Shown in pieces: positions 1 to 64,000 of a stretch of DNA of 64,000 nt; positions within the stretch are counted from its first letter, which is position 1; every line of letters begins with the position of its first letter. The notes under the pieces were generated by a model. It was not told where the DNA came from, made no database searches, and saw nothing but the letters and a program-made list of their open reading frames with translations. Position numbers and translations under genes: made by a program. The stretch comes from Actinomyces glycerinitolerans (GTDB lineage Bacteria > Actinomycetota > Actinomycetes > Actinomycetales > Actinomycetaceae), in assembly GCF_900098745.1 (NCBI RefSeq), contig NZ_FQTT01000001.1:62001-126000 (forward strand), read 5' to 3'.

Positions 1-78
1 GGGGTGATTCACCCGCAGGAGGTTCCCGACTTCGGCCAGACGGTCACCCAGGCGGCCTCCGCCGGGGAGACGGACTGA
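1..78 (+). CDS. 3' end of an unidentified CDS cut by the window edge
   Basis: Frame 1 is open from the first base to a TGA at 76-78, giving a 25-residue tail (GVIHPQEVPDFG...GETD). Its composition is compatible with a genuine acidic C terminus. The tail is too short to assign to a family. Only 57 bases separate it from the LacI gene at 136. It could be chance read-through, so confidence is low. Confidence 0.4.
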   Translation, partial: GVIHPQEVPDFGQTVTQAASAGETD

Positions 79-135
79 GGGGCCGGCAGTGTTGAGAGCG
101 TCTCCGGCCGGTATGGCTTCGGGCATGATGCGGAT

Positions 136-1206
136 ATGGTGACAATCGCCGATGTCGCGCGGCACGCTGGTGTCTCGCCAAAGACTGTGTCAAATGTGCT
201 CAACGGATACCGGTATCTGCGTCCCGAGACCAAGGAGCGTGTGGAGAAGGCGATTCAGGAGCTGGGGTACACGGTCAATCTTGCGGCACGAGGCCTGCGA
301 CGCGGTCGCACTGGGATGGTTACGCTGGCGGTGCCGGATCTGCGCGACCCCTACCTGGCGGAGCTCTCGGGGGAAGTCATTCACGCAGCCGAACGCAGAG
401 GGGGCCGCGTACTGGTGACGCAGACGGACGGCCAACGCGAGCGCGAAATCGACGTCCTACACGGACCCAACCGACACTTCACCGACGGAACTATTCTCAG
501 TCCTCAGGCCCTCGGCTCGGAAGACTTGGAGCAGTACCAAGTCGACTTCCCGCTGGTGTTGTTGGGCGAGCGCGTCGATCCGCCTGATTTGGACCGGGTG
601 ACTCTGCCGAACGTGGCTGCTGCGCATGCCCTGACCGCCTACGTGCTCAGCCTGGGCTGTCGCAGAGTGGCGCTTCTGGGCTGCGCGCCGGGTACCGACC
701 ACGGCTCGGCTCCACTGCGTGAACGCGGTTTTCGCGCGGCTCATACGGAGATGGGTCTTGAGGTCGATGAACGTCTGTTGCTTTCGGAGTCGACCTGGCG
801 CCTGCCTCAGGGTACCCAGAGAATGAATGCCTTTATCGACTCGGGGATTCCCTTCGACGCCGTGGTGGCGATGAATGACGCCCTGGCAATTGGCGCCTTA
901 CACAGCTTCCGAGCGCATGACATCCGAGTGCCAGATGCCGTGAAGGTGGTAGGCATCGATAACATTGAGGATGCTTCCTTCACCAGCCCGACCCTCACGT
1001 CCTTATCCGTGGATCACCGGGAGTTCGCGAGAGAGGCCATCCGCCTGTTGATGATGCGGATCGACGAGCACCATCGCGATCCCGCCCTGCCCCGTCAACC
1101 CAGGGAGCTTATCCAGCCCGCCTTCCATATCGAGGTGCGGCAGTCCACCGGAGGAGTACCCGCGGACGCCAACACCCTCGACGATTCTGGTACCGGTTCG
1201 GTTTAA
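136..1206 (+). CDS. LacI/GalR-family transcriptional regulator
   Basis: DNA-binding regulator expected to control sugar-use genes and to respond to a sugar ligand. Residues 2-50 carry the LacI helix-turn-helix (TIADVARHAGVSPKTVSNVL) and hinge region (LAARGLRRG). The rest is the periplasmic-binding-protein-like effector domain, with the usual FDAVVAMNDALAIGAL and VVGIDNIEDASFTSPTLT stretches. The 356-residue length is slightly above the family norm because of a C-terminal extension. No clear Shine-Dalgarno precedes the ATG; a GTG three bases downstream is an alternative. It converges on the GH92 gene with a 13-base gap, so that glycosidase and the importer beyond it are its likely targets (inference). 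The ligand is unknown; a mannoside is a guess from context. Confidence 0.9.
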   Translation: MVTIADVARHAGVSPKTVSNVLNGYRYLRPETKERVEKAIQELGYTVNLAARGLRRGRTGMVTLAVPDLRDPYLAELSGEVIHAAERRGGRVLVTQTDGQREREIDVLHGPNRHFTDGTILSPQALGSEDLEQYQVDFPLVLLGERVDPPDLDRVTLPNVAAAHALTAYVLSLGCRRVALLGCAPGTDHGSAPLRERGFRAAHTEMGLEVDERLLLSESTWRLPQGTQRMNAFIDSGIPFDAVVAMNDALAIGALHSFRAHDIRVPDAVKVVGIDNIEDASFTSPTLTSLSVDHREFAREAIRLLMMRIDEHHRDPALPRQPRELIQPAFHIEVRQSTGGVPADANTLDDSGTGSV

Positions 1207-1219
1207 GTGTCGCGAAGCG

Positions 1220-4200
1220 TCAAATGATTTCGAGTTGAGTCAGCCTGGCCCCGGTTGGGAATCGCAAGCTGACGGCCTCGACGTTATGTACCCCCGCCGG
1301 CGACGCAGGCAGCCCGATCACCCGCGTTTCCTCGGGCCAGCGAAATACCACCCGGCGTTTGACGGCCCCGGACCACGCCCCGTCTTCACGGACGGCTATT
1401 TCCACATCAACGCTGCCGGTTCCGGTTAGAGTGGCGACCCGTGCCACCTCAGGACGATCCAACTCCACCTCCAGTCGCGTGTCGGGCGGCAGCACGGTCT
1501 CGGTATCTGCAGAGTCGTCTACGAGAGCAACAGCCCCCGGCACTGTCGAACGCAGGTTCTCGGAGTGCGCCTTGTCCCGCTGATATTCGTGTTCGTCGCT
1601 GGTCATCGACAACCGGCGGTCGCCAAGCCCCCAACTGTGGGGTTGGGAGCAAACACGAACCAGGACATGCACGTCGGCGTGCAGTGTGGAGGCGTCTACT
1701 ACCGGAGCAGTGAGTGGGTGTCCGTTGACCTCGACGCCTGCGATGTACTTGCCATCACCCTCTCGGGTTATTGACAGGACACTGCCGTCACGGCGCGTCC
1801 AGCGCACAGAGGCCAGCTGCGGCGGGGTGACAACAAACTTCCCCGAACCCACGTCGAGCGGGTACAACCCCATGGCCACAAGGAGCCACCAGGCACTGAA
1901 CTCGCCGTTGTCCTCGTCTCCCGGCCACCCCTGCCCGATGCGTCCACCGTTGAATAGATAATCGAAAGCGTCAGTCAGGACCTCAGCGGCTCGATCGGGC
2001 CGATCGGAGTGCAGATACATGAAGGGCACATGGTGGGCAGGCTGATTCGAGACCGCGAACTGTCCCATGCCGATAGCCCGAGCCTCCGTCATCTCGTGGA
2101 GGATATGCCCGTAAGTCCCGCGTTGGGATACGGCCGCCTTCTCCGGATCTTGGAAGTAGTCATCAAGCTTTCTTCCCAGTGCGGCGGGCCCGCCCAGGGC
2201 GTTGGCCAGCCAGGCGGCGTCGTGAACCGGGGAGAAGGCCATTCCCCAGCCATTCGTTTCGGTGTATCCCCCGCCCCATTCACGAGGGTTGAAGTTCGCC
2301 GGGGCCACCTCCCACATACCGTCATCGCGGCGTTGACGGAGGAAACCGGAATCGGGATCGAAGAGGTTACGCCAACGCAGTGAGCGGTTGATGAAATAGA
2401 ACGCCTCTGCGAGCAGATCTGAACGCGCTTCCCCATCGGCGCGGTCGGCGAGTCGGCTCGCCCACCGCCCGATCGCAGCGTCGTCGATCGCATTTTGGAC
2501 CGTCCAGCTCAGAGCCTCTGGAGTGGAGGAGTCCACCCAATCGCGAAAGCGCGCCGTCCGATTGCCGGCTCGGCCGACCTCGGTATGAGCCGGCGGCGTC
2601 ATGGCGTTGCGCAGTGCGGACAGGTAGGCCACGTCCTGGTCGAAGTCGACGCCGTGTACGGCGGCGTCGGCGAAGATCACATCGGAATCCGTACCCACCA
2701 TGCAGTCGATGAACCCGGGAGCGACCCATCTCCCCATCCACTCGCCATCTCGAAACAGCTGCAGCATCCCGTTAAGCAGCTTCCCAGCGAGTCCCGGCAT
2801 CAGCAGGTGGTAGGCGGGCCAACTAGTCCGGTAGGTATCCCAGTACCCGTTGTTGACGTACAGCTCGCCGGGGAGCACCCGGCAACCGGTGACCGTGTCG
2901 GTGTGTTCACGCTCAAGCGGCAAAGCTACTGCTGCGTGCGCAATACGGGGCACGCGCTCACTCCCGGTGTTCTCGTGGGCGACATTGGGGTAGCACAGGA
3001 GCCGGTACAGGCTTGTATAGGCAGTCTCGCGTTGCTCCTCCGTGGCCCCGGGCAACTCGAGCGCGCCAAGTGGCTCCGCCCAGGCGGAGTGAGCTGCTTG
3101 GCGCAGGTCCTCGAAAGCGCGCCCCTCGGACTCGAGACTGAGGTTGTGCCAGGCCTGCTCCACTGAAATGAACGAGGTGGCCAGGCGAACCTCGTGCGTG
3201 CCCGCCGGCAGGGGAACGTGCGCAGCTTGGCTACGTACGTGACCGTCATCCTCAAACGCCGGAATCACCTCGCCTCCGCCATTGATCTCGCCGACGAAGA
3301 ACACGCGTGGTGGGCTGGGATGCGATGGACGAACAACGTTTCCAGGAGCCCAGCCATGCAGCAGAACCCCCGTATCGGTGACACTGGTGTGCAGGCGCCC
3401 GTCGAAGGCCTGGTCGACGGTGATCCCGCCGGCACACGGCAAACAGATGCGGACCGCCGCGGTGCGGGCAGTCGCTGTCATCTCCAGCTCGATGCCGCCG
3501 TCAAGGCGCACCCGATAGTAATCGGGATGGGTGATCTCCTCCTCATGGCTGAAACGTAGTGCCCGACGCTGCGGGTCCAACACCGGGGCGTGCACGTAGG
3601 GCATGATCTGCATGGAACCGCGGTCACCGATCCAGGGACTGGGCTGATGACTCAACGCGACGGCTTCTAGGCGTGGATTCGGATCCCCGTGCCAGCGATA
3701 GAGCCAGCGTCGGGTGCGGGCGTTGGTCACTGGAGTAACAAAGTTCATGCCGTGCGGCAGGCAGACCGCCGGCAGGGTGCTGCCACGGGAGAAACCACGA
3801 CCTGTATGAGTTCCCCTGGTGGTACGCACGTAGTCGACCACGTCCCGAGCTCTACGCGTCTGCGTGGAAGAGTCCCCGCCCACTACACGCGCCTGTATCC
3901 AACCGGCACCATGGTCCGCGAACGAGATCAGCCTCACCGCGCTGAGCGGCGTTCCGGACGGAAGAGCGTCGAGCGGTACTCGCCAGAGATTCCACTGCTC
4001 GGGGATCAGCGTTGTGGCAGCCAAGTGCGCAGGACGCGGTGGGGGCACGGCAGTCAGATCGTGCCCGTTGTCGTCACACAGGTGCCGGAGTGCGCCCCGT
4101 CCATCGTCCGCACCCACACCCAGCAGGGTGGATGCCCTATCTGGCGCACCATCGTGCTGCAAGAGCAGCTGAGGGAACAGGGCTACCTCGAGAATCTCCC

Positions 4201-4372
4201 CCGCGACAGCAGGCCGATCGGGTAGGCCGATGCCGATCTCCCCGGGGCGAACAACCGTGTAAGCGCGCACTTCCCCCTCGAACAGCCCGCAACGCGGCGT
4301 TGAACTCGGCGGCGCACTCGGGCCACGGGACGCGGCGAAGCGGATGGCCTGTGGCGGCGCTGAGGGCGACAT
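1220..4372 (-). CDS. GH92 family alpha-mannosidase
   Basis: Large glycosidase of family GH92, whose members are calcium-dependent exo-alpha-mannosidases acting on N-glycan or yeast-mannan oligosaccharides. Recognisable blocks are VNNGYWDTYRTSWPAYHL, the PGFIDCMVGTDSDVIFADA segment and the C-terminal GQGWPGDEDNGEFSAWWLL region, which corresponds to the family's GN(E/D)D.GQMSAW motif. The chosen ATG at 4372 gives 1,050 residues and has GGAAAGAG nine bases upstream; an ATG at 4411 is possible but less well supported. No signal peptide is visible, so the enzyme is probably cytoplasmic, working on sugars brought in by the divergent ABC importer at 4502-7622. Substrate linkage cannot be read from the sequence. 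Confidence 0.9.
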   Translation of the reverse strand: MSPSAPPQAIRFAASRGPSAPPSSTPRCGLFEGEVRAYTVVRPGEIGIGLPDRPAVAGEILEVALFPQLLLQHDGAPDRASTLLGVGADDGRGALRHLCDDNGHDLTAVPPPRPAHLAATTLIPEQWNLWRVPLDALPSGTPLSAVRLISFADHGAGWIQARVVGGDSSTQTRRARDVVDYVRTTRGTHTGRGFSRGSTLPAVCLPHGMNFVTPVTNARTRRWLYRWHGDPNPRLEAVALSHQPSPWIGDRGSMQIMPYVHAPVLDPQRRALRFSHEEEITHPDYYRVRLDGGIELEMTATARTAAVRICLPCAGGITVDQAFDGRLHTSVTDTGVLLHGWAPGNVVRPSHPSPPRVFFVGEINGGGEVIPAFEDDGHVRSQAAHVPLPAGTHEVRLATSFISVEQAWHNLSLESEGRAFEDLRQAAHSAWAEPLGALELPGATEEQRETAYTSLYRLLCYPNVAHENTGSERVPRIAHAAVALPLEREHTDTVTGCRVLPGELYVNNGYWDTYRTSWPAYHLLMPGLAGKLLNGMLQLFRDGEWMGRWVAPGFIDCMVGTDSDVIFADAAVHGVDFDQDVAYLSALRNAMTPPAHTEVGRAGNRTARFRDWVDSSTPEALSWTVQNAIDDAAIGRWASRLADRADGEARSDLLAEAFYFINRSLRWRNLFDPDSGFLRQRRDDGMWEVAPANFNPREWGGGYTETNGWGMAFSPVHDAAWLANALGGPAALGRKLDDYFQDPEKAAVSQRGTYGHILHEMTEARAIGMGQFAVSNQPAHHVPFMYLHSDRPDRAAEVLTDAFDYLFNGGRIGQGWPGDEDNGEFSAWWLLVAMGLYPLDVGSGKFVVTPPQLASVRWTRRDGSVLSITREGDGKYIAGVEVNGHPLTAPVVDASTLHADVHVLVRVCSQPHSWGLGDRRLSMTSDEHEYQRDKAHSENLRSTVPGAVALVDDSADTETVLPPDTRLEVELDRPEVARVATLTGTGSVDVEIAVREDGAWSGAVKRRVVFRWPEETRVIGLPASPAGVHNVEAVSLRFPTGARLTQLEII

Positions 4373-4414
4373 GGTGAAGTCTCTTTCCATCCGGGGGACA
4401 TGCATGTACACTCA

Positions 4415-4432
4415 TAGTACATCGTGGTACTA
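4415..4432. promoter_or_regulatory. inverted repeat in the GH92/ABC divergent promoter, candidate operator
   Basis: TAGTAC and its exact complement GTACTA flank a six-base spacer (ATCGTG). Further ATGTACA motifs lie at 4404-4410 and 4451-4457, so GTAC-containing motifs cluster within about 55 bases of the only upstream DNA shared by the GH92 gene and the importer operon. This suits a shared repressor site, perhaps for the LacI protein at 136-1206. The spacer is not symmetric, which is atypical for LacI operators. Confidence 0.45.
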
Positions 4433-4501
4433 CATCGCTGCACTACCTCGATGTACAAGGTGTCGTGACGCACCGTCGTTTGAGCTGCAAAGGAGCCTTA
4501 A

Positions 4502-5836
4502 ATGTCGACACACTTCTTCCGCCCCTCACGTCGCGCCGTGCTCGCCTACGGCGGCTTCGCAACCGTGTCGGGCCTGCTGGCCGCCTGCGGATCATCGGGG
4601 GCGGGTTCATCAGGCGGCGGCTCCGATGCCAACAGCATCGAGATGTGGGCGCGTGGCGGCGCCACGACCGCCGATGCCTACGCCGAAATCGTCCCTGCGC
4701 TTGAGGAGGCAACCGGAGTCACCGTCAGTTTCTCGACGGTGGACAACTTCGGCCAGGAGCTTCAAAGCCGCGCCCAGTCCAAGAACCTGCCGGACCTGTG
4801 GATCAATGACGACGTACTGCTGGGCACCTACCAGCGTCAGGGCCTCCTCCGGGAGATCACCCTCGGCGACTACGCCGAGGCCTCCGGTATCGACGACGCC
4901 CGCTGGGCCGAGACTCAGATCGATGGCGGCGCCTACGCCGTGCCCTACTCCCGACAAACGATGGTCGACTGTTTCCGCTCCGACTGGCTGGAGACACTGG
5001 GCCTCTCGGTCCCAACCACCTGGGAGGAGTACGTGGCCTTTCTCGACGCAGCCGTCTCGGGGGACCCCGACGGTGACGGCTCGGCGAACACCTACGGCAC
5101 CAACGTCGCCGGAACCGCCAAGAACGGCTACCTGGCCCGCTGGGCTATGAGCTATATCTGGCAGGGCGGCGGCTCGCTATGGACCGACAATGGCGACGGC
5201 ACCTTCACCGTGGACACCACCTCTGAAGCTACAGTGTCAGCGATTCGCTGGATCCAGGATCTCTTCGCCGTCAGCGGGCGCGTCCAGCCAGGCGCCCTGA
5301 CCGCCGACACCTCTGTATCCACCCCCTTCTTCGCCGAGGGCAAGGTCGGCCATACACTTACCGGCCCCTACCAATTCTCGGCAATGGACGAGGCACCCGG
5401 AAAAGACCTCTACGTCGTCGCCCCGGCGCCTGTCGGCCCACAGGGCGGCACAGTCCTTGCCGAGGGCGAGAACATCTATGTGTCTGCTGGCACCGAGAAG
5501 CTGGACGCCGTCAATAAGGTCATCTCCTGGTTCATTTCCGAGGAGGGCCAGACCACGTGCATGACCAACAGTAAGCAGCCGGTCGTGCGAGTTCCGGTCC
5601 GTTCCGATATGGATGCGGCCACGATCTACGACGACGAACGTTGGGGCGTCGTACAGGACAGCCTGGCGAACTCGTCCCAGGCCTTCCCCGCGGTTGCAGA
5701 TGCTTCGGCAATCAAGCAGGTCATTGCCGAGTCACTCAACACCATCGTCGCCAGCCCGGAGCAGGATCCGGTGAACGAACTGGAGAACCTCAAGACCGAG
5801 TTGGAAGACGTCTTTGACGAGCTGGGGTTGCTGTGA
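4502..5836 (+). CDS. sugar ABC transporter substrate-binding lipoprotein (CUT1 type)
   Basis: Extracytoplasmic solute-binding protein of a carbohydrate importer. The N terminus has basic residues (RPSRRAVL), a hydrophobic core and the lipobox LAAC, so it should be a membrane-anchored lipoprotein with the lipidated cysteine near residue 29; the RR pair also permits Tat export. The body has typical CUT1 binding-protein features, including PDLWINDDVLLG, VPTTWEEYVAFLDAA and the C-terminal helical region. The ATG follows AAGGAG by six bases. Its stop overlaps the next gene by GTGA, indicating translational coupling with both permeases. Adjacency to GH92 suggests a mannose-containing oligosaccharide ligand (inference). 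Confidence 0.92.
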   Translation: MSTHFFRPSRRAVLAYGGFATVSGLLAACGSSGAGSSGGGSDANSIEMWARGGATTADAYAEIVPALEEATGVTVSFSTVDNFGQELQSRAQSKNLPDLWINDDVLLGTYQRQGLLREITLGDYAEASGIDDARWAETQIDGGAYAVPYSRQTMVDCFRSDWLETLGLSVPTTWEEYVAFLDAAVSGDPDGDGSANTYGTNVAGTAKNGYLARWAMSYIWQGGGSLWTDNGDGTFTVDTTSEATVSAIRWIQDLFAVSGRVQPGALTADTSVSTPFFAEGKVGHTLTGPYQFSAMDEAPGKDLYVVAPAPVGPQGGTVLAEGENIYVSAGTEKLDAVNKVISWFISEEGQTTCMTNSKQPVVRVPVRSDMDAATIYDDERWGVVQDSLANSSQAFPAVADASAIKQVIAESLNTIVASPEQDPVNELENLKTELEDVFDELGLL

Positions 5837-6747
5837 CGGCTCCAAGCGTTCATGCAAGCACACGTAGGAGACTGCCCACACCGAAGGCGACCACGGTCAC
5901 CATGTGGCTCCTACTGGCGCCAGCGCTGCTGCTTGCCGTCATGTTCAAGTTCATCCCGCTGGCAGAAGGAATCTACTACAGCTTTCACAAGGTGACCCCC
6001 TACCTGGGCAATACCTGGGTGGGCCTGGACAACTATGTCAAGGTGCTCAGTTCCTCCGGGTTTACCGCCGCTCTGGGACACACCGTCATCCTCGCACTGG
6101 TGCAGACCACGGGAAGCGTCGTAGGCGGCCTGTTGCTCGCGCTCGTCCTAGAGGGATCCGGCATCGGCTTGTGGCTCACACGCACCGTTGTCGTCCTGCC
6201 GGTAGTGACCGCGACCGCCGTCATCGGTGAAATCTGGCGAATTATCTACTTCCCGGATCCGGGCGGCTTCCTCAACACCGTTCTGGGGTGGTTTCATCTC
6301 GGACCCTCCACCTTCCTGGACAGTCCGAGCACGGCGCTGATGTCAGTTGCCGCAGTGGGTATTTGGTCTGGAGCCCCGTACAACATGGTGATATTCCTCG
6401 CGGGCTTGGCGGGCATAGACAGGGACCTTTACGAGGCCGCCGCAGTCGATGGTGCCGGACGGTGGCGGCGCTTGTGGAGCATCGTTATTCCCAGCCTGCG
6501 CAGTTCGATGATCATCGTTCTGACGCTCGCTGCCATTCGTGCACTGGGTATCTTCACCGAGGTCTACGTGCTGACGGGCGGCGGCCCTGCCAATTCGACC
6601 ACCACATGGATGACGCAGGTGTACACGCAGGGGTTCGACCGTAGCGACGTGGGTGTTGCCAGCGCCGCGTCCATTCTGCTGCTGGTCACGACGCTGACAC
6701 TCACGATCATCGTACGTTGGCTGTCCGCGCGTAGGAGGGACTCATGA
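5833..6747 (+). CDS. sugar ABC transporter permease, MalF-like
   Basis: Inner-membrane permease of the same importer. The 304 residues include a first membrane span after about 20 residues (MWLLLAPALLLAVMF), several more spans, and the conserved cytoplasmic EAA loop (DLYEAAAVDGAGRWRRLWSIVIP) that contacts the ATPase. The GTG start overlaps the stop of the binding-protein gene, and its own stop overlaps the next permease by ATGA, so the three genes form one coupled operon. No ATPase gene is present in this operon. Confidence 0.92.
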   Translation: MTAPSVHASTRRRLPTPKATTVTMWLLLAPALLLAVMFKFIPLAEGIYYSFHKVTPYLGNTWVGLDNYVKVLSSSGFTAALGHTVILALVQTTGSVVGGLLLALVLEGSGIGLWLTRTVVVLPVVTATAVIGEIWRIIYFPDPGGFLNTVLGWFHLGPSTFLDSPSTALMSVAAVGIWSGAPYNMVIFLAGLAGIDRDLYEAAAVDGAGRWRRLWSIVIPSLRSSMIIVLTLAAIRALGIFTEVYVLTGGGPANSTTTWMTQVYTQGFDRSDVGVASAASILLLVTTLTLTIIVRWLSARRRDS

Positions 6748-7622
6748 AACGCACTGATAAACCGGCTCTCAGCCGGTTCGACTCGGCGCTGGGCTGGACC
6801 AGGAGCCCAAGCTCCAGAGTGACCCGGGTGCTGATCGCGGCGGTGCTGCTGGCCGTCTTCGGCGTCCCGTTCCTCACGGTCATATCCAGTGCCTTCAGCC
6901 ACACCTCTGATCCGACTCAACTCGCGGTGTTGCCTACGGACCCTACGTTGGACAACTTCCGCGCGGCCGGCGAATGGGACCTTTACACCTACCTACGCAA
7001 CTCCCTGATCATCGCCGGCGGCGGACTGCTGCTCCAGATGACGGCGTCGGTACTCGCCGGCTATGCACTGTCACGGCGCAGGTTCCGCGGGCAGGCACTG
7101 GTAATGATGCTGTTCCTCATGACCATGATGTTGCCCGAGGAAGTGATCGCGGTCCCGTTGTCCATCGTGCTGGGTGATCTCCCGTTGCTGGGGATCAATC
7201 TCAAGGGCACCGTCTTCGCGATCATCCTGCCGGTGGGCATCTGGGGATTCTCAATCATGGTGATGACCGAGTTCATGCGGGACATCCCCGAGGAGATCTG
7301 CGAGGCAGCCAGGCTCGATGGGCTCAGCGAGATTGGTGTGCTGGGCAGGATCGTTCTGCCAATGTGCAAGCCCGCCCTGGGCGTCATCACCATCTTCGGA
7401 TTCATTATGATCTGGAACCAGTATCTGCTTCCGCTAATCGCCTCCAACGGTCCAGGCTCATACACGATCACCGTTGCCATCGCCCTGCTACGGGATGATC
7501 CATCGGGGTCCACGGGCCTACTCGCGGCAGGATCGGTACTCGCACTAGTACCGAGTCTCATAGTGTATCTACTGCTGCAAAGCTCTCTGGTACGGGGAAT
7601 CACCGCTGGGGCGGGGAAATAG
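6744..7622 (+). CDS. sugar ABC transporter permease, MalG-like
   Basis: Second permease of the importer, 292 residues. About six membrane spans are visible; the EAA loop is EEICEAARLDGLSEIGVLGRIVLP and is followed by the MalG-typical FIMIWNQYLLPL. Translation should be coupled to the upstream permease through the ATGA overlap. It ends the operon; a hairpin about 70 bases downstream (7691-7719) may terminate transcription. Confidence 0.92.
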   Translation: MKRTDKPALSRFDSALGWTRSPSSRVTRVLIAAVLLAVFGVPFLTVISSAFSHTSDPTQLAVLPTDPTLDNFRAAGEWDLYTYLRNSLIIAGGGLLLQMTASVLAGYALSRRRFRGQALVMMLFLMTMMLPEEVIAVPLSIVLGDLPLLGINLKGTVFAIILPVGIWGFSIMVMTEFMRDIPEEICEAARLDGLSEIGVLGRIVLPMCKPALGVITIFGFIMIWNQYLLPLIASNGPGSYTITVAIALLRDDPSGSTGLLAAGSVLALVPSLIVYLLLQSSLVRGITAGAGK

Positions 7623-7690
7623 GTGACGACGAACGGGGCCGGCCCATAGCGTTCACGCACCGAAAAGCTCCCCCTGGCGGCACATCCTCA

Positions 7691-7719
7691 CCTACCGGCG
7701 GTCGTCGACCGCCGGTAGG
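7691..7719. terminator. perfect 13-bp inverted repeat, probable terminator
   Basis: CCTACCGGCGGTC, a three-base loop (GTC) and its exact complement. It lies between the importer operon and the ClC gene, 12 bases before the latter's GTG. There is no T tract, so it may be an atypical GC-rich terminator or an operator overlapping the ClC leader. Confidence 0.55.
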
Positions 7720-7731
7720 TAGGGTCATCCG

Positions 7732-9051
7732 GTGACCTCAGGTGCTTCCTCACACTCGCCCGCCGTGCCGTCCCACACCTGCGCGCGCCTGCTGGCGGCC
7801 GCACTCGTCTCCGGCGTGGCGGCGGGCCTGATAGGCATCGCCATGGCCTTCCTGCTGGAGGGCTTCGAATGGCTCTTCTACGGGGTCGGCGAGGGCACGC
7901 TCCCCCAGCGCGTGCAGGCGGCCGCCGCCTGGAGGCGGATCGCCGCACCGGCTGTCGGCGGGCTGGCCGCCGGCGCCCTGTGGTGGTGGGAGCGATCCAC
8001 CGGCGGCGTCGTCGGCGTGGAAGCGGCGGTCGGGGACGTCTCCGGCCGGACCGGCCGCCACATGGGTCTGCTGCGTCCCTTCGCCGACGGCGTGCTCCAG
8101 GTGCTCACGGTGGGCGCCGGCAACTCGGTGGGACGTGAGGGCGCGCCTCGTCTCATGGCCGGGGCCGTCGCCGCCCGAGTCTCCTCCCGCCTCGGCCTGC
8201 AGCCGCGCACAGCCCGCACCCTGGTGGCCGCGGCGGCCGGCGCGGGCCTGGCGGCCATGTACAACGCGCCCCTGGGCGGGGCCGCCTTCGCCGTCGAGAT
8301 CACCATGCTGGCGGGGATGCGCCGGCGGGGCGTGTGGCTGGCCGTGCCGGTGAGTCTGCTGGCCACGGTGGTCTCCTGGCTGCACTCGGGCGGGCGGCCG
8401 ACCTTTCAGGTAACCATGGGCGCGCCCGACACCGCGACACTGGTGGCGGCGTTGCCGGTGGCGGGGCTGGCAGCGCTGTTGGGTGTGGGCGCACGGTCGT
8501 TGTGGAGGCGGTTCAAGGATCACCGACTGCCGGACACCTGGGCGCTGCCACTGGGCATCGGGGCTGCCGGGCTGCTTACGGGGGCGGCCTCCCTGTGGCT
8601 GCCGGTGCTGCCCGGCAACGGCCGCGACGCCCTGGAGGCGGCACTGGTCTCCCCCGTCACCGCAGCCGCTCTGGCAAGCCTGCTCGGCGTCGTCGTACTC
8701 AAGCCGCTGTTGACCGGGCTCACGCTGGGGGCGGGCGCCACCGGCGGCCTGCTGGCTCCGTCCTTCGCCCTGGGCGGCAGTGCGGGCGCGGCGGTGGCGG
8801 TCGCCGCGAACCTGGCCGGCTGGCAGGTGAGCATTCCGGTGCTGGCACTCGTCGGCGCCGGCGCCGTGCTGTCGATCACGCAGCGAGCGCCCGTGTTCGG
8901 CACGGTGTTCGTGTGGGAGCTCGCCCGCGGGCCGCTTTGGGTGCTGGCCCTGATGGCGGTGGTCTCCGTATGCTGCTGGTGGCTGACCTCGCCTCTGGGG
9001 CTGGACAGACACATTCGACCTCGACGCCGGGGAGGCCCAGCAAGTTCCTGA
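7732..9051 (+). CDS. ClC-family chloride channel / H+-coupled anion transporter
   Basis: Polytopic membrane protein of the ClC family, moving chloride or a related anion across the cytoplasmic membrane. Conserved family segments include GNSVGREGAPRLMAGA (the G(K/R)EGP filter region) and AAAGAGLAAMYNAPLGGAAFAVE, where NAPLGG matches the FNAPLAG signature. The length of 439 residues fits bacterial ClC proteins without cytoplasmic CBS domains. The GTG start follows TAGGG by six bases, just after the inverted repeat at 7691-7719. A CPBP protease gene follows by 16 bases and is probably cotranscribed. Channel versus antiporter mode and ion preference cannot be decided here. Confidence 0.88.
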   Translation: MTSGASSHSPAVPSHTCARLLAAALVSGVAAGLIGIAMAFLLEGFEWLFYGVGEGTLPQRVQAAAAWRRIAAPAVGGLAAGALWWWERSTGGVVGVEAAVGDVSGRTGRHMGLLRPFADGVLQVLTVGAGNSVGREGAPRLMAGAVAARVSSRLGLQPRTARTLVAAAAGAGLAAMYNAPLGGAAFAVEITMLAGMRRRGVWLAVPVSLLATVVSWLHSGGRPTFQVTMGAPDTATLVAALPVAGLAALLGVGARSLWRRFKDHRLPDTWALPLGIGAAGLLTGAASLWLPVLPGNGRDALEAALVSPVTAAALASLLGVVVLKPLLTGLTLGAGATGGLLAPSFALGGSAGAAVAVAANLAGWQVSIPVLALVGAGAVLSITQRAPVFGTVFVWELARGPLWVLALMAVVSVCCWWLTSPLGLDRHIRPRRRGGPASS

Positions 9052-9067
9052 ACCGAGAGTCCTCGCC

Positions 9068-9847
9068 ATGTCCACTCGCCCGCAAGCCACCTTCCTCCTA
9101 CTGACCCTGCTCATCGCCGCCCCCGTGACGGCCATCCTCTTGGCGCTGAGCGGAGGCCCGTGGCGGTTGCTGCTCCTGGCGTTCTACCTGTGCGCGCTGT
9201 GCTACTGGCGTCTGGCGGAGCAGCGACCGTGGCGCGATCTCATGTACTCGGACGGGAGATCGAGAACGTGGGCCCTGCTCGCAGTCGGCGCCGCCGCACC
9301 GGTCATTGGTGGGCTCCTCCTGCGCGCGCAGGAGGAGCCCGGCTACGTAACAGCCGTAACCGCTGCCACACCGGCCCAGCTAGTGAGCGCTGTCGGCATG
9401 GCGGTGCTTGTCGGCTGCTGCCTGAATGCGATTCCCGAGGAGGTTGCCCTGCGCCGCGTCCTTCTGGATCCACTGCTCCGGCGCTGGGGCGCGCCGTTGG
9501 CCATATCCGCCACCGCCCTGGCGTTCGTGGCCTGGCACCTGCCCACCTGGCTGGATTCCGGGCTGACCGCATCGGCATACGCGGTCGAGGTTCCTGACAA
9601 GCTGGTCTTCGGTCTGGTAGCCGGCTGGTCGGTGGTACGACTGCGGTCCTTGTTCTTCGCCCTGGGTATGCACATGGGCTCGAACGCGGTCGGAGTGTTC
9701 CTCGACGCACTGGCTCCGCGGGAACAGTCCTGGGCCGCGCCCGATGCGCCCACCGTGCTCATCACCTCCGCCCAGCTGGCCGCGGCCGCACTGCTCGTGT
9801 GGTGGCTGAGTCGAACGCCGAACCCCGCCCACGGGAACGCCTCGTAA
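9068..9847 (+). CDS. CPBP-family intramembrane metalloprotease
   Basis: Membrane protein of the CAAX protease/bacteriocin-processing (CPBP, Abi) family. The signature glutamate pair and arginine are in NAIPEEVALRRVLLDPLLRRWG (EExxxR), followed by the histidine segment FVAWHLPTW and a final FALGMHMGSNAVGVF. About eight hydrophobic spans are evident in 259 residues. It is probably cotranscribed with the ClC gene 16 bases upstream. Its target is unknown; family members process peptides or act in bacteriocin immunity. A family A repeat fills the space between it and the convergent GH13 gene. Confidence 0.85.
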   Translation: MSTRPQATFLLLTLLIAAPVTAILLALSGGPWRLLLLAFYLCALCYWRLAEQRPWRDLMYSDGRSRTWALLAVGAAAPVIGGLLLRAQEEPGYVTAVTAATPAQLVSAVGMAVLVGCCLNAIPEEVALRRVLLDPLLRRWGAPLAISATALAFVAWHLPTWLDSGLTASAYAVEVPDKLVFGLVAGWSVVRLRSLFFALGMHMGSNAVGVFLDALAPREQSWAAPDAPTVLITSAQLAAAALLVWWLSRTPNPAHGNAS

Positions 9848-9858
9848 GCCCGCTTACT

Positions 9859-9976
9859 GTCCGAGTTCGGGACAAACGCCGCCGGTGAGACCCGGACCGA
9901 ATCCAGAAACCGCATGATTCCAACGATCCCGAAAACGGAGATCGGCAAGACTGGATCGTTTGTCCCGGATTCGGAC
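9859..9976. repeat. family A intergenic element, copy 1 (118 bp)
   Basis: The element is bounded by imperfect 20-base inverted repeats at 9859-9878 (GTCCGAGTTCGGGACAAACG) and 9957-9976, which differ at only a couple of positions. The exact centre, 9909-9925, is ACCGCATGATTCCAACG, shared with the copies at 16920, 41838 and 42289. It sits between two convergent genes and ends six bases from the GH13 stop, so it could also act as a bidirectional terminator. No coding capacity is apparent. Confidence 0.8.
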
Positions 9977-9981
9977 AGTTC

Positions 9982-11823
9982 TCAGATCCGACGGCGCAGA
10001 ATCACGGAGTCCCAGCCGTCCAGGTCGGGCACGCCCAGGGCCGCATCGGCCGGCAGGGAGGCCATGAGCACGCGCTCGGCATCCTCCCACTCCCCCAGGT
10101 CCAGCCCCTCGGCCGCCAGTCGACCACGCAGGGCGGAACCGGGCCCGGTCTCCAGCCCGGCACGCGTGCACGAGGCGATCAGCAGGATCTGCTCACGTTC
10201 GCCGTCGGCCCCCACGTACTCGCGCAGCAACGTCCACGAGTCGGCGGCGTCGGCATCCAGGAGCCGGAAGGTACCCAGGGCGACGGCGTCGTCATGGTGG
10301 CGCAGGGCGATCAGCGCCCGGTAGTGCTCGAAGACGCTGCCGGGCACGCCCACCTGGGCGGCGGCGTTGATCTCCGTGTAGTTGGGGGCGACGTCGATCC
10401 AGGGGGTGGCGGCGGTGAAGCCGGCGTTTGCGGTCGCGTCCCACTGCACCGGGGTGCGGGCGTTGTCGCGGGAGTTGACGGCCAGGCCGGCCAGCAGGGC
10501 GGTCGGGTCGTCGCCGACGCCGGTGCGCTCGTGGAAGTAGTTGATGGACTCCAGGTCCCGGTAGGAGTCGATGCCGTGGAAGACGGTGTTGGTCTGGCCG
10601 AGTTCCTCCCCCTGGTAGACGTAGGGGGTGCCGCGGTGCAGGTGCAGGATGGAGGCGATGGTCTTCGCGCTCGTCTCCCGCCAGGCGGGGTCGTCGTCGC
10701 CGAAGCGGGAGACGGCGCGCGGCTGGTCGTGGTTGTCCCAGTAGTTGGAGTTCCAGCCGCGCTCGCGGGTGATGCGGCCGGTGGCGTCGACGTCGGGGGC
10801 GAGAGCGGCCTGCCAGCCGGCGAGGTTGCGCTTGAGGGCCACACGGTCCAACGGCTGCGGGTCGAATTTGCCGCCGGGGCCGTCGGTCAGGCCAACGTGC
10901 TCGAACTGGAAGACCATATCCACCTCGGCGCTCGCGGGATCGGTGAAGCGGGAGGCTTCGGCGGTGGTGACACCGGGGGTCTCGCCGACGGTGATGATGT
11001 GTCGGCTGCGCGGGGCGAAGACCGCCTGGTTCATCTCGTGCAGGAACTCGTGCACGCGCGGCCCGTTGGCGACCAGTGCCGCGCCGTCGCCGTACAGGGC
11101 GCCGTCCGGGCGGGGGCCGTCGGCGAGTGGGTAGGTCTTGGAGATCAGGTTGATGACATCCATGCGGAAGCCGTCCACCCCGCGGTCGAGCCAGCGCCCC
11201 ATCATGTCGTAGACGGCGCGGCGCACCTGCGGGTTCTCCCAGTTCAGGTCGGGTTGCTTGGTGGAGAACAGGTGCAGGTAGAACTCCTGCGTGTCCTCAT
11301 CCCACTGCCAGGCGGGGCCGGAGAAGAAGGATCCCCAGTTGGTGGGCTCGGTGCCCGGTTCCCCCGGCTGCCGGCCGGGGACCACCCGGGCGGGCCGCCA
11401 GATGTACCAGTCCCGCTTAGGGCTGTCCTTCGCACTGCGGGAGGCGGCGAACCAGGGGTGCTCGTCGGAGGTGTGGTTGACCACCAGATCCATCACCAGG
11501 CGCATGCCGCGCGCGTGTAGCCCCGCGATCAGGGCGTCGAGGTCCGCCAGCGAGCCGAACATCGGGTCGATGTCCTCGTAGTCGGAGATGTCGTAGCCGT
11601 TGTCGTCCTGCGGGGAGCGGTAGACGGGGCTGAGCCAGACGACGTCGACGCCGAGGGCGTCCAGGTGATCCAGGCGGGCGGTGATGCCGGGAATGTCGCC
11701 GTAGCCGTCACCGTCGGTGTCCTGGAAGGAGCGCGGGTAGATCTGGTAGACGACGGCGCGGCGCCACCAGTCGGCGTCGTCTCCGGCGTGATGGGCGCTG
11801 ACAACGAACGACGGCTGGGTCAT
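9982..11823 (-). CDS. GH13 alpha-glucosidase, oligo-1,6-glucosidase-like
   Basis: Cytoplasmic alpha-glucosidase of the GH13 clan, close in pattern to oligo-1,6-glucosidases and related isomaltose/maltose hydrolases (GH13 subfamily 31). Near the N terminus are WWRRAVVYQIYPRSFQD and the calcium/structural DTDGDGYGDIPGI. The catalytic nucleophile is D222 (DGFRMDV), the acid/base E281 (VGETPG) and the transition-state stabiliser D366 (NHDQPRAV). The ATG at 11823 gives 613 residues and is preceded by GGAAGG; 19 further in-frame residues upstream are unlikely. It is probably transcribed from its own promoter, since a terminator at 12003-12038 separates it from the upstream importer. Substrate specificity is not certain. 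Confidence 0.9.
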   Translation of the reverse strand: MTQPSFVVSAHHAGDDADWWRRAVVYQIYPRSFQDTDGDGYGDIPGITARLDHLDALGVDVVWLSPVYRSPQDDNGYDISDYEDIDPMFGSLADLDALIAGLHARGMRLVMDLVVNHTSDEHPWFAASRSAKDSPKRDWYIWRPARVVPGRQPGEPGTEPTNWGSFFSGPAWQWDEDTQEFYLHLFSTKQPDLNWENPQVRRAVYDMMGRWLDRGVDGFRMDVINLISKTYPLADGPRPDGALYGDGAALVANGPRVHEFLHEMNQAVFAPRSRHIITVGETPGVTTAEASRFTDPASAEVDMVFQFEHVGLTDGPGGKFDPQPLDRVALKRNLAGWQAALAPDVDATGRITRERGWNSNYWDNHDQPRAVSRFGDDDPAWRETSAKTIASILHLHRGTPYVYQGEELGQTNTVFHGIDSYRDLESINYFHERTGVGDDPTALLAGLAVNSRDNARTPVQWDATANAGFTAATPWIDVAPNYTEINAAAQVGVPGSVFEHYRALIALRHHDDAVALGTFRLLDADAADSWTLLREYVGADGEREQILLIASCTRAGLETGPGSALRGRLAAEGLDLGEWEDAERVLMASLPADAALGVPDLDGWDSVILRRRI

Positions 11824-11904
11824 GGCGAAAACCTTCCGGGCTGGACAATATCGAGGCCCGGGGGCATGGGACGACGGCATCCCTCTGCCCCCGAGTACCG
11901 TCTT

Positions 11905-11935
11905 GACCGGTCCTAGCCGTTACTCGTACCGGTTA
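11905..11935. promoter_or_regulatory. paired ACCGGT-centred sites upstream of the GH13 gene, candidate operators
   Basis: GACCGGTC at 11905-11912 and TACCGGTTA at 11927-11935 are centred 22 bases apart, about two helical turns, in the leader of the GH13 gene. The core resembles the perfect palindrome GTTTACCGGTAAAC at 18918-18931, so a LacI-type regulator could bind here. This is suggestive only. Confidence 0.35.
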
Positions 11936-12002
11936 AGGTGTGTCACTGGTGCCGGTCTGGTGGTGTTGGAGCCAGCCTACGTCAAAGTGGTGGAGCGGTA
12001 AA

Positions 12003-12038
12003 CCGTCCGGTCGAGGCGCGGCTGCCCCGACCGGACGG
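12003..12038 (-). terminator. hairpin downstream of the second importer operon
   Basis: CCGTCCGGTCG (12003-12013) and its exact complement (12028-12038) form an 11-bp stem with a 14-base loop. It begins six bases beyond the permease stop at 12044, the usual place for a terminator. No long T tract follows, as is common in high-GC genomes. Confidence 0.65.
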
Positions 12039-12043
12039 CCGAC

Positions 12044-12964
12044 TCACTTCTGGCTACCGCGCATGACGCCGGAGATGACCCAGCGCTGAGCGATCACGTA
12101 GACGAGGAACATCGGGGCGATCGCCATCAGGTAGGAGGCGAAGGACACCGGATAGTTCGTGTTGAACTGTCCCTGGAAGACGTACTGGGCCAGCGGCAGG
12201 GTCGCCTTGGACTGGTCGGTCAGGATCACCAGTGGGAGCAGGAAGTCGTTCCAGGCCCACAGGCAGGTCAGGATCCCGACGGTGGCGTTCATGGGCGACA
12301 GCAGCGGGAAGATGATCCGCCAGAAGATAGTCCAGCGGCTGGCACCGTCCATGGCGGCCGCTTCCTCCAGCTCCTCCGGAATGGACTTGATGAAGGAGGT
12401 GTACATCAGGATGTTGAAGGCCAGACCGTAGACCACGTACAGCAGGATCAAGCCGGCCTCGTTGTCCAGGTGCAGCAGAGCGGTCTCCTTGACAACCGGC
12501 AGCATGATGATCGGGAACGGTACGAACAGGGCCGCCACGAAGTAGTAGTACAGGCGGCGGAACCAGGGGCGGTGCATGTTGCGGCCCAGCGCATAGGCGA
12601 CCATGGAGTTGGACAGCAGCGTGAACACCGTGGCGCCGACGGTGATGATGGCGGAAGTCAGCACCCGCCGCGGGTAGGAGGTCATCTCCCAGGCGGTGGC
12701 GAAGTTGTCCAGGCTCCAGGACCGGGGCTGTGCCCAGCCGGAGGTGGCCAGTTCCTCGGGCGTCTTGAAGGCGGTGACCACGGTGAAGTAGAGGGGCACC
12801 AGCACGGTCAGGCTGAGCACGATCGCCAGCAGGGTGGTCCACCAGTTGGTGCGACCGAAGACGCCCTTGGAGCGTCTGCGAACCCGGTAGACCTCGGGAT
12901 CGGCGGTGCCCAGGCGGCTCTCAGCGGAGCCGGAGTTGTCAATGTTGGCGGTTGTGGCGGTCAT
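12044..12964 (-). CDS. sugar ABC transporter permease, MalG-like
   Basis: Inner-membrane permease of the second CUT1 importer, 306 residues. After a cytoplasmic N terminus of about 35 residues there are some six membrane spans. The EAA loop is PEELEEAAAMDGASRWTIFWRIIFP and is followed by LTCLWAWNDFLLPLVI, typical of MalG-type subunits. It lies six bases downstream of the partner permease and is the last gene of the operon, closed by the hairpin at 12003-12038. Confidence 0.92.
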   Translation of the reverse strand: MTATTANIDNSGSAESRLGTADPEVYRVRRRSKGVFGRTNWWTTLLAIVLSLTVLVPLYFTVVTAFKTPEELATSGWAQPRSWSLDNFATAWEMTSYPRRVLTSAIITVGATVFTLLSNSMVAYALGRNMHRPWFRRLYYYFVAALFVPFPIIMLPVVKETALLHLDNEAGLILLYVVYGLAFNILMYTSFIKSIPEELEEAAAMDGASRWTIFWRIIFPLLSPMNATVGILTCLWAWNDFLLPLVILTDQSKATLPLAQYVFQGQFNTNYPVSFASYLMAIAPMFLVYVIAQRWVISGVMRGSQK

Positions 12965-12970
12965 GGCGGA

Positions 12971-13906
12971 TCAGACCCTTTCCTGGCTCTGGGTGAAGCG
13001 CAGCTGGGCGAAGGACAGCAGCACCACGATGAGGAAGTAGATGACGCCGTTCGCCGTCTGGTAGGCGTATTCGCCGCCCTGGAAGCCGTTCTTGAAGATG
13101 AGGTAGGAGATGGACTGCGTGGCGGTGCCCGGGCCGCCGGAGGTCAGGGCGACGATCTGGTCGAAGACGCCCAGGAAGTTCTTGAAGGAAAGCACCATGT
13201 TGATGCCCAGGTAGGGGATGATCAGCGGCAGGGTCATGGACCACAGCCGCCGCACCGGGCCGGCGCCGTCGATGGCGGAGGCCTCGTAGATCTCATCGGG
13301 CACGGTCTGCAGGCCGGCCAGGTAGATGATCGTGTTGTAGGCGACCGCCTGCCACACGCCGACGACGACGATCGCGAGCCAGGCCAGGTCCTCGTTGGCC
13401 AGCAGCGAGGTGCTCAGCCACTCCCAGCCCAGCGCCTGCCCGATCTGGGGCAGGTTGTTGGTGAACAGGTAGCTGAAGATGTAGGAGACCACCAGCACCG
13501 GCAGGATGTAGGGCACGAAGAACACGCCGCGGAAGAAGGTGCGGGCCTTCATCTTGGAGTTGAGGATGAGGGCTAGCCCCAGGGCGATGATGTTGGTCAG
13601 GATGGAGGCGACGATCGAGTACTTGAAGGTGAACAGGTACGAGCCCCAGATGATGTCATCGGAGAACAGGTTCTTGTAGTTGGTCAAGCCGACGAAGTGC
13701 CAGTCGCCGTAGCCCTTGAAGTTGGTGAAGGTGTAGAAGACGCCCGTCAGCAGCGGGATCGTCAGCAACACGGTGAAGACGAGGGCCGCGGGGACGAGCA
13801 TCCAGATGAAGGCCGGGTCGACCTTCTTGGCCTTGTTGTCCTGAATCTTGTGGGATACGGCCTGCGAGTCGCCGGCCCGCGGCGCAGTGGCGGTTTGCGT
13901 GGTCAT
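12971..13906 (-). CDS. sugar ABC transporter permease, MalF-like
   Basis: Permease partner of the importer, 311 residues. The first membrane span begins near residue 34 (AFIWMLVPAALVFTVLL), followed by the periplasmic TNFKGYGDWHFVGLTNY segment common in MalF/UgpA-type proteins and the EAA loop DEIYEASAIDGAGPVRRLWSMTLP. It starts 20 bases after the binding-protein gene. No ATPase is encoded nearby. Confidence 0.92.
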   Translation of the reverse strand: MTTQTATAPRAGDSQAVSHKIQDNKAKKVDPAFIWMLVPAALVFTVLLTIPLLTGVFYTFTNFKGYGDWHFVGLTNYKNLFSDDIIWGSYLFTFKYSIVASILTNIIALGLALILNSKMKARTFFRGVFFVPYILPVLVVSYIFSYLFTNNLPQIGQALGWEWLSTSLLANEDLAWLAIVVVGVWQAVAYNTIIYLAGLQTVPDEIYEASAIDGAGPVRRLWSMTLPLIIPYLGINMVLSFKNFLGVFDQIVALTSGGPGTATQSISYLIFKNGFQGGEYAYQTANGVIYFLIVVLLSFAQLRFTQSQERV

Positions 13907-13926
13907 GGTGGTTCGGTCCTCCTGCC

Positions 13927-15195
13927 TCAGGCCGTCTCGTTAATGCGGCGGACGACCTTGTTCCACTGGGCGTCCAGCGTGGAGATCAGCTGGTCCAGGT
14001 CGCCGTTGAACAGGTACTGCTGTATGTAGGCGTTCAGGGTGATGGCCGGCGGGAAGTTGTGGTCGGAGTAGGTGGCCACGCGCCCGGCGTCGAAGTAGGG
14101 CTGGAGCCCCTCCAGGGCGGGATCCTGGGCGGATAGTGTCGTCAGGGTCGGGTAGGCGACCTGCTCGTCGCAGTAGGCGGTCATGTTCGCCTCATCCATC
14201 AGGTACTGGAAGAAGCGCAGGTTCTCCTCCAGGTGGGCCGGGTTCTCACCCATGGTCAGGGCCACGTCGACGCCGGAGACGACCTTGGTGTCGGCCGCGT
14301 CGTCGGCGGGAGCGGCGAAGGTCCCCAGGTTGATGTCCGGGTTGTAGGAGCGGATGGCGGGGATGGCGTAGGTGCCGTGCCAGTACATGGCCGCCTTGCC
14401 CTGCGCGAAGCCCTGGTTGCCGTCGTTGTAGCCCAGGGCGGCCTTGTCTGCGTTGCCGTACTGGATCGCCTGGTACATCTTCTCGAACACCGGGCTGAGC
14501 TCGGCGAAGGAGGTGCCCGAGTCGAGGTCGCGGCGCTGGTCGTACCAGGCGGCGACGCCGTCGGCGAGGAAGGAACCGGACAGGGAGTTAAAGGCGGGTG
14601 CGCCGGTCCAGTTGTCCTTGATGGCCCAGTAGAAGGGATCAATCCCCTGGGCGGTGAACTCGTCACAGATTTCGATGAGCTCGTCCCAGGTGGTCGGCGG
14701 CTCGAGGCCGGCGGCATCGAAGACGTCCCTGTTGTAGATGATGCCCGAGCCGTTGTCGGCGAAGGCGACGCCATTGGTCTGGCCCTCACCACCGGTGCCG
14801 AGCGTGTCCAGGATGGAGGCGATGGACGGGTTCACGCCGTCGAGCAGGTCGGTGCGGTTGAAGTCGTAGAAGATGCCCGTGTCGGCCAGGGCACCGTAGT
14901 TGTAGTCGCCGTTGATGGTGATCAGGTCCGGGGTGTCGCCCTTGACCAGGCGGGCGCGCAACGAGGTGATGTTGTCGGCCTGGAAGTTCTGAGTGACGAC
15001 GATGTCCGGGTTGGCGGCATTGAAGTCCTCACAGATCTGATCGAACAGGGTGATGGCCTCGCTCTTGAACTGGAACAGCTCCAGGTGAACCTTGCCGTCT
15101 CCGGACGAGCAGCCGGCGAGCGTGCCGCCCGTGGCCGCGAGCGCCGCCGCCGTCGCCGTGCCGGCGAGGAAGGAGCGCCTGCTCAGTGCTCTCAT
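13927..15195 (-). CDS. sugar ABC transporter substrate-binding lipoprotein
   Basis: First gene of the second importer operon. The ATG at 15195 is preceded by GGAGG at six bases and gives 422 residues; upstream in-frame codons are probably leader. The signal sequence has the twin-arginine-like LSRRSFLAG and the lipobox TLAGC, with the lipidated cysteine near residue 29. The mature part has VHLELFQFKSEAITLFDQIC, GDTPDLITINGD and PPTTWDELIEICDEF, typical of oligosaccharide-binding CUT1 proteins. It is divergent from the ROK regulator, its probable controller. The ligand is unknown; the neighbouring GH13 enzyme hints at an alpha-glucoside. Confidence 0.92.
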   Translation of the reverse strand: MRALSRRSFLAGTATAAALAATGGTLAGCSSGDGKVHLELFQFKSEAITLFDQICEDFNAANPDIVVTQNFQADNITSLRARLVKGDTPDLITINGDYNYGALADTGIFYDFNRTDLLDGVNPSIASILDTLGTGGEGQTNGVAFADNGSGIIYNRDVFDAAGLEPPTTWDELIEICDEFTAQGIDPFYWAIKDNWTGAPAFNSLSGSFLADGVAAWYDQRRDLDSGTSFAELSPVFEKMYQAIQYGNADKAALGYNDGNQGFAQGKAAMYWHGTYAIPAIRSYNPDINLGTFAAPADDAADTKVVSGVDVALTMGENPAHLEENLRFFQYLMDEANMTAYCDEQVAYPTLTTLSAQDPALEGLQPYFDAGRVATYSDHNFPPAITLNAYIQQYLFNGDLDQLISTLDAQWNKVVRRINETA

Positions 15196-15283
15196 GGGTA
15201 CCTCCGTGCATCCTTGCTGAGGTTGGGGGGGGTGGGAATGCCACCGGTCGGCGGCAACACAGATTATTCTGCACCAGAAGAAA

Positions 15284-15303
15284 CCCGTGCGCAAGCACAC
15301 GGG
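15284..15303. promoter_or_regulatory. inverted repeat between the importer operon and the ROK gene
   Basis: CCCGTG and CACGGG flank eight bases, and a second register (GTGC-GCAA-GCAC) nests inside. It is in the 144-base divergent promoter region, where a ROK regulator would be expected to bind. The half-sites are short, so this is tentative. Confidence 0.35.
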
Positions 15304-15339
15304 CACAGGCGTCGACCCCGAGTCGGGCATGATGGAGTC

Positions 15340-16500
15340 ATGGCCGACTCAAGCGCCCCGGCCGGGCCCGCATCGCTCTGGACCGCTCTCAGCGACACCC
15401 AGCGCGAGATCGTGCTGGCCCTACTGCGTTACGGGCGACTACTGCGCCCCGAGATCATGCGCATCGTCGGTATCTCCCCTGGCTCGGTCACCCGACTGAC
15501 GACACCGCTGGTAGAGGCCGGACTTCTCACCACGCACACACTGCAGGTGGCCGACACCGGGCGGCCGCAGTCCCCGCTTGAGGTACGCGCCGACGCCGAG
15601 TCCGTGGTGGGGGTTGGCCTGTCAACGAACTTGCTGACCGCGGTCCTGACCGACCTGCGCCTGGGCCTTCTCGCCACTGTGCGCCGCCCGCTTACGGGCC
15701 ACTCCCCCGCAGAGATCGTAACCGAGTTGGCCGCCGCGCTCACCGATCTCGCCGGCGCTGCCGCGGACGCCCCGCCGCCCTCCTGCCTGGGGATCAGCCT
15801 GGGCGGCACAGCGCGCGACGGGCGCACGGTGGACGAGGCCGTGTTCTACGGCTGGCACCGAGTGCCCCTGGCCGATTTCGTTGAGGCCCGGCTGGGCGTG
15901 CCGACCATTATCGGCAACGACCTGACCGCACTGACGCTGCGGGAGGCCTGGTTCGGAGTGGGACGGGAACACGGCCGCTTCAGCCTGCTCACGGTGGGTG
16001 CCGGCGTCGGCCATGGACTGGTAGTGGACGGCCAGGTCGTGACCAACGCCGACGCCGAGATGGGTCTACTGGGCATGGTGCCAGTGCCCGACGGCGCCCG
16101 GCCGGCCAGCGCCGCAGCGGCGATGGACTGCCTGACCAATGAGGCGATCGAACGCACCTGGGTGCAGCGCGGCCACGACTGGCTGGCGGCGGCGGACGTC
16201 GTCGAGCTGGCGACCGCTGGTGACGGCGACGCCGTGTCTCTATGCGCTTCCTACGCGCGCAGGCTGGGGCGCTTGCTGGGTATGGCCGCGGCGTTCACCC
16301 TGCCCGAGGTCGTGGTGGTTGCGGGCGAGCGCGCCGCCATCGCCACGCTCTTCGAGGACGAGGTGCAGCAGGGGATCGCCGCGGTGCGCCGTGCCAGCGC
16401 GACTCCGCTCGATGTGGTCGTGCGCGAGCACGACCGGCCCGAATGGGCCACCGGCGCTGCCGCCCTGGCCCTGCGCGCCCGAGTTCTGGGGCAGTTGTAA
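15340..16500 (+). CDS. ROK-family transcriptional regulator (NagC/XylR-like)
   Basis: Regulator with an N-terminal winged helix (residues about 15-80, SDTQREIVLALLRYGRLLRP and GSVTRLTTPLVEAGLL) fused to a ROK sugar-kinase fold (GISLGGTARDG, IIGNDLTALTLREAWFG, LLTVGAGVGHGLVVDG). The cysteine-rich zinc motif of classical ROK proteins is missing: the region after GHGLVVDGQ reads NADAEMGLLGMVPVPDG. This argues for a regulator that has lost or modified kinase activity. The ATG at 15340 gives 386 residues; GGAG lies only two bases upstream, so translation may be leaderless or weak. It probably controls the divergent importer at 12044-15195. Confidence 0.88.
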   Translation: MADSSAPAGPASLWTALSDTQREIVLALLRYGRLLRPEIMRIVGISPGSVTRLTTPLVEAGLLTTHTLQVADTGRPQSPLEVRADAESVVGVGLSTNLLTAVLTDLRLGLLATVRRPLTGHSPAEIVTELAAALTDLAGAAADAPPPSCLGISLGGTARDGRTVDEAVFYGWHRVPLADFVEARLGVPTIIGNDLTALTLREAWFGVGREHGRFSLLTVGAGVGHGLVVDGQVVTNADAEMGLLGMVPVPDGARPASAAAAMDCLTNEAIERTWVQRGHDWLAAADVVELATAGDGDAVSLCASYARRLGRLLGMAAAFTLPEVVVVAGERAAIATLFEDEVQQGIAAVRRASATPLDVVVREHDRPEWATGAAALALRARVLGQL

Positions 16501-16557
16501 ACGCGGCCGACCGCCCCAAAACGGGCCCTTCGTGTTTGGGGGGTGGTGGGCAAGAGC

Positions 16558-16670
16558 GTCTGCTACGCGGGTTAGACGTTAACAACGCTACTTAACGGTC
16601 TGCTGTATACCTCGGAGCCCTTCAGCAGACGGTTAACCGGCGTTGTTAACCCCGAAGTGGCGTTGCAGAC
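16558..16670 (+). repeat. family B palindromic element, copy 1 (113 bp)
   Basis: It begins GTCTGCTACGC and ends with GCGTTGCAGAC, nearly its complement. Inside are nested inverted repeats: GTTAACAACG against CGTTGTTAAC, then TTAACGGTCTGCTG against CAGCAGACGGTTAA (one mismatch), around a central TATACCTCGGAGCCCTT. The same 113 bases occur inverted at 42039-42151 with roughly ten differences. No reading frame is shared convincingly, so it is interpreted as a non-coding structured repeat. Confidence 0.85.
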
Positions 16671-16694
16671 GTCCCCGCTTCCGGGCATGGGTAT

Positions 16695-16786
16695 GTCGGC
16701 AGCCGACTCGGACGCGGGATGCCGGCGGCTGACTCGAGCACGGCCGGCAGCCGACTCGAGCACGGCCGGCGGCCGATTCCGGCACG
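16695..16786 (+). repeat. short tandem array, units of about 22 bp
   Basis: Units at 16721-16742, 16743-16764 and 16765-16786 share the pattern GCCGGCRGCYGAYTC followed by a CACG end. A longer, more diverged unit occupies 16695-16720. The spacing of 22 bases is exact for the last three. No known element type was recognised. Confidence 0.6.
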
Positions 16787-16919
16787 CCATGGTCAACGTG
16801 GATGCGGGCGACCTCAAACGGGCTTGTCTGTTTCGTGGGTGTGGGGGTGAGCGCTGCTGCCCTGGCATGTTGGGTGGTGGGTGTGGGCGCGCCCCCGGAC
16901 GCCCCGCCGGAGGCGGAAC

Positions 16920-17037
16920 GTCCAAATCCGGCACAAAGGCCGTCGACGACCGCAGGGGCCGAGTTTGAAACCGCATGATTCCAACGTTTTGCCTGCGGCT
17001 GCCGGCGACGTCAGAGTCGTTCATGCCGATCCTGGAC
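16920..17037. repeat. family A intergenic element, copy 2 (118 bp)
   Basis: Terminal inverted repeats are at 16920-16939 (GTCCAAATCCGGCACAAAGG) and 17018-17037, more degenerate than in copies 1 and 4. The centre, ACCGCATGATTCCAACG, is at 16970-16986, 50 bases from the left end exactly as in copy 1. The surrounding arm sequence is not conserved between copies. Confidence 0.75.
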
Positions 17038-17266
17038 ACTTTGGGCCGCCACGCACGGCACTCGGCGCCGACGGCGGGCCGCGAGTGGGCAGGCCGCCCG
17101 CGCACCCGACGTCACGCCGGAATCCAACACCACACCACTGGGAGCTGGTTTGCGTCTACCCAGCGACGACGTCCCCGTCGGCCCGAAAACGACCACTACA
17201 TCACAGCCCCGGCCCGAACCAAAACACCCGCAAACATGAAGAGCCCTGTAAGCGACGCCGCGTTCC

Positions 17267-17743
17267 TCAAACGGCGTCACGTAGCCGCAAGATCTCTTCC
17301 GTTAGGCGGCGCCGAAGTTCCCGATGAGCCTCACCTAGTGCGTATGCCGAACTGGTCCAGGACGACCGCGGATACAGCCACACCGGGTAGGGCCTGAGCT
17401 CGACCGACTCCCACTCATAACGAGGAAACACATGCGCGTGTAGGAAGGCGTCGGAGTTGCCGAGAATCTCGATGTTGACGCGACGGTACCCCGAGTCCAT
17501 TTGTGAACAGACATTCTCAACCGCGCTGGCCACGAGGTCGACGTCGGCCAGGAAGGCGACTCGCCGCAGGCGAGGCAGGTCACTGAGCCGATCAACGCCA
17601 GGATGTCTAGTAATCGCGAGCGAATACCCCGGAAGGAACTGCGTATCGCCAATCACCGCGAAGGCCTCCTCCAACTCGGCAAGGACTGTCGGATTCGAAC
17701 CGTCAATCGCGGAGCCCACTCGGTCAGCACGCCAGTCAGTCAT
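17267..17743 (-). CDS. HIT-family protein, diadenosine-tetraphosphate-hydrolase-like
   Basis: Small nucleotide-binding hydrolase of the histidine-triad superfamily, 158 residues. The N-terminal half has the FAVIGDTQFLPGYSLAI and LPRLRRVAFLADV segments. The active-site region is ILGNSDAFLHAHVFPRYEWE, with two histidines (HAH) but phenylalanine-proline in place of the third histidine of the canonical HxHxH triad, as seen in the actinobacterial/Bacillus branch annotated as Ap4A hydrolase. The ATG follows GGGAGAG at a suitable distance. It has no operon partner. The exact substrate is uncertain. Confidence 0.75.
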   Translation of the reverse strand: MTDWRADRVGSAIDGSNPTVLAELEEAFAVIGDTQFLPGYSLAITRHPGVDRLSDLPRLRRVAFLADVDLVASAVENVCSQMDSGYRRVNIEILGNSDAFLHAHVFPRYEWESVELRPYPVWLYPRSSWTSSAYALGEAHRELRRRLTEEILRLRDAV

Positions 17744-17840
17744 TTTTCACTCTCCCACAGTCTGGCAGGCAACCCACGGTCTGACCGAAACACTCTCGGT
17801 CACAGCAGGCCAACTCCTATTATTCCCCCATGGGCACAGG

Positions 17841-18854
17841 TCAAATCGGGGCCGGCCCGAGCGTCCCGCCCTCCTGCCAGGCGACCGGTAGCACGGTTTG
17901 CCGTGGGGCGCCGGCGCCGTCGCGCAGCTCGTCCAGGAGATACGCAACCGCGGCGGTGGCCTTGTCGCGAATCGGCTGACGCACCGTCGTCAGCGGCGGG
18001 TCGGCGTAGCGCGCCAGGTCCAGGCCGTCGAAGCCGACCACGGAGACGTCGTCGGGCACCCGGCGCCCCGCCCGGCGCAGTCCCGCGGCAACGCCGAGGG
18101 CGAGCACGTCACCGGAGGCGAACACAGCGGTCACGGGAGACCTGCGCTCCGTCAGCCGCGCCGCCGCAGCGATCCCCTCATCGAAACCGACCTCGGTGAG
18201 CAGCACGTCCCGCCGCTCCACTCCACCGCCGTGGGCGGCGAGACCCTCACGCAGGCCGCGCAAGCGCTCGCGCACCACCCCGGGGATATCAGTCGTGGGG
18301 CCGACGAAAGCCACACGCCTATGCCCCACAGCCCCGAGCCGCTCGCCCACCATCCGCGCACCCCCGGCGTCGTCGATGTTGACGTAGGAGATACCGTCGC
18401 CGTCACGGTAGGAGTCGATGAACACCGCCGGCACACCGGAGCGCTCCAGGAACTCGCTGGGAGCCATACGGGTGGTGGCCATGACAATCGCGCCGGCGAC
18501 ATTCCATGAGCGCAGCTGGGCGACCGTGTCCTCCGCCTTGGAGGCGCCGCAAAGCATGAGGGCATAGCCCTCCGCCCGTGCCGCCTGCTCGCACACGCCC
18601 ACGAACATCGACTCGTACGGGGACTCCAGTGCCGGTCGCCCCGGAACCGCCTCGTAAACCAGGGCGAGGATCCGCGAGGACGAGCCCGCCAGCGAGCGGG
18701 CCGCGGCGCTGGGCACGTACCCCAGGGCGGCGATGGCCTCCTGCACGCGGGCGATGGTCGGCTCCGAGACCTTGCCAGTGCGGCCGTTGATGACGTTGGA
18801 CACCGTCATGGCGCTCACACCGGCGCGCGCCGCCACGTCTCGTAACGTCGACAT
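17841..18854 (-). CDS. LacI-family transcriptional regulator
   Basis: Repressor-type sugar regulator, 337 residues. The helix-turn-helix (TLRDVAARAGVSAMTVSNVI) and the hinge helix (PSAAARSLAG) occupy residues 2-60, followed by an effector-binding domain with ADTRP-like VTAVFASGDVLALGVAAGL and VSVVGFDGLDLARYADPPLTTV. The ATG follows CAGGAG by seven bases. It is divergent from the importer/GH31 operon, and a perfect 14-base palindrome (18918-18931) lies between them, so it probably represses that operon and perhaps itself. The inducer is unknown. Confidence 0.92.
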   Translation of the reverse strand: MSTLRDVAARAGVSAMTVSNVINGRTGKVSEPTIARVQEAIAALGYVPSAAARSLAGSSSRILALVYEAVPGRPALESPYESMFVGVCEQAARAEGYALMLCGASKAEDTVAQLRSWNVAGAIVMATTRMAPSEFLERSGVPAVFIDSYRDGDGISYVNIDDAGGARMVGERLGAVGHRRVAFVGPTTDIPGVVRERLRGLREGLAAHGGGVERRDVLLTEVGFDEGIAAAARLTERRSPVTAVFASGDVLALGVAAGLRRAGRRVPDDVSVVGFDGLDLARYADPPLTTVRQPIRDKATAAVAYLLDELRDGAGAPRQTVLPVAWQEGGTLGPAPI

Positions 18855-18917
18855 GAACCACTCCTGCCTGCTAGCAACACCTTGACGGCCGTACTTCCCG
18901 TCGATACAGTGTATGAC

Positions 18918-18931
18918 GTTTACCGGTAAAC
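18918..18931. promoter_or_regulatory. perfect palindrome, probable LacI operator
   Basis: GTTTACCGGTAAAC reads the same on both strands and has the central CpG step usual for LacI/GalR operators. It is 27 bases before the binding-protein ATG (18959) and 63 bases before the divergent LacI gene, the expected place for control of both. Confidence 0.7.
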
Positions 18932-18958
18932 CTCAGCCCGGTACCGACGAAGGACTCC

Positions 18959-20365
18959 ATGATGCACACCCCCTCCCCCAAGCCAATCTCTCGACGCGGT
19001 TTCATCGCCGCCGGAACCAGCGCTGCTCTGTTGACCACCCTGGCCGCCTGCGGCGGCGGGAATACAACCGCGACAGTCCAGGACACCCAGGCCGCAAAGG
19101 GCCTCGACATTCAGGGCGACCACCTGACATACGACCCGAATACTCTGGTCAACAACGGAGACCCCATCACTATCGAGTGGTGGCTATGGGACGGCGACGA
19201 AAAGTTCAAGGCATTTGCCGATGCCTACAGCAAGATCCACCCCAACGTAGAGATCAAGATCGTAAACCAGGCCTGGGACGATTATTGGACCAAGCTGCCT
19301 CTCGCCCTCCAGGGTGATGACGGACCAGCCTTGTTCAACATCCACAACTCCTACCATGAGAACGTCCTGCCCTACTGCGAGGCTTACGATATGGACCTGG
19401 ACAGTCTCTCCCAGGACTTCGTCGGAGTCGACGGCCATGTAATAGACGACTCGGTTTACTACATCGACTACGGACTCATGACCGGCCTGATCTTCTACAA
19501 CAAGGCCATGTGGGAGACCGCCGGCTTGACGGATGAAGATATTCCGACGACGTGGGACGAGTTCCGTGAGATAGCGAAGAAGCTCACCGTGCGTGACGGC
19601 AACTCGTTCCAACAGGCCGGATTCGACTTCAATGACAGCCTCTACCTCATGCTGTTGGGGAAGCACTACCAGTCAGGCTATAACCTGTTCGACGCTTCCG
19701 GAACTTCCGTCCAGGTCGACAACGAAGTGATGAAATCTGATTTCCAGTACTTCAAGGACCTGTACGACGTAGACCAGGTGGGATCACCGGACTTCGGCCC
19801 CAACGCGCAGGAAGCCTTTGGCCAGGGCCTATCCGCCATGCACTATTCGTGGGGACACCTTTACGGCACGATGGCTAACGACTACCCCGAGATCGAGTTC
19901 GGTACCTTCCAGTTCCCCGTCAACAACGCAGACGAGACCCCCTACGCATACGACCGCTACAACGGGGAATCCACTCCCGGCATCAACAAGAACGCCTCTG
20001 ACGGCGCACGCGAGGTCGCGCAGGACTTCCTCAAGTTCTTCCTGACGAGTAACGATCTGCTCGTCGACCTCTGCCTCAACTACAGTCTCTTCCCCTCGTC
20101 GGTCGCGCTCGCTGACAACACCGAGATCAAGCAGCACCCCGTCACCAGCGCGCTCGGTTCGATCGACCGTTACGTGTGGCCCGGGCCTATGCCTGCCACC
20201 GTTGAAGACAACATGAAGATTGCCGTGTCCGACGTGCTTTACAACGGCGTCGGCATCCCCGAGGCCTTGACCACCGCAAAGGCGGCCATTGACGCTGACA
20301 TCGCCAAGACCGACTTCAGCTCTGTCGAAGGTCTGTACGCCCACGCCGACGAGCTGGTCGGCTGA
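18959..20365 (+). CDS. sugar ABC transporter substrate-binding lipoprotein
   Basis: First gene of the third importer operon, 468 residues. The N terminus shows SRRGFIAAG and the lipobox TLAAC, so a Tat- or Sec-exported lipoprotein is expected. The mature region includes ITIEWWLWDGDEKFKAFADAY and VEIKIVNQAWDDYWTKLPLAL, typical of CUT1 binding proteins of the larger size class. AAGGA lies four bases before the ATG at 18959 and seven before a second ATG at 18962; either may be used. The downstream GH31 enzyme suggests an alpha-glucoside or related oligosaccharide as ligand (inference). Confidence 0.92.
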   Translation: MMHTPSPKPISRRGFIAAGTSAALLTTLAACGGGNTTATVQDTQAAKGLDIQGDHLTYDPNTLVNNGDPITIEWWLWDGDEKFKAFADAYSKIHPNVEIKIVNQAWDDYWTKLPLALQGDDGPALFNIHNSYHENVLPYCEAYDMDLDSLSQDFVGVDGHVIDDSVYYIDYGLMTGLIFYNKAMWETAGLTDEDIPTTWDEFREIAKKLTVRDGNSFQQAGFDFNDSLYLMLLGKHYQSGYNLFDASGTSVQVDNEVMKSDFQYFKDLYDVDQVGSPDFGPNAQEAFGQGLSAMHYSWGHLYGTMANDYPEIEFGTFQFPVNNADETPYAYDRYNGESTPGINKNASDGAREVAQDFLKFFLTSNDLLVDLCLNYSLFPSSVALADNTEIKQHPVTSALGSIDRYVWPGPMPATVEDNMKIAVSDVLYNGVGIPEALTTAKAAIDADIAKTDFSSVEGLYAHADELVG

Positions 20366-20396
20366 CATCCACGGTGCACCCAGCCAGACGCCACCT

Positions 20397-20438
20397 AAAG
20401 GAGGACGGGTGGGCGGGGAGGGGGTCTCCCCGCCCACC
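20397..20438 (+). promoter_or_regulatory. Shine-Dalgarno sequence followed by a perfect 13-bp hairpin before the permease start
   Basis: AAAGGAGG at 20397-20404 is the only strong Shine-Dalgarno in the gap after the binding-protein gene. GGTGGGCGGGGAG (20408-20420), a five-base loop and its exact complement (20426-20438) follow. The ATG at 20446 is 41 bases from the Shine-Dalgarno in linear sequence but about 10 if the hairpin is folded. The hairpin may also protect or terminate the upstream mRNA. Confidence 0.6.
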
Positions 20439-20445
20439 TATCGTC

Positions 20446-21378
20446 ATGAACCAACAAGTATTAGCGGCCGACTCATCGGCCCCGTCTCGCACCATCGCGC
20501 GGCACCGCCGCGCTTACAAGGGAGAAAGAACTCTCCGCAACAGCGTCGTCACCCTGATCGTCCTGTTCAACGCCGTTCTGCTCGTCTATCCGATAGGCAA
20601 GGCGCTCCTGGGATCCTTTCACCAATGGAACCCACTGAACGGAACCTATAAGTGGGTCGGCACGCAAAACTATGCCGACCTCTTTCGAGATCCGACTTTT
20701 TGGACCTCCCTCACCAATACCCTGTACTTCTCTGTCGTCGTAATCGTCCTGCGAGTCGGTCTCGGCCTCGCGCTCGCCTACGCCATTTGGTCGAAAGTGA
20801 CTCGCCACAAGACCCTCTTCCGCACCATCTTCTACATGCCGACCGTCACTCCGATGGTAGCTATCGCCTACGTGTGGAAGATGATGTACAACCCTCAAAT
20901 CGGCATTTTTCACAGCTTCCTCAACATTGACATCAACTGGTTGTACGACTCGCACTGGGCTTTGCCCGCGATCATGCTCATGACGGTGTGGAAGGACTTC
21001 GGTTATGCGGTTATCCTCTTTCTATCCGCACTGCACTCCCTGCCCGAGGACGCTCTTGAGGCCGCCAGCGTCGATGGAGCGAGTTCATGGAAGCGTTTCT
21101 GCCACATCATTTGGCCCCTACTGCGGCCGATGACAATATTCGTAGTCATCACCTCTCTCATAAGCTACGTGCAAGCCTACGTTCAAATCCTCATCATGAC
21201 CCAGGGTGGGCCAGGAAAGTCCACGTTCCTCATTTCATACATCATCTTCGACGAGGCCTTCCAACAGTATGACTTCGGGTATGCGTCCGCGATTGCGTTC
21301 GTGCTTCTGGTTATCACCGCGGCACTCACTGCGGCGTCATTCGGCCTCAACTCACGGCGTTCAGGAGGCCAGCGATGA
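20446..21378 (+). CDS. sugar ABC transporter permease, MalF-like
   Basis: Permease of the third importer, 310 residues from the ATG at 20446 (MNQQVLAADSS). A GTG at 20374 would add 24 residues translated from hairpin sequence and lies upstream of the only good Shine-Dalgarno, so it is disfavoured. Membrane spans begin near residue 34 (VVTLIVLFNAVLLVYPI); the EAA loop is EDALEAASVDGASSWKRFCHIIWP. Its stop overlaps the next permease by ATGA. Confidence 0.9.
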   Translation: MNQQVLAADSSAPSRTIARHRRAYKGERTLRNSVVTLIVLFNAVLLVYPIGKALLGSFHQWNPLNGTYKWVGTQNYADLFRDPTFWTSLTNTLYFSVVVIVLRVGLGLALAYAIWSKVTRHKTLFRTIFYMPTVTPMVAIAYVWKMMYNPQIGIFHSFLNIDINWLYDSHWALPAIMLMTVWKDFGYAVILFLSALHSLPEDALEAASVDGASSWKRFCHIIWPLLRPMTIFVVITSLISYVQAYVQILIMTQGGPGKSTFLISYIIFDEAFQQYDFGYASAIAFVLLVITAALTAASFGLNSRRSGGQR

Positions 21379-22196
21379 CCAAGCGCGTCCAAACCATCGC
21401 CCTAGAAGCGGTCCTGCTCATTATCGGCGTCACGACGGTGTTCCCCTTCGTGTGGATGCTGTTTTCGGCCTTCAAGCCCAATTCGGAGATCCGCGCACTC
21501 AACCAGACGCTCCTCCCGCAGGAGTGGACACTCGACAACTTCCTTAACCTGCAGGACAAGTTCGACTTCATCCGCTTCTTCGCGAACTCGCTGGGCATTG
21601 CGCTTGTTGTCACCGGGGTAACCATATACACCAGTTGCCTGTGCGGCTTCGTGCTCGCTAAGTACCGGTTCCCCGGCCGTAACGCCATTTTCGGTTTCAT
21701 CCTTGGCACGATGATGATCCCCTGGGCCGTGACCATCATCCCGCGTTACACCATGTTTGCCGCATGGGGCCTGCGCGACAACTATCTATCGCTGATCCTG
21801 CCGGCAGCGATGAGCGGCTTCGGCATTTTCATGATGCGGCAGTCGATGGATGACATACCTGATGCAGTACTCGAGGCAGCGCGCATAGACGGCGCCAGCG
21901 AGATCTACATCTTCCACCGCATAGTCCTGCCAATGAGCCGTAACCCGATCTCGGCGCTCGCGATCTTTCAGTTCCTGTGGGCATGGGAGGACTACCTGTG
22001 GCCATACCTCATGATTGACAATGAGAAGATGCAGGTTCTCGCGGTCGGCCTTACGACCTTCAACGGACGCTATGGCACCGACTACGGCGGCCTGTTCGCC
22101 GCCACTACAATTTCGGTCATCCCCGTTCTCGTGGTTTACCTTATCTTCCAGAAACGCTTCATCGCCGGCGCCGCCGCCGCGGCAGTAAAGGGCTGA
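21375..22196 (+). CDS. sugar ABC transporter permease, MalG-like
   Basis: Second permease of the third importer, 273 residues, with a short cytoplasmic N terminus before the first span (ALEAVLLIIGVTTVFPFVW). The EAA loop is DAVLEAARIDGASEIYIFHRIVLP, followed by FQFLWAWEDYLWPYLMI. It is translationally coupled to the preceding permease and lies four bases before the GH31 gene, so uptake and hydrolysis are on one transcript. Confidence 0.92.
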   Translation: MTKRVQTIALEAVLLIIGVTTVFPFVWMLFSAFKPNSEIRALNQTLLPQEWTLDNFLNLQDKFDFIRFFANSLGIALVVTGVTIYTSCLCGFVLAKYRFPGRNAIFGFILGTMMIPWAVTIIPRYTMFAAWGLRDNYLSLILPAAMSGFGIFMMRQSMDDIPDAVLEAARIDGASEIYIFHRIVLPMSRNPISALAIFQFLWAWEDYLWPYLMIDNEKMQVLAVGLTTFNGRYGTDYGGLFAATTISVIPVLVVYLIFQKRFIAGAAAAAVKG

Positions 22197-22200
22197 TTAC

Positions 22201-24687
22201 ATGGCTTCCCCTCTTTCCTCCGCTTCAAACGACCCCCGTCCTGCGCCTGCCCCCGTCGGCGCCGTCGTCGCGGGCCCCGACTGGCGGTTCACGGTGCTGA
22301 CCTCGCGGCTGATCCGCATGGAGTACTCCCGCGACGGCAACTTCGTGGACGCAGCCACCCAGCTGGTGGTCTCCCGCGACCTGGGCCCGATTCCGGACTT
22401 CGAGGTGCGCCGCGGCGAGGACCGCGTCGAGATCATCACCGAGCATCTGCACCTGACGTACCTGCCTGCGCGGGGCTTTTCCCGCTCCGGCCTCAGCGTC
22501 ACCCTCCGCACCGCCGTCATTGGCGTCCACGGCGGAACCTGGCGCTACGGGGACCGCTGGGCCCCGGAAGAGGCCTACCGCACCAACCTGGGCGGCACCG
22601 TACGCACCCTCGACACCGTGGATGGTGCCACCGCGGTGCAGCCCGGTCTGCTGTCAATCACCGGGCACTCGGTTATCGACGACTCCGGCTCCCTGCTCAT
22701 TCAGGAGGACGAGTGGGTGTGCCCGCGTCCGCACTCCGACGCCGCCAACACCGCAACCGCCCCGGATAAGGACCTGTACTTTTTCGGCTACGGGCAGGAC
22801 TACCGGGCGGCCCTGCGCGACTTCTTCACACTGACCGGTCCTACGCCGCTGATCCCGCGCGCACTGCTGGGCAACTGGTGGAGCCGTTTCCACCGGTACT
22901 CCGAGGAGTCCTACCTGGAGTTGATGGACCGCTTCGCCGCCGAACGGCTGCCCTTCTCGGTTGCCGTGATCGATATGGACTGGCACCTGGTGAACATTGA
23001 TCCCGCCATCGGCAATGGCTGGACCGGCTACACCTGGAACCGGGAGCTGTTCCCCGATCCGGAACGCTTCCTGGCGGCACTGCACGAGCGCGGCATGCAG
23101 GTGACGCTCAACCTGCATCCTGCCGCGGGCATACGCCGCCACGAGGACGCCTACGAGCCCGTGGCCCGCGCACTGGGGCTGGATCCCGCCACGGGAGCCG
23201 ACATCCCCTTCAACATCGGAGACAAGGACTTCACCGCCGCTTACCTGGAGCACGCCCACCACACCCTGGAGGCGCAGGGCGTCGACTTCTGGTGGCTGGA
23301 CTGGCAGCAGGGAGGCGACACCGACATTCCGGGACTGGACCCGCTGTGGATGCTCAATCATGTCCACTACCTCGACTCCGGGCGCGAGCGCAGTGGTCCC
23401 GGCCGGACCAGTTATCGGCGTCGTCCCATCACCTTCTCCCGGTTCGCCGATGCCTCAAGTCACCGCACGCCGATCGGCTTCTCGGGAGACACAGTGACCT
23501 CCTGGGAGTCGCTGCGCTTCCAGCCGGAGTTCACCGCCACCTCTGCCAACATCGGCTACTACTGGTGGTCCAACGACATCGGTGGCCACATGCTCGGCGT
23601 CAAGGACGATCAAATGACGGCCCGCTGGGTGCAACTGGGCTGCTTCTCCCCCATCAACCGCATGCACTCCACCATGTCGATGTTCAACTCCAAGGAGCCG
23701 TGGCGCTACTCGCGCGACGCCCACGCCACCATGGATGCGTACCTGCGGCTGCGACACCGGCTCGTGCCCTACCTGTATACGTGGGCGCGCCGTGCGCACG
23801 CCGAGGGCATCGGCCCGGTTCGTCCGCTCTACCACGATTACCCCTGGCGCATGGGGTCCTACGACAACCGCAATGAGTTCCTCTTCGGGGACCTGCTGGT
23901 CATGCCGATCACGCGGCCCGCCGACCCGGCCTCGCGCCTGGCTCAGGAGGAGGCGTGGCTGCCCCAGGGCACCTGGTTCGACCTGCCCACCGGACGCCGC
24001 TACGACGCCGCTGCCGCCGACGGGCGCATGCTCACCTTCTCCCGTCCCCTGGAGCAGGTGCCCGTCCTGGCGCGCGCCGGGTCCGTAATCGTCGGCGCCG
24101 AGGACCTTGGCGAGGCGGCCGGCGACAATCCACGCCATCTCTCCGTGGTGGTCGTGCCGGGAGCCGACGGCGAGTTCGTGCTCGAGGAGGACGACGGCTC
24201 ACCCGAGCCCGGGCCCGACGGCGTGGTGCGCACCCGCTTCACGCTCACCTGGGACGAGGCGGCCGGCTCGGCCCGCCTGGCAATCACCCAGGACGGTCCA
24301 GACGGCGTCGTACCGGAAGAACGGGAGATCACCGTGCACCTGCTGTCCGCCGGCGGCCAGGCCACGGCCCGCGTGAACGACACCGACACCCCTGTCAAGG
24401 AACGCCCCGCCGACGGCTTCACGCTCGGCGGCGGCATGGACGTCTCCCTGGGCACGGTGCGCCCGGCCGACGGCGTCGTGCTCGAGCTGTCGGGCGTGAG
24501 CACTAAGCCGCCGTCGCTGGCAGACGAGGTCTTCGGGATCCTTGAACCCGCCCAGATGTCCTACCCGGCCAAAGACCGGGCCTGGGGCGTGGTCTCCTCC
24601 GGGGCCACCGGCGGCGCACTCATCGGCGGCCTGCGAGCAGCCGGCTTGTCTGAGCAGCTGTTGGCCGCCATTAGCGAGGTCGCCTGA
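22201..24687 (+). CDS. GH31 family alpha-glucosidase (or related alpha-glycosidase)
   Basis: Cytoplasmic glycosidase of family GH31, 828 residues, which hydrolyses alpha-linked glucosides or xylosides by a retaining mechanism. The nucleophile is D367 in WWLDWQQGG and the probable acid/base is D430 in GFSGDTVTSW; NDIGGHM and the preceding VAVIDMDWH (substrate binding) are also conserved. An N-terminal beta-sandwich precedes the barrel and a beta-rich region follows from about residue 600. No signal peptide is present. The gene starts four bases after the permease stop, tying it to the imported sugar. The carboxyl end (residues about 780-828) has no recognised motif. Family GH31 covers several activities, so the exact substrate is open. 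Confidence 0.9.
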   Translation: MASPLSSASNDPRPAPAPVGAVVAGPDWRFTVLTSRLIRMEYSRDGNFVDAATQLVVSRDLGPIPDFEVRRGEDRVEIITEHLHLTYLPARGFSRSGLSVTLRTAVIGVHGGTWRYGDRWAPEEAYRTNLGGTVRTLDTVDGATAVQPGLLSITGHSVIDDSGSLLIQEDEWVCPRPHSDAANTATAPDKDLYFFGYGQDYRAALRDFFTLTGPTPLIPRALLGNWWSRFHRYSEESYLELMDRFAAERLPFSVAVIDMDWHLVNIDPAIGNGWTGYTWNRELFPDPERFLAALHERGMQVTLNLHPAAGIRRHEDAYEPVARALGLDPATGADIPFNIGDKDFTAAYLEHAHHTLEAQGVDFWWLDWQQGGDTDIPGLDPLWMLNHVHYLDSGRERSGPGRTSYRRRPITFSRFADASSHRTPIGFSGDTVTSWESLRFQPEFTATSANIGYYWWSNDIGGHMLGVKDDQMTARWVQLGCFSPINRMHSTMSMFNSKEPWRYSRDAHATMDAYLRLRHRLVPYLYTWARRAHAEGIGPVRPLYHDYPWRMGSYDNRNEFLFGDLLVMPITRPADPASRLAQEEAWLPQGTWFDLPTGRRYDAAAADGRMLTFSRPLEQVPVLARAGSVIVGAEDLGEAAGDNPRHLSVVVVPGADGEFVLEEDDGSPEPGPDGVVRTRFTLTWDEAAGSARLAITQDGPDGVVPEEREITVHLLSAGGQATARVNDTDTPVKERPADGFTLGGGMDVSLGTVRPADGVVLELSGVSTKPPSLADEVFGILEPAQMSYPAKDRAWGVVSSGATGGALIGGLRAAGLSEQLLAAISEVA

Positions 24688-24711
24688 CCCCGCACCCGCG
24701 GGAGCCGTTGC

Positions 24712-24751
24712 TCCGCCGAGGTCGGTCGGCATGTCGACCGACCTCGGCGGA
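24712..24751. terminator. perfect 17-bp inverted repeat between convergent genes
   Basis: TCCGCCGAGGTCGGTCG (24712-24728), a six-base loop and its exact complement (24735-24751) lie between the convergent GH31 and LacI genes; the right arm reaches the LacI stop region at 24752. It is a good bidirectional terminator. Each arm contains the GAGGTCGGTCG core of the 23-bp unit found at 51997 and 56422. Confidence 0.75.
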
Positions 24752-25759
24752 TCAGGCAGGACCCGGCGAGGCGGTCGAACCGTGGTCAATCAGGCGCGGC
24801 TCGACCAGCGTTACACCGGATACTGAATCATCGGTCAGGTAATGCAATAGCAGGTCCCCGGCCATACGCCCGAGCGCCGGCCGGTCCACCCCCACCTCGG
24901 TTACCAAGTCCCCGGCCGGGGTGCGGGCCGCGGTCAAGCCGACCGACACGAGGGACAGATCGTTTGGAAGAGACAGGCCGCGCGCCCACGCCGCCGCAAT
25001 CACGCCTTCGAGCGCACTGGCGTTGTTGGAGACCACGGCTGTGCATCCCCCCGGCAGCCCGTCTGGTCCGAGTACATGCGCGCCGGCAATGACGTTGTCG
25101 GGACAAGAACGGAACACGGCCTCAACCCCATGCCTACGGGCGGCCTGACGTACAGCCTGACTCTGAGCCGCATAGGCGTGAGACCGATCGGCATGCACGT
25201 CGCGCATGAGGAACAGGATGCGGCGGTGGCCGAGCTCCACCAGGTGGTGCACACCCAGATCCGCCATCCGCTCGAAGTCGGCGTCCACCCCCGGCGCGCC
25301 GTCGGCACGGTTCGACGTGCCAATCAGCACGGTCGGCACGCCCTCCCCCAGCAGATACTCCTCACGTTCGTCGTCAATGGCTACGTCCATGAGGACGGCG
25401 GCCTCCAGCGCCCGGGAGCGAACCAGGGCCTCCAGCGCGTCCATCGGTCCCGAACGCCGTCCCACGGGAACGAAAACCTGCATGCCCTGCGGCTCCACGC
25501 CCTGGCGCAGACCCTCGACATACTCCAGATCGTTGACATCAATGCCGGAGCGCTGCATGCGAAACAGCACCCCGACCGTGCGCACCGAGCGAGCCGCCAG
25601 CACGGAGGCATGCCGGTTGGGCCGATAACCCAACTCGTCGATGGCGCGCTGCACCCGCTTCCGCGTGGCCCGGGTGGTGGGTCGCTGTCCCGTCAGGACA
25701 TAGGTGACGGTTGACGGGGAGACTCCGGCCAGGCGTGCGACCTCGGCACGGGTGGCCAT
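24752..25759 (-). CDS. LacI-family transcriptional regulator
   Basis: Sugar-responsive regulator, 335 residues from the ATG at 25759, which follows AAGGAGA. The helix-turn-helix (RAEVARLAGVSPSTVTYVLTG) and hinge (RHASVLAARS) occupy residues 3-60, and the effector domain ends with LGRMAGDLLLHYLTDD. It is the last gene of the fourth importer operon, 46 bases after the GH13 gene, and probably controls that operon. A perfect palindrome upstream of the operon (31138-31153) is a candidate target. Confidence 0.92.
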   Translation of the reverse strand: MATRAEVARLAGVSPSTVTYVLTGQRPTTRATRKRVQRAIDELGYRPNRHASVLAARSVRTVGVLFRMQRSGIDVNDLEYVEGLRQGVEPQGMQVFVPVGRRSGPMDALEALVRSRALEAAVLMDVAIDDEREEYLLGEGVPTVLIGTSNRADGAPGVDADFERMADLGVHHLVELGHRRILFLMRDVHADRSHAYAAQSQAVRQAARRHGVEAVFRSCPDNVIAGAHVLGPDGLPGGCTAVVSNNASALEGVIAAAWARGLSLPNDLSLVSVGLTAARTPAGDLVTEVGVDRPALGRMAGDLLLHYLTDDSVSGVTLVEPRLIDHGSTASPGPA

Positions 25760-25805
25760 GCGTTCTCCTTCCGGGGCCTGATGGGGCCGCCCGCCCTGCC
25801 TCAAC

Positions 25806-27509
25806 TCATGCGGCTAGCCACACGGCGGCGTTCGCGGGAACTGTGATGGCGTCGAGGCGTCCGCCCGTCTGCCCGCTCCAAGACTGCACCAGCACCGTAC
25901 CCGTCAACGGCAGTACGGCCTCCCCGTCCCCCATATTGATAGCAACAGTGACCTCACCGTTGCGGAAGGCAAGCACCTGCTCGGGCAGATCCTGCACCCA
26001 TTCGACCTCGCCCCGCCCCAACTGCCATTCGCGCCTGGCCGTGATGGCGCGCCGGTACATGGACAGGGTGGAGTCGGGGTCGGACTCCTGTACGGCAGGG
26101 GCGTAGACACCCCAGCCATCGGGCTGCGGCAGCCAGGTCCGCCCGGTGGTGTTGAAGCCGTAGGCGGGTCCAGTGGCAGCCCAGGGCAGGGGAACGCGGC
26201 AGCCGTCGCGCCCGCGCGTGCGCTTGTCGGTGCGCAGCCAGGCCGGGTCCTGGCGGCAGGCGTCGTCCATGGTGGTGTGCTCAGGCAGGCCCAGCTCCTC
26301 CCCCTGGAACATGTACATGCTGCCGGGCAGACCGAGGGCGAACAGGGTGGCGGCGCGGGCCTTGCGCAGCCCCAGGGCGGTGTCAGGCTGCGGATCCTCG
26401 GCGCCGATGCCGTCGTCCGGCTCGGCGCCGGGAGCAAACCCAAAACGGGTGGCGTGACGGACGACGTCGTGGTTGGACAGCACCCAGGTGGTTGGCGCGC
26501 CCACGGCGGCGTTGGCCGCCCTTGAGGTGTCGATGACTCTGCGCAGGTCGGGGGCACGCCAGGGGGACTTGAGGTAGTCGAAGTTGAAGGCCTGACTCAT
26601 CTCGTCCTCGCGGACGTACTTGGCCATCTGCTCGGGCGGATCCACCCAGGCCTCGGCCACCAGCAGGATGTCGGGGCGGATGCCGCCCAGCACGCTGCGC
26701 CAGTCGCGATAGATGTCGTGTACGCCGGGCTGGTCGAACATGGGGCCGTTGTCGGCGGTCTTGGGCCGCTCATCGTCGACGGCGGTGCCGCGCCAGCGGT
26801 CCTCCCCCAGAGCGTCGTCGGGCAGACCGGGAGCCTTTACCAGGCCGTGGGCGACGTCCACACGGAAGCCGTCCACCCCGCGCCCAGCCCAGAAGCGCAG
26901 GAATTCGCGGAACATCTCGTGTACGTCGGGATGCTCCCAGTTGAAGTCGGGCTGCTCGGCGGCGAACATGTGCAAGTACCACCAGTCGCGGTCCTCCTCC
27001 CGGCCGGTAAGCGGCTCGACCCGAGTCCACGCCGGGCCGCCGAACAGACTGCCCCAGTTGTTGGGCGGCCCGTCCGGGCTGTGGCGGAAGATGTAACGCT
27101 CGCGCTCCGGCGAGCCGGGTCCCGCCTGCAGCGCCGCACAAAACCAGGCGTGCTGGTCGGAGGAGTGGTTGGGCACCAGGTCGATCACAACCCTGATGCC
27201 GACGGCGCGGGCGGCGGCCACCATTTCGTCGAAGTCCGCAAGTGTCCCGTACTCGGGGGCCACGTCGAAGTAGTCGGCCACGTCGTAGCCGGCGTCAACC
27301 TGCGGAGACGGGTAGAAGGGCGACAGCCAGATGGCATCCACCCCCAGAGCGGCCAGGTGGTCCATGTGTGAGGTGATTCCGGGCAGGTCACCGAGGCCGT
27401 CGCCGTCGGAGTCGGCGAAGGAACGGGGATAGATCTGGTAGATGACGGCGTCGCGCCACCAGGCGTCCTGGTCATTGCGCACGGTCACGAGCGGAGCAAG
27501 CGAGGTCAT
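25806..27509 (-). CDS. GH13 alpha-glucosidase, AglA/maltase-like
   Basis: Cytoplasmic alpha-glucosidase of the GH13 family. From the ATG at 27509 it has 567 residues; 27 extra in-frame residues upstream overlap a hairpin and are unlikely. Motifs are WWRDAVIYQIYPRSFAD, DSDGDGLGDLPGI, nucleophile D218 (DGFRVDV), acid/base E286 (VAEAWVDP) and SNHDVVRH for the transition-state residue. The pattern resembles actinobacterial GH13 alpha-glucosidases encoded next to alpha-glucoside ABC importers. The Shine-Dalgarno is weak. It lies 159 bases after the permease gene across two hairpins and an AT-richer patch, so it may have an additional promoter. Confidence 0.9.
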   Translation of the reverse strand: MTSLAPLVTVRNDQDAWWRDAVIYQIYPRSFADSDGDGLGDLPGITSHMDHLAALGVDAIWLSPFYPSPQVDAGYDVADYFDVAPEYGTLADFDEMVAAARAVGIRVVIDLVPNHSSDQHAWFCAALQAGPGSPERERYIFRHSPDGPPNNWGSLFGGPAWTRVEPLTGREEDRDWWYLHMFAAEQPDFNWEHPDVHEMFREFLRFWAGRGVDGFRVDVAHGLVKAPGLPDDALGEDRWRGTAVDDERPKTADNGPMFDQPGVHDIYRDWRSVLGGIRPDILLVAEAWVDPPEQMAKYVREDEMSQAFNFDYLKSPWRAPDLRRVIDTSRAANAAVGAPTTWVLSNHDVVRHATRFGFAPGAEPDDGIGAEDPQPDTALGLRKARAATLFALGLPGSMYMFQGEELGLPEHTTMDDACRQDPAWLRTDKRTRGRDGCRVPLPWAATGPAYGFNTTGRTWLPQPDGWGVYAPAVQESDPDSTLSMYRRAITARREWQLGRGEVEWVQDLPEQVLAFRNGEVTVAINMGDGEAVLPLTGTVLVQSWSGQTGGRLDAITVPANAAVWLAA

Positions 27510-27540
27510 GAGGTCTTGTGTGTCCTGGAGCGGGATCGGA

Positions 27541-27571
27541 GTCCGGGCGGTGGAGGAGCGGCCGCCCGGAC
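27541..27571 (-). other. hairpin in the leader of the GH13 gene
   Basis: GTCCGGGCGG and its exact complement flank 11 bases. It lies 32 bases upstream of the GH13 start, so it would form in the 5' leader of that gene. An AT-rich patch at 27576-27600 (containing TAAGTTAGTAC) separates it from the next hairpin and could hold an internal promoter. Function is not established. Confidence 0.4.
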
Positions 27572-27623
27572 ACGGAATGAGTAGGTACATAAGTTAGTAC
27601 AGAAGACAGGCGGCAGGCCTGTG

Positions 27624-27660
27624 GTCCGGGTGCGCGCCCTCCTACAGCGTGCACCCGGAC
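27624..27660 (-). terminator. hairpin just after the importer permease gene
   Basis: GTCCGGGTGC (27624-27633) and GCACCCGGAC (27651-27660) form a perfect 10-bp stem with a 17-base loop. It starts eight bases past the permease stop (27669) and could partly terminate transcription before the GH13 and LacI genes. Confidence 0.55.
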
Positions 27661-27668
27661 CGCATGGG

Positions 27669-28544
27669 TCACTGCTTGAGGCCCCCTGCAGCCAAGCCGG
27701 CAACGATACGGCGCTGGAAAAGCAGCACCATGATCACCAACGGCAGTGTCATCACCACGCCCGCAGCCATCTGTGAGCCGAAGGGCGTGTTGAACTGGGA
27801 GGCGCCGGTGAACTTCGACAGCAGTACGGTGGCCGGCTGCATGGTCGGGTCATTGATCATCGTGACGGCCACCAGGAACTCATTCCAGGCGCCGATGAAG
27901 ATGATGATCGCGGTGGTGAAGATTCCGGGCGCGGCGATCGGCAGAATGACCTTGCGGAACGCCTGCCCGGGCGTGCAGCCGTCAACCATGGCGGACTGCT
28001 CCAACTCCTGAGGCATCTGGCGGAAGAAACTGGTCAGGTTCCACACGGCCAGCGGCAGTGAGAACGACAGGTCCGGGATGATCATGGCCTGATAGGTGTT
28101 GATCCAGCCCCAGGCTGAGAAGTTCTTCAACAGCGGCACGATGATGGCAACGAGCGGGAACATGGAGGTCGCCAGCACCACCAGCAGCAGCACGCTCTTG
28201 CCGCGGAAGTCCAACCGGGCTAGCGCGTAGGAGGCGAAGGTGGCAATCGCCAGGGCAACCACGGTCACCACCACGGAGACGATGAGCGAGTTGATCAGGC
28301 CTTGCCCAAAGTTGTTCTTGGCGGAGAACACCGCCTGATAGTTCTCGAAGGATACGTGCCTGGGCCACCAGGTGTTCTCGAAGATCTCCGTGTCAGGCCG
28401 CAGGGAGGACACCAACATCCAGTAGAACGGGGCGAGACAGTAGATGACGATGAGGACGATGCCGAAGGTGGACAGTGCGCCGGCCCAGTCGAACTTCTTC
28501 CGGGGACGCTCGATCACCGGCGCCGAAGCGGCTGCTGTACTCAT
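27669..28544 (-). CDS. sugar ABC transporter permease, MalG-like
   Basis: Permease of the fourth importer, 291 residues. The first span follows a short cytoplasmic segment (FGIVLIVIYCLAPFYWMLVSSL); the EAA loop is PQELEQSAMVDGCTPGQAFRKVILP, in which glutamine-serine replaces the usual glutamate-alanine, a mild departure from the consensus. The typical GAWNEFLVAVTMI follows. Its ATG overlaps the stop of the partner permease by four bases. Confidence 0.92.
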   Translation of the reverse strand: MSTAAASAPVIERPRKKFDWAGALSTFGIVLIVIYCLAPFYWMLVSSLRPDTEIFENTWWPRHVSFENYQAVFSAKNNFGQGLINSLIVSVVVTVVALAIATFASYALARLDFRGKSVLLLVVLATSMFPLVAIIVPLLKNFSAWGWINTYQAMIIPDLSFSLPLAVWNLTSFFRQMPQELEQSAMVDGCTPGQAFRKVILPIAAPGIFTTAIIIFIGAWNEFLVAVTMINDPTMQPATVLLSKFTGASQFNTPFGSQMAAGVVMTLPLVIMVLLFQRRIVAGLAAGGLKQ

Positions 28545-29593
28545 GACGCGCTCCTCTCACTGGTCTCGATGATGGGGGTCGCATGCGTTGTGTCGGCCGC
28601 CGCTCGCCGCCGTCGGGGCAGGAAGACCGTGGCGGGGAGTTTGCGGCCCCGTCTACTGCCACGGCGCGGGGCGGTGGCACCCAGGTCGGCGTGGGTGATG
28701 CGTGTGAACGCGAAGGCGAAGATGAACACGTACAGGAACAGGATGAGCGCGTAGGCGGCCGCCGAGCCATAACGCAGGTTGGAGGCCTCGTCCTGCACGA
28801 GCATTGAAATCGTCTCGACTGAGCTCTTGCGCGGGCCGATCAGGATGTAGGGCAGATCGAACATCCGCAACGCATCCAGGGCACGGAACAAAACTGCCAC
28901 CACCAGCGCCGGCTTCACCAGTGGCAGGGTGATACGAGTGAAACGCTTCCAAGCATTCGCCCCGTCGATCTTGGCGGCCTCGTAGACCTCATCCGGGATC
29001 ACCTGAAGCCCGGCGAGCGTGAGCAGCCCGATATAGGGGGCGGTCTTCCACACGTCGGCGATGATGATGGTCAGCTTCGCTGATGCATTACCCGATGCCC
29101 ACATGATGTGCTGGCCCAGGATGGCGTTGGCCACACCGTTCTGATTGAAGATCCAGCTCCACAGGATGGCGGACACGGCAGTGGGGATCGCCCACGGGAC
29201 CAGGATCGCCGCGCGGACGAAGCCGCGTCCACGCATGGCCCGGTGCATGATCAGCGCCATTGCCACACCGAGGATGGTTTCCAGGACGACGGTGACGACG
29301 CCGAACAGCGTGGTGTTCCAGGCGGCAGTCCAGAAGTGGGATCCGGCGTCGCTGAAAATGGCGGTGTAGTTGTCCAGTCCGACGAAGGGCTCGACGTCGG
29401 AAACGAACCCGGTTTCCGGGTCGAGTCCGGCCTTGCCGTGCAAGGACTGCTGTAGCGACTGGATGACGGGAATGATGATGACGATTGTCAGTACGATCAT
29501 CGTCGGGGTGATTAGCAGCCACGCCAGACGTGACTGCGCCCGACTGGCCTTCGACCGGCGATTCACATCCGGCACATAGGTATTAGTGCTCAT
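28541..29593 (-). CDS. sugar ABC transporter permease, MalF-like
   Basis: Permease partner of the fourth importer, 350 residues from the ATG at 29593 (MSTNTYVPDVN). An ATG at 29626 is possible; neither has a strong Shine-Dalgarno. Spans begin near residue 28 (WLLITPTMIVLTIVIIIPVI). The EAA loop is DEVYEAAKIDGANAWKRFTRITLP. The C-terminal 50 residues are arginine- and alanine-rich (APRRGSRRGRK) and longer than usual, probably a cytoplasmic tail. Confidence 0.9.
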   Translation of the reverse strand: MSTNTYVPDVNRRSKASRAQSRLAWLLITPTMIVLTIVIIIPVIQSLQQSLHGKAGLDPETGFVSDVEPFVGLDNYTAIFSDAGSHFWTAAWNTTLFGVVTVVLETILGVAMALIMHRAMRGRGFVRAAILVPWAIPTAVSAILWSWIFNQNGVANAILGQHIMWASGNASAKLTIIIADVWKTAPYIGLLTLAGLQVIPDEVYEAAKIDGANAWKRFTRITLPLVKPALVVAVLFRALDALRMFDLPYILIGPRKSSVETISMLVQDEASNLRYGSAAAYALILFLYVFIFAFAFTRITHADLGATAPRRGSRRGRKLPATVFLPRRRRAAADTTHATPIIETSERSAS

Positions 29594-29682
29594 GACAGGC
29601 TCATGTCTTTGACTCATTTGGTTCACTGTTCGGGCAACCGGTTGCGCGGCCGCGCCGCGAGCAGGCGCAAGACGCCCGGCGT

Positions 29683-29709
29683 GTGGGGCAGGAACGTTTC
29701 CCGCCCCAC
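29683..29709 (-). other. hairpin between the binding-protein and permease genes
   Basis: GTGGGGCAGGAA and TTCCCGCCCCAC pair over 12 positions with one non-Watson-Crick pair and a three-base loop. It is in the 175-base gap after the binding-protein stop. Like the hairpin at 20408-20438 it lies where partial termination or 3'-end protection would raise binding protein above permease. Confidence 0.5.
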
Positions 29710-29768
29710 CGCGGGTCGGACGGCGCGCGCTCCAACGGGCTCCAGCCCCGCCGGGGCCTTGTTGCGCG

Positions 29769-31076
29769 TCAGGACAGGGCGTTCAGCGAGCTCTCGAGAG
29801 TGGCGATGGCGTCTTCGGCCGTGGTCTGCTGCTGAATGGCCGGGTAGATGGCGTCCTGGATAGCGGCGGTCACATCACCGTAGGAGACTGCCTTCGGACG
29901 CCCCTTCGCCGAGTCGAGCGACTCGCGCAGCGTCGGCAGGTAGGGGAACTGCTCAAGCATCTCGGAATCCTCGTACAGGGATCCGATGACAGGCGCGAGG
30001 GTCTGCGTCTCAAGCGCGTACTTCTCAGACTCCTGGCTCGTCCACCACTGGACGAACTTCAGCGCCGTGGCCTTGTTCTTGGAATAGACGGAGATTCCGC
30101 AGTTGTGCCCGCCCAGGGTGGGGACGAAGTCGTTGCCGTCGATGCTGGGCAGGGCGGCGACGCCGAACTTCTCCTCCCCGAGGGCCGCCATGTTGTTGGC
30201 GTACTGGTAGGGCCACTGCCGGTAGAAGAGCAGGTTGCCGGCCTCGAAGGCGTTGCGCCCGTCCTCCTCCTTCCACTCCAGGGAATCCGTGGGGATGTAA
30301 CCGTCCTTGAACCCGTCGATCAAGGTTTGCAGTCCGGCGATCGCCTCCGGAGAGTTGATGGTGACGTTGCCCTCATCGTCGTAGAAGGATCCGCCGGCGG
30401 TGTTGATGAACTCGCTGGCGCAGCAGGTCAGGCCCTCGTACTTGGCGAACTGGCCGCCGAACCCGCCAATGTCCTCGTGACCGGGCAGAGCCCGCACGGC
30501 GTCGATGGCGGACTTGACCTCATCCCAGGTGGTGGGGACCTCGACGCCGGCCTCCTGGAGGAAGTCCTTGCGATAGAACATAATCGACGAGTCCGTCGCG
30601 AACGGTATCCCGTACAACGTGCCCATGTACAGGCCGGTCTCCCACACCGATTCGATGATGTCGTCGTTCTTAAGCTCATCCGTGGGCAACGGCACGACCC
30701 ACTGGTTGGCCGCGAACTCGGCCACCCATACATTGTCGATGGAGATCACGTCGTACGCATCGGACTGCGTCTGGGCGTTGTTGATGAGGGACTGACGCTG
30801 TTGGTCGGCCTCGGCGGACAACTCGATCAGCGTGACCTTCTCATCGGGGTAGAGCTCGTTCCACTCGTCGATGCGCTCTTGCACCTTGCCATCAGAGTTG
30901 TCCTTGCCCTGCACCCAGGTGATCGGTCCCGTGCCGGTGAAGTCGGCCGTTGACGCGGCGGATGCACTCGTGCCTGAACTGTTGGATCCGCCGCCGGAAC
31001 AGGCGGCCGCGGCGGACAGGGCCGCGACCACAGCTGAGCCCTGGATGAAACGACGACGGGGTAAACGAGATGCCAT
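29769..31076 (-). CDS. sugar ABC transporter substrate-binding lipoprotein
   Basis: First gene of the fourth importer operon, 435 residues from the ATG at 31076, which follows AAGGAGG. The signal peptide has the twin-arginine stretch LPRRRFIQGSAVVAAL and a lipobox-like SAAAAC, with cysteine near residue 26. The body carries ITWVQGKDNSDGKVQERIDEW, a YDVISIDNVWVAEFA segment and VPTTWDEVKSAIDAV, all usual in CUT1 binding proteins. The neighbouring GH13 alpha-glucosidase suggests an alpha-glucoside such as a malto- or isomalto-oligosaccharide (inference). Confidence 0.92.
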   Translation of the reverse strand: MASRLPRRRFIQGSAVVAALSAAAACSGGGSNSSGTSASAASTADFTGTGPITWVQGKDNSDGKVQERIDEWNELYPDEKVTLIELSAEADQQRQSLINNAQTQSDAYDVISIDNVWVAEFAANQWVVPLPTDELKNDDIIESVWETGLYMGTLYGIPFATDSSIMFYRKDFLQEAGVEVPTTWDEVKSAIDAVRALPGHEDIGGFGGQFAKYEGLTCCASEFINTAGGSFYDDEGNVTINSPEAIAGLQTLIDGFKDGYIPTDSLEWKEEDGRNAFEAGNLLFYRQWPYQYANNMAALGEEKFGVAALPSIDGNDFVPTLGGHNCGISVYSKNKATALKFVQWWTSQESEKYALETQTLAPVIGSLYEDSEMLEQFPYLPTLRESLDSAKGRPKAVSYGDVTAAIQDAIYPAIQQQTTAEDAIATLESSLNALS

Positions 31077-31399
31077 GTGCTTTTCCTCCTTGAAACACCA
31101 CGCGCGGGCTCGCTCACTCGTTGGGCGAACACACGCCGTCGACGCGCGTCGACTGTATGGCGAGATCAATGTAGCCCAGCCAGCACCTCGACGGAATACA
31201 GCCCGCAACCGACAGGATTCGTCGTTACGAGATCGTGATCCAACGGGATGGTCGACTCCTGTGCACCAGGGGTGCCCAATACCTCTCCGCACTGGTTTCG
31301 CAGCGCACCCGCACGTTTGGCAAAATTTGTTGCGCGGCACGCCCTTCCCGGCTTCGGGCCCTTCCCCACTTGGCGTGCCGCGAGGAGAGATTCGAGGTA
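31077..31399. other. 323-base divergent promoter region
   Basis: No gene is credible here. It separates the minus-strand importer operon from the plus-strand MFS/GH3 genes. It contains the 16-base palindrome at 31138-31153 and, near 31320, an AT-richer patch (TTTGGCAAAATTTGTTGC) that could hold promoter elements for the MFS gene. Confidence 0.6.
31138..31153. promoter_or_regulatory. perfect 16-bp palindrome, candidate operator of the fourth importer
   Basis: GTCGACGCGCGTCGAC is fully symmetric with a central CpG, the usual centre of LacI-type operators. It lies 62 bases upstream of the binding-protein start. The LacI gene at the end of the same operon (24752-25759) is the most likely binder. 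A TetR-type protein could also use such a site. Confidence 0.5.
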
Positions 31400-33028
31400 A
31401 TGAGCAACACCCCCACGCACGGCGAACAGATGAACGCGCAGCCGGACTCGCAGGGGATCTCCGGCACCGTCGAGGGCATGACCTTCCGCCCCGACCGGCG
31501 GTTCTGGGTCGTGTACATCTGCCTGATGATGGTCCAGTTCCTCACCGCGATGTACCACACGGTGATCGCCACCGCACTGCCGACCGTCATTGGTGACCTG
31601 GGCGGCGTGGCACACATGTCCTGGGCAATCACCGCCTACACGCTCGGCCAGACGCTGGCCATGCCGATCAACGGCAAGCTCGGCGACCTGGTGGGCCGCA
31701 AGCGGCTCTACCTGCTGGCCATTGCGCTGTTCGTCGGCGGCTCGGCCCTGTGCGGCCTGGCGACCGACATGTTTGCCTTCACGGTCTTCCGCTTCGTACA
31801 GGGCCTGGGCGGTGGTGGCCTGATGATCTGCTCTCAGGCCATCACCGGTGACATCATCCCGCCACGTGTACGCGGCACCTACATGGCGCCCATGGGCGCC
31901 ATGTTCGGCATTGCCGCCATTCTCGGCCCGCTTCTGGGCGGATGGCTGTCGGACTGGCTCGGTTGGCGCTGGATCTTCTGGTTCTTCCTGCCTTTCGGCC
32001 TGTTCGCCTGGGTGGCGGTAGCCATCGCGCTGCGCATGCCGCGGCGCTCCAGCAGCTTCAGCGTCGACTGGGCCGGGCTGGCGCTGACCAGCATCGGCGC
32101 CGCGGGGATCGTCCTCATCGCCACCTGGGGCGGGACCACATACGCCTGGAGCAGCCCGGCAATGCTGGGGCTCATCTGCGTCACCGTGGCCGCCTGGGCC
32201 GCCGTCGTCCCGGTGGAGAGGCGCGCCGCAGACCCGATCCTGCCGCTGCAGGTACTGACCGATCACACCTTCATCATCGCCACCGTCGTCTCGGTGCTCA
32301 TGGCTGCCTGCATGTTCGGCATGAACGGGTACCTGCCGACCTACCTGCAGATGGTCCACGGCGTCTCCGCCACCATGTCGGGTCTGCTGCTGGTGCCGGG
32401 CAGCGTCGGGATGTTCACCGGGTCGCTGTTGTCAGGCACTCTGGTCACCCGCACCGGCCGCTACAAGCCCTTCCCGATCGTAGGCTCGCTGGTGGCCGCG
32501 ACCGGCATGGCCATGCTGGGTCTGCTGCCCGCCGACGCCCCCGTGGCCTGGACCGGCGTGGCCGTATTCGTCCTGGAAATCGGCATTGGGATGTTCCTGC
32601 AACTCAGCGTCCTCGTCATCCAGAACGCGCTACCCGCCAGCATGCTCGGCACCGCCACCTCCACCAACAACTTCTTCCGGGAGATCGGGGTGTCGATCGG
32701 CAACACGGTCGTTGGCGTGCTGTTCACCGGCCGCCTGACCGCGTCCCTGCTCTCCCTCGGCTTCGACTCGCGTGAGGCCGCTTCAATCACTCCAGCCATC
32801 GCCCGGAGTTTGAACGCCGCCACGGGCGCCGCAGTGGTGGACGCCTACCACCATGCGCTGGCTCCCGTGCTGCTGTCGCTGGCCCCGGTGCTGCTGGTGG
32901 CGGCGGCAGTCGCGGGCCTGTTCAAGCCGATCCCGCTGTCGACCAAAACCGGCCTGGAGCAGCTTGAGGAGGAGCTCGCCGAGGACGGGCCCGCCGACGC
33001 CTATCACACCGACCGCACGGACGGTTAG
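31400..33028 (+). CDS. MFS transporter of the DHA2 (EmrB/QacA-like, 14-span) group
   Basis: Proton-driven exporter-type membrane protein, 542 residues from the ATG at 31400. The first span with the MVQFLTAMYHTVIATALPTVIGDLGG stretch is the hallmark of 14-span drug:H+ antiporters, and motif A is GKLGDLVGRKRLYL. About 14 hydrophobic segments are visible, ending with a charged C-terminal tail (LEQLEEELAEDG). DHA2 members usually export drugs or dyes; its position 60 bases upstream of a GH3 glycosidase could mean it handles a glycosylated compound, but that is only inference. GAGG lies very close to the start and GGAGAG further up. Confidence 0.88.
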   Translation: MSNTPTHGEQMNAQPDSQGISGTVEGMTFRPDRRFWVVYICLMMVQFLTAMYHTVIATALPTVIGDLGGVAHMSWAITAYTLGQTLAMPINGKLGDLVGRKRLYLLAIALFVGGSALCGLATDMFAFTVFRFVQGLGGGGLMICSQAITGDIIPPRVRGTYMAPMGAMFGIAAILGPLLGGWLSDWLGWRWIFWFFLPFGLFAWVAVAIALRMPRRSSSFSVDWAGLALTSIGAAGIVLIATWGGTTYAWSSPAMLGLICVTVAAWAAVVPVERRAADPILPLQVLTDHTFIIATVVSVLMAACMFGMNGYLPTYLQMVHGVSATMSGLLLVPGSVGMFTGSLLSGTLVTRTGRYKPFPIVGSLVAATGMAMLGLLPADAPVAWTGVAVFVLEIGIGMFLQLSVLVIQNALPASMLGTATSTNNFFREIGVSIGNTVVGVLFTGRLTASLLSLGFDSREAASITPAIARSLNAATGAAVVDAYHHALAPVLLSLAPVLLVAAAVAGLFKPIPLSTKTGLEQLEEELAEDGPADAYHTDRTDG

Positions 33029-33088
33029 GCTTGGCCTGACACCGCCGTCCCACCCGACCTGCATGCACTTTTACGGAGACAATCAGCC

Positions 33089-35533
33089 ATGACCGCCAAC
33101 ACCACCAGCGAGGTCGCGCAGAACCTGAACACCTCCGCTACCGCCCCCGACGCCGACCGCTCCTATGACCCGCGCCTGGCCGAGCTGGCCCGCCGAGCCG
33201 CCGCCGAGGGCACCGTCCTGCTCACCAACGACGGCGTGCTGCCGCTGTCCCCCACGGAGCCGGTCGCGGTCTTCGGCCGCGTGCAGATCGACTGGTTCGC
33301 CGTCGGCTACGGCTCCGGCGGTGACGTCAACGCCGTGTATACCACCAACCTGCTCGGCAGCCTGGTGGAGCAGGGCGTCAGCGTCGACGCCGAGTTGGCC
33401 TCCACCTACCGGCAGTGGTGCAACGCGCAGGAGCCGCCCACCGAGGAGTGGGGTAACTGGCCGCGCTTCTACCCGGAGATGGAGGTGTCCGAGGAGCTGG
33501 TCGCCGCGGCCGCCTCCCGGGCCCGCACCGCCGTCGTCGTGATCGGCCGGGCCGCCGGTGAGGACCGGGAGAATGTGCTGGAGCCCGGCGGCTACTACCT
33601 AACCGATATCGAACGTACCCTGCTGGAGCAGGTCACCGGGCACTTCGAAAGCACGGTGGTGATCATCAACTCCGGCAACGTCATGGACCTGTCCTGGGCC
33701 GAGGAGTTGGGCGTATCAGCCCTGCTGCTGGCCTGGCCCGGCGGTATGGAGGGCGGCCGGGCCGTGGCCGACGTGCTCACCGGTCTCACCGAGCCGGGTG
33801 GGCGCCTGACCGACACGATTGCCCGCGCCTACGCGGATTACCCGTCGGCCGCGAACTTCGGTGGTCAGGACTTCAATAACTACGCCGAGGACGTGTTCGT
33901 CGGCTATCGCTACTTCGAGACCTTCGCACCCGAGAAGGTGCTGTTCCCCTTCGGGCACGGCCTGGGCTACACCTCCTTCGACCTGAGCCAGGCGCGTCTG
34001 GACTCCGTCTCCGTCGACGCCGACATCACCGCGCGGGTGCGGGTCGCCAACACCGGGCCGCGGCCGGGAGCCACGGTGGTGCAGGTCTACCGGGGCGTGC
34101 CCGCCGACGCCGCCCTGCCGCGCCCGGCCCGGGAACTGGTCGCCTTCACCCGCACCGGCGTGATCGCCCCTGGCGATTCCCAAGAAGTGGTGGTTTCCTT
34201 CCCGCGGGAGCGTCTGGCTTCCTTCGACGACGGTCGCGCCGGTCACGCCCACGCCTGGGTGATCGAGTCCGGCACCTACCCGGTGCACGTGGGGACCTCG
34301 GTGCGGCAGACCGTCGAAGCCGGCGCCGTCGTCGTGGAGAAGACCGAGGTGATCGAGCAGCTTCAGGAGGCGCTCGCCCCCTCCCCCGACGTTCCCTTCG
34401 ATCGCATGACGGTGACGCGTGACGCGGAGGGCCGGGTGCAGGTCGGCTGGGAGGCCGTCCCCACGGCCACCGTCGACCTGCGTGAGCGCATCCTGGCGCA
34501 CCTGCCACAGGCCATTGAACCGACGGGCGACGTCGGCATCCGGTTCAGCGATGTGGTCGCCGGGCACGCCACCATGGAGGCCTTCGTCGCCCAACTGGAC
34601 GCCGCCGACCTGGCGCAGCTGGCCTACGGGGACGTCGAGATGAACTCCCCGCTGGGCGCGCCGGGCAACGCCGGTGCCTTCGGCGGGCTGACCGAGCGCC
34701 TGCGCGAGCTGGGCGTCCCCCCGGTTATCACCACCGACGGCCCCTCCGGGATTCGCGTTTCCGCCTACGCCAGCCTGCTGCCCTGCGGCACCGCCCTGGC
34801 CTCCACCTGGGACACGCCGCTGCTGGAGGAGCTGGCCGCCCTGCACGGGCAGGAGATGCTCCGCAAGGGCTCGGACGTGCTGCTGGCGCCGGGCATGAAC
34901 ATTCACCGCGACCCGCTGTGTGGACGCAACTTCGAGTACTACTCGGAGGACCCGCTGCTGACCGGGCTGGCGGCGGCCGCCGTCGTACGCGGCATCCAGT
35001 CGCAGGGCGTATCCGCATGCCCCAAGCACTTCGCCTGCAACAACCAGGAGACCAACCGCATCTACAACGACTCGCGCGTATCTGCACGGGCTCTGCGGGA
35101 GATCTACCTGCGCGGCTTCCGCATCTGCGTGCAGGAGGCGGACCCGCACAACATTATGACCAGCTACAACAAGGTCAACGGCCAGTGGGCCCACTACAAC
35201 TACGACCTGGTCACCACCATCCTGCGCGGCGAGTGGGGTTACCGGGGCAATGTGATGACCGACTGGTGGATGCGCTATGCGCCCGACCCGAACTTCCCGC
35301 AACTTAAGGACTCCGCCACGCGGGTGCGCGCGGGTGTGGACGTGCTCATGCCCGGCGGCGAGACCTGGTCCTCCACCCGTGCCGATGGTCATGACGACGC
35401 CGTGCTGGACGGCTACTCGCCGGATGACACCAGCGGAGAGCACCTCACCCTGGGTGAGCTGCAACAGACGGCACTGCACGTACTGCGCATGGCGGCCACC
35501 ACGCCGGCCGCCCGGACGGCCGCCGCCGACTGA
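33089..35533 (+). CDS. GH3 beta-glucosidase with permuted domain order
   Basis: Family GH3 retaining glycosidase, 814 residues, no signal peptide. The usual order is inverted: residues about 25-290 are the (alpha/beta) sandwich normally found second (AAEGTVLLTNDGVLPLSP, VVVIGRAAGEDREN, FPFGHGLGYTSFDLS), then a fibronectin III-like segment (NTGPRPGATVVQVYRG), and the TIM-barrel domain comes last from about residue 530 (VITTDGPSGIRV, LLAPGMNIHRDPLCGRNFEYYSEDP, CPKHFACNNQE). The nucleophile is D725 in VMTDWW. This permuted layout is known in some bacterial beta-glucosidases such as those of Ruminococcus and Butyrivibrio. It probably acts in the cytoplasm on beta-glucosides; the aglycone is unknown. 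Confidence 0.9.
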   Translation: MTANTTSEVAQNLNTSATAPDADRSYDPRLAELARRAAAEGTVLLTNDGVLPLSPTEPVAVFGRVQIDWFAVGYGSGGDVNAVYTTNLLGSLVEQGVSVDAELASTYRQWCNAQEPPTEEWGNWPRFYPEMEVSEELVAAAASRARTAVVVIGRAAGEDRENVLEPGGYYLTDIERTLLEQVTGHFESTVVIINSGNVMDLSWAEELGVSALLLAWPGGMEGGRAVADVLTGLTEPGGRLTDTIARAYADYPSAANFGGQDFNNYAEDVFVGYRYFETFAPEKVLFPFGHGLGYTSFDLSQARLDSVSVDADITARVRVANTGPRPGATVVQVYRGVPADAALPRPARELVAFTRTGVIAPGDSQEVVVSFPRERLASFDDGRAGHAHAWVIESGTYPVHVGTSVRQTVEAGAVVVEKTEVIEQLQEALAPSPDVPFDRMTVTRDAEGRVQVGWEAVPTATVDLRERILAHLPQAIEPTGDVGIRFSDVVAGHATMEAFVAQLDAADLAQLAYGDVEMNSPLGAPGNAGAFGGLTERLRELGVPPVITTDGPSGIRVSAYASLLPCGTALASTWDTPLLEELAALHGQEMLRKGSDVLLAPGMNIHRDPLCGRNFEYYSEDPLLTGLAAAAVVRGIQSQGVSACPKHFACNNQETNRIYNDSRVSARALREIYLRGFRICVQEADPHNIMTSYNKVNGQWAHYNYDLVTTILRGEWGYRGNVMTDWWMRYAPDPNFPQLKDSATRVRAGVDVLMPGGETWSSTRADGHDDAVLDGYSPDDTSGEHLTLGELQQTALHVLRMAATTPAARTAAAD

Positions 35534-35568
35534 ACCCGCGGGCGGCCACGGGCAAAGGAGCCTTCCCG

Positions 35569-36579
35569 CTACTGTGCCCGGCCGCGAGCGCTGCGGCGCG
35601 GCAGCAGCAGGCCGCGGTGGCGTGCCACCAGCAGCATCACCGCGCCCGCCGCGGTGCACACCACCACGGCCCCCAGGGAGCCCTCGACCCCCATCTCTCC
35701 TCCGGTGAGCAGATCGGGGCCGGAGAAACGGGCCGCAAACAGTCCGCGGCCCATGCCGGTGCCGGAGACGTCCGAGCCGAAGATACCGCCCTGTACGAAG
35801 TTCCACGCCACATGGGTGCCGAAGGCCATCCAGAGTCGACGTGTAGCCAGGTAGCAGGCCCCCATCAGAATGCCCGCCTCAAGCATGATCGCCACGGCGC
35901 CGAATATGCTCGCCTCCGGATTGGTGATATGCACGGCCCCGAACAGGACCGCGGTCAGTCCCAGCGCCCAACCGGTGCCGAGCCATTGTTCCAGCAGTCG
36001 CAGCAGCAGGCCCCGGAACAGGATCTCCTCCGCGAAGCCCGCGGCCAGACCCGCGGATGCGCCAATAAGTATGCCCGCGCCCCATCCGACGGCGGTCACC
36101 CGGTAGCAGCCGACCGCCGCAAGCAGCGCCACCACGGTGGCCATCAACAGCGCCCCCAGCCCCATTCCGAACAAGAACTCGCTGAGCTTCCCCGGACCGG
36201 CCAGCTCCGAAACACTCGTGCCGCGAATCCACCGCATGAGCGCCCAGTAGCCGGCCACGGCGGCCAGTGCCGAGACGCCGGAGCCTACGAGGAACACGGC
36301 GGGCTCATTGAAAAGGTTCTCCAGTAGGTGCCCCGCACCGATCCGCTGCCCACTCATGACAGCGGCAGTGATCGAGGTCAGGGCAATCGCGACCTGTGAC
36401 GCGCTGAATGTGAAACAGCCTGCCAGCAGTTGCCAGCCCCAACGCCGGGCCGCTTCCGGAGCACGGCGGGCCTGCGGCGACGCCGCCGGGATCACCCGGT
36501 CCGCGATCGCCAGTAGACCGCGTTCGCCGGTCGTGACCGGGTCTGAGGAACTCGCTGGTTGGGGGGCGTGGATTGTCAT
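35569..36579 (-). CDS. CPBP-family intramembrane metalloprotease
   Basis: Second CPBP/CAAX-protease-like membrane protein in the window, 336 residues. The catalytic EExxxR motif is in AGFAEEILFRGLLLRLL, followed by VLFGAVHITNPEAS and the late FGTHVAWNFVQGGIFG, all family hallmarks. About eight spans are evident, with a 45-residue polar N terminus. AGGAG precedes the ATG. It converges on the GH3 gene and is divergent from the acetyltransferase gene. Substrate and role are unknown. Confidence 0.87.
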   Translation of the reverse strand: MTIHAPQPASSSDPVTTGERGLLAIADRVIPAASPQARRAPEAARRWGWQLLAGCFTFSASQVAIALTSITAAVMSGQRIGAGHLLENLFNEPAVFLVGSGVSALAAVAGYWALMRWIRGTSVSELAGPGKLSEFLFGMGLGALLMATVVALLAAVGCYRVTAVGWGAGILIGASAGLAAGFAEEILFRGLLLRLLEQWLGTGWALGLTAVLFGAVHITNPEASIFGAVAIMLEAGILMGACYLATRRLWMAFGTHVAWNFVQGGIFGSDVSGTGMGRGLFAARFSGPDLLTGGEMGVEGSLGAVVVCTAAGAVMLLVARHRGLLLPRRSARGRAQ

Positions 36580-36707
36580 GCCGTCTCCTAGAACCGTTCA
36601 GGGGCGGGGTGAGCCGTGTAGCCGCCCCGGTGGCCGGTCAGCATGCCCCATGCATCCGGTTTCAGAGTGTTCCCCAGCGCGGCCGAGTCGTGCCGATCTG
36701 AGAACAC

Positions 36708-36713
36708 TACACT
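36708..36713 (+). promoter_or_regulatory. -10 element suggesting a leaderless acetyltransferase mRNA
   Basis: TACACT matches the TAnnnT pattern and ends seven bases before the ATG at 36721, which has no Shine-Dalgarno. Transcription would then start at or next to the A of the start codon. The -35 region is not obvious. Confidence 0.4.
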
Positions 36714-36720
36714 CACGCCT

Positions 36721-37377
36721 ATGAGCCCCGACACCGGTTGCCCCGGCCCCGCAGGCCCCACCACCGCCGCCGACTACCTTCCGACCGATGGCGGCCGTAG
36801 CAACCGGCAGCGGATGCTTGCCGGTGAGTGGTACGTGGCCGACGACCCGGAAAACGCGCGCATCGCCGCACACGCCCGCCGCGAGCTGGCCCGCTACGAG
36901 CATGCCTTCAATGAGGGCGCTCCCGACGCGGCCAAGCACCTGCGCTCCGCCATCCCGCATCTGGGTGAGGACGTGGTGCTGCTGCCGCCCGTTCGCGTCG
37001 ACTACGGGGAGAACCTCACTATTGGCCCGGGGACTTTTGCAAACTATGGGCTCACCGCGCTGGACGTCGCCCCGATCCGAATCGGGGCGAACTGCCAGCT
37101 GGGTCCGAATGTGCAGTTGCTGACCCCGGTGCACCCGTTGGAGCCGGCGCCGCGCCGTGCCCGCCTGGAATCCGCGGACCCGATCACCATTGGCGACAAC
37201 GTGTGGTTCGGTGGCGGAGTCATCGTCTGCCCCGGAGTCACCATCGGGGACGACTGCGTCATCGGTGCGGGCGCCGTAGTCACCCGGGATATCCCGGCGG
37301 GTTCACTGGCCGTGGGCAACCCGGCCCGGGTCATCCGCACCCTGGATGACACGACCTTCCGCCCGCACCGTCACTGA
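36721..37377 (+). CDS. maltose/galactoside O-acetyltransferase-like protein
   Basis: Left-handed beta-helix acetyltransferase of the LacA/Maa group, 218 residues from the ATG at 36721; it transfers acetyl from acetyl-CoA to a sugar hydroxyl. The N-terminal Mac domain is QRMLAGEWYVADDPE, and the hexapeptide-repeat part has NLTIGPGTFANYGLTALD, IGANCQLGPNVQLLTPVHP (catalytic histidine), ITIGDNVWFGGGVIVCPGV and the final VGNPARVIRTL. The family's asparagine-rich first strand is altered. It overlaps the convergent GH13 gene by seven bases. The sugar acceptor is unknown. Confidence 0.87.
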   Translation: MSPDTGCPGPAGPTTAADYLPTDGGRSNRQRMLAGEWYVADDPENARIAAHARRELARYEHAFNEGAPDAAKHLRSAIPHLGEDVVLLPPVRVDYGENLTIGPGTFANYGLTALDVAPIRIGANCQLGPNVQLLTPVHPLEPAPRRARLESADPITIGDNVWFGGGVIVCPGVTIGDDCVIGAGAVVTRDIPAGSLAVGNPARVIRTLDDTTFRPHRH

Positions 37378-38627
37378 CCACTGCCGGCGTCGCCCCCGAT
37401 GCGCAGCACCTGCCCGTCGGGGGCGGTGACGACGGCGACCGGGGCCGGCTCCAGGCGCAGTTCGACGGCGAGCCGCTGCCCGTCGGGGCCCAGCGTGTCG
37501 TAGCTGTAGGCGCGGTTGTCGAGGTGACGGGTCACCGTGGTGGCGGTGGTCAGCCACGGGTTGCGGCGGCGCAGGGCGATCAGGTCCTGGTGCAGGCGCA
37601 GCATCGGCGCTCCCAGGGGCGAGAGCTGCTCGGGGCCGGCGGGGAAGGCGGGCCGCACCTCGTCGTCGCCGCCGAGCCGCTCGGTCTTCTCCCCGCGGAA
37701 GGCCTGCTCGTCCCCGTAGTAGATCGACGGAATCCCCCCGACGGTGAACAGGATCGCCGCGGCCAGGGACGCCTTGGCATCACCGATCTTGCTGGCGATG
37801 CGGGTGACGTCGTGGTTGCCGATGAAGGTCAGGGGCGTGAAGGCGGGCAGCAGCTCGTTGTGCCGCTTGAGGCACCAGTCGAGCTCGAAGAAGTTCTCAT
37901 CCAGCAGTGAGCTCCAGATCGCCTTCCACAACTCGTACTGGGTCACCGAGTCCATGCCGGAGCGGGTCACTATGTCCACATAGTCGCCGTGGATTACCTC
38001 ACCCATGAACCAGGCCTCGGGGAACTCCTCGCGCACGCGCGGCAGCACCCGCGCCCAGAACTCCGGGGGGACGGCGTAGGCGGCATCCAGGCGCCAGGCC
38101 ATGGCCCCGCGGCGCAGCCAGTGGCGCATCACGTCGGCCACCAGCTCGACGACGGCGTCGGAGTCGTGGTTGAGAGCCGCCAGGCCCCGGTGCCCCTCGA
38201 AGTCCTGGTGGGTCACGCCGGCATCGGTGTGCTCCAGGCGGAACAGCTCCTGTGCCCGCTCGTCCCCGGCCATCGCTGCGCGGAAACTCGGGTGAGCGGT
38301 GCCGACGTGGTTGAACACGCCGTCGAGCATGACGTTGATGCCGCGTCGGCGGCAGGCGGCGATCAGCCGGTCGAAGGCGGCGTCGTCCCCCAGGCGCGGG
38401 TCGATGGAGTAGAAGTCGACCGTGTCATAGCCGTGGGTCTCCGAAGTGAAGATCGGCCCCAGCGCCAACCCGTTGGCGCCCAGGGCGATCAGATAGTCCA
38501 GCCACGGTTCCAGGGCGTCCAGCCGGGGGGTGAGCACCCGCTCGGCCTCGGTGGGGCGAATCGGCGCACCGGTGAAGCCCAGCGGGTAGACGTGCCACCA
38601 GATGCAGGAATCACTCCAAGAGGACAC
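37371..38627 (-). CDS. GH13 alpha-amylase-family protein, short form
   Basis: Cytoplasmic GH13 enzyme of 418 residues, smaller than the two alpha-glucosidases here because loops and the C-terminal domain are reduced. Motifs are CIWWHVYPLGFTGA at the N terminus, DGVFNHVG (region I), nucleophile D181 (AWRLDAAYAVP), acid/base E210 (FMGEVIHGD) and D273 (IGNHDVTR), so the catalytic triad is complete. A GTG start follows AAGGAG by six bases. The likely activity is hydrolysis or transfer on maltooligosaccharides, possibly neopullulanase- or cyclomaltodextrinase-like. The upstream palindrome at 38685-38702 may regulate it. Confidence 0.85.
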   Translation of the reverse strand: MSSWSDSCIWWHVYPLGFTGAPIRPTEAERVLTPRLDALEPWLDYLIALGANGLALGPIFTSETHGYDTVDFYSIDPRLGDDAAFDRLIAACRRRGINVMLDGVFNHVGTAHPSFRAAMAGDERAQELFRLEHTDAGVTHQDFEGHRGLAALNHDSDAVVELVADVMRHWLRRGAMAWRLDAAYAVPPEFWARVLPRVREEFPEAWFMGEVIHGDYVDIVTRSGMDSVTQYELWKAIWSSLLDENFFELDWCLKRHNELLPAFTPLTFIGNHDVTRIASKIGDAKASLAAAILFTVGGIPSIYYGDEQAFRGEKTERLGGDDEVRPAFPAGPEQLSPLGAPMLRLHQDLIALRRRNPWLTTATTVTRHLDNRAYSYDTLGPDGQRLAVELRLEPAPVAVVTAPDGQVLRIGGDAGSGQ

Positions 38628-38684
38628 GGGAACTCCTTCGCTGAGTCGGTGCGGCTTCGCTGAGCGGGGTCACGGACGAGCACT

Positions 38685-38702
38685 GGGCCACGCGCGTGGC
38701 CC
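38685..38702. promoter_or_regulatory. perfect 18-bp palindrome upstream of the short GH13 gene
   Basis: GGGCCACGCGCGTGGCCC is symmetric with a central CpG and lies 58 bases upstream of the GTG start. It may be an operator. Being very GC-rich, it could also be a hairpin in the leader RNA. Confidence 0.4.
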
Positions 38703-38779
38703 GGGCTCGCGGTGCGCCCTGCTTCCGCTAACTTCGGATAGGCGTGGTCAACATAACATCGTCGGCGCTCGTCGTGGGC

Positions 38780-38813
38780 GGCGCCGCACGGGTGTGTGCA
38801 AACGTGCGGCGCC
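38780..38813 (-). terminator. hairpin downstream of the helicase gene
   Basis: GGCGCCGCAC (38780-38789) and GTGCGGCGCC (38804-38813) form a perfect 10-bp stem with a 14-base loop, 11 bases past the helicase stop. It is a probable terminator separating that gene from the GH13 gene downstream. Confidence 0.65.
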
Positions 38814-38823
38814 GATCCGACTC

Positions 38824-41760
38824 TCAGAGCTTCTCGACCGGGGCGAGGCGCAGCATGAGGCGCTTAGTCGCCCGGGTACCGTCGATGATGAACTCCACGC
38901 GGGCGACGGTGGAGCGGCCCGTACCCTCGATGGCGATCACACTGCCCTCCCCGTAGGTCTTGTGCCGGACCCGGTCGCCGGTCTTGAGCCCGGTCACCGC
39001 CTCGGGCAGGGCGGACTGCGCGGACTCGGCCTCGGATTGCGCCGTGCCCAGGCGCACCGGCTTGCCGCGCGCCGCCAGGCGCTTGGCGCGGCGTGCCTCG
39101 GCCCGGTCCTTAGGAGTCTCGACCCGGCCCAGTTTCCCGGTGCGGGTGCGCCGCCCGGAGCCGATGGCGGGGGCGAAGTCGCCGTCGTCGTCGGGGGTCG
39201 CCTCACTGCTGCGCCCGTAGCCGCGGCGCGCGCCGAAGCCGCCCTCGTCCCAGGAGGCGCCCCAGCCGGTGCCGCCGCCGCGCAGCGCGTCCATGGAGGA
39301 GGCAATGCGCTTCCACTCGATCGTGTCTTCGGGGACGTCGTCGAGGAAGCGGGAGGGGGGCATGGCGGTGGCGGTGCCCCAGGCGGAGCGCACGGCGGCG
39401 CGGGTAAGGTACAGGCGCTCGCGGGCGCGCGTGACGGCCACGTAGGCCAGGCGGCGTTCCTCGGCCAGCTCGGTCTCGTCCGCCAGCGAGCGCGCGTGCG
39501 GGAAGGTGCCGTCCTCCAGCCCGGTGACGAACACGACCGGGAACTCCAGCCCCTTGGCGGTGTGCACCGTCATCAGGGTGACCTGGCCTTGCTCGCGGGC
39601 CTGGACCTCGGCCTGTTCCCGGTTCTCGGCCTGGTCGGCGACGTCGGCACTGGGGGGCAGCTGGTCGGAGTCGGCCACCAGCGAGACCCGCTCGAGGAAG
39701 TCGGCAAGCGTCCCGTCGGGGTTGGCGGCTTGGAAGTCGGAGGCGACGGCGTGCAACTCGGCCAGGTTCTCCACCCGGCTGGCGTCCTGCGGGTCGTCGC
39801 TGGCGCGCAGTTCCGCCAGGTAGCCGGAGGCGTCCAGGGCGGCGTCGAGGATGTCGGCCACGCCGTCGCCGGCGTCGCGCGAGTGCCGCAGGGAGGTGAG
39901 CAGCTCATGGAAGCCCGTCACCTGCCGGGTGGCGCGCGTCGTCAGCCCGACGACGGCGGGCGGCTCCGCGCCCTCGTCCTCCCCCGGGCGCGGGGCGCCG
40001 GCGGCGTCGGCCACGGCGGTGCCGAAGGAGACGGCGTAGCGGGCGGCATGCTCGGCCAGGGCGGCCTCGGCCTTGTCCCCCAGGCCCCGCTTGGGGACGT
40101 TCAGGACGCGGCGGATGGAGACGTCGTCGTCGGGGTTGTCGACGGCGCGCAGGTAGGCGATGGCGTCCTTGACCTCGCGCCGCTCGTAGAAGCGGGTGCC
40201 GCCAACCACCTTGTAGGGCTGGCCGGAGCGGACGAAGGCCTCCTCCAGCGCCCGGGACTGGGCGTTGGTGCGGTAGAAGATGGCGACGTCTCGCGGGCGA
40301 ATGCCGCACTCGTCGGCGAGCCGGTCGATCTCGGAGCTGATCCAGCGGGCCTCGTCGTGCTCGGAGTCGGCAACGTAGCCGATGATCTTGGGGCCGTCGC
40401 CGGAGGCGGTCCACAGGTTCTTCTCCCGGCGCCCGGTGTTGCGGGCGATCACCGCGTTGGCGGCGGACAGGATGTTCTGGGTGGAGCGGTAGTTCTGCTC
40501 CAGCAGGATCGTGCGCGCGCTGGGGTAGTCCTGCTCGAACTCCTCAATGTTGCGGATGGTGGCCCCGCGGAAGGCGTAGATGGACTGGTCCGAGTCGCCC
40601 ACCACGGTCAGCTCGCCCGGTGGGACGGGCGAGTCGGCACCGGAGGTGCCGGGCCCGCCCACCAGTTCGCGCACGAGCACGTACTGGGCGTGGTTGGTGT
40701 CCTGGTACTCGTCGACGAGCACGTGCCGGAAGCGGCGCCGGTACATCTCCGCCACCGCCGGCTTGGCCTGCAGCAGCTGCACGGTGCGCATGATCAGATC
40801 GTCGAAGTCCAGGGCGTTGGCGGCGACCAGTCGGCGCGCGTAGGCGCTGTAGACCTCGGTCAGGTGTCGCTCGAAGGGGTTGGAGGTCACGGCACGCTCG
40901 GCGAACTCCGCCGGGGTGATCAGCTCGTTCTTCAGGTCGGAGATGCGGGCGGCGAAGGTTTTGGGGGTGAAGCGCTTGGGGTCAATGCCGAGCTCGCGCA
41001 CGATCAGGGTGATCAGACGGGTGGAGTCGGCGGCGTCGTAGATGGAGAAGGTGGAGCGCAGCCCGGCGGCGTCGTGCTCGCGGCGCAGGATGCGCACGCA
41101 TGCGGAGTGGAAGGTGGACACCCACATGCGCTCCCCCGCGGGCCCCACCAGGCCGGCCACGCGCTCGCGCATCTCTGCGGCGGCCTTGTTGGTGAAGGTG
41201 ATGGCGAGGATCTCGCCGGGGCGGGCGCGGCCAGTGGCCAGCAGGTAGGCGATGCGGTGGGTCAGTACCCGGGTCTTGCCGCTGCCAGCGCCGGCGATGA
41301 TCAGCAGCGGCGAGCCCGCGTGGGTGACGGCCTGCTCCTGGGCGGGGTTGAGTCCGGCGAGCAGCTCGGCGGGGTCCGCGACGGTGATGCCGTAGCGGGG
41401 CGGGGCGCCGGGGCCGCCCGCCGCACCCGCGGCGCTGCCGTCCACGCCGGCGCGGGCGCGCGCGGCCGCGGCGTTGGCCTGGGCACGGGCGACAAGAGCC
41501 GAGACCTCTGCCTGACGCTCCTCCCAGGTGGGGGCGACCGCGGCCTCATCGGCAGCCGAGGGGGCGGAGGTCTCCTCGTCGGGGCCGTAAGCAGCCAGAT
41601 CCTCCTCGGCGGGAGGCTCGACGTCGGCCCACGAGTCGTCGTCCCAGGCGGCACCGGCCGGGTCGAGCGAGGGCAGGGCGGCCTCCGGCGGAGGCGTGGC
41701 CTCGGAGCCGGAACCGGGCATGGGCAGTGCGCCGAAGAGGGCGTTCATCGCGTCGTTCAT
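38824..41760 (-). CDS. pcrA: ATP-dependent DNA helicase PcrA/UvrD
   Basis: Superfamily 1A 3'-5' helicase used in nucleotide excision repair and in clearing replication blocks. From the ATG at 41760 it has 978 residues, longer than typical PcrA because of a roughly 125-residue acidic, low-complexity N terminus before the helicase core. Motifs seen: LLIIAGAGSGKTRVLTHRIA (Walker A), AITFTNKAAAEMRERV, VDEYQDTNHAQ (Walker B), VVGDSDQSIYAFRGA, LEQNYRST and TVHTAKGLEFPVVF. The C-terminal GDRVRHKTYGEGSVI is the Tudor-like domain that binds RNA polymerase in Gram-positive PcrA. No strong Shine-Dalgarno marks the start, and an ATG at 41748 is an alternative. Confidence 0.94.
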   Translation of the reverse strand: MNDAMNALFGALPMPGSGSEATPPPEAALPSLDPAGAAWDDDSWADVEPPAEEDLAAYGPDEETSAPSAADEAAVAPTWEERQAEVSALVARAQANAAAARARAGVDGSAAGAAGGPGAPPRYGITVADPAELLAGLNPAQEQAVTHAGSPLLIIAGAGSGKTRVLTHRIAYLLATGRARPGEILAITFTNKAAAEMRERVAGLVGPAGERMWVSTFHSACVRILRREHDAAGLRSTFSIYDAADSTRLITLIVRELGIDPKRFTPKTFAARISDLKNELITPAEFAERAVTSNPFERHLTEVYSAYARRLVAANALDFDDLIMRTVQLLQAKPAVAEMYRRRFRHVLVDEYQDTNHAQYVLVRELVGGPGTSGADSPVPPGELTVVGDSDQSIYAFRGATIRNIEEFEQDYPSARTILLEQNYRSTQNILSAANAVIARNTGRREKNLWTASGDGPKIIGYVADSEHDEARWISSEIDRLADECGIRPRDVAIFYRTNAQSRALEEAFVRSGQPYKVVGGTRFYERREVKDAIAYLRAVDNPDDDVSIRRVLNVPKRGLGDKAEAALAEHAARYAVSFGTAVADAAGAPRPGEDEGAEPPAVVGLTTRATRQVTGFHELLTSLRHSRDAGDGVADILDAALDASGYLAELRASDDPQDASRVENLAELHAVASDFQAANPDGTLADFLERVSLVADSDQLPPSADVADQAENREQAEVQAREQGQVTLMTVHTAKGLEFPVVFVTGLEDGTFPHARSLADETELAEERRLAYVAVTRARERLYLTRAAVRSAWGTATAMPPSRFLDDVPEDTIEWKRIASSMDALRGGGTGWGASWDEGGFGARRGYGRSSEATPDDDGDFAPAIGSGRRTRTGKLGRVETPKDRAEARRAKRLAARGKPVRLGTAQSEAESAQSALPEAVTGLKTGDRVRHKTYGEGSVIAIEGTGRSTVARVEFIIDGTRATKRLMLRLAPVEKL

Positions 41761-41837
41761 CTCGGGGCCAAGCCTAGACGATTTGCTGCCCTGCCCCGGC
41801 TGCTGTCCGTGGTAACCGTGCCGACAGCCTTGAAACT

Positions 41838-41955
41838 GTCCAAGACTGGCACGAACGCCGCCGCCTGGAGCCGCCACACCCGACGAAACCGCAGAATACC
41901 AACGATCTGCTAGGTGCCACTCGCCGTCTCAGACTCCTTTATGCCGATCTCGGAC
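41838..41955. repeat. family A intergenic element, copy 3 (118 bp)
   Basis: The terminal repeats at 41838-41857 (GTCCAAGACTGGCACGAACG) and 41936-41955 are the most degenerate of the four pairs. The centre at 41888-41904 reads ACCGCAGAATACCAACG, two changes from the other copies, again exactly 50 bases from the left end. It is the oldest-looking copy. Confidence 0.7.
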
Positions 41956-42038
41956 ATTTCCCACCGCCGTCCGTTGCCGGGTCAGTTCACCGCGCCGGGG
42001 TTGACTGCCCGCGCCTCCCAGGGACCGATGGTGAGGCC

Positions 42039-42151
42039 ATCTGCTACGCCACTTCGGGGTTAACAACGCCTGTTAACGGTCTGCTGAAGGGCTCCGAGGT
42101 ATACAGCAGAGCGTTAAGTAGCGTTGTTAACGCCCAACCGGCGTAGCTGAC
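42039..42151 (-). repeat. family B palindromic element, copy 2 (113 bp)
   Basis: Inverted relative to the copy at 16558-16670 and the same length. It keeps the GTTAACAACG/CGTTGTTAAC pair, the CTGCTG/CAGCAG inner stem and the CCTCGGAGCCCTT loop. Differences from copy 1 are few and scattered. The inner stem has one mismatch, at a position adjacent to the mismatch in copy 1. Confidence 0.85.
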
Positions 42152-42288
42152 AGCCCCTTCCTTTCTTCGGGTAAGGAGGGATGGCGGGCCAACGTGTGGG
42201 TGGGATGCTGAGCTGTCTGCCCGCGGGCGTGCTGGCAGCAACCGACTTGCCGTCGGCCCGCATATCGCTGTGGATGGTGGCCCAGAGT

Positions 42289-42407
42289 GTCACCAGTCGG
42301 GACAAACGAGCCTTAACACCCGCCGGGGGTGATCCGGCACCCGCATGATTCCAACGTTTCGCTCACGGCCGCCGGCACCGCCGGACTCGTTTGTCCCGAA
42401 TCATGAC
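42289..42407. repeat. family A intergenic element, copy 4 (119 bp)
   Basis: Terminal repeats at 42289-42308 and 42388-42407 share TCGGGACAAACG exactly, and the pairing extends inward by AG/CT. The centre is CCGCATGATTCCAACG at 42341-42356. It is one base longer than the other copies. With copy 1 it is the best preserved. Confidence 0.8.
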
Positions 42408-42601
42408 AATCACCCCCTTGGTGGCTCTCGGGCTTGGTCAAGTTTCTTGGCGTGTTTCGGTGACGGATAGTCAGGCAGTATCTCGCCCCACCGCGCACAC
42501 CCCCCATACCGGAAGAACCGGTAATCCCGGCCTGGCACAGACCACCAAGCGAGCAGTCTTGAGTATCAGGACACCGGCACCGTCATCCGTTGAGCAAAGC
42601 G

Positions 42602-42644
42602 ACGGCTGAGCCCGCCCTCGAAATCGGGGGGCGGGCTCAGCCGT
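42602..42644 (-). terminator. strong hairpin terminator downstream of the SnoaL-like gene
   Basis: ACGGCTGAGCCCGCCC (42602-42617) and its exact complement (42629-42644) make a 16-bp stem with an 11-base loop, 23 bases past the stop codon at 42668. It should end the three-gene transcript that begins at 44499. Confidence 0.75.
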
Positions 42645-42667
42645 AGCCGCATCGCGAGTAGTGCGCG

Positions 42668-43096
42668 TCAGTTGTCGCTCGTCTGAGAGATCACGAAGTG
42701 CTGCTCACGGCGGCTGATGCGCCAGACGCCGTCACGCAGAACCAGGGTGTCGATGTAGCGGATCGAATGGGATAGGAGCACGTCCTTGCCGTCCTGCTCC
42801 TGGACGAGCAGGGCCTGCCCGTAGTGGACGTCGGTGGCGGTGTCGCCGTCGATCGTGATGACCTGCTGGCCGTTGATGTGGAAGGAGGTCTTAACGGCGG
42901 CCATGGCGGCTCCGAAGAGCTCGACCAGCTGGTCGGCACCGTCGAACTCCATCATCTTCGAGCCGTCGGCGTTGTACACCTCGACGTGCGTGTCCGGGGT
43001 GAACAGCTTGGACTGCTCGGCGACGTCGATCTCCAGGTTGGAGAAGCGGTCGATGACCTCGCGGATGGCGTCCTTGTGCTCGAGTTCGGTGGGCAT
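42668..43096 (-). CDS. SnoaL-like / NTF2-fold protein
   Basis: A 142-residue protein with the pattern of SnoaL-like or DUF4440 proteins of the NTF2 fold: an N-terminal helix pair (HKDAIREVIDRFSNLEIDVAEQ), TPDTHVEVYNADG, then strands ending RIDTLVLRDGVWRISRREQHF-type sequence (here RYIDTLVLRDGVWRI). Such proteins are ketosteroid-isomerase-like enzymes or ligand-binding proteins of varied function. The ATG at 43096 has only a weak Shine-Dalgarno. It is the last gene of a cassette with a reductase and an acetyltransferase. No specific activity can be assigned. Confidence 0.75.
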   Translation of the reverse strand: MPTELEHKDAIREVIDRFSNLEIDVAEQSKLFTPDTHVEVYNADGSKMMEFDGADQLVELFGAAMAAVKTSFHINGQQVITIDGDTATDVHYGQALLVQEQDGKDVLLSHSIRYIDTLVLRDGVWRISRREQHFVISQTSDN

Positions 43097-43159
43097 GAGT
43101 GTTCTCACTTTCTCAGGGTGGTTCGGGTTGAGGCTGCGCGGCATGGGTCGACCGCTCGG

Positions 43160-43744
43160 CTACTTCTCGCGGATCACTCGCGCCGGCACACCGGCGACGA
43201 CGCTGCGGGGCGGGACGTCCTTGGTGACCACGGCTCCGCCGGCGATGACGGCGTCGTCGCCCACGGTGACTCCGGGCATGATCGAGGCACCCGCACCGAT
43301 CCACACGCGCCGCCCAATGTCGATGGGGTGGCAGTTGAGGATGGTGACGTCGTCGAGCCGGTGGTTGTCGGTGACGGCGGTGACGTTGGGCCCGATGAAG
43401 GTGCCCTCGCCGATGCTGATCCCGCCGATCGACATGGCCGTGAAGCTGTGGTTGATCAGCACATTCGGGGCGATGTGCATCCGCTTGCCGAAGTCGATCT
43501 GCATGGGGTGAATGAGCCGGATCGAAGGGTCCAGCGGCCCGTCCAGCCCCAGCAGGTCGCCCCACATTCCGGGCAGCGCCGGGTCGGAGGGGCGGGTGAG
43601 GTTGATGTCGAACATGAGTTCGCGGCAGCGGGCGAACTCGACTCGCACGATGTCGGTGTACTCCTGCTCGAACAGGTCTACGTCGTCGCCGTCGCGCAGG
43701 CGGTCCCAGATGTCCTTATGCGGCATTCCGGGCCCTGCCGTCAC
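43160..43744 (-). CDS. hexapeptide-repeat (LacA/Maa-like) O-acetyltransferase
   Basis: Left-handed beta-helix acyltransferase of 194 residues. The helix part includes HIAPNVLINHSFTAMSIGG, IGEGTFIGPNVTAVTDNH (position of the catalytic histidine), IGRRVWIGAGASIMPGV and the end VAGVPARVIREK. The N-terminal helices differ from classical Mac domains. The GTG start overlaps the reductase stop (GTGA), so the two are translationally coupled. The acceptor is unknown; association with an NmrA-like reductase points to a small-molecule modification cassette (inference). Confidence 0.83.
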   Translation of the reverse strand: MTAGPGMPHKDIWDRLRDGDDVDLFEQEYTDIVRVEFARCRELMFDINLTRPSDPALPGMWGDLLGLDGPLDPSIRLIHPMQIDFGKRMHIAPNVLINHSFTAMSIGGISIGEGTFIGPNVTAVTDNHRLDDVTILNCHPIDIGRRVWIGAGASIMPGVTVGDDAVIAGGAVVTKDVPPRSVVAGVPARVIREK

Positions 43745-44499
43745 TTGCCGAACCGGGCGACGTCATCCTGCACGCGCTGCGGCTCGCTGGCCAGCGGCAC
43801 GTTGTTGGTGTCCAGCACGCCGTCGAGTGCGCCGGCCTCGTCGGCACGCGTCGCGGCGAACAGGGCCTCGAAGTCGGTGACGGGCGCGCCGGCCTTGCTG
43901 AATACCTCCACGGTGCGGCGCGCGCCGGAGGGGTTGAGGGCGCCCTCCAGGAGCACCTGGGCGATGTGGCGCCGGTCGACTCCGGGCTGCCCGGTGACCA
44001 GGTCGCCCTGGCGCAGGTCGATCTGCCGGTCGGCGGGACCCTGGTAGTCGAACCAGCCGGGGCGCACGATGGTGTAGGGGTGGCCGGAAGCGCGCACGAG
44101 CCGCTCGGCGCGACGCTTCCACTCCACGAACTCGTAACCGCTGGCGCCGGCACGGGCGGAGTGGGAGGCGTTCATGGTGGTCATGAGGCTGATGTGGGTC
44201 GGGCCGTCGCCCAGGGCGTCGACCACGGCGCGGACCACGTCGTAGAAGGTCGCGCCGCCCTTGCCGTCGTTGTCCGTGCCGTGGGTGAGCACGACGGCGT
44301 CGACGTCCTGCAGCAGCGGGCGCAGTGCCTCCGCATCGGTGGCGGCCGCCTCGACGATCTCGGCGCCGTCGGCCAGGGAGCGGCGGGCGCGGGCGGCATT
44401 ACGGGTGACGGCCCGGACCTCCAGACCGCGCTGCAACGCCTCGTCGACGACGACGCGTCCGACCTGTCCGGTGGCTCCAATGGCGAGGATAGTGGTCAT
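43741..44499 (-). CDS. NmrA-like atypical SDR, NAD(P)-binding
   Basis: Rossmann-fold protein of 252 residues from the ATG at 44499. The dinucleotide-binding motif is ILAIGATGQVGRVVVDEAL at the very N terminus, followed by VRAVTRN; a middle YEFVEWKRRAERLVRASGHPYTIVRPGWF keeps the SDR-type lysine and the IVRPG segment of the NmrA/NAD(P)H-binding subgroup. Members are quinone- or flavin-related reductases or redox sensors. It heads a three-gene transcript with the acetyltransferase and SnoaL-like genes. GAAAAGAG is a modest Shine-Dalgarno. Confidence 0.83.
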   Translation of the reverse strand: MTTILAIGATGQVGRVVVDEALQRGLEVRAVTRNAARARRSLADGAEIVEAAATDAEALRPLLQDVDAVVLTHGTDNDGKGGATFYDVVRAVVDALGDGPTHISLMTTMNASHSARAGASGYEFVEWKRRAERLVRASGHPYTIVRPGWFDYQGPADRQIDLRQGDLVTGQPGVDRRHIAQVLLEGALNPSGARRTVEVFSKAGAPVTDFEALFAATRADEAGALDGVLDTNNVPLASEPQRVQDDVARFGK

Positions 44500-44702
44500 G
44501 GGGTGCTCTTTTCTGCACTTGCGGTTCGGGCCGGGTGAGCCCCGGCGACGTGGTGTTGCCGGCCAGGGTGCCCGTCGCGAAGCGGGTCCTGCCTGTCGGC
44601 GCACAGAACCATGCCGCGATCCAACCGGGGCTTCCAGGTCCCAGGAAACGGGGTCTGGCAGGACTCCCCTCGACCGAGCCGCCACGCTTGCAGCCGGTCA
44701 CC

Positions 44703-45569
44703 CTACCGTACCGCCCGCAGGAAGCGGCCCCGCCCGGTCAGGTCCGCTCCGGTGGTGGCTTTAGCGAATCCGGCCTCCCGGGAGGCGGCCCGCAACGGCG
44801 CGGCCTGGCTGGGGTCGTGCTCCATGACCAGAACGCCGCCGGGGCGCAGCAAGGCCCTGGCCCGGGTGACGACGGCGCGCGGCACGCGCAAACCGTCCAC
44901 TCCCCCGCCGTACAGGGCCAGGTCCGGGTCATGCCGCTCGGTCTCCAGATCCTCCACCGCTCCCGCGGGCACGTACGGCGGGTTGGCAACCACCACATCT
45001 ACGTTCCCGTCCAGTTCTGCGAGCACGGCCGGGTCGGTGGCATCACCGCGGATCACCTTCACCCGGCCCGGCATCAGGCGTTCACAGTTCTCGCGCGCCA
45101 GTGCGACGGCGACGCCGTCCTCCTCCACCGCCCACACGCGGGCGGTGGGAACCTCCGCGGCGACCGCAACGGCGATGGCGCCCGAGCCGGTGCACAGGTC
45201 GACGACCACGGGGGCGCGTCCCTGTTCCGCCGCGACGGCGCGGGCGGCATCGACCGCCGCCCCGGCCACGACCTCCGTCTCGGGGCGGACGATGAACACG
45301 CCTGGTCGGCAGGTGAGCTCCAGCCCCCGGAACCACATCACGCCCAGGATGTGCTGCAGCGGCTCACGGGCGGCCCGGCGCTCCACCAATTCCGCGTATG
45401 CGGGGGCAAAGCCCTCCGGGGCGCCGTCGGCGAGCAGCACCGGGCAGCCCAGCAGGTGCTCGGCCAGTAGCCGGGCGTCGACGTCCGGCGAGGCGACCCC
45501 CGCCCGAGCCAGCGTCTGCCCCGCCTCGCGCACGAGGCGCCGCAGCGCGTAGCGGTCGAGTGCGGTCAC
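44703..45569 (-). CDS. prmC: peptide chain release factor N5-glutamine methyltransferase
   Basis: S-adenosylmethionine-dependent methyltransferase that modifies the glutamine of the GGQ motif in release factors 1 and 2. It is 288 residues: an N-terminal helical domain, then the methyltransferase fold with [16 protein letters not shown] (motif I) and the diagnostic NPPY at residues 196-199. The GTG start overlaps the prfA stop by GTGA, so enzyme and substrate are coupled, the usual arrangement. The Sua5/TsaC gene that often follows prmC in actinobacteria is not here. Confidence 0.95.
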
Positions 45570-46660
45570 GGTTGCTCGCCGGCGGCGGCCAGGCGCTCGG
45601 CCTCATCCATGGCGATGGCCGAGTCGATGACCGGGCCGAGGTCGCCGTCGAGCACGGCGTCGAGGTTGTAGGCCTTGTAGCCGGTGCGGTGGTCGGCGAT
45701 GCGGTTCTCGGGGAAGTTGTAGGTGCGGATGCGTTCGGAGCGGTCGACCGTGCGGACCTGGGAGCGGCGCGTGGCCGCGGCCTCGGCGGCCTGGGCGGCG
45801 GCGCGTTCGGCGAGCAGCCGCGCCCGCAGCACGCGCAGGGCCGCCTCCTTGTTCTGCAACTGGGACTTCTCATTCTGCATGGACACTACGATCCCGGTGG
45901 GCAGGTGGGTGATGCGCACGGCGGAGTCGGTGGTGTTCACGGACTGCCCGCCGGGCCCGGAGGAGCGGAACACGTCGATGCGCAGGTCGGCGGGGTCGAT
46001 CTCCAGCTCGCCTGGGTCGTCGACCTCCGGCATCACCAGCACACCGGCTGCGGAGGTGTGGATGCGCCCCTGGCTCTCGGTGACGGGTACGCGCTGGACC
46101 CGGTGCACTCCCGCCTCGTACTTCAGGTGCGCCCACACGCCGTCGGCCGGCTCGACGGCTCCCTTCGCCTTGATGGCCAGGCGCACGTCCTTGTAGCCGC
46201 CGAGCTCGGAGTCGGTGGCGTCCATGACCTCCACGGCCCAGCCCATGCGTTCGGCGTAGCGGGTGTACATGCGGGCCAGGTCGGAGGCGAACAGGGCGGA
46301 TTCCTCCCCGCCCTCTCCGGCCTTGACCTCAATGATGACGTCGCGGGCGTCGTCGGGGTCGTGCGGGGCCAGCACCTCACGCAGGTGAGCGGCGGCGTCC
46401 TGCTCGGCCTGACGCAGGGCGGGCAGCTCGGCCGCGAAGTCGGCATCGTCACGCGCCAGCTCGACGGCATCGGCCAGGTCCGCGGCGGCGGCACTCCAGG
46501 CCCGGTGTGCTTCCACGATGCGTCCGAGCTCGGCGTAGCGGCGCCCGAGGCGACGCAGGGCACCGGGGTCGGAGGCGACGGCGGGATCTGCCATTTGCCG
46601 CTCAATGTCGGCATGCTCCTGCAACAGGGGCGCGACGGCGGAGAAGTCCTCGGCGCTCAC
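45566..46660 (-). CDS. prfA: peptide chain release factor 1
   Basis: Releases finished polypeptides at UAA and UAG codons. The 364 residues fit the family. The peptidyl-tRNA hydrolysis motif GGQ is at residues 237-239 ([16 protein letters not shown]). [15 protein letters not shown] and [13 protein letters not shown] belong to the N-terminal and codon-recognition regions. The GTG start follows AAAGGTGAG. A hairpin upstream (46716-46770) separates it from rpmE. Confidence 0.96.
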
Positions 46661-46715
46661 GACTCACCTTTCTCCGCCTGGCGCGGGCGGACGGGATACA
46701 ACGGCGACAGATTAC

Positions 46716-46770
46716 GACCTTGGGGTACGTTCCACGCGCATTGTGCGGTCGTGGAGCGTACCCCAAGGTC
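46716..46770 (-). terminator. long 21-bp hairpin between rpmE and prfA
   Basis: The arms 46716-46736 (starting GACCTTGGGGTACG) and 46750-46770 are complementary at 20 of 21 positions, the exception being a G/T wobble, around a 13-base loop. It begins about 30 bases past the rpmE stop. The length of the stem is unusual for a terminator. Confidence 0.65.
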
Positions 46771-46799
46771 GAGTCGCCGAAGCGAAAAAGCTTGTGCGC

Positions 46800-47012
46800 T
46801 TACTTCTTGCGCTTGCCGTAGCGGGCCTCGAAGCGGGCCACGCGACCACCGGTGTCGAGGATCTTCTGCTTACCGGTGTAGAAGGGGTGGCATTCCGAGC
46901 ACACGTCCACGCGGATCTCACCGGAGGCGACGGTGGAGCGGGTCTCGAAGGTGTTGCCGCAGGTGCACGTGACCTTGGTGGGCACGTATTCGGGGTGGAT
47001 ACCCTGCTTCAT
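46800..47012 (-). CDS. rpmE: 50S ribosomal protein L31
   Basis: Ribosomal protein of 70 residues starting at 47012 ([12 protein letters not shown]). It is the zinc-binding form, with cysteines in VTCTCGN and [16 protein letters not shown]; actinobacteria often carry a second, cysteine-free paralogue induced by zinc shortage, not seen in this window. It lies between rho and prfA, as in many Gram-positive genomes. Confidence 0.96.
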
Positions 47013-47188
47013 GTTTCTCCTTAAGGATTCTGAGGGTCCCGGGTCCCACACGGGCGCGCGGGTGAACCGGAGGCCAGTCGGATATTGTGCCAGCCCGCCC
47101 GGCCGGTCACAACGTCGTGCCGTGGTGAGGCGCAGCACGCCGCCGCCGGCGGGGCGCTGCCGCCACCGTGAACACTGCGCGCCGGAAA

Positions 47189-47227
47189 CCACGCCGCCCG
47201 CCCGGAAGTCCCGGGCGGGCGGCGTGG
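47189..47227 (-). terminator. perfect 17-bp hairpin downstream of rho
   Basis: CCACGCCGCCCGCCCGG (47189-47205), a five-base loop and its exact complement (47211-47227) lie 14 bases beyond the rho stop. It is a strong intrinsic-type terminator, with only a short T run on the minus strand. Confidence 0.75.
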
Positions 47228-47240
47228 CTCAGACGAACGG

Positions 47241-49304
47241 TCAGACGAGCTTGGAGTCGTCGTCGGCGTCGGCCAGGGAGGTGCCCTGCGGGGTCGTCTT
47301 GGAGATGACCATGAGGAACTCCGCGTTGGACTGGGTCTCCTTGAGCTTGCCGAGCACCAGCTCCAGGGCCTGCTGCTGCTCCAGGCCGGAGAAGAGGCGC
47401 CGCAGCCGCCACATGATCTTCAACTGGGCGGGGTCGATGAGCAGCTCCTCACGGCGCGTGGAGGAGGCGGCGACGTCGACGGCGGGGAAGACGCGCCGCT
47501 CGGCCAGCTGCCGCGACAGGCGCAACTCCATGTTGCCGGTGCCCTTGAACTCCTCGAAGATGACCTCGTCCATCTTGGAGCCAGTCTCCACCAGGGCGGT
47601 GGCCAGGATCGTCAGGCTGCCGCCGTTCTCAATGTTGCGGGCGGCACCGAAGAAGCGCTTGGGCGGATACAGGGCGCTGGCGTCCACACCACCGGACAGG
47701 ATGCGGCCGGAGGCGGGCGCGGCCAGGTTGTAAGCGCGACCCAGGCGGGTGATGGAGTCGAGCAGCACCACCACGTCCTGTCCCAGCTCAACCAGCCGCT
47801 TGGCGCGCTCGATTGCGAGCTCGGCGACGGTAGTGTGGTCGGAGGCGGGCCGGTCGAAGGTAGAGGCTATGACCTCTCCCTTGACCGTGCGCTGCATGTC
47901 GGTGACCTCCTCGGGGCGTTCGTCAACGAGCACCACCATCAGGTGCGCCTCGGGGTTGTTCACGGAGATCGCGTTGGCGATCTGCTGCAGGATGATCGTC
48001 TTACCGGCCTTGGGCGGGGAGACGATCAGTCCACGCTGGCCCTTGCCGATGGGGGCGACCAGGTCGATGATGCGCGGGGTGAGTGCCTTGGGCGTGGTTT
48101 CCAGGCGCAGCTGCTCCTGCGGGTACAGGGGGGTGAGCTTGGTGAACTCGGGACGACGCTTGGCGCGCTCCGGATCCATGCCGTTGACGGTCTCCACCGA
48201 CACCAGCGGCTTGTACTTAAGCCGGTTTGTGCGGTTCTGACGACGACCGCGCCCGGAGCCGGGGTTGGGGCCGGAGGCATCACCGTTCTCGCGCACCCAG
48301 CCGGTGATGGCGTCGCCTGCGCGCAGACCGTTGTCCTTGATCTGTTGGGCGTTGACGTACACGTCCTTCGGTCCGGGCAGGTAGCCGGAGGTACGCAGGT
48401 AGGCGTGCTGGTGGTCGGCCATGTCGAGGATGCCGGCTACCGGCAGCAGGACCTCCTCCTCGCGGGCCTGTTGCTGGCCCCGGGAGTCCTGGTTGCCGTC
48501 AAAGTCCCGGCCGTCACGATCGCGGCGCTTGCGGCCCCGACGCCGACGTCCACCGCGGTTATCCTCTTCGACCTGGGCCTCCCAGTCGTTGCCGCCGCGA
48601 CGACGACGCTCGCCGAGTTCGACGGCGGGGTTGCCGGTGGCGTCGGCCAAGTCGCGCATCAGGGCGGCCTTGGCGTCGGCGTGATCCTCGGCGGCATCCT
48701 CGTTGCCGTTGCGGCGCTCGGGGGCGCCGGAGGGGGCCTGGGCGCGGCGCCGGGGGCGACGGGGGCCATCGTGTCCCTCGTGCGCCTGGGGTTCGCGGCG
48801 GGCCGGGCGGCCGCCCCGGCTGGGCTCCGCGGCGGGTTCAGGGGCCTGCGAGCGCTCGGGAAGGTCTAGTACCAGGGGGACCTCCGCTGTGGAGGACACG
48901 TCCTGGGGGGCGCCGGCAGCGGCGGTTACGCGGCGGCGGGAACGGCCGCGGGCAGCGCGCTCGCCGGCCTGCGGCGCGGGCGATTCAGTGTCCGCCTGTG
49001 CGGCGGGTGCTGGCGCCGCCGACGCGGTGACGGCGGCATCGGCGCTCGTCTCCGGAGCGGAGGCGGCGGTCTTGCGGGCGGCCCGACCGCGGCTCCGGAT
49101 GGGAGTAGTGGGTTCGATCGGCTCGGTCTGTTGCGCCGTCGGGGTGGCGGCGGAGTTGCCGGACTGGTGTTCGCGGATGGCGGCGATGAGTTCGCTCTTC
49201 CGCATGCGTGAGGTGCCCTTTAGCCCCATGGTTGAGGCGAGCTGCTGAAGCTCGGCCAGCCGCATGGTGGACAGCGGAGGGCGGGCGCTGGAAATCTCGG
49301 TCAC
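47241..49304 (-). CDS. rho: transcription termination factor Rho
   Basis: Hexameric RNA-dependent ATPase that terminates transcription. From the GTG at 49304 (AAGGA five bases upstream) it has 687 residues against about 420 in Escherichia coli. The extra length is an N-terminal insertion, residues about 50-270, rich in arginine, glutamate, glycine and alanine, typical of actinobacterial Rho and thought to add RNA binding. The core has the RNA-binding domain (GILDMADHQHAYLRTSGYLPG), Walker A (GLIVSPPKAGKTIILQQI), Walker B (DVVVLLDSITRLGRAYN) and the Q/R-loop region. It is transcribed alone between thrB and rpmE. Confidence 0.96.
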   Translation of the reverse strand: MTEISSARPPLSTMRLAELQQLASTMGLKGTSRMRKSELIAAIREHQSGNSAATPTAQQTEPIEPTTPIRSRGRAARKTAASAPETSADAAVTASAAPAPAAQADTESPAPQAGERAARGRSRRRVTAAAGAPQDVSSTAEVPLVLDLPERSQAPEPAAEPSRGGRPARREPQAHEGHDGPRRPRRRAQAPSGAPERRNGNEDAAEDHADAKAALMRDLADATGNPAVELGERRRRGGNDWEAQVEEDNRGGRRRRGRKRRDRDGRDFDGNQDSRGQQQAREEEVLLPVAGILDMADHQHAYLRTSGYLPGPKDVYVNAQQIKDNGLRAGDAITGWVRENGDASGPNPGSGRGRRQNRTNRLKYKPLVSVETVNGMDPERAKRRPEFTKLTPLYPQEQLRLETTPKALTPRIIDLVAPIGKGQRGLIVSPPKAGKTIILQQIANAISVNNPEAHLMVVLVDERPEEVTDMQRTVKGEVIASTFDRPASDHTTVAELAIERAKRLVELGQDVVVLLDSITRLGRAYNLAAPASGRILSGGVDASALYPPKRFFGAARNIENGGSLTILATALVETGSKMDEVIFEEFKGTGNMELRLSRQLAERRVFPAVDVAASSTRREELLIDPAQLKIMWRLRRLFSGLEQQQALELVLGKLKETQSNAEFLMVISKTTPQGTSLADADDDSKLV

Positions 49305-49567
49305 GAGTGTCCTTAACGGTGTGAGCATCCGCCAGGTAAGGCAGATGTATCTGGGACTGTCCCGGAATATCACGGGATGAAGTCGTGCACCAATGAGGTC
49401 CATGGCAGGGCCTGCGGCCTCAGCCTGGTGCGCATACGGCGTGCCGCTTCGTTTCGGCTTACCGTCGGTGCAAACACTAGCAGACCTTGCGCGTGGTTCG
49501 ACTCGCCACGCGATGCACAGGGAGTGTGAATCCTCTCCCCTTTGCTAGATGACATTACTGGGTGACA

Positions 49568-50479
49568 TCAGCGCAGCGGCCCAACCAGCTGCGCGCCGTC
49601 CAGGTCAATGCCGGGGCGCAGCACCATCCACCCGTGCCGCTCCAGGGTGAAGCGGGTCTGCTGGGATAGGTCCGCCAGCACGAGCACCGTGGGGCCGGCG
49701 CCGGATATGACCGCCGGGTAGCCCTGCTCGCGCAGTGAGTCCATGACGGCCATGGAGGCGGGCAGGACGCCGCGCCGGTACTCCTGGTGAAGGCGGTCCT
49801 CGGTCCCGGCCATCAGCAGGTCCGGTCGGCCCGCGAGCGCCAGCATGAGGATGGCGGCGCGGGAGGTGTTGAACAGGGCGTCGGCGCGCGGCACCGAGTC
49901 GGGCAGGACCTTGCGCGCCTCCTCGGTGCTGAGCCGCGTCGTCGACGGCGGCACGAGCAGGCTGACCGCCAGGCTCGCGTCCACGGGCATGGGTGCGGCA
50001 CGCGGGGTTCCGTCCGTCTCGATCCAGGCGACGGTGGCTCCGCCGAATACGGCGGGGGCGACGTTGTCGGGGTGCCCCTCGAAGCCGGTGGCGATCCGGA
50101 AGATCTCCTCATCGGGCAGTGCGTCCGGGTCTGACAGTAGGCCGCGGGCGAGCATCAGGCCGGCTACGGCAGCGCTCGCCGAGGAGCCCATACCGCCGCC
50201 GTGGGGGATGCGGTTGATGCAGCGCATCTCGAAACCGGCCTGCGGCGCGCCGGCGGCGTCCAGGCCGGCGCGCAGGGCGCGCACCACCAGGTTGGAGTCG
50301 TCGGTGGGGACGACTCCCTCCCCCACGCCTTCGACAGCGACGTTGGTGGGGCCCACAACGGGGCGAACCTCGACCTCGTCGTAGTAGGTGAAGGCCATGC
50401 CGAAGGAGTCGAAGCCGGGGCCCATATTCGCGGTAGTTGCGGGCACGCGCACCGCTGCGCGTTCGTTGGCCAGTCTCAT
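49568..50479 (-). CDS. thrB: homoserine kinase
   Basis: GHMP-family kinase that phosphorylates homoserine in threonine synthesis; 303 residues. The ATP-binding GHMP motif is PHGGGMGSSASAAVAGL, preceded by VRVPATTANMGPGFDSFGMA, the N-terminal signature. The C-terminal GAGPTVLVL stretch is the third GHMP motif. It starts seven bases after the homoserine dehydrogenase stop and is cotranscribed with it. A threonine synthase gene is not in this cluster within the window. Confidence 0.96.
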   Translation of the reverse strand: MRLANERAAVRVPATTANMGPGFDSFGMAFTYYDEVEVRPVVGPTNVAVEGVGEGVVPTDDSNLVVRALRAGLDAAGAPQAGFEMRCINRIPHGGGMGSSASAAVAGLMLARGLLSDPDALPDEEIFRIATGFEGHPDNVAPAVFGGATVAWIETDGTPRAAPMPVDASLAVSLLVPPSTTRLSTEEARKVLPDSVPRADALFNTSRAAILMLALAGRPDLLMAGTEDRLHQEYRRGVLPASMAVMDSLREQGYPAVISGAGPTVLVLADLSQQTRFTLERHGWMVLRPGIDLDGAQLVGPLR

Positions 50480-50486
50480 TGCGGCG

Positions 50487-51896
50487 TCACAGCCCCTCGA
50501 CGCGGCGGGTGGAAACGACCTCGGCGACGCGTTCCTGCGCCCGCAGCCCGTCCACGGCCGCCTCCAGCCGGGACACGGGGGCGGCGTGAGTGACGATGGT
50601 GACCAGCGCCAACTCGTCGCCGACGTCCACGTAGCTGGCCTGCCGCACGGAGTTGATGGACACGTCGTGATCGCCGAAGACCTGGGCGACGGCGGCCAGT
50701 GAGCCGGGTGCGTCGGCCACCCGGAGCTGTATCTGGTAGCGGGTCAGGGCCTGCTCCGGGGCGAGGATGGGCAGGTCGGCGTAGCTGGACTCGCGGGGCG
50801 CCTGCCCGCCGTTGACGCGGTGGGCGGCGGCGGCGACGACGTCGGAGAGTACGGCGGAGGCGGTGGGGGCCCCGCCGGCTCCCTGCCCGTAGAACATCAG
50901 GCGGCCGGCGGCCTCGGCGTCCACCAGGACCGCGTTGAAGCCGCCGTGGACGCTGGCCAGCGGGTGGTCGGCCGGGACCAGGGCGGGATGTACGCGCACG
51001 GAGATGCCCTCTACGCCGTCGGGCTCGCTGCTGACCCGCTGGGCGATGGCCAGGAGCTTGAGCTCGCAGCCGGAGGCGTGAGCCTCGCGGATGTCGTCGG
51101 CGGTGATGGAGCGGATACCCTCGACCTCGACGTCGTCCATTCCCACTCGGGTGTGGAAGGCGAGGGAGGCGATGATGGCGGCCTTGGCGGCGGCGTCGAG
51201 ACCGTCGACGTCGGCGGTGGGGTCGGCCTCGGCGTAGCCGAGTTCCTGGGCGGCGGCCAGGGCGGCGTCGAATGACAGACCCTTGGTGCTCATCTCGTCC
51301 AGGATGTAGTTGGTGGTGCCGTTGACGATGCCGAGCACACTGGTGACGCGGTCACCGGCCATGGACTCGCGCAGGGCGTAGACCACCGGGATGGCGCCGG
51401 CGACGGCGGCCTCGTAGTAGAAGTCGGTGTTGGCGGCTGCGGCCGCCGCGTACAGCTCGGGGCCGTGGGCGGCGATGAGTGCCTTGTTTCCGGTGATGAC
51501 GCTGGCCCCGGATTCGAAGGCCGCCAGGATGAGGGTGCGGGCCGGCTCGATGCCGCCGATGAGTTCGATGACGATGTCGTTGGAGGTGGCGACGGACTCG
51601 GCGTCGTCGGTGAGCAGCTGGCGCGGGACCGCCTCGTCGCGGGGGGCATCGACATCGCGCACGGCCACGCCGGTGATCTCCAAGCGGGCACCGGAGCGGG
51701 CGGCGAAGTCGTCGGCCTGTTCCAGCAGCAGGCGGATCACCTGGGTGCCGACGGTGCCGGATCCGAGGACTCCGACGCGCAGTGTGGGGCGGTCGGCCGC
51801 ACCGGCGGCGCGCCTGGCCGGCTGCGCAGGTCTTGCTACCCGGCCTGGGCGGAGCGCGGCCGACGGTGGGGCGTCCTGGGGTGCCTGCTGATTCAA
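50487..51896 (-). CDS. hom: homoserine dehydrogenase
   Basis: NAD(P)H-dependent enzyme converting aspartate semialdehyde to homoserine. The Rossmann motif is LRVGVLGSGTVGTQVIRLL; NGTTNYILDEM, AAQELGYAEADPTADVDGLDAAAKAAI and the C-terminal ACT domain (LRVADAPGSLAAVAQVFGDHDVSI) for threonine feedback are all visible. The chosen TTG at 51896 has GAGGTGG five bases upstream and gives 469 residues; GTG codons at 51905 and 51953 are alternatives, the latter giving 488 residues. It precedes thrB by seven bases. Confidence 0.94.
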   Translation of the reverse strand: MNQQAPQDAPPSAALRPGRVARPAQPARRAAGAADRPTLRVGVLGSGTVGTQVIRLLLEQADDFAARSGARLEITGVAVRDVDAPRDEAVPRQLLTDDAESVATSNDIVIELIGGIEPARTLILAAFESGASVITGNKALIAAHGPELYAAAAAANTDFYYEAAVAGAIPVVYALRESMAGDRVTSVLGIVNGTTNYILDEMSTKGLSFDAALAAAQELGYAEADPTADVDGLDAAAKAAIIASLAFHTRVGMDDVEVEGIRSITADDIREAHASGCELKLLAIAQRVSSEPDGVEGISVRVHPALVPADHPLASVHGGFNAVLVDAEAAGRLMFYGQGAGGAPTASAVLSDVVAAAAHRVNGGQAPRESSYADLPILAPEQALTRYQIQLRVADAPGSLAAVAQVFGDHDVSINSVRQASYVDVGDELALVTIVTHAAPVSRLEAAVDGLRAQERVAEVVSTRRVEGL

Positions 51897-51996
51897 GGGA
51901 ACCACCTCGCGAATGTGTGCGGGCTCGCCGGGCGGACGAGCGTGACTCGGCACAGCATAGGCGGCGCCATCGAGCAGGCGCCGCCGCCTCTCACAT

Positions 51997-52043
51997 CCGC
52001 ACCGAGGTCGGTCGACAGTTACATGCCGAGATCAGTCAGGGTG
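51997..52043 (+). repeat. two tandem units of the 23-bp GAGRTCGGTSGA repeat
   Basis: The units read CGCACCGAGGTCGGTCGACAGTT and, diverged, ACATGCCGAGATCAGTCAG. The same unit is present three times at 56422-56490 and as an inverted pair at 24712-24751. This copy lies between the homoserine dehydrogenase start and the small membrane protein gene. Confidence 0.6.
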
Positions 52044-52047
52044 GGCA

Positions 52048-52314
52048 TCAGCGCAGACCATGCAGCACCTTGGCGCTGAGGACACCCCAGCCGGCCAGCG
52101 CCGACAGGCTCAGCGCGAGCCCCGAGGCGTTGTACAGGGACGGGGTGACGGCGACGGCTAGCAGCAGGCCGACCAGCATGCAGGTCAGCAGCGCCCAGAC
52201 AACCAGCATGCCGTCGCTTCCCCGCCCGACGGTGCCGCGGCGCTGCCCCATCGGCTCGTCATGGCGTCCCCACGCCGGGGGCGGGGTCTCCAGGGAAGAA
52301 CGCATCGTGTCCAT
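52048..52314 (-). CDS. small membrane protein of unknown function
   Basis: Predicted 88-residue protein. The first 33 residues are polar and proline/arginine-rich. Two hydrophobic segments follow, about residues 36-58 (MLVVWALLTCMLVGLLLAVAV) and 64-83. No family was recognised. The start has no obvious Shine-Dalgarno. The hydrophobic pattern and its position in a gap of the biosynthetic cluster make it plausible, but it could be spurious. Confidence 0.55.
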   Translation of the reverse strand: MDTMRSSLETPPPAWGRHDEPMGQRRGTVGRGSDGMLVVWALLTCMLVGLLLAVAVTPSLYNASGLALSLSALAGWGVLSAKVLHGLR

Positions 52315-52447
52315 ATCCCGACAGTAAGGAAGATCTCATCCGCGCAGTACATCCCCGGGGTGGAATCACAGCTCCCATCCCTCCTCCTCAAGGAGTAGGG
52401 GCCTTCCCCTATGACTCGGTGCGCACGGCACCCCGCCGAGCAGACTC

Positions 52448-52477
52448 TTGTAGAGCATGTAGAACATTTGGGATAAT
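52448..52477 (+). promoter_or_regulatory. promoter of the toxin-antitoxin pair, probably leaderless
   Basis: TTGTAG (52448-52453) and GATAAT (52472-52477) are 18 bases apart, a fair -35/-10 pair. The antitoxin ATG at 52484 is six bases past the -10, so the mRNA would begin at the start codon. Two TGTAGA repeats inside the promoter (TGTAGAGCATGTAGA) are candidate autoregulatory sites. Confidence 0.55.
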
Positions 52478-52483
52478 CCAGTC

Positions 52484-52840
52484 ATGAACGCTCAACCCGT
52501 GGGCAGCCCGCATGGCACCCCGGCGCAGTCCTCCGGCTCCGGCCCCGCCGTCGCTGCCAGCAACCGCACCGTCAGCCTGCGCGAACTCAACCAGCGCTCC
52601 GGACGCATCGTCGCCGACGTCGTCTCATCCGGTCGCCCCGTCACCATCACCGACCGGGGCCGCCCGGTCGTCCGCCTGATGCCGATCGAACCCGAGGAGA
52701 CACCCTACGAGCGTCTGCTGCGCGAAGGACTCATCCACGAAGCCACACACGAGCGAACCGGCCCGCTGCCCAGTATCAATGTTCCAAACGGCGCTCAGCT
52801 GTACGCCGACTTCATGGCTGAACGAGAGGAAGAACGGTGA
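52484..52840 (+). CDS. Phd/YefM-family antitoxin
   Basis: A 118-residue antitoxin. Residues about 28-70 have the Phd/YefM DNA-binding fold (TVSLRELNQRSGRIVADVV, GRPVTITDRGRPVVRLMPI). The C-terminal part, rich in charged residues (AQLYADFMAEREEER), would bind and neutralise the toxin. The first 25 residues are a low-complexity proline/serine/glycine extension, unusual for the family. The stop overlaps the PIN gene by GTGA, the normal coupling in such modules. It should repress its own promoter. Confidence 0.88.
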   Translation: MNAQPVGSPHGTPAQSSGSGPAVAASNRTVSLRELNQRSGRIVADVVSSGRPVTITDRGRPVVRLMPIEPEETPYERLLREGLIHEATHERTGPLPSINVPNGAQLYADFMAEREEER

Positions 52841-53238
52841 TCTACCTTGATACCTCCGCCGTGCTCCTAGTGCTCCTGGCCCAACCCGGTCATGAGGCGG
52901 TCTCCGCTCACCTCGCTGCTACGGAAGACAGGCTGCTCTCCTCGGCATTACTAGAACTCGAGGTATTCAGGGCGTTGCGCCGGGAGAAGCATGCACTGGC
53001 CGTTGCTGACACGGCACTGCGGATGATTGGGCTATGCGCAATCAATGACGCCGTGATAGACCGAGCCAAGGCACTGACCAGCGAGCTCAAGTCGCTGGAT
53101 GCGATTCACCTGGCCACAGCCCTCATCCTGCATGACCCGCGCGACCCGGTGACGGTCCTCACTCATGACGCGCGCCTGGCCAAAGCCGCCCGCGCACAAG
53201 GGCTCCGCGCACTCGACCCGGCAGAACCGTCGGCCTAG
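52837..53238 (+). CDS. PIN-domain toxin (VapC-like ribonuclease)
   Basis: A 133-residue PIN-domain protein, expected to be a magnesium-dependent RNase held inactive by the upstream antitoxin. The acidic site is complete: D5 (IYLDTSA), E40 or E42 (LLELEVFRAL), D88 (KSLDAIHLATA) and D111 (VLTHDARLAKAA). The GTG start is coupled to the antitoxin stop. Its TAG overlaps the convergent lysA stop by four bases (CTAG). The RNA target is unknown. Confidence 0.9.
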   Translation: MIYLDTSAVLLVLLAQPGHEAVSAHLAATEDRLLSSALLELEVFRALRREKHALAVADTALRMIGLCAINDAVIDRAKALTSELKSLDAIHLATALILHDPRDPVTVLTHDARLAKAARAQGLRALDPAEPSA

Positions 53239-54695
53239 TCCCCCTCCAGGGCGAGCAGGTCGGCAATGGTCTCCGGGCGCAGCACCCAGCCCTGCCGGCC
53301 GTCCTCAACCCAGGCGACGCCGGGCCGGGTGAACAGGTTGTAGTTGGAGGCCATGGAGCGCCCGTAGGCGCCGGTCGCCGGCACCGCAAGAACATCGCCG
53401 ACGGCCAGGTCTGCGGGCAGGTCCACGTCGCGCACGACCACGTCTCCGCTCTCACAGTGCTTGCCGACCACGCGAGCACGCACCAGTCCTGCCTCCGGGT
53501 CGGGGCGCCGGTTGGCCACCAGGGCCGTATAGGCGGCGTCGTACAGGGCGGGGCGGATGTTGTCGCTCATGCCGCCGTCCACGCTCACATACAGGCGGGC
53601 GGCCCCCTCCCCCAGCTGGACGCGCTTGAGCCCGGTCACCGTGTACAGGGTGACCATGGCCGGCCCGGCGATTGAGCGGCCGGGCTCAACCGACACGTGC
53701 GGCACGGCGTCCCCGAGTTCGGTGCACGTCAAGTGGACCGCCTCGGCCAGGGCGCGGGCGACCTCGGCGGGTGAGGGCGCGACCGGGTCGGCGCCGGTGT
53801 AGGCGATGCCGTAGCCGCCGCCCAGGTCCACCTCCTCGCACAGCACCCCGGTGGCCGCGGCGATCTGGTGGCGCAGGCGCAGCACGACGCCGACCGCCTC
53901 CCGGAATCCGGCCAGGTCGAAGATCTGGGAGCCGATGTGGGAGTGCAGCCCGTGCAGGGTCAGCTCCGGGGCGGCGACGACGGCGCGGGCGGCGTCCAGC
54001 GCCGCGCCCGTGGCCACGGAGATGCCGAACTTCTGGTCCTCGTGGGCGGTGGAGATGTACTCGTGCCCGCCGGCGTGGATGCCGGTGGTCAAGCGCAGCA
54101 TGACCGAGCCGGTCTCCGCGGGGGCATAGTGGCCGGTCTCGCGCAGTTCGCGCACGGCGGCGGCCGCCAACTCGATCTCCTCGGCCGAGTCCAGAACCAG
54201 GTGCCCCACCCGGTGGGCGAGGGCGGTACGGATCTCGGTGCGGGTCTTGCCGTTGCCGTGCAGGCCCAGTCGGCCGGCGCGCAAGGTGGCCTCCTCGCCG
54301 TCGAGAGCGGCGAGCGCGGCCACGCCCACGGCCAGCTCACCGGCGGAGGCGGTGTCGATGCCCATGCCCTCCGCCAAGACGGTGCGGGCCACGCGGGTCG
54401 TCAGGAAGGCCTTGCCGGCGTAGTAGGCCTCGCCGCCGACCATGCCGTAGCCGGACCAGAACTCCTCCGCCATGGCGGCGGCCCAGGTGGCGGCGCGGCC
54501 GCGCAGGTCGGCCTCGTCCAGGACGAACACGGGGGTGGGGGCGTCGGCGAGTATCTCCCCCACGCTGCGGCCGCCGATCTCCAGGGCGCCGTCGGCGCCG
54601 CGGCGGGCGGTCGACGGCCACAGGTCGGGGCGCGCCTCGGGCTCGGGGGCGGCCAGGGTGCCGAGAGGGGCCTCGCCCGCGGGTACGGCGCCCAT
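53235..54695 (-). CDS. lysA: diaminopimelate decarboxylase
   Basis: PLP-dependent enzyme that makes lysine from meso-diaminopimelate. From the ATG at 54695 it has 486 residues. The PLP lysine lies in EAYYAGKAFLTT; HGNGKTRTEI, HSHIGSQIFDL, DLGGGYGI, EPGRSIAGPAM and the active-site cysteine region VVGKHCESGDVV are all present. Its ATG shares one base with the argS stop (TGATG), giving tight coupling. It ends head-on against the PIN toxin gene. Confidence 0.96.
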   Translation of the reverse strand: MGAVPAGEAPLGTLAAPEPEARPDLWPSTARRGADGALEIGGRSVGEILADAPTPVFVLDEADLRGRAATWAAAMAEEFWSGYGMVGGEAYYAGKAFLTTRVARTVLAEGMGIDTASAGELAVGVAALAALDGEEATLRAGRLGLHGNGKTRTEIRTALAHRVGHLVLDSAEEIELAAAAVRELRETGHYAPAETGSVMLRLTTGIHAGGHEYISTAHEDQKFGISVATGAALDAARAVVAAPELTLHGLHSHIGSQIFDLAGFREAVGVVLRLRHQIAAATGVLCEEVDLGGGYGIAYTGADPVAPSPAEVARALAEAVHLTCTELGDAVPHVSVEPGRSIAGPAMVTLYTVTGLKRVQLGEGAARLYVSVDGGMSDNIRPALYDAAYTALVANRRPDPEAGLVRARVVGKHCESGDVVVRDVDLPADLAVGDVLAVPATGAYGRSMASNYNLFTRPGVAWVEDGRQGWVLRPETIADLLALEGD

Positions 54696-56371
54696 CACAT
54701 GCGCTCCGGGGCGGTCACGCCCAGCAGGCCGAGGCCGTTGGCGATGACCTGCCCGACGGCGTCGTTGACCCACAGACGGGCGACGTGCCCGGCGTCGACC
54801 GGATCGTCGCCGCGCGGGGTGACGCGGGTGGCGCCGTACCAGGTGTGGTAGGCGGCGGCGAGCGTCTCCAGGTAGCGGGCCACGCGGTGCTGCTCGCGCA
54901 GGGCGGCGGCCTGGGCGACGATGGCCGGATACTGGGCGAGCACACCCAGCAGCTGAGAGTCGTGGGGGGTGTCCAGCTGGGCGGGGTCGAAGCCGGCGTC
55001 GCGGCTCACGCCCCGCTCGGCGGCGTTGCGCGCCACGGAGCGGATGCGGGCGTGGGCGTACTGGACGTAGTAGACGGGGTTGTCGTTGGAGGTGGAGGCC
55101 AGCAGATTCAAGTCGATATCGATCATGGAGTCCATGGAGGAGCGGGCCAGCGCGTAGCGGGCCGCGTCCACGCCGACGGCGTCGACCAGGTCCTCCAGCG
55201 TGACCACGGTGCCGGCGCGCTTGGACATGCGCACCGGCTGCCCGTCGCGCACCAGGTTGACCAGCTGACCGATGATGATCTGCATGTTGACGCCGGGCTC
55301 GTCGCCGTAGGCGGCGCACATGGCCATCATGCGGCCGATGTAGCCGTGGTGGTCGGCGCCGAGCAGGTAGATGGCGCAGTCGGCGCCGCGGGCGCGCTTG
55401 TCCAGGTAGTAGGCGACGTCGGCGGCGAAGTAGGCGGGATCGCCGTCGGACTTGATCAGGACGCGGTCCTTGTCGTCGCCGAAGTCGGTGGTGCGCAGCC
55501 AGGTGGCGCCGTCGGCCTCGAAGATGACACCGCGCTCACGCAGGCGGCCGATGGCGCGCTCGACGGCGCCGGAGGTGTGCAGGGAGTCCTCGTGGAAGAA
55601 GACGTCGAAGTCGGTACGGAAGTCGTGCAGTTCGGCCTTCACGGCGGCGAACATCAGGTCGACGCCGCGGGCCCGGAAGACCTCGGTGGCCTCGACGTCG
55701 GGCAGGGTGGCGGGGTCGGGACGGCCGGCGCCGGCCTCGTCCGCGGTTACCCGGGCGGCGATCTCACCGATGTAGGAGCCGCCGTAGCCGTCCTCGGGGG
55801 TCTCCTGGCCGCGGGCGGCGGCGAGCAGGGAGCGGGCGAAGCGGTCGATCTGGGTGCCGTGGTCGTTGAAGTAGTACTCGCGGGTGACCTCGGCACCGCA
55901 GGCGGTCATGATGCGGGCCAGGGAGTCGCCGACGGCGGCCCAACGGGCTCCGCCCAGGTGCACCGGGCCGGTGGGGTTGGCGGAGACGTACTCGAGGTTG
56001 ATGTGCTGGCCGGCCAGGGAGTCGTTGGTGCCGTAGGCGGTGCCGGCGGTGACGATGGTGCGGGCGAGCTCGCCGGCGCTGGCGGCGTCCAGGCGGATGT
56101 TGAGGAAGCCGGGTCCGGCGACCTCGGCGGAGGCCACGCCGTCCAGGGCGCCTACGCGCTCGGCCAGCAACTGGGCCAGGGCGCGCGGGTTGGTGCCGGC
56201 CTTCTTGGCCAGCTGCATGGCGACGTTGGTGGCCCAGTCGCCGTGCTCGCGGGAGCGGGGGCGCTCGACCTTGGGGACCGGCACCTCGTCCACGGGCAGG
56301 GCGAGGCTGCCGTCAGTGACGGCGGCGATGAGGACGTTGCGGATCGCTTCGGCGAGCTCTTCTGGGGTCAC
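54695..56371 (-). CDS. argS: arginyl-tRNA synthetase
   Basis: Class I synthetase charging tRNA-Arg. The GTG at 56371 ([12 protein letters not shown]) gives 558 residues, as expected; longer upstream extension runs through the 23-bp repeats and is rejected. The HIGH-like motif is in [17 protein letters not shown] and the KMSKS-like motif in [16 protein letters not shown]. The C-terminal anticodon-binding helices ([11 protein letters not shown] to the end) close the protein. It is upstream of and coupled to lysA. Confidence 0.96.
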
Positions 56372-56421
56372 GCGCGCCAGCGTACCGGCACCGCCCCAAC
56401 GCGCCGAAACCGGCATAAGCA

Positions 56422-56490
56422 ACGCACCGAGATCGGTGGAACTCACGCGCCCAGATCGGTGGACGTTACGTGCCGAGGTCGGTCGATATG
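56422..56490 (+). repeat. three tandem 23-bp units
   Basis: Units at 56422-56444, 56445-56467 and 56468-56490 follow the pattern ACGYRCCSAGRTCGGTSGA plus four variable bases, with exact 23-base spacing. They lie between argS and the metal transporter, upstream of the palindrome at 56537. Related units are at 51997 and, as an inverted pair, at 24712. Confidence 0.7.
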
Positions 56491-56536
56491 GGTCCGTCAT
56501 ACGCCCGGCGCACGAACAGGGCCGCAAAGGAGTAGA

Positions 56537-56554
56537 GTTTCGGGTATCCGAAAC
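56537..56554. promoter_or_regulatory. palindrome before the NRAMP gene, candidate MntR/DtxR-type operator
   Basis: GTTTCGG-GTAT-CCGAAAC is a perfect 7+4+7 inverted repeat ending 18 bases before the GTG start and just upstream of the Shine-Dalgarno. DtxR/MntR-family repressors bind palindromes of about this size next to manganese importer genes, so control by manganese is likely (inference). Confidence 0.6.
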
Positions 56555-56572
56555 CATGTGAGGAGGCCGACC

Positions 56573-57964
56573 GTGCCCGATCCCGGCAACGCCACCGACG
56601 CCGTCGACGCCATCGTGCGCAGGCACGAGCCGAAGCCGAACCCGCCACGCCATCGGCTGCTGGCGCTGCTCGGCCCGGCCTTCGTCGCTGCGGTCGCCTA
56701 CGTGGACCCCGGCAACGTGGCTGCCAACATCACCGCCGGCGCCCGCTACGGCTACACGCTCGTGTGGGTACTGGTACTGGCCAACGCCATGGCGGTGCTG
56801 ATCCAGTACCAGAGCGCCAAGCTCGGCATCGTCACCGGCCGCTCGCTGCCGCAGGTGCTCGGGGACCGCCTCGGCCGTGGCACCCGCCTGGCCTACTGGG
56901 CGCAGGCGGAGCTGGTCGCCGCCGCCACCGACCTGGCCGAGGTGATCGGGGGCGCCGTCGCCCTGCACCTGCTGTTCAATATCCCGCTGCTGACCGGCGG
57001 CGTGATTATCGGCGCCGTGTCCATGCTGCTGCTGGCACTGCAGGAGCGCCGCAGTCAGCGCACCTTTGAGGGAGCGGTGGTCGCGCTCCTGGTGGTGGTG
57101 ACGATCGGCTTCATGGGCGGGCTGTTCATCTCACCACCCGACTGGGGCGAGACCTTCGCCGGCCTGATTCCCCGACTGAGGGGATCCGGCAGCCTGCTGG
57201 TGGCCGCCTCCATGCTCGGCGCCACCGTCATGCCGCACGCCATCTACCTGCACTCCTCCCTGGTGCGCGACCACCACGAAGAACTCGGGGAGGGCCATGC
57301 CGACCGGCTGGCAGCCGATCGCACCGCCACGCCGATTCCCGACAACGACTCGGCCGCCGCTCCCGACATCTCCCCCGCCGCCGACGCCGTCCCCTCCGGG
57401 CAGGAGCGCACCGGCCGCCTGATCCGCGCCACCCGGGTGGACGTGATCTGGGCGCTGGCGCTGGCGGGCGCCGTCAATATCGCGCTGCTGCTGCTGGCCG
57501 CCGCGGCCCTGTCCGGGGCCAGCGGCACCGACACGATCGAAGGGGCACACGCTGCCATCACCGCCTCACTGGGGCCGGTCGTCGGCGTCGTGTTCGCAAT
57601 CGGGCTGCTCGCCTCCGGGTTGGCGTCGACGTCGGTGGGCGCCTACGCCGGCAGCGAGATCATGGCCGGACTGCTGCACATCCGCGTACCGCTGCTGGCA
57701 CGCCGCGCGGTCACCCTCGTGCCCGCGCTGATCATCATCGCCGTCGGGGCGGAGCCGACCTGGGCACTCGTGCTCAGCCAGGTGGTGTTGTCCTTCGGGA
57801 TCCCGCTCGCGATCGTGCCGCTCATGCGGGCCACGGGTTCGGAGCAGCTCATGGGGCGGTGGCGAGACGGTGTGGTCCTGCGCTGGACGTCCCGCGCGGC
57901 CGCAGGACTCATCATCGTGCTCAACCTCGCGCTGGTCGTACTGACATTGACCGGCAACGGCTGA
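56573..57964 (+). CDS. mntH: NRAMP-family divalent metal transporter (MntH-like)
   Basis: Proton-coupled importer of manganese (or iron), 463 residues from the GTG at 56573, which follows AGGAGG by seven bases. The metal-binding DPGN is at residues 45-48 in the first span, and the sixth-span motif is [15 protein letters not shown]. Eleven or so membrane segments fit the family. An extra hydrophilic loop of about 55 residues (residues roughly 233-288, rich in D, A and P, with an initial HHEE) follows the sixth span and is longer than usual. The palindrome at 56537-56554 probably regulates it. Confidence 0.92.
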
Positions 57965-57980
57965 GGTAGAGGTCCCGATA

Positions 57981-58760
57981 TCAGGTCATGAACCCGCTCA
58001 GCGTGGAAACAGCGACGACAATCGAGACCACCAGGAGCAGTGCCCCGAATACCGATGTCAGTACCCACGGTTTTGCACCTGTCGAAAGGGGACCGCCTAG
58101 CAGACCGCCGACCATGCTGGATGCCGCGAAGGCCAGTGTCAGGCCCCAGTCGATCTGGATTCCGGTACCGACGCGTGCTAACAAGCCACTTAGAGAGGTG
58201 ATCACCATGATCAGCAGGGAGGTGCCGGCAGCGCGGCGCATATCCAGTTCCAGAACGAGCACTAGCATCGGCACGACGACGAAGCCTCCCCCGACGCCGA
58301 GGAAGCCGGTGAGGAAGCCGGCGCATAGGGCCGCCGCAATTACCGTCGCCGGTCCGCGTCCAGCCCCTGGTGCGTTAGCCGGAGCGGGCGACTCGCGCCG
58401 CGCTCGCCATCCTTTCCGCAACATGACAGTGCCGGCGGCGGCCAGCAGTGCCGAGAACAGTGCCATCAATACCCCGGCGGGCACGAGCACCGAGGCTCTC
58501 GAGCCCAGCACCGATCCGATCACACTGACCACGGCGAACAGCGCTCCCCGCCGCCACTGCACCCCACCGCTCCTGGCATGGTGGGGCAGACTCACCGCCG
58601 CCGTTGTCCCTACGACCACCAGGGAGGATGCTGCCGCGGTGTGCGCGTCCTGTCCGAGCAGGTAGACGAACACCGGAACCGACAGGATTCCTCCGCCCGC
58701 GCCGAGGGCTCCGACCACGAGTCCGACCCCGATTCCGACCGCCAATGCGAGCACGATCAT
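57981..58760 (-). CDS. TSUP (TauE/SafE)-family sulfite/sulfate exporter-like permease
   Basis: Membrane protein of the 4-TMS... TauE/SafE class, 259 residues from the ATG at 58760. Two homologous halves begin with the glycine-rich motifs VGLVVGALGAGGGILSVPVFVYLLG and AGFLTGFLGVGGGFVVVPMLVLVL; eight or so spans in total. The family moves sulfite, sulfonates or related anions, usually outward. Its ATG overlaps the stop of the sulfatase maturase (ATGA), which places it in the sulfatase operon, where exporting released sulfate or derived sulfite is a sensible role (inference). Confidence 0.87.
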   Translation of the reverse strand: MIVLALAVGIGVGLVVGALGAGGGILSVPVFVYLLGQDAHTAAASSLVVVGTTAAVSLPHHARSGGVQWRRGALFAVVSVIGSVLGSRASVLVPAGVLMALFSALLAAAGTVMLRKGWRARRESPAPANAPGAGRGPATVIAAALCAGFLTGFLGVGGGFVVVPMLVLVLELDMRRAAGTSLLIMVITSLSGLLARVGTGIQIDWGLTLAFAASSMVGGLLGGPLSTGAKPWVLTSVFGALLLVVSIVVAVSTLSGFMT

Positions 58761-60007
58761 GGCTCGGCTCCGAGCACCCGAGCGGCCGGAATCCCCTGCC
58801 TGACGGCGTCGGCCATGCGTAGGACCCCGGGCGCCGCATGGGTGAAGAACGCGTAGTAGCCGGCGCACAGGTGGTTCTGGCCCGACTCACCGTCCGCGGT
58901 GGTATCGAAACGGTCCTTGGGACAGCCGCCGTTGCATGCCCACCGCACCGGGCACTGCCTGCACTGACGCGGCAGCAGGGTGCGCTTGTCGGCTCCGAAT
59001 CGTCTTTGCTCGGGCGAGTTGAGCATCTGCGTGAACTCTGAGGACAGGACGCTGCCCAGGCGGTAGCCCGGTTCGACGAAGTGGTCACAACTGTAGACAT
59101 CGCCATTGTGTTCGATCGCCAGGGCGGTTCCGCATTCAGGTGCGTGCGCGCACAACGAGTAGCGACCCAGGGCTGCGCCCACCATGACCTCAATGTGCTG
59201 GATGAACACCCGACCGACATCGTGAGCCAGCCATTCGTCATAGATGGCACAGAGGAATTCCCCCCAGGCGCGGGGCGGAACGGAACGCGAAGTCGTGCCT
59301 GCGCCCTCCTGTCGGTACAGGACACGCCTTCCTTCCGGATCGCGCCATCCCGCCTCGGCCACATCCTCCTCGCCGGCTGAAACCCGCTCGACGATGGGGA
59401 TGAACTGGATGAAGTTTGCGCCCAGCCCGTCGCGCAGGTGACGGTATACGCGCAGCGGTTGCGCGGCGTTGGCCGCGTTGACGGTGCACAGGATGTTGGT
59501 CTCGACGCCGTGCTCCTGGAGCAGCCGTAGGCCTCGCACGACCTGCCGATAGGTACCCCTTCCCGCCTTGTTCACCCGATAGGCGTCGTGCAGGTCCTCT
59601 GGACCGTCTATGGAGACACCGACCAGGAAACGATTCTCCGCCAGGAAACGCGCCCACCGGGCATCTATCAGTGTTGCATTCGTCTGGATCGAATGGCGCA
59701 CGGACTGCCGCGGACGTTTGAGCTCGGTGGCGATCTCGACGGCGCGGCGGAAGAAGTCGAGGCCCCGCATGGTGGGTTCACCGCCCTGCCAGGCAATCTC
59801 GACCTCGCCGTCGGGCTGGGCGGCCAGATAACGCTGTAGGAAGCGGCGCAGAACCGGCTCGCTCATGCGTTGCCCACTGGGGTCCCACAGAGCTTCCTTG
59901 GACAGGAAGAAGCAGTATGAGCAGTCGAGGTTGCAGGCGGCTCCCGTGGGCTTGGCCACCAGGTGGAACGGTCTGCGGCGCAGGCTGGGGGAAGGATTCA
60001 TGGGCAT
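58757..60007 (-). CDS. anaerobic sulfatase-maturating enzyme (radical SAM, anSME)
   Basis: Radical SAM enzyme that oxidises the active-site cysteine or serine of sulfatases to formylglycine. It has 416 residues. The radical SAM cluster cysteines are C25, C29 and C32 (CNLDCSYCFF), followed by EIAWQGGEPTMRGLDFF and SIQTNATLID, characteristic of anSME. The C-terminal SPASM part holds further cysteines (CAHAPECG, CDHF, CRQCPVRWACNGGCPKDRF) for two auxiliary clusters. It is 54 bases after the sulfatase gene, its probable client, with a hairpin in the gap. An ATG six bases downstream is an alternative start. Confidence 0.93.
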   Translation of the reverse strand: MPMNPSPSLRRRPFHLVAKPTGAACNLDCSYCFFLSKEALWDPSGQRMSEPVLRRFLQRYLAAQPDGEVEIAWQGGEPTMRGLDFFRRAVEIATELKRPRQSVRHSIQTNATLIDARWARFLAENRFLVGVSIDGPEDLHDAYRVNKAGRGTYRQVVRGLRLLQEHGVETNILCTVNAANAAQPLRVYRHLRDGLGANFIQFIPIVERVSAGEEDVAEAGWRDPEGRRVLYRQEGAGTTSRSVPPRAWGEFLCAIYDEWLAHDVGRVFIQHIEVMVGAALGRYSLCAHAPECGTALAIEHNGDVYSCDHFVEPGYRLGSVLSSEFTQMLNSPEQRRFGADKRTLLPRQCRQCPVRWACNGGCPKDRFDTTADGESGQNHLCAGYYAFFTHAAPGVLRMADAVRQGIPAARVLGAEP

Positions 60008-60041
60008 CGGCGGGCGGCCACATGTTTAGAACCGCCCGCCG
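60008..60041 (-). other. hairpin between the sulfatase and maturase genes
   Basis: CGGCGGGCGG (60008-60017) and its exact complement (60032-60041) flank 14 bases. The stem abuts the maturase start, so it may reduce its transcription or translation relative to the sulfatase; a partial terminator is also possible. Confidence 0.5.
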
Positions 60042-60061
60042 CTCCTCTCATGCGGTCGGTG

Positions 60062-61573
60062 TCAGGACGTGGCCTCGAGATTGGCCACGTACTTCTCGAT
60101 GAGGGCCATCACCTCGTGATCGTACGGGGCCCACTCGGGGTGCGGGGTGCCGGGCCCGGCGTAGGGCTCGTCCCGGTAGTAGGTCTGCATCTGCGCCAGC
60201 TTCGCCTCAAGCTCAGCCTTGATGCCGCCATAGGCGGGGTCGTCGGCGACGTTATTGAGCTCGGCGGGATCGACAGTGAGGTCGTACAGCTCCCACTCGG
60301 GGTCGTAGAGCTTGTCCGAGGATCCCGGCACTCCCAATCCGGCGCCGTAGTAGTAGATGAGCTTGTATTCCGCGGTGCGGATCCCGTAGTGGCCCGGTGC
60401 GTGGTGGATGGGATCGTCGTGCTCCCAATAGCGGTAGTAGACGGCGTCGGGCCAGTCCTCGACCTGCTGTCCGCGCAGGAGCGGCAGGAAACTGCGTCCC
60501 TGGCTCGTGGGCAGGACTTCGGCCGCATCCAGGCCGCAGACGTCCAGGAAGGTGGCGGCGAAGTCGACGTTGGTGATGATCGCCTCGCAGGTCGATCCCG
60601 CCTCGATGACGGAGGGCCAGCGAATGAGCATGGGCATCTGCAAGGACTCGTCGAACATTAGGCGCTTGTCGAACCAGCCGTGGTCGCCGAGGAAGAAGCC
60701 CTGGTCGGAGGTGTAGACAACCATGGTGTTGTCTCCCAGCCCGTTGGCATCTAGGTAGTCGAGCAGCCGGCCGACATTGTCGTCAATGGACTGCACGACC
60801 TGGAGATAGTCGCGCATGTAACGCTGGTACTTCCAGCGCATGCGCTCGGTACGACGTTCGGGACCGCGCAACTCTTCGGGAACCGGTTCTTTGAGGTCCT
60901 CTGCCGCCAGGTCGTCGGCGATGGTCATGTGGACGCCGCGGACCGCTTTAGAGCGGGTGGCGTGATCGTCGAAGAAGGTCTCGGGCTCCGGGATATCGAG
61001 GTCGGCATACAGGTCCTTGTGCTTGGTGTCCGGTATCCAGGGCCGATGGGGTGCCTTGTGGTGAACCATCATGACAAAGGGGCGGTCCTTGTCCCGCTGC
61101 TCGAGGAACTGCAGGGAAAGGTCGGTGACGATATCGGTGGCGTACCCGGGTACACGATGCCGGCCGGTCGCATCGATCATCTCGGGGTCGATGTACTCGC
61201 CCTGGCCGGGAAAAACCTTCCAGGCGTCGAAGCTGCGCGGGGCGGCCTGGGGGCTCTCCCCCAGGTGCCATTTGCCGAACATGGCGGTCTGGTATCCGGC
61301 CTCGTGCAGGGCGTCGATGAAGGTGGGCACCCGGTAGTCCATCTCCGTCCAGATGGACGAGCAGCCGTTGATATGGCTGTAGGTGCCGGTCAGGATGGTG
61401 GCGCGGGAGGGAGCGCATACCGAGTTGGTGCAGTAGACCCGATCCAGACGCATGCCCTCCTTGGCGATACGATCCATGTGAGGCGTGCGGTTGACGCGGC
61501 TGCCGTACGCGGAGATCGCGTGAGCGGCATGGTCATCAGACATGATGAAGATGATGTTGGTTCGTTCCGGCAT
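60062..61573 (-). CDS. cysteine-type sulfatase, cytoplasmic
   Basis: Type I sulfatase of 503 residues from the ATG at 61573, which follows AAAGGA. The formylglycine signature is C53-A-P-S-R57 (NSVCAPSRATILTG), the metal-binding aspartates are D13 and D14 (MSDDH), and KWHLGES and TSDQGFFLGDHGWFDKR are further active-site blocks. The pattern is nearest to GlcNAc-6-sulfatase or related mucin/glycosaminoglycan sulfatases (WKYQRYMRDYLQVVQSIDDNVGRLLDYLD). There is no signal peptide, so it should act on sulfated sugars already imported, probably by the GPH symporter of the same operon. The exact substrate is not determined. Confidence 0.92.
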   Translation of the reverse strand: MPERTNIIFIMSDDHAAHAISAYGSRVNRTPHMDRIAKEGMRLDRVYCTNSVCAPSRATILTGTYSHINGCSSIWTEMDYRVPTFIDALHEAGYQTAMFGKWHLGESPQAAPRSFDAWKVFPGQGEYIDPEMIDATGRHRVPGYATDIVTDLSLQFLEQRDKDRPFVMMVHHKAPHRPWIPDTKHKDLYADLDIPEPETFFDDHATRSKAVRGVHMTIADDLAAEDLKEPVPEELRGPERRTERMRWKYQRYMRDYLQVVQSIDDNVGRLLDYLDANGLGDNTMVVYTSDQGFFLGDHGWFDKRLMFDESLQMPMLIRWPSVIEAGSTCEAIITNVDFAATFLDVCGLDAAEVLPTSQGRSFLPLLRGQQVEDWPDAVYYRYWEHDDPIHHAPGHYGIRTAEYKLIYYYGAGLGVPGSSDKLYDPEWELYDLTVDPAELNNVADDPAYGGIKAELEAKLAQMQTYYRDEPYAGPGTPHPEWAPYDHEVMALIEKYVANLEATS

Positions 61574-61660
61574 GAGGATTCCTTTCATTGAAGCACGGCG
61601 TTGCGCGATTACGGACAAGGTCAGGAGGGGACGCCACAGCAGGAGTGGGCACGGACGCGG

Positions 61661-62728
61661 CTAGGCCAGGTGCTCGCCCCCTTCCAGGTGTGGGATAAGG
61701 CGAACCCGACGGTGAAGCGGGTCGGTGTGCATTTCCTCGATGATGGCCTCGGCACATTCACGACCCGCTTCAGCCAACGGCAGGCGGGAGTAAACCAGTT
61801 CTGGCCAAAGCGACGGCGAGAGCTGCCCCTGGGCGAGCCCGGCAACCGTGGTCCCAGGGCTGCGCTCGCGCACCGCCCAAACGGCTGCCTCCACATCGGC
61901 ACCCCAGCTGCACAGCACTGCCGTGTGCTCCGGGTGGGTCGCCGACTCGGAGAGTCTCTGCGTGAGAGTCTTGGCGACGCTGGCCTGGTAACGGCGCACC
62001 GCTTCGGTGTCATGGGCATCCAAGTAGGCAAGAGTCACCGCGTCGACGCCGTTGTAGCAGATCTGGAGACTGAGCGCCGGATTCTCCGCTACAGCCCTGA
62101 GCAGTTCCGCTCCGCGTTCGCGTTCCGCCCGGGCATCCGCCGTCGGCCGCAAATGGATGAGGCGTCGGATGCCGCGGGCAGTCAGATACTCGATCACCTG
62201 CCTTACCCCGGCTGCGTAGTCGAAGTCGACGGTGGAGTACGGCTGTTCGGTTTGCCCCATTCCACAATCGAGCGCAACGAATGGCAACGAGTAGTGCGCC
62301 ACGGCGTCGCGGACGAACCCGGAGGCGGAGGCCTCATCGTGTCCGACGAACACCAAGCCGTCGATGCGGCCGGATCGGTAGTCCTCGAGTGCTCCCGCCT
62401 CAACATTCTCCCCGCTGGGATCCAACAGCGTTAGGCCGACGGCGTGATCACGCAGGATCGGACGCATGCCCTCGATGACCGCGGCGTAGCGCGGCAATGT
62501 GAGCGGTTTGTCGAGCAGCACGCCAACCGTCCCCGATGTCTTGGACTGCAGGTTCCTCGCCCAGGAGTTGGGGACATAGCCGAGCTCCTTGGCGATTTTG
62601 CGGATCCTGGCACGAGTCTGCGGGGACAGCGCCAGTGTGGTGGAATCGTTCAGCGCGTAGGAGACTGTTGAAACGGAGACCTGCGCCCGTTGAGCAATGT
62701 CCTTTAGCGTGATGCGTCGGCGTGTCAT
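61661..62728 (-). CDS. LacI-family transcriptional regulator
   Basis: Regulator of 355 residues from the ATG at 62728, which follows AGGAG. The helix-turn-helix is TLKDIAQRAQVSVSTVSYAL and the hinge NSWARNLQSK; the effector domain follows (GLVFVGHDEASASGF, AVLCSWGADVEAAVWAV). It lies between the symporter and the sulfatase, in the same orientation, so it probably controls this operon from within. The operator is likely upstream of the symporter gene, outside the window. Confidence 0.92.
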   Translation of the reverse strand: MTRRRITLKDIAQRAQVSVSTVSYALNDSTTLALSPQTRARIRKIAKELGYVPNSWARNLQSKTSGTVGVLLDKPLTLPRYAAVIEGMRPILRDHAVGLTLLDPSGENVEAGALEDYRSGRIDGLVFVGHDEASASGFVRDAVAHYSLPFVALDCGMGQTEQPYSTVDFDYAAGVRQVIEYLTARGIRRLIHLRPTADARAERERGAELLRAVAENPALSLQICYNGVDAVTLAYLDAHDTEAVRRYQASVAKTLTQRLSESATHPEHTAVLCSWGADVEAAVWAVRERSPGTTVAGLAQGQLSPSLWPELVYSRLPLAEAGRECAEAIIEEMHTDPLHRRVRLIPHLEGGEHLA

Positions 62729-62766
62729 CGTTGTGCTCCTGGTCGTTGCCGGAATGACGGCGGGGC

Positions 62767-64000
62767 TCAAGGATGCTTCTCCCCCACGGCGGGCCGCCCC
62801 GCCGCATCGGTCCGTGCCTGAAGAATCGCAGCATTCTCCTCAACGCGCCGCTTGCTGAGCGGATACACGAGCAGAATGAACAGACCGACGAGCACGTAGA
62901 GGATGCCGGGGACGAGGGTGGCGAACATGTAGATGCCGTTTACGGTGGATTCGCTCTGTTGCGTCGTATCGGCGTTGAATCCGACCCAGCCGAGCGCATA
63001 GCCGCCCAGGCCGCCGGCGATGGCCTGACTGAGTTTGCGGGCCCAGGTGTTGAGGGCGTAGACGGTGCCGTCATCGCGTTCACCGCTGCGCACCTCCTCA
63101 TAGTCGATGACGTCGGTGACCATGGCCCAGACGAGCATGGTGTACAGCGCCGTGCCGAAGCCTGCGATCATCATCAGGGCGATGTACACCCACGGGTTAT
63201 GGATGTGCATGAAGTACACGAGGACGTAGATGCCCCCGGCGACCAGCGCACCGGCCCCGATGATCTCCTTCTTGCCGATACGGCTGGCGAGCCCGGCGGC
63301 GAGCGGCGCCAGGGCGATGATGGGAATGTAGTTGACCAGGCCGCCGGGCCCGGAGAGTCTGCCGTCGTTGAAGTGGTAGAGCCAGATGTACGGCAGCATG
63401 GTGCTTGAGAGCATGGCCGCGAGGAAGAGGACAATGTTAGAGCCGATCAGGGACAGTAGCGCCCGATTGGAGAACAGGGAGATGATCAAACCCCCGAAAC
63501 CGCGTCCTTCGGCTCCGTCCGTGCGCCCCTGCGGCTCGGGTTTGTGCACCCGCTCGGTTACCAGGCGATTGCAGACCAGGTAGCAGCAGACTGCTAGCAC
63601 ACCCACGCCGATGGCACCCCAGAAGAAGTTCTTCTGGACTACTTGGCTTACGCCTTCGATGGTGGTGTACAGGAACAGCGGCGGGATGAGGGTGACGATG
63701 ATGCCGGCCAGGGTGGCGCCAAAGGAGCGGAACACGGATAGCTGCGCGCGTTCGTCGGGATCGGAGGTGATGACGGAGGCCATTGAGCCGTATGGGATGT
63801 TCACCGATGTATAGCAGACCGATCCCCACAGCAGATAGGTGACCGCAGCGTAGGTCATCTTGCCGCCGTAGGACCAGCCGGCGATGCCGAAGAAGTACAT
63901 CAGTGAGCTCGCGACGGCGACGGGAACCGCCATGCGCCGGATCCAAGGGCGGAAGCGGCCTGTGGCGGAGGGACGCATCCGATCCAACAGGTGTCCCCAG
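62767..64000 (-). CDS. GPH-family (MelB-like) sugar:cation symporter, 5' end outside window
   Basis: Glycoside-pentoside-hexuronide symporter, truncated by the window edge at its N terminus. The visible frame runs to base 64000 and includes WGHLLDRMRPSATGRFRPWIRR, which matches the family's cytoplasmic loop between the second and third spans (normally GRFRPW), so only the first 60-odd residues are missing. NIPYGSMASVITSDPDERAQLSVFRSFGA is another family signature. Ten or so spans follow. A TTG at 63987 should not be taken as the start. It heads the visible part of the sulfatase operon and probably imports the sulfated sugar. Confidence 0.9.
   Translation of the reverse strand, partial: WGHLLDRMRPSATGRFRPWIRRMAVPVAVASSLMYFFGIAGWSYGGKMTYAAVTYLLWGSVCYTSVNIPYGSMASVITSDPDERAQLSVFRSFGATLAGIIVTLIPPLFLYTTIEGVSQVVQKNFFWGAIGVGVLAVCCYLVCNRLVTERVHKPEPQGRTDGAEGRGFGGLIISLFSNRALLSLIGSNIVLFLAAMLSSTMLPYIWLYHFNDGRLSGPGGLVNYIPIIALAPLAAGLASRIGKKEIIGAGALVAGGIYVLVYFMHIHNPWVYIALMMIAGFGTALYTMLVWAMVTDVIDYEEVRSGERDDGTVYALNTWARKLSQAIAGGLGGYALGWVGFNADTTQQSESTVNGIYMFATLVPGILYVLVGLFILLVYPLSKRRVEENAAILQARTDAAGRPAVGEKHP

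Follow-up and report, generated by a model that had tools for sequence, protein, structure and literature searches.

Palindromic repeats A and B of an Actinomyces genome, probably carried in part by ISL3-like non-autonomous elements

Short palindromic intergenic repeats such as ERIC, Correia/NEMIS and REP occur in tens of copies and in either orientation. The two repeat families considered here, A and B, are non-coding and not related to each other. They can be likened to such repeats by description, being short, palindromic, intergenic and present in tens of copies. They depart from those descriptions in that A has an off-centre core and arms that change in step, while B is built of inverted 20-bp units.

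Two described mobile systems are closest to the third repeat of this study, C, whose ends bracket many A and B copies. ISArsp7, an ISL3-family element of Arthrobacter, is tabulated with the ends GGCTCTTCGCGGTTGGTGGTGAAT and GGCTCTTCGCGTTTCGTGGTGAAT and an 8-bp direct repeat (PMC6305408 Table 3), and is presented as a typical insertion sequence of 1451 bp carrying only a transposase gene (PMC6305408). C elements agree with this entry in ends that begin GGCTCTTC, in a common GTTT step and in an 8-bp duplication, and differ from it in their length (240-1110 bp), in having no recognisable gene and in carrying palindromic repeats (PMC6305408). TIMEs and TIME-COMP are Tn3-derived miniature elements of Pseudomonas whose mobility is reported there as shown by experiment (PMC4133298). 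C elements resemble them, as far as that account goes, in being non-autonomous, moved in trans and assembled into mosaic composites from two copies, a mobility that we infer here (PMC4133298). TIMEs are described with Tn3-type ends and 5- or 6-bp duplications, whereas C elements have ISL3-type ends and 8-bp duplications (PMC4133298). In the open-licence literature nothing was found on Actinomyces palindromic intergenic repeats or A. oris MITEs, and, judged by title, no open-licence article on Actinomyces ISL3 transposases dealt with these elements.

The reading that we favour, with a probability of roughly 0.78, is that A and B are neighbours in part as cargo of ISL3-like non-autonomous C elements and not as partners of each other. 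Under it, a repeat cluster that had no explanation becomes a mobile-element model that can be tested, and the cluster resembles a small heap of mobile DNA, not a new genetic system in itself.

Distribution of families A and B

The DNA analysed, here called the window, is a stretch of 64,000 nucleotides (positions 62001-126000 of contig C7) from a genome of 3.70 Mb (G000, the own genome). An earlier note had described four A and two B copies in it, and unfiltered covariance-model scans of the whole window, with models built from 16 A copies and 22 B copies, recovered all six where the note had placed them. A copy 1 (9857-9980, plus strand, 84.1 bits) fills the gap between two convergent genes, with margins of 9 and 1 bp; in the relative G029 the orthologous place also has an A, and directly behind it come about 2 kb of extra DNA (G029 C1:1261012-1263013). 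The first cluster consists of B copy 1, a palindrome (16551-16678, minus strand, 145.7 bits), and A copy 2, of the GGCAC-arm type (16918-17041, plus strand, 131.5 bits). The second holds, all on the plus strand, the degenerate A copy 3 (41836-41959, 59.6 bits), B copy 2 (42031-42158, 147.7 bits) and A copy 4, of the GGGAC-arm type (42287-42411, 120.8 bits), which matches C9:69177-69389 at 80%. After these copies the next match has an E value of 0.24 for the A model, reverse-strand echoes of the same places aside, and of 0.18 for the B model.

The arrangement is also as had been claimed: A-B-A within 41836-42411 and B-A within 16551-17041, with three of the four A copies less than 350 bp from a B copy (gaps of 71, 128 and 239 bp). 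Both clusters occupy long intergenic gaps, 41761-42667 (907 bp) and from about 16500 to 17266. The tandem array said to lie between B and A in the latter is present, as a weak one at 16697-16776, with a short array of 2.5 copies of a 22-bp unit at 16721-16776. Gene calls come from a simple gene finder of our own; it overlooked the ORF with a ROK match that ends at about 16500 and borders the B-A gap.

In the whole own genome the models found at least 51 A and at least 40 B places; these counts are lower bounds, since only 150 of 7658 first-look A candidates and 150 of 1427 B candidates were scored, and they include weak matches, down to 19 bits for A and 27 bits for B. The A model misses variants with other arms. 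Two copies of one of these, A2, which combines the A core with unrelated arms TGTCACAGATTGCACCACTTT and occurs twice in G000 and twice in G029, were recovered by the core alone. In a 464-kb sample (the window and two blocks of contig C9), 14% of which is intergenic according to our gene finder, 10 of 10 A and 10 of 10 B copies are intergenic. Over the whole set, weak gene predictions contain 2 of the 51 A copies; for 2 A and 3 B copies a gene call is absent on one side, so that they cannot be placed relative to genes. Rfam 15 gave no match at gathering score across the window and nothing near threshold at the 16.5-kb and 41.8-kb sites, and a known RNA family was rejected for A and B on the absence of such a match in the window. 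Masking the A, B and C families would help Actinomyces annotation and repeat-based typing.

The earlier note had offered two explanations, that both families prefer the same permissive gaps or that they form a composite unit, and had proposed a count of A-B distances against random placement among intergenic regions. This count gives no genome-wide excess. Three A-B pairs lie within 400 bp of each other in the genome, all of them inside the window, compared with 0.57 expected under uniform placement over the genome and 3.6 under random placement of 51 A and 40 B copies in intergenic gaps (P of three or more pairs, 0.68). When only the best 17 A and the best 22 B copies are considered, 2 pairs in 2 gaps are observed against 0.65 expected, with a probability of two or more such gaps of 0.12, or 0.22 for gaps of at least 300 bp only; for the window alone, the probability of three or more pairs is about 0.09. 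The two A2 copies each lie within about 350 bp of a B copy, and counting them brings the close pairs to five. Among 41 genomes of the genus, the own genome included, A was matched in 26 and B in 12: nine genomes have both, 17 A only, three B only and 12 neither. Since there is no excess of pairs over gap placement, and since A-only and B-only genomes exist, A and B are separate families without demonstrable mutual attraction.

Preference for the same permissive gaps fits these genome-wide numbers, with 20 of 20 sampled copies intergenic and no pair excess over gap placement. The same numbers, together with the A-only and B-only genomes, are what one would expect if two independent families had accumulated in a few long gene-free gaps by coincidence and nothing linked them. 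We nevertheless regard coincidence as unlikely: C ends mark the gaps with A or B far above other gaps, B and an A variant are joined in an element that has a perfect duplication and of which a nearly identical copy exists, and the B-A block of 16.5-17.2 kb recurs collinearly at a non-orthologous site, which contradicts coincidence there.

An obligate two-part unit, such as a site for recombination or regulation that works only with A and B together, would account for the close pairs at the two window sites and, among the matches listed, for those at G029 C1:3166059/3166540, G012 C22:21389/21747 and G038 C15:197663/197893. Against it, 48 of the 51 A copies have no B within 400 bp, 17 of the 26 A-bearing genomes have no B match, and the arrangement varies, from B on the minus strand followed by A on the plus strand at 16.5 kb to three plus-strand copies, A, B and A, at 41.8 kb. 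Joint carriage by C elements also follows independence: among 24 C elements of the own genome, seven hold A (two of them as the A2 variant) and 14 hold B, and the two occur together in three, with 4.1 expected from chance combination. Such an obligate unit is highly improbable and was rejected on the genome-wide independence and on the distribution among the 41 genomes.

Ends and target duplications of C elements

C was discovered at the ends of a block in which the 16.5-17.2 kb region aligns with a locus of the relative G012 (L271). These ends carry GGCTCTTCCGGTTTGGGG in inverted orientation, and a scan for this sequence revealed paired ends around many A and B copies. The repeat is a 27-bp terminal inverted repeat with the profile consensus GGCTCTTCCGGTTTGGGGGTGTGGTGG, and its ends bracket apparently gene-less elements of 240-1110 bp that are located between genes and enclose A, B, both or neither. 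The profile has 42 entries (41 distinct ends, one entered twice), mostly ends near A or B, and its training set includes the two outer ends of the window, 16524 and 17245. In the window it exceeds 8 bits at four places only: 16524, 16821, 17245 and 42519.

The 464-kb sample, which was not chosen for C, has 27 C ends of at least 15 bits, all of them intergenic. They are found in 10 of 17 gaps with A or B versus 3 of 130 other gaps of at least 130 bp (Fisher P 5e-9), an enrichment favoured by the training of the profile mostly on ends near A or B. When gaps of at least 300 bp are compared, the numbers are 9 of 13 versus 3 of 41 (P 2e-5). Thus, the proximity of A and B by itself is not significant; the C ends that they share are.

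Target duplications were sought as identical 8-bp flanks. In 749 kb sampled from the own genome, 5 of 29 candidate end-pairs have them, against a shuffled expectation of 0.23; among the 24 without a perfect duplication, one has 7/8 and three have 6/8 identity. The five are C3:183265 and C9:879, each enclosing B, C4:106879, enclosing B and an A variant, C19:387219, enclosing A, and C9:389612, enclosing neither. A further perfect duplication, at C4:19597-19881, stands outside the five, having been scored one base out of register. Loci of relatives, which were outside the profile training, gave 6 perfect duplications in 28 end-pairs, with 0.42 expected, while 22 had no perfect duplication, two of which reach 7/8. 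The pair counts include nested alternatives, and the 28 pairs count two loci twice, neither of which is among the six perfect ones. One B-bearing element is orthologous in the own genome (C7:21791) and in G029 (1302870), and its duplication is perfect in G029 and 6/8 in G000. The comparison with G029 gave no clean empty site, since intergenic DNA is too diverged from that genome.

Our gene finder called no gene inside seven C regions. Nine of the 21 ORFs of at least 100 amino acids that overlap four C elements were scanned against Pfam; none matched above the cut-off, and the two sub-threshold matches were both to unrelated families. The ISL3 transposase family PF01610 gave no match in the own genome, with a control that was positive in 4 of 14 genomes. 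The C elements thus appear, by their ends and duplications, to be ISL3-like and non-autonomous; their mobilisation in trans is only surmised, since the genome gave no PF01610 match. The transposase that mobilises them in trans would be one of the ISL3 family able to recognise their ends, and it may by now be lost from, or go unrecognised in, the own genome. Although no ISL3 transposase is detectable in it, the genome has, in the examined fifth, some two dozen ISL3-ended elements that appear to be without genes.

An end-pair of at least 15 bits encloses just 5 of the 51 A and 13 of the 40 B copies, so C leaves most A copies unaccounted for; a C end lies within 700 bp of 18 of 51 A and 24 of 40 B copies. 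Since both families also occur outside recognised C elements, A and B each have a history of their own. In the Actinomyces genomes G003 and G026, where A was matched and B was not, loci without a C end (L240, L241) hold A copies whose 18-bp arms are perfectly complementary; A can thus exist there without C.

Two C elements, C9:418469-418773 and C9:418779-419083, lie 5 bp apart, neither with a preserved duplication, and may serve as a model of the way in which two elements come to abut. Elements placed side by side in this manner (as at C9:418469-419083) could move on as one via their outermost ends. The interiors of C elements have palindromic modules in common, and two neighbouring elements seem capable of joint movement. 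Interiors such as those of C3:124635-125712, C9:389612-390490 and C7:21791-22809 were also seen to hold other short repeat modules: direct copies of GGACATCGGTGACA (four at most), TTGGACC motifs and GGTCGTGCA, each on both strands, and a series of GGACGTCTTCGGGC.

The two clusters of the window

At the 16.5-kb site B and A are enclosed by one pair of ISL3-like terminal repeats, and here the composite-unit explanation of the earlier note holds in part. The outermost C ends, a left one at 16524-16550 (plus strand, 26.3 bits) and a right one at 17219-17245 (minus strand, 33.9 bits), both of them training ends, delimit an ISL3-type, apparently non-autonomous element of 722 bp (16524-17245). An internal C end at 16821-16847 (plus strand, 17.0 bits), which was not a training end, marks the start of the A-bearing half, and the element is probably a B-type and an A-type element abutting at about 16821. 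About 612 bp of the block are collinear with L271:2362-2970 of G012 (75% over 630 columns). This locus is the orthologue not of the window site but of C9:136102 in the own genome, the genes beside the two having 91 and 94% protein identity, and C9:136102 itself holds the B half, closed by a right end of its own, and lacks A. Joint movement of two adjacent elements via their outermost ends would generate the B-A composite of 16524-17245. A and B are not bound together by it, as the joint carriage among C elements given above indicates.

Other elements are of the same composite sort. C4:106879-107833 (955 bp) has the duplication GATAATCG on both sides and holds B and A2, and C9:191752-192688 is a 95% full-length copy of it, also with B and A2, whose duplication is not preserved. 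In G029, the element at 1155863-1156595, with the perfect duplication CGATTACC, contains an A2 core together with a B match of 71 bits (L307:15944-16071), and that at 1022999-1023957, with the perfect duplication CGTTAAGG, holds an A2 core and B matches at L301:3066-3190 (50 bits) and 3214-3341 (37 bits). The window element belongs to this composite sort but appears older, since its flanks do not match (3/8 for the outer pair); the duplication is not preserved for the inner pair either (4/8).

The A-B-A gap is flanked by two minus-strand genes, one for a UvrD/REP-type helicase (38824-41760; PF00580 and PF13361 on the ORF 38824-41877) and one for a SnoaL-like protein (42668-43144; PF13577). Judged by the helicase gene, the nearest named relatives are the Actinomyces species A. 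urogenitalis, A. oris, sp. oral taxon 448 and A. gerencseriae (in the best segment, 76-79% identity of amino acids). Beyond A copy 4 lies a right C end (42493-42519, minus strand, 16.2 bits, not a training end), for which the only left partner is a faint one at 42153 (3.8 bits). G012 and G038 have C elements in the orthologous gap whose interiors match, in opposite orientation, B copy 2 and its flank 41985-42030; B copy 2 retains about 50 bp of C interior on one side. Among eight relatives, the orthologous gap has a C end-pair around B in three (G012, G038 and G029), each time with B oriented opposite to that of the window, and in G005 it has a C end-pair without B; the corresponding stretches of G003, G014, G017 and G021 gave no C end. 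Weak A matches (33-36 bits) lie in the gap of G005, G012 and G038; G014 has an A upstream of the helicase gene (44 bits) and G029 a degenerate A match only.

The simplest reading of 41836-42519 is an eroded, rearranged pile-up and not an intact unit, so that the composite proposed for 41838-42407 does not stand as one intact composite. It would be an older pile-up, in a gap that contains a B-carrying C element in three of the eight relatives. In the same gap, at 42604-42645, the 3′ end of the SnoaL-like gene is closely followed by a strong GC-rich hairpin whose stem is terminator-like by eye.

Hairpin structure of families A and B

Family A is the cleaner puzzle, with its near-fixed length, conserved core and step-wise arm replacement. 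It is about 122 bp long (46 of 51 model matches are 124-125 nt), with a strongly conserved, off-centre and asymmetric core, CCGCATGATTYCAACG, and arms of the GGCAC, GGGAC, ATGAC and GTGAC types. By eye, family B reads as a palindrome in which inverted 20-bp units surround a short core, and its 34 standard-length copies align without gaps. The A alignment used 44 of 51 matches, three of less than 41 bits and four of 115, 122, 123 and 127 nt being dropped, and the B alignment 34 of 40, without four of less than 45 bits and two of 118 and 126 nt; the near gap-free look of both is therefore partly a matter of selection. Both families fold far better than shuffled sequences (z of -8.0 for B and -4.3 for A).

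The covariation differs. For B, 77.3% of cells are paired versus 76.3% in shuffles, a weak signal, so that its pairing is mostly one of fixed bases. In the A arms, with 21 pairs compared over 43 distinct copies, paired cells make up 84.5%, compared with 30-45% when the arms are slid against each other, and 96 cells are double-changed versus 54 in shuffles, which ignore relatedness; two of five measures (pairs with a double change and further pair types) are not above shuffles. The arms fall into discrete types, e.g., G-C in 21 and C-G in 20 copies at one pair. In pairs 12-15, where about half of the double changes lie, one-sided changes, the G-U route, are nearly absent.

Strong folding and covarying A arms would also be expected of transcript-level hairpins, bidirectional terminators or mRNA stabilisers, kept by selection and clustered where the genes need them, and some convergent gene pairs leave between them just the room that an A copy needs (margins of 9 and 1, or 16 and 15 bp). 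Yet convergent gaps contain just 14 of 51 A and 11 of 40 B copies, orthologous gaps gain and lose copies, and the near absence of one-sided changes in pairs 12-15 does not fit this account. Between genes of the same direction, A lies 14 times in sense and 12 times in antisense, although its core is asymmetric, and B 10 and 12 times. Since there is no strand preference, no RNA-level reading is needed, and we consider hairpins acting in transcripts improbable; carriage of A and B in part by C elements remains our preferred reading.

The evidence on A argues for recognition at the DNA level over an RNA role. A search of the entire own genome for the arm pattern TGTCNNNATNNNNNACAAACG, with at most one mismatch, gave 54 matches, each of them within one of the 51 A places, and none for a reversed-pattern control. 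A looser scan of 749 kb gave 12 arm-like sites outside A, one of them convincing (C19:343463, 28 bits). Orthologous A copies of different arm types were seen at C9:234899 (GGCAC) and at G029 C1:1041638-1041761 (ATGAC), each largely self-complementary, as would follow from either whole-arm replacement or independent gain. In 79 genomes sampled across the order, three of which, the own genome included, belong to the genus, A was matched in two, both in the genus, and the 76 sampled outside the genus gave no match. It is possible, if doubtful, that A is a new, genus-specific DNA hairpin element, read in folded or paired form by a recombinase or transposase that recognises the core and needs pairing arms; in favour of this are the covariation, the absence of the common arms elsewhere in the genome and the orthologous A with a different arm type. 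If so, one A core family serves several arm specificities.

Other candidates for A and B were tried. No full-length transposon with A's own arms was found at this sensitivity, no match to TGTCNNNATNNNNNACAAACG lying on a longer element. For A as an independent MITE with TGTC...GACA terminal repeats, a target duplication was not seen by eye. Readings as site-specific attC-like and dif-like sites were dropped, as the box consensus of such sites did not fit. Carriage of A by phages was rejected: 15 viral-contig matches to the arm spacing are taken as chance, since none has the A core (at most three mismatches) between the arms, and viral contigs gave no matches to the B and C patterns.

Three near-identical B copies, C3:51231, 60598 and 62424, have differing flanks, with no duplication visible by eye. 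Copies of a B subfamily are grouped in threes or fours about a type ISP restriction-modification gene and its neighbours (L055:3232-14552, C3:51231-62551), genes having been scanned in G000 only, and the same subfamily clusters in G012 and at orthologous places in G029 (L276, L277). At C11:30217-31446 (L125:7349-8578) one gene lies between two A copies of 124 bp that are identical and in direct orientation; at C14:331064-332305 the two A copies around a gene of similar appearance are oppositely oriented.
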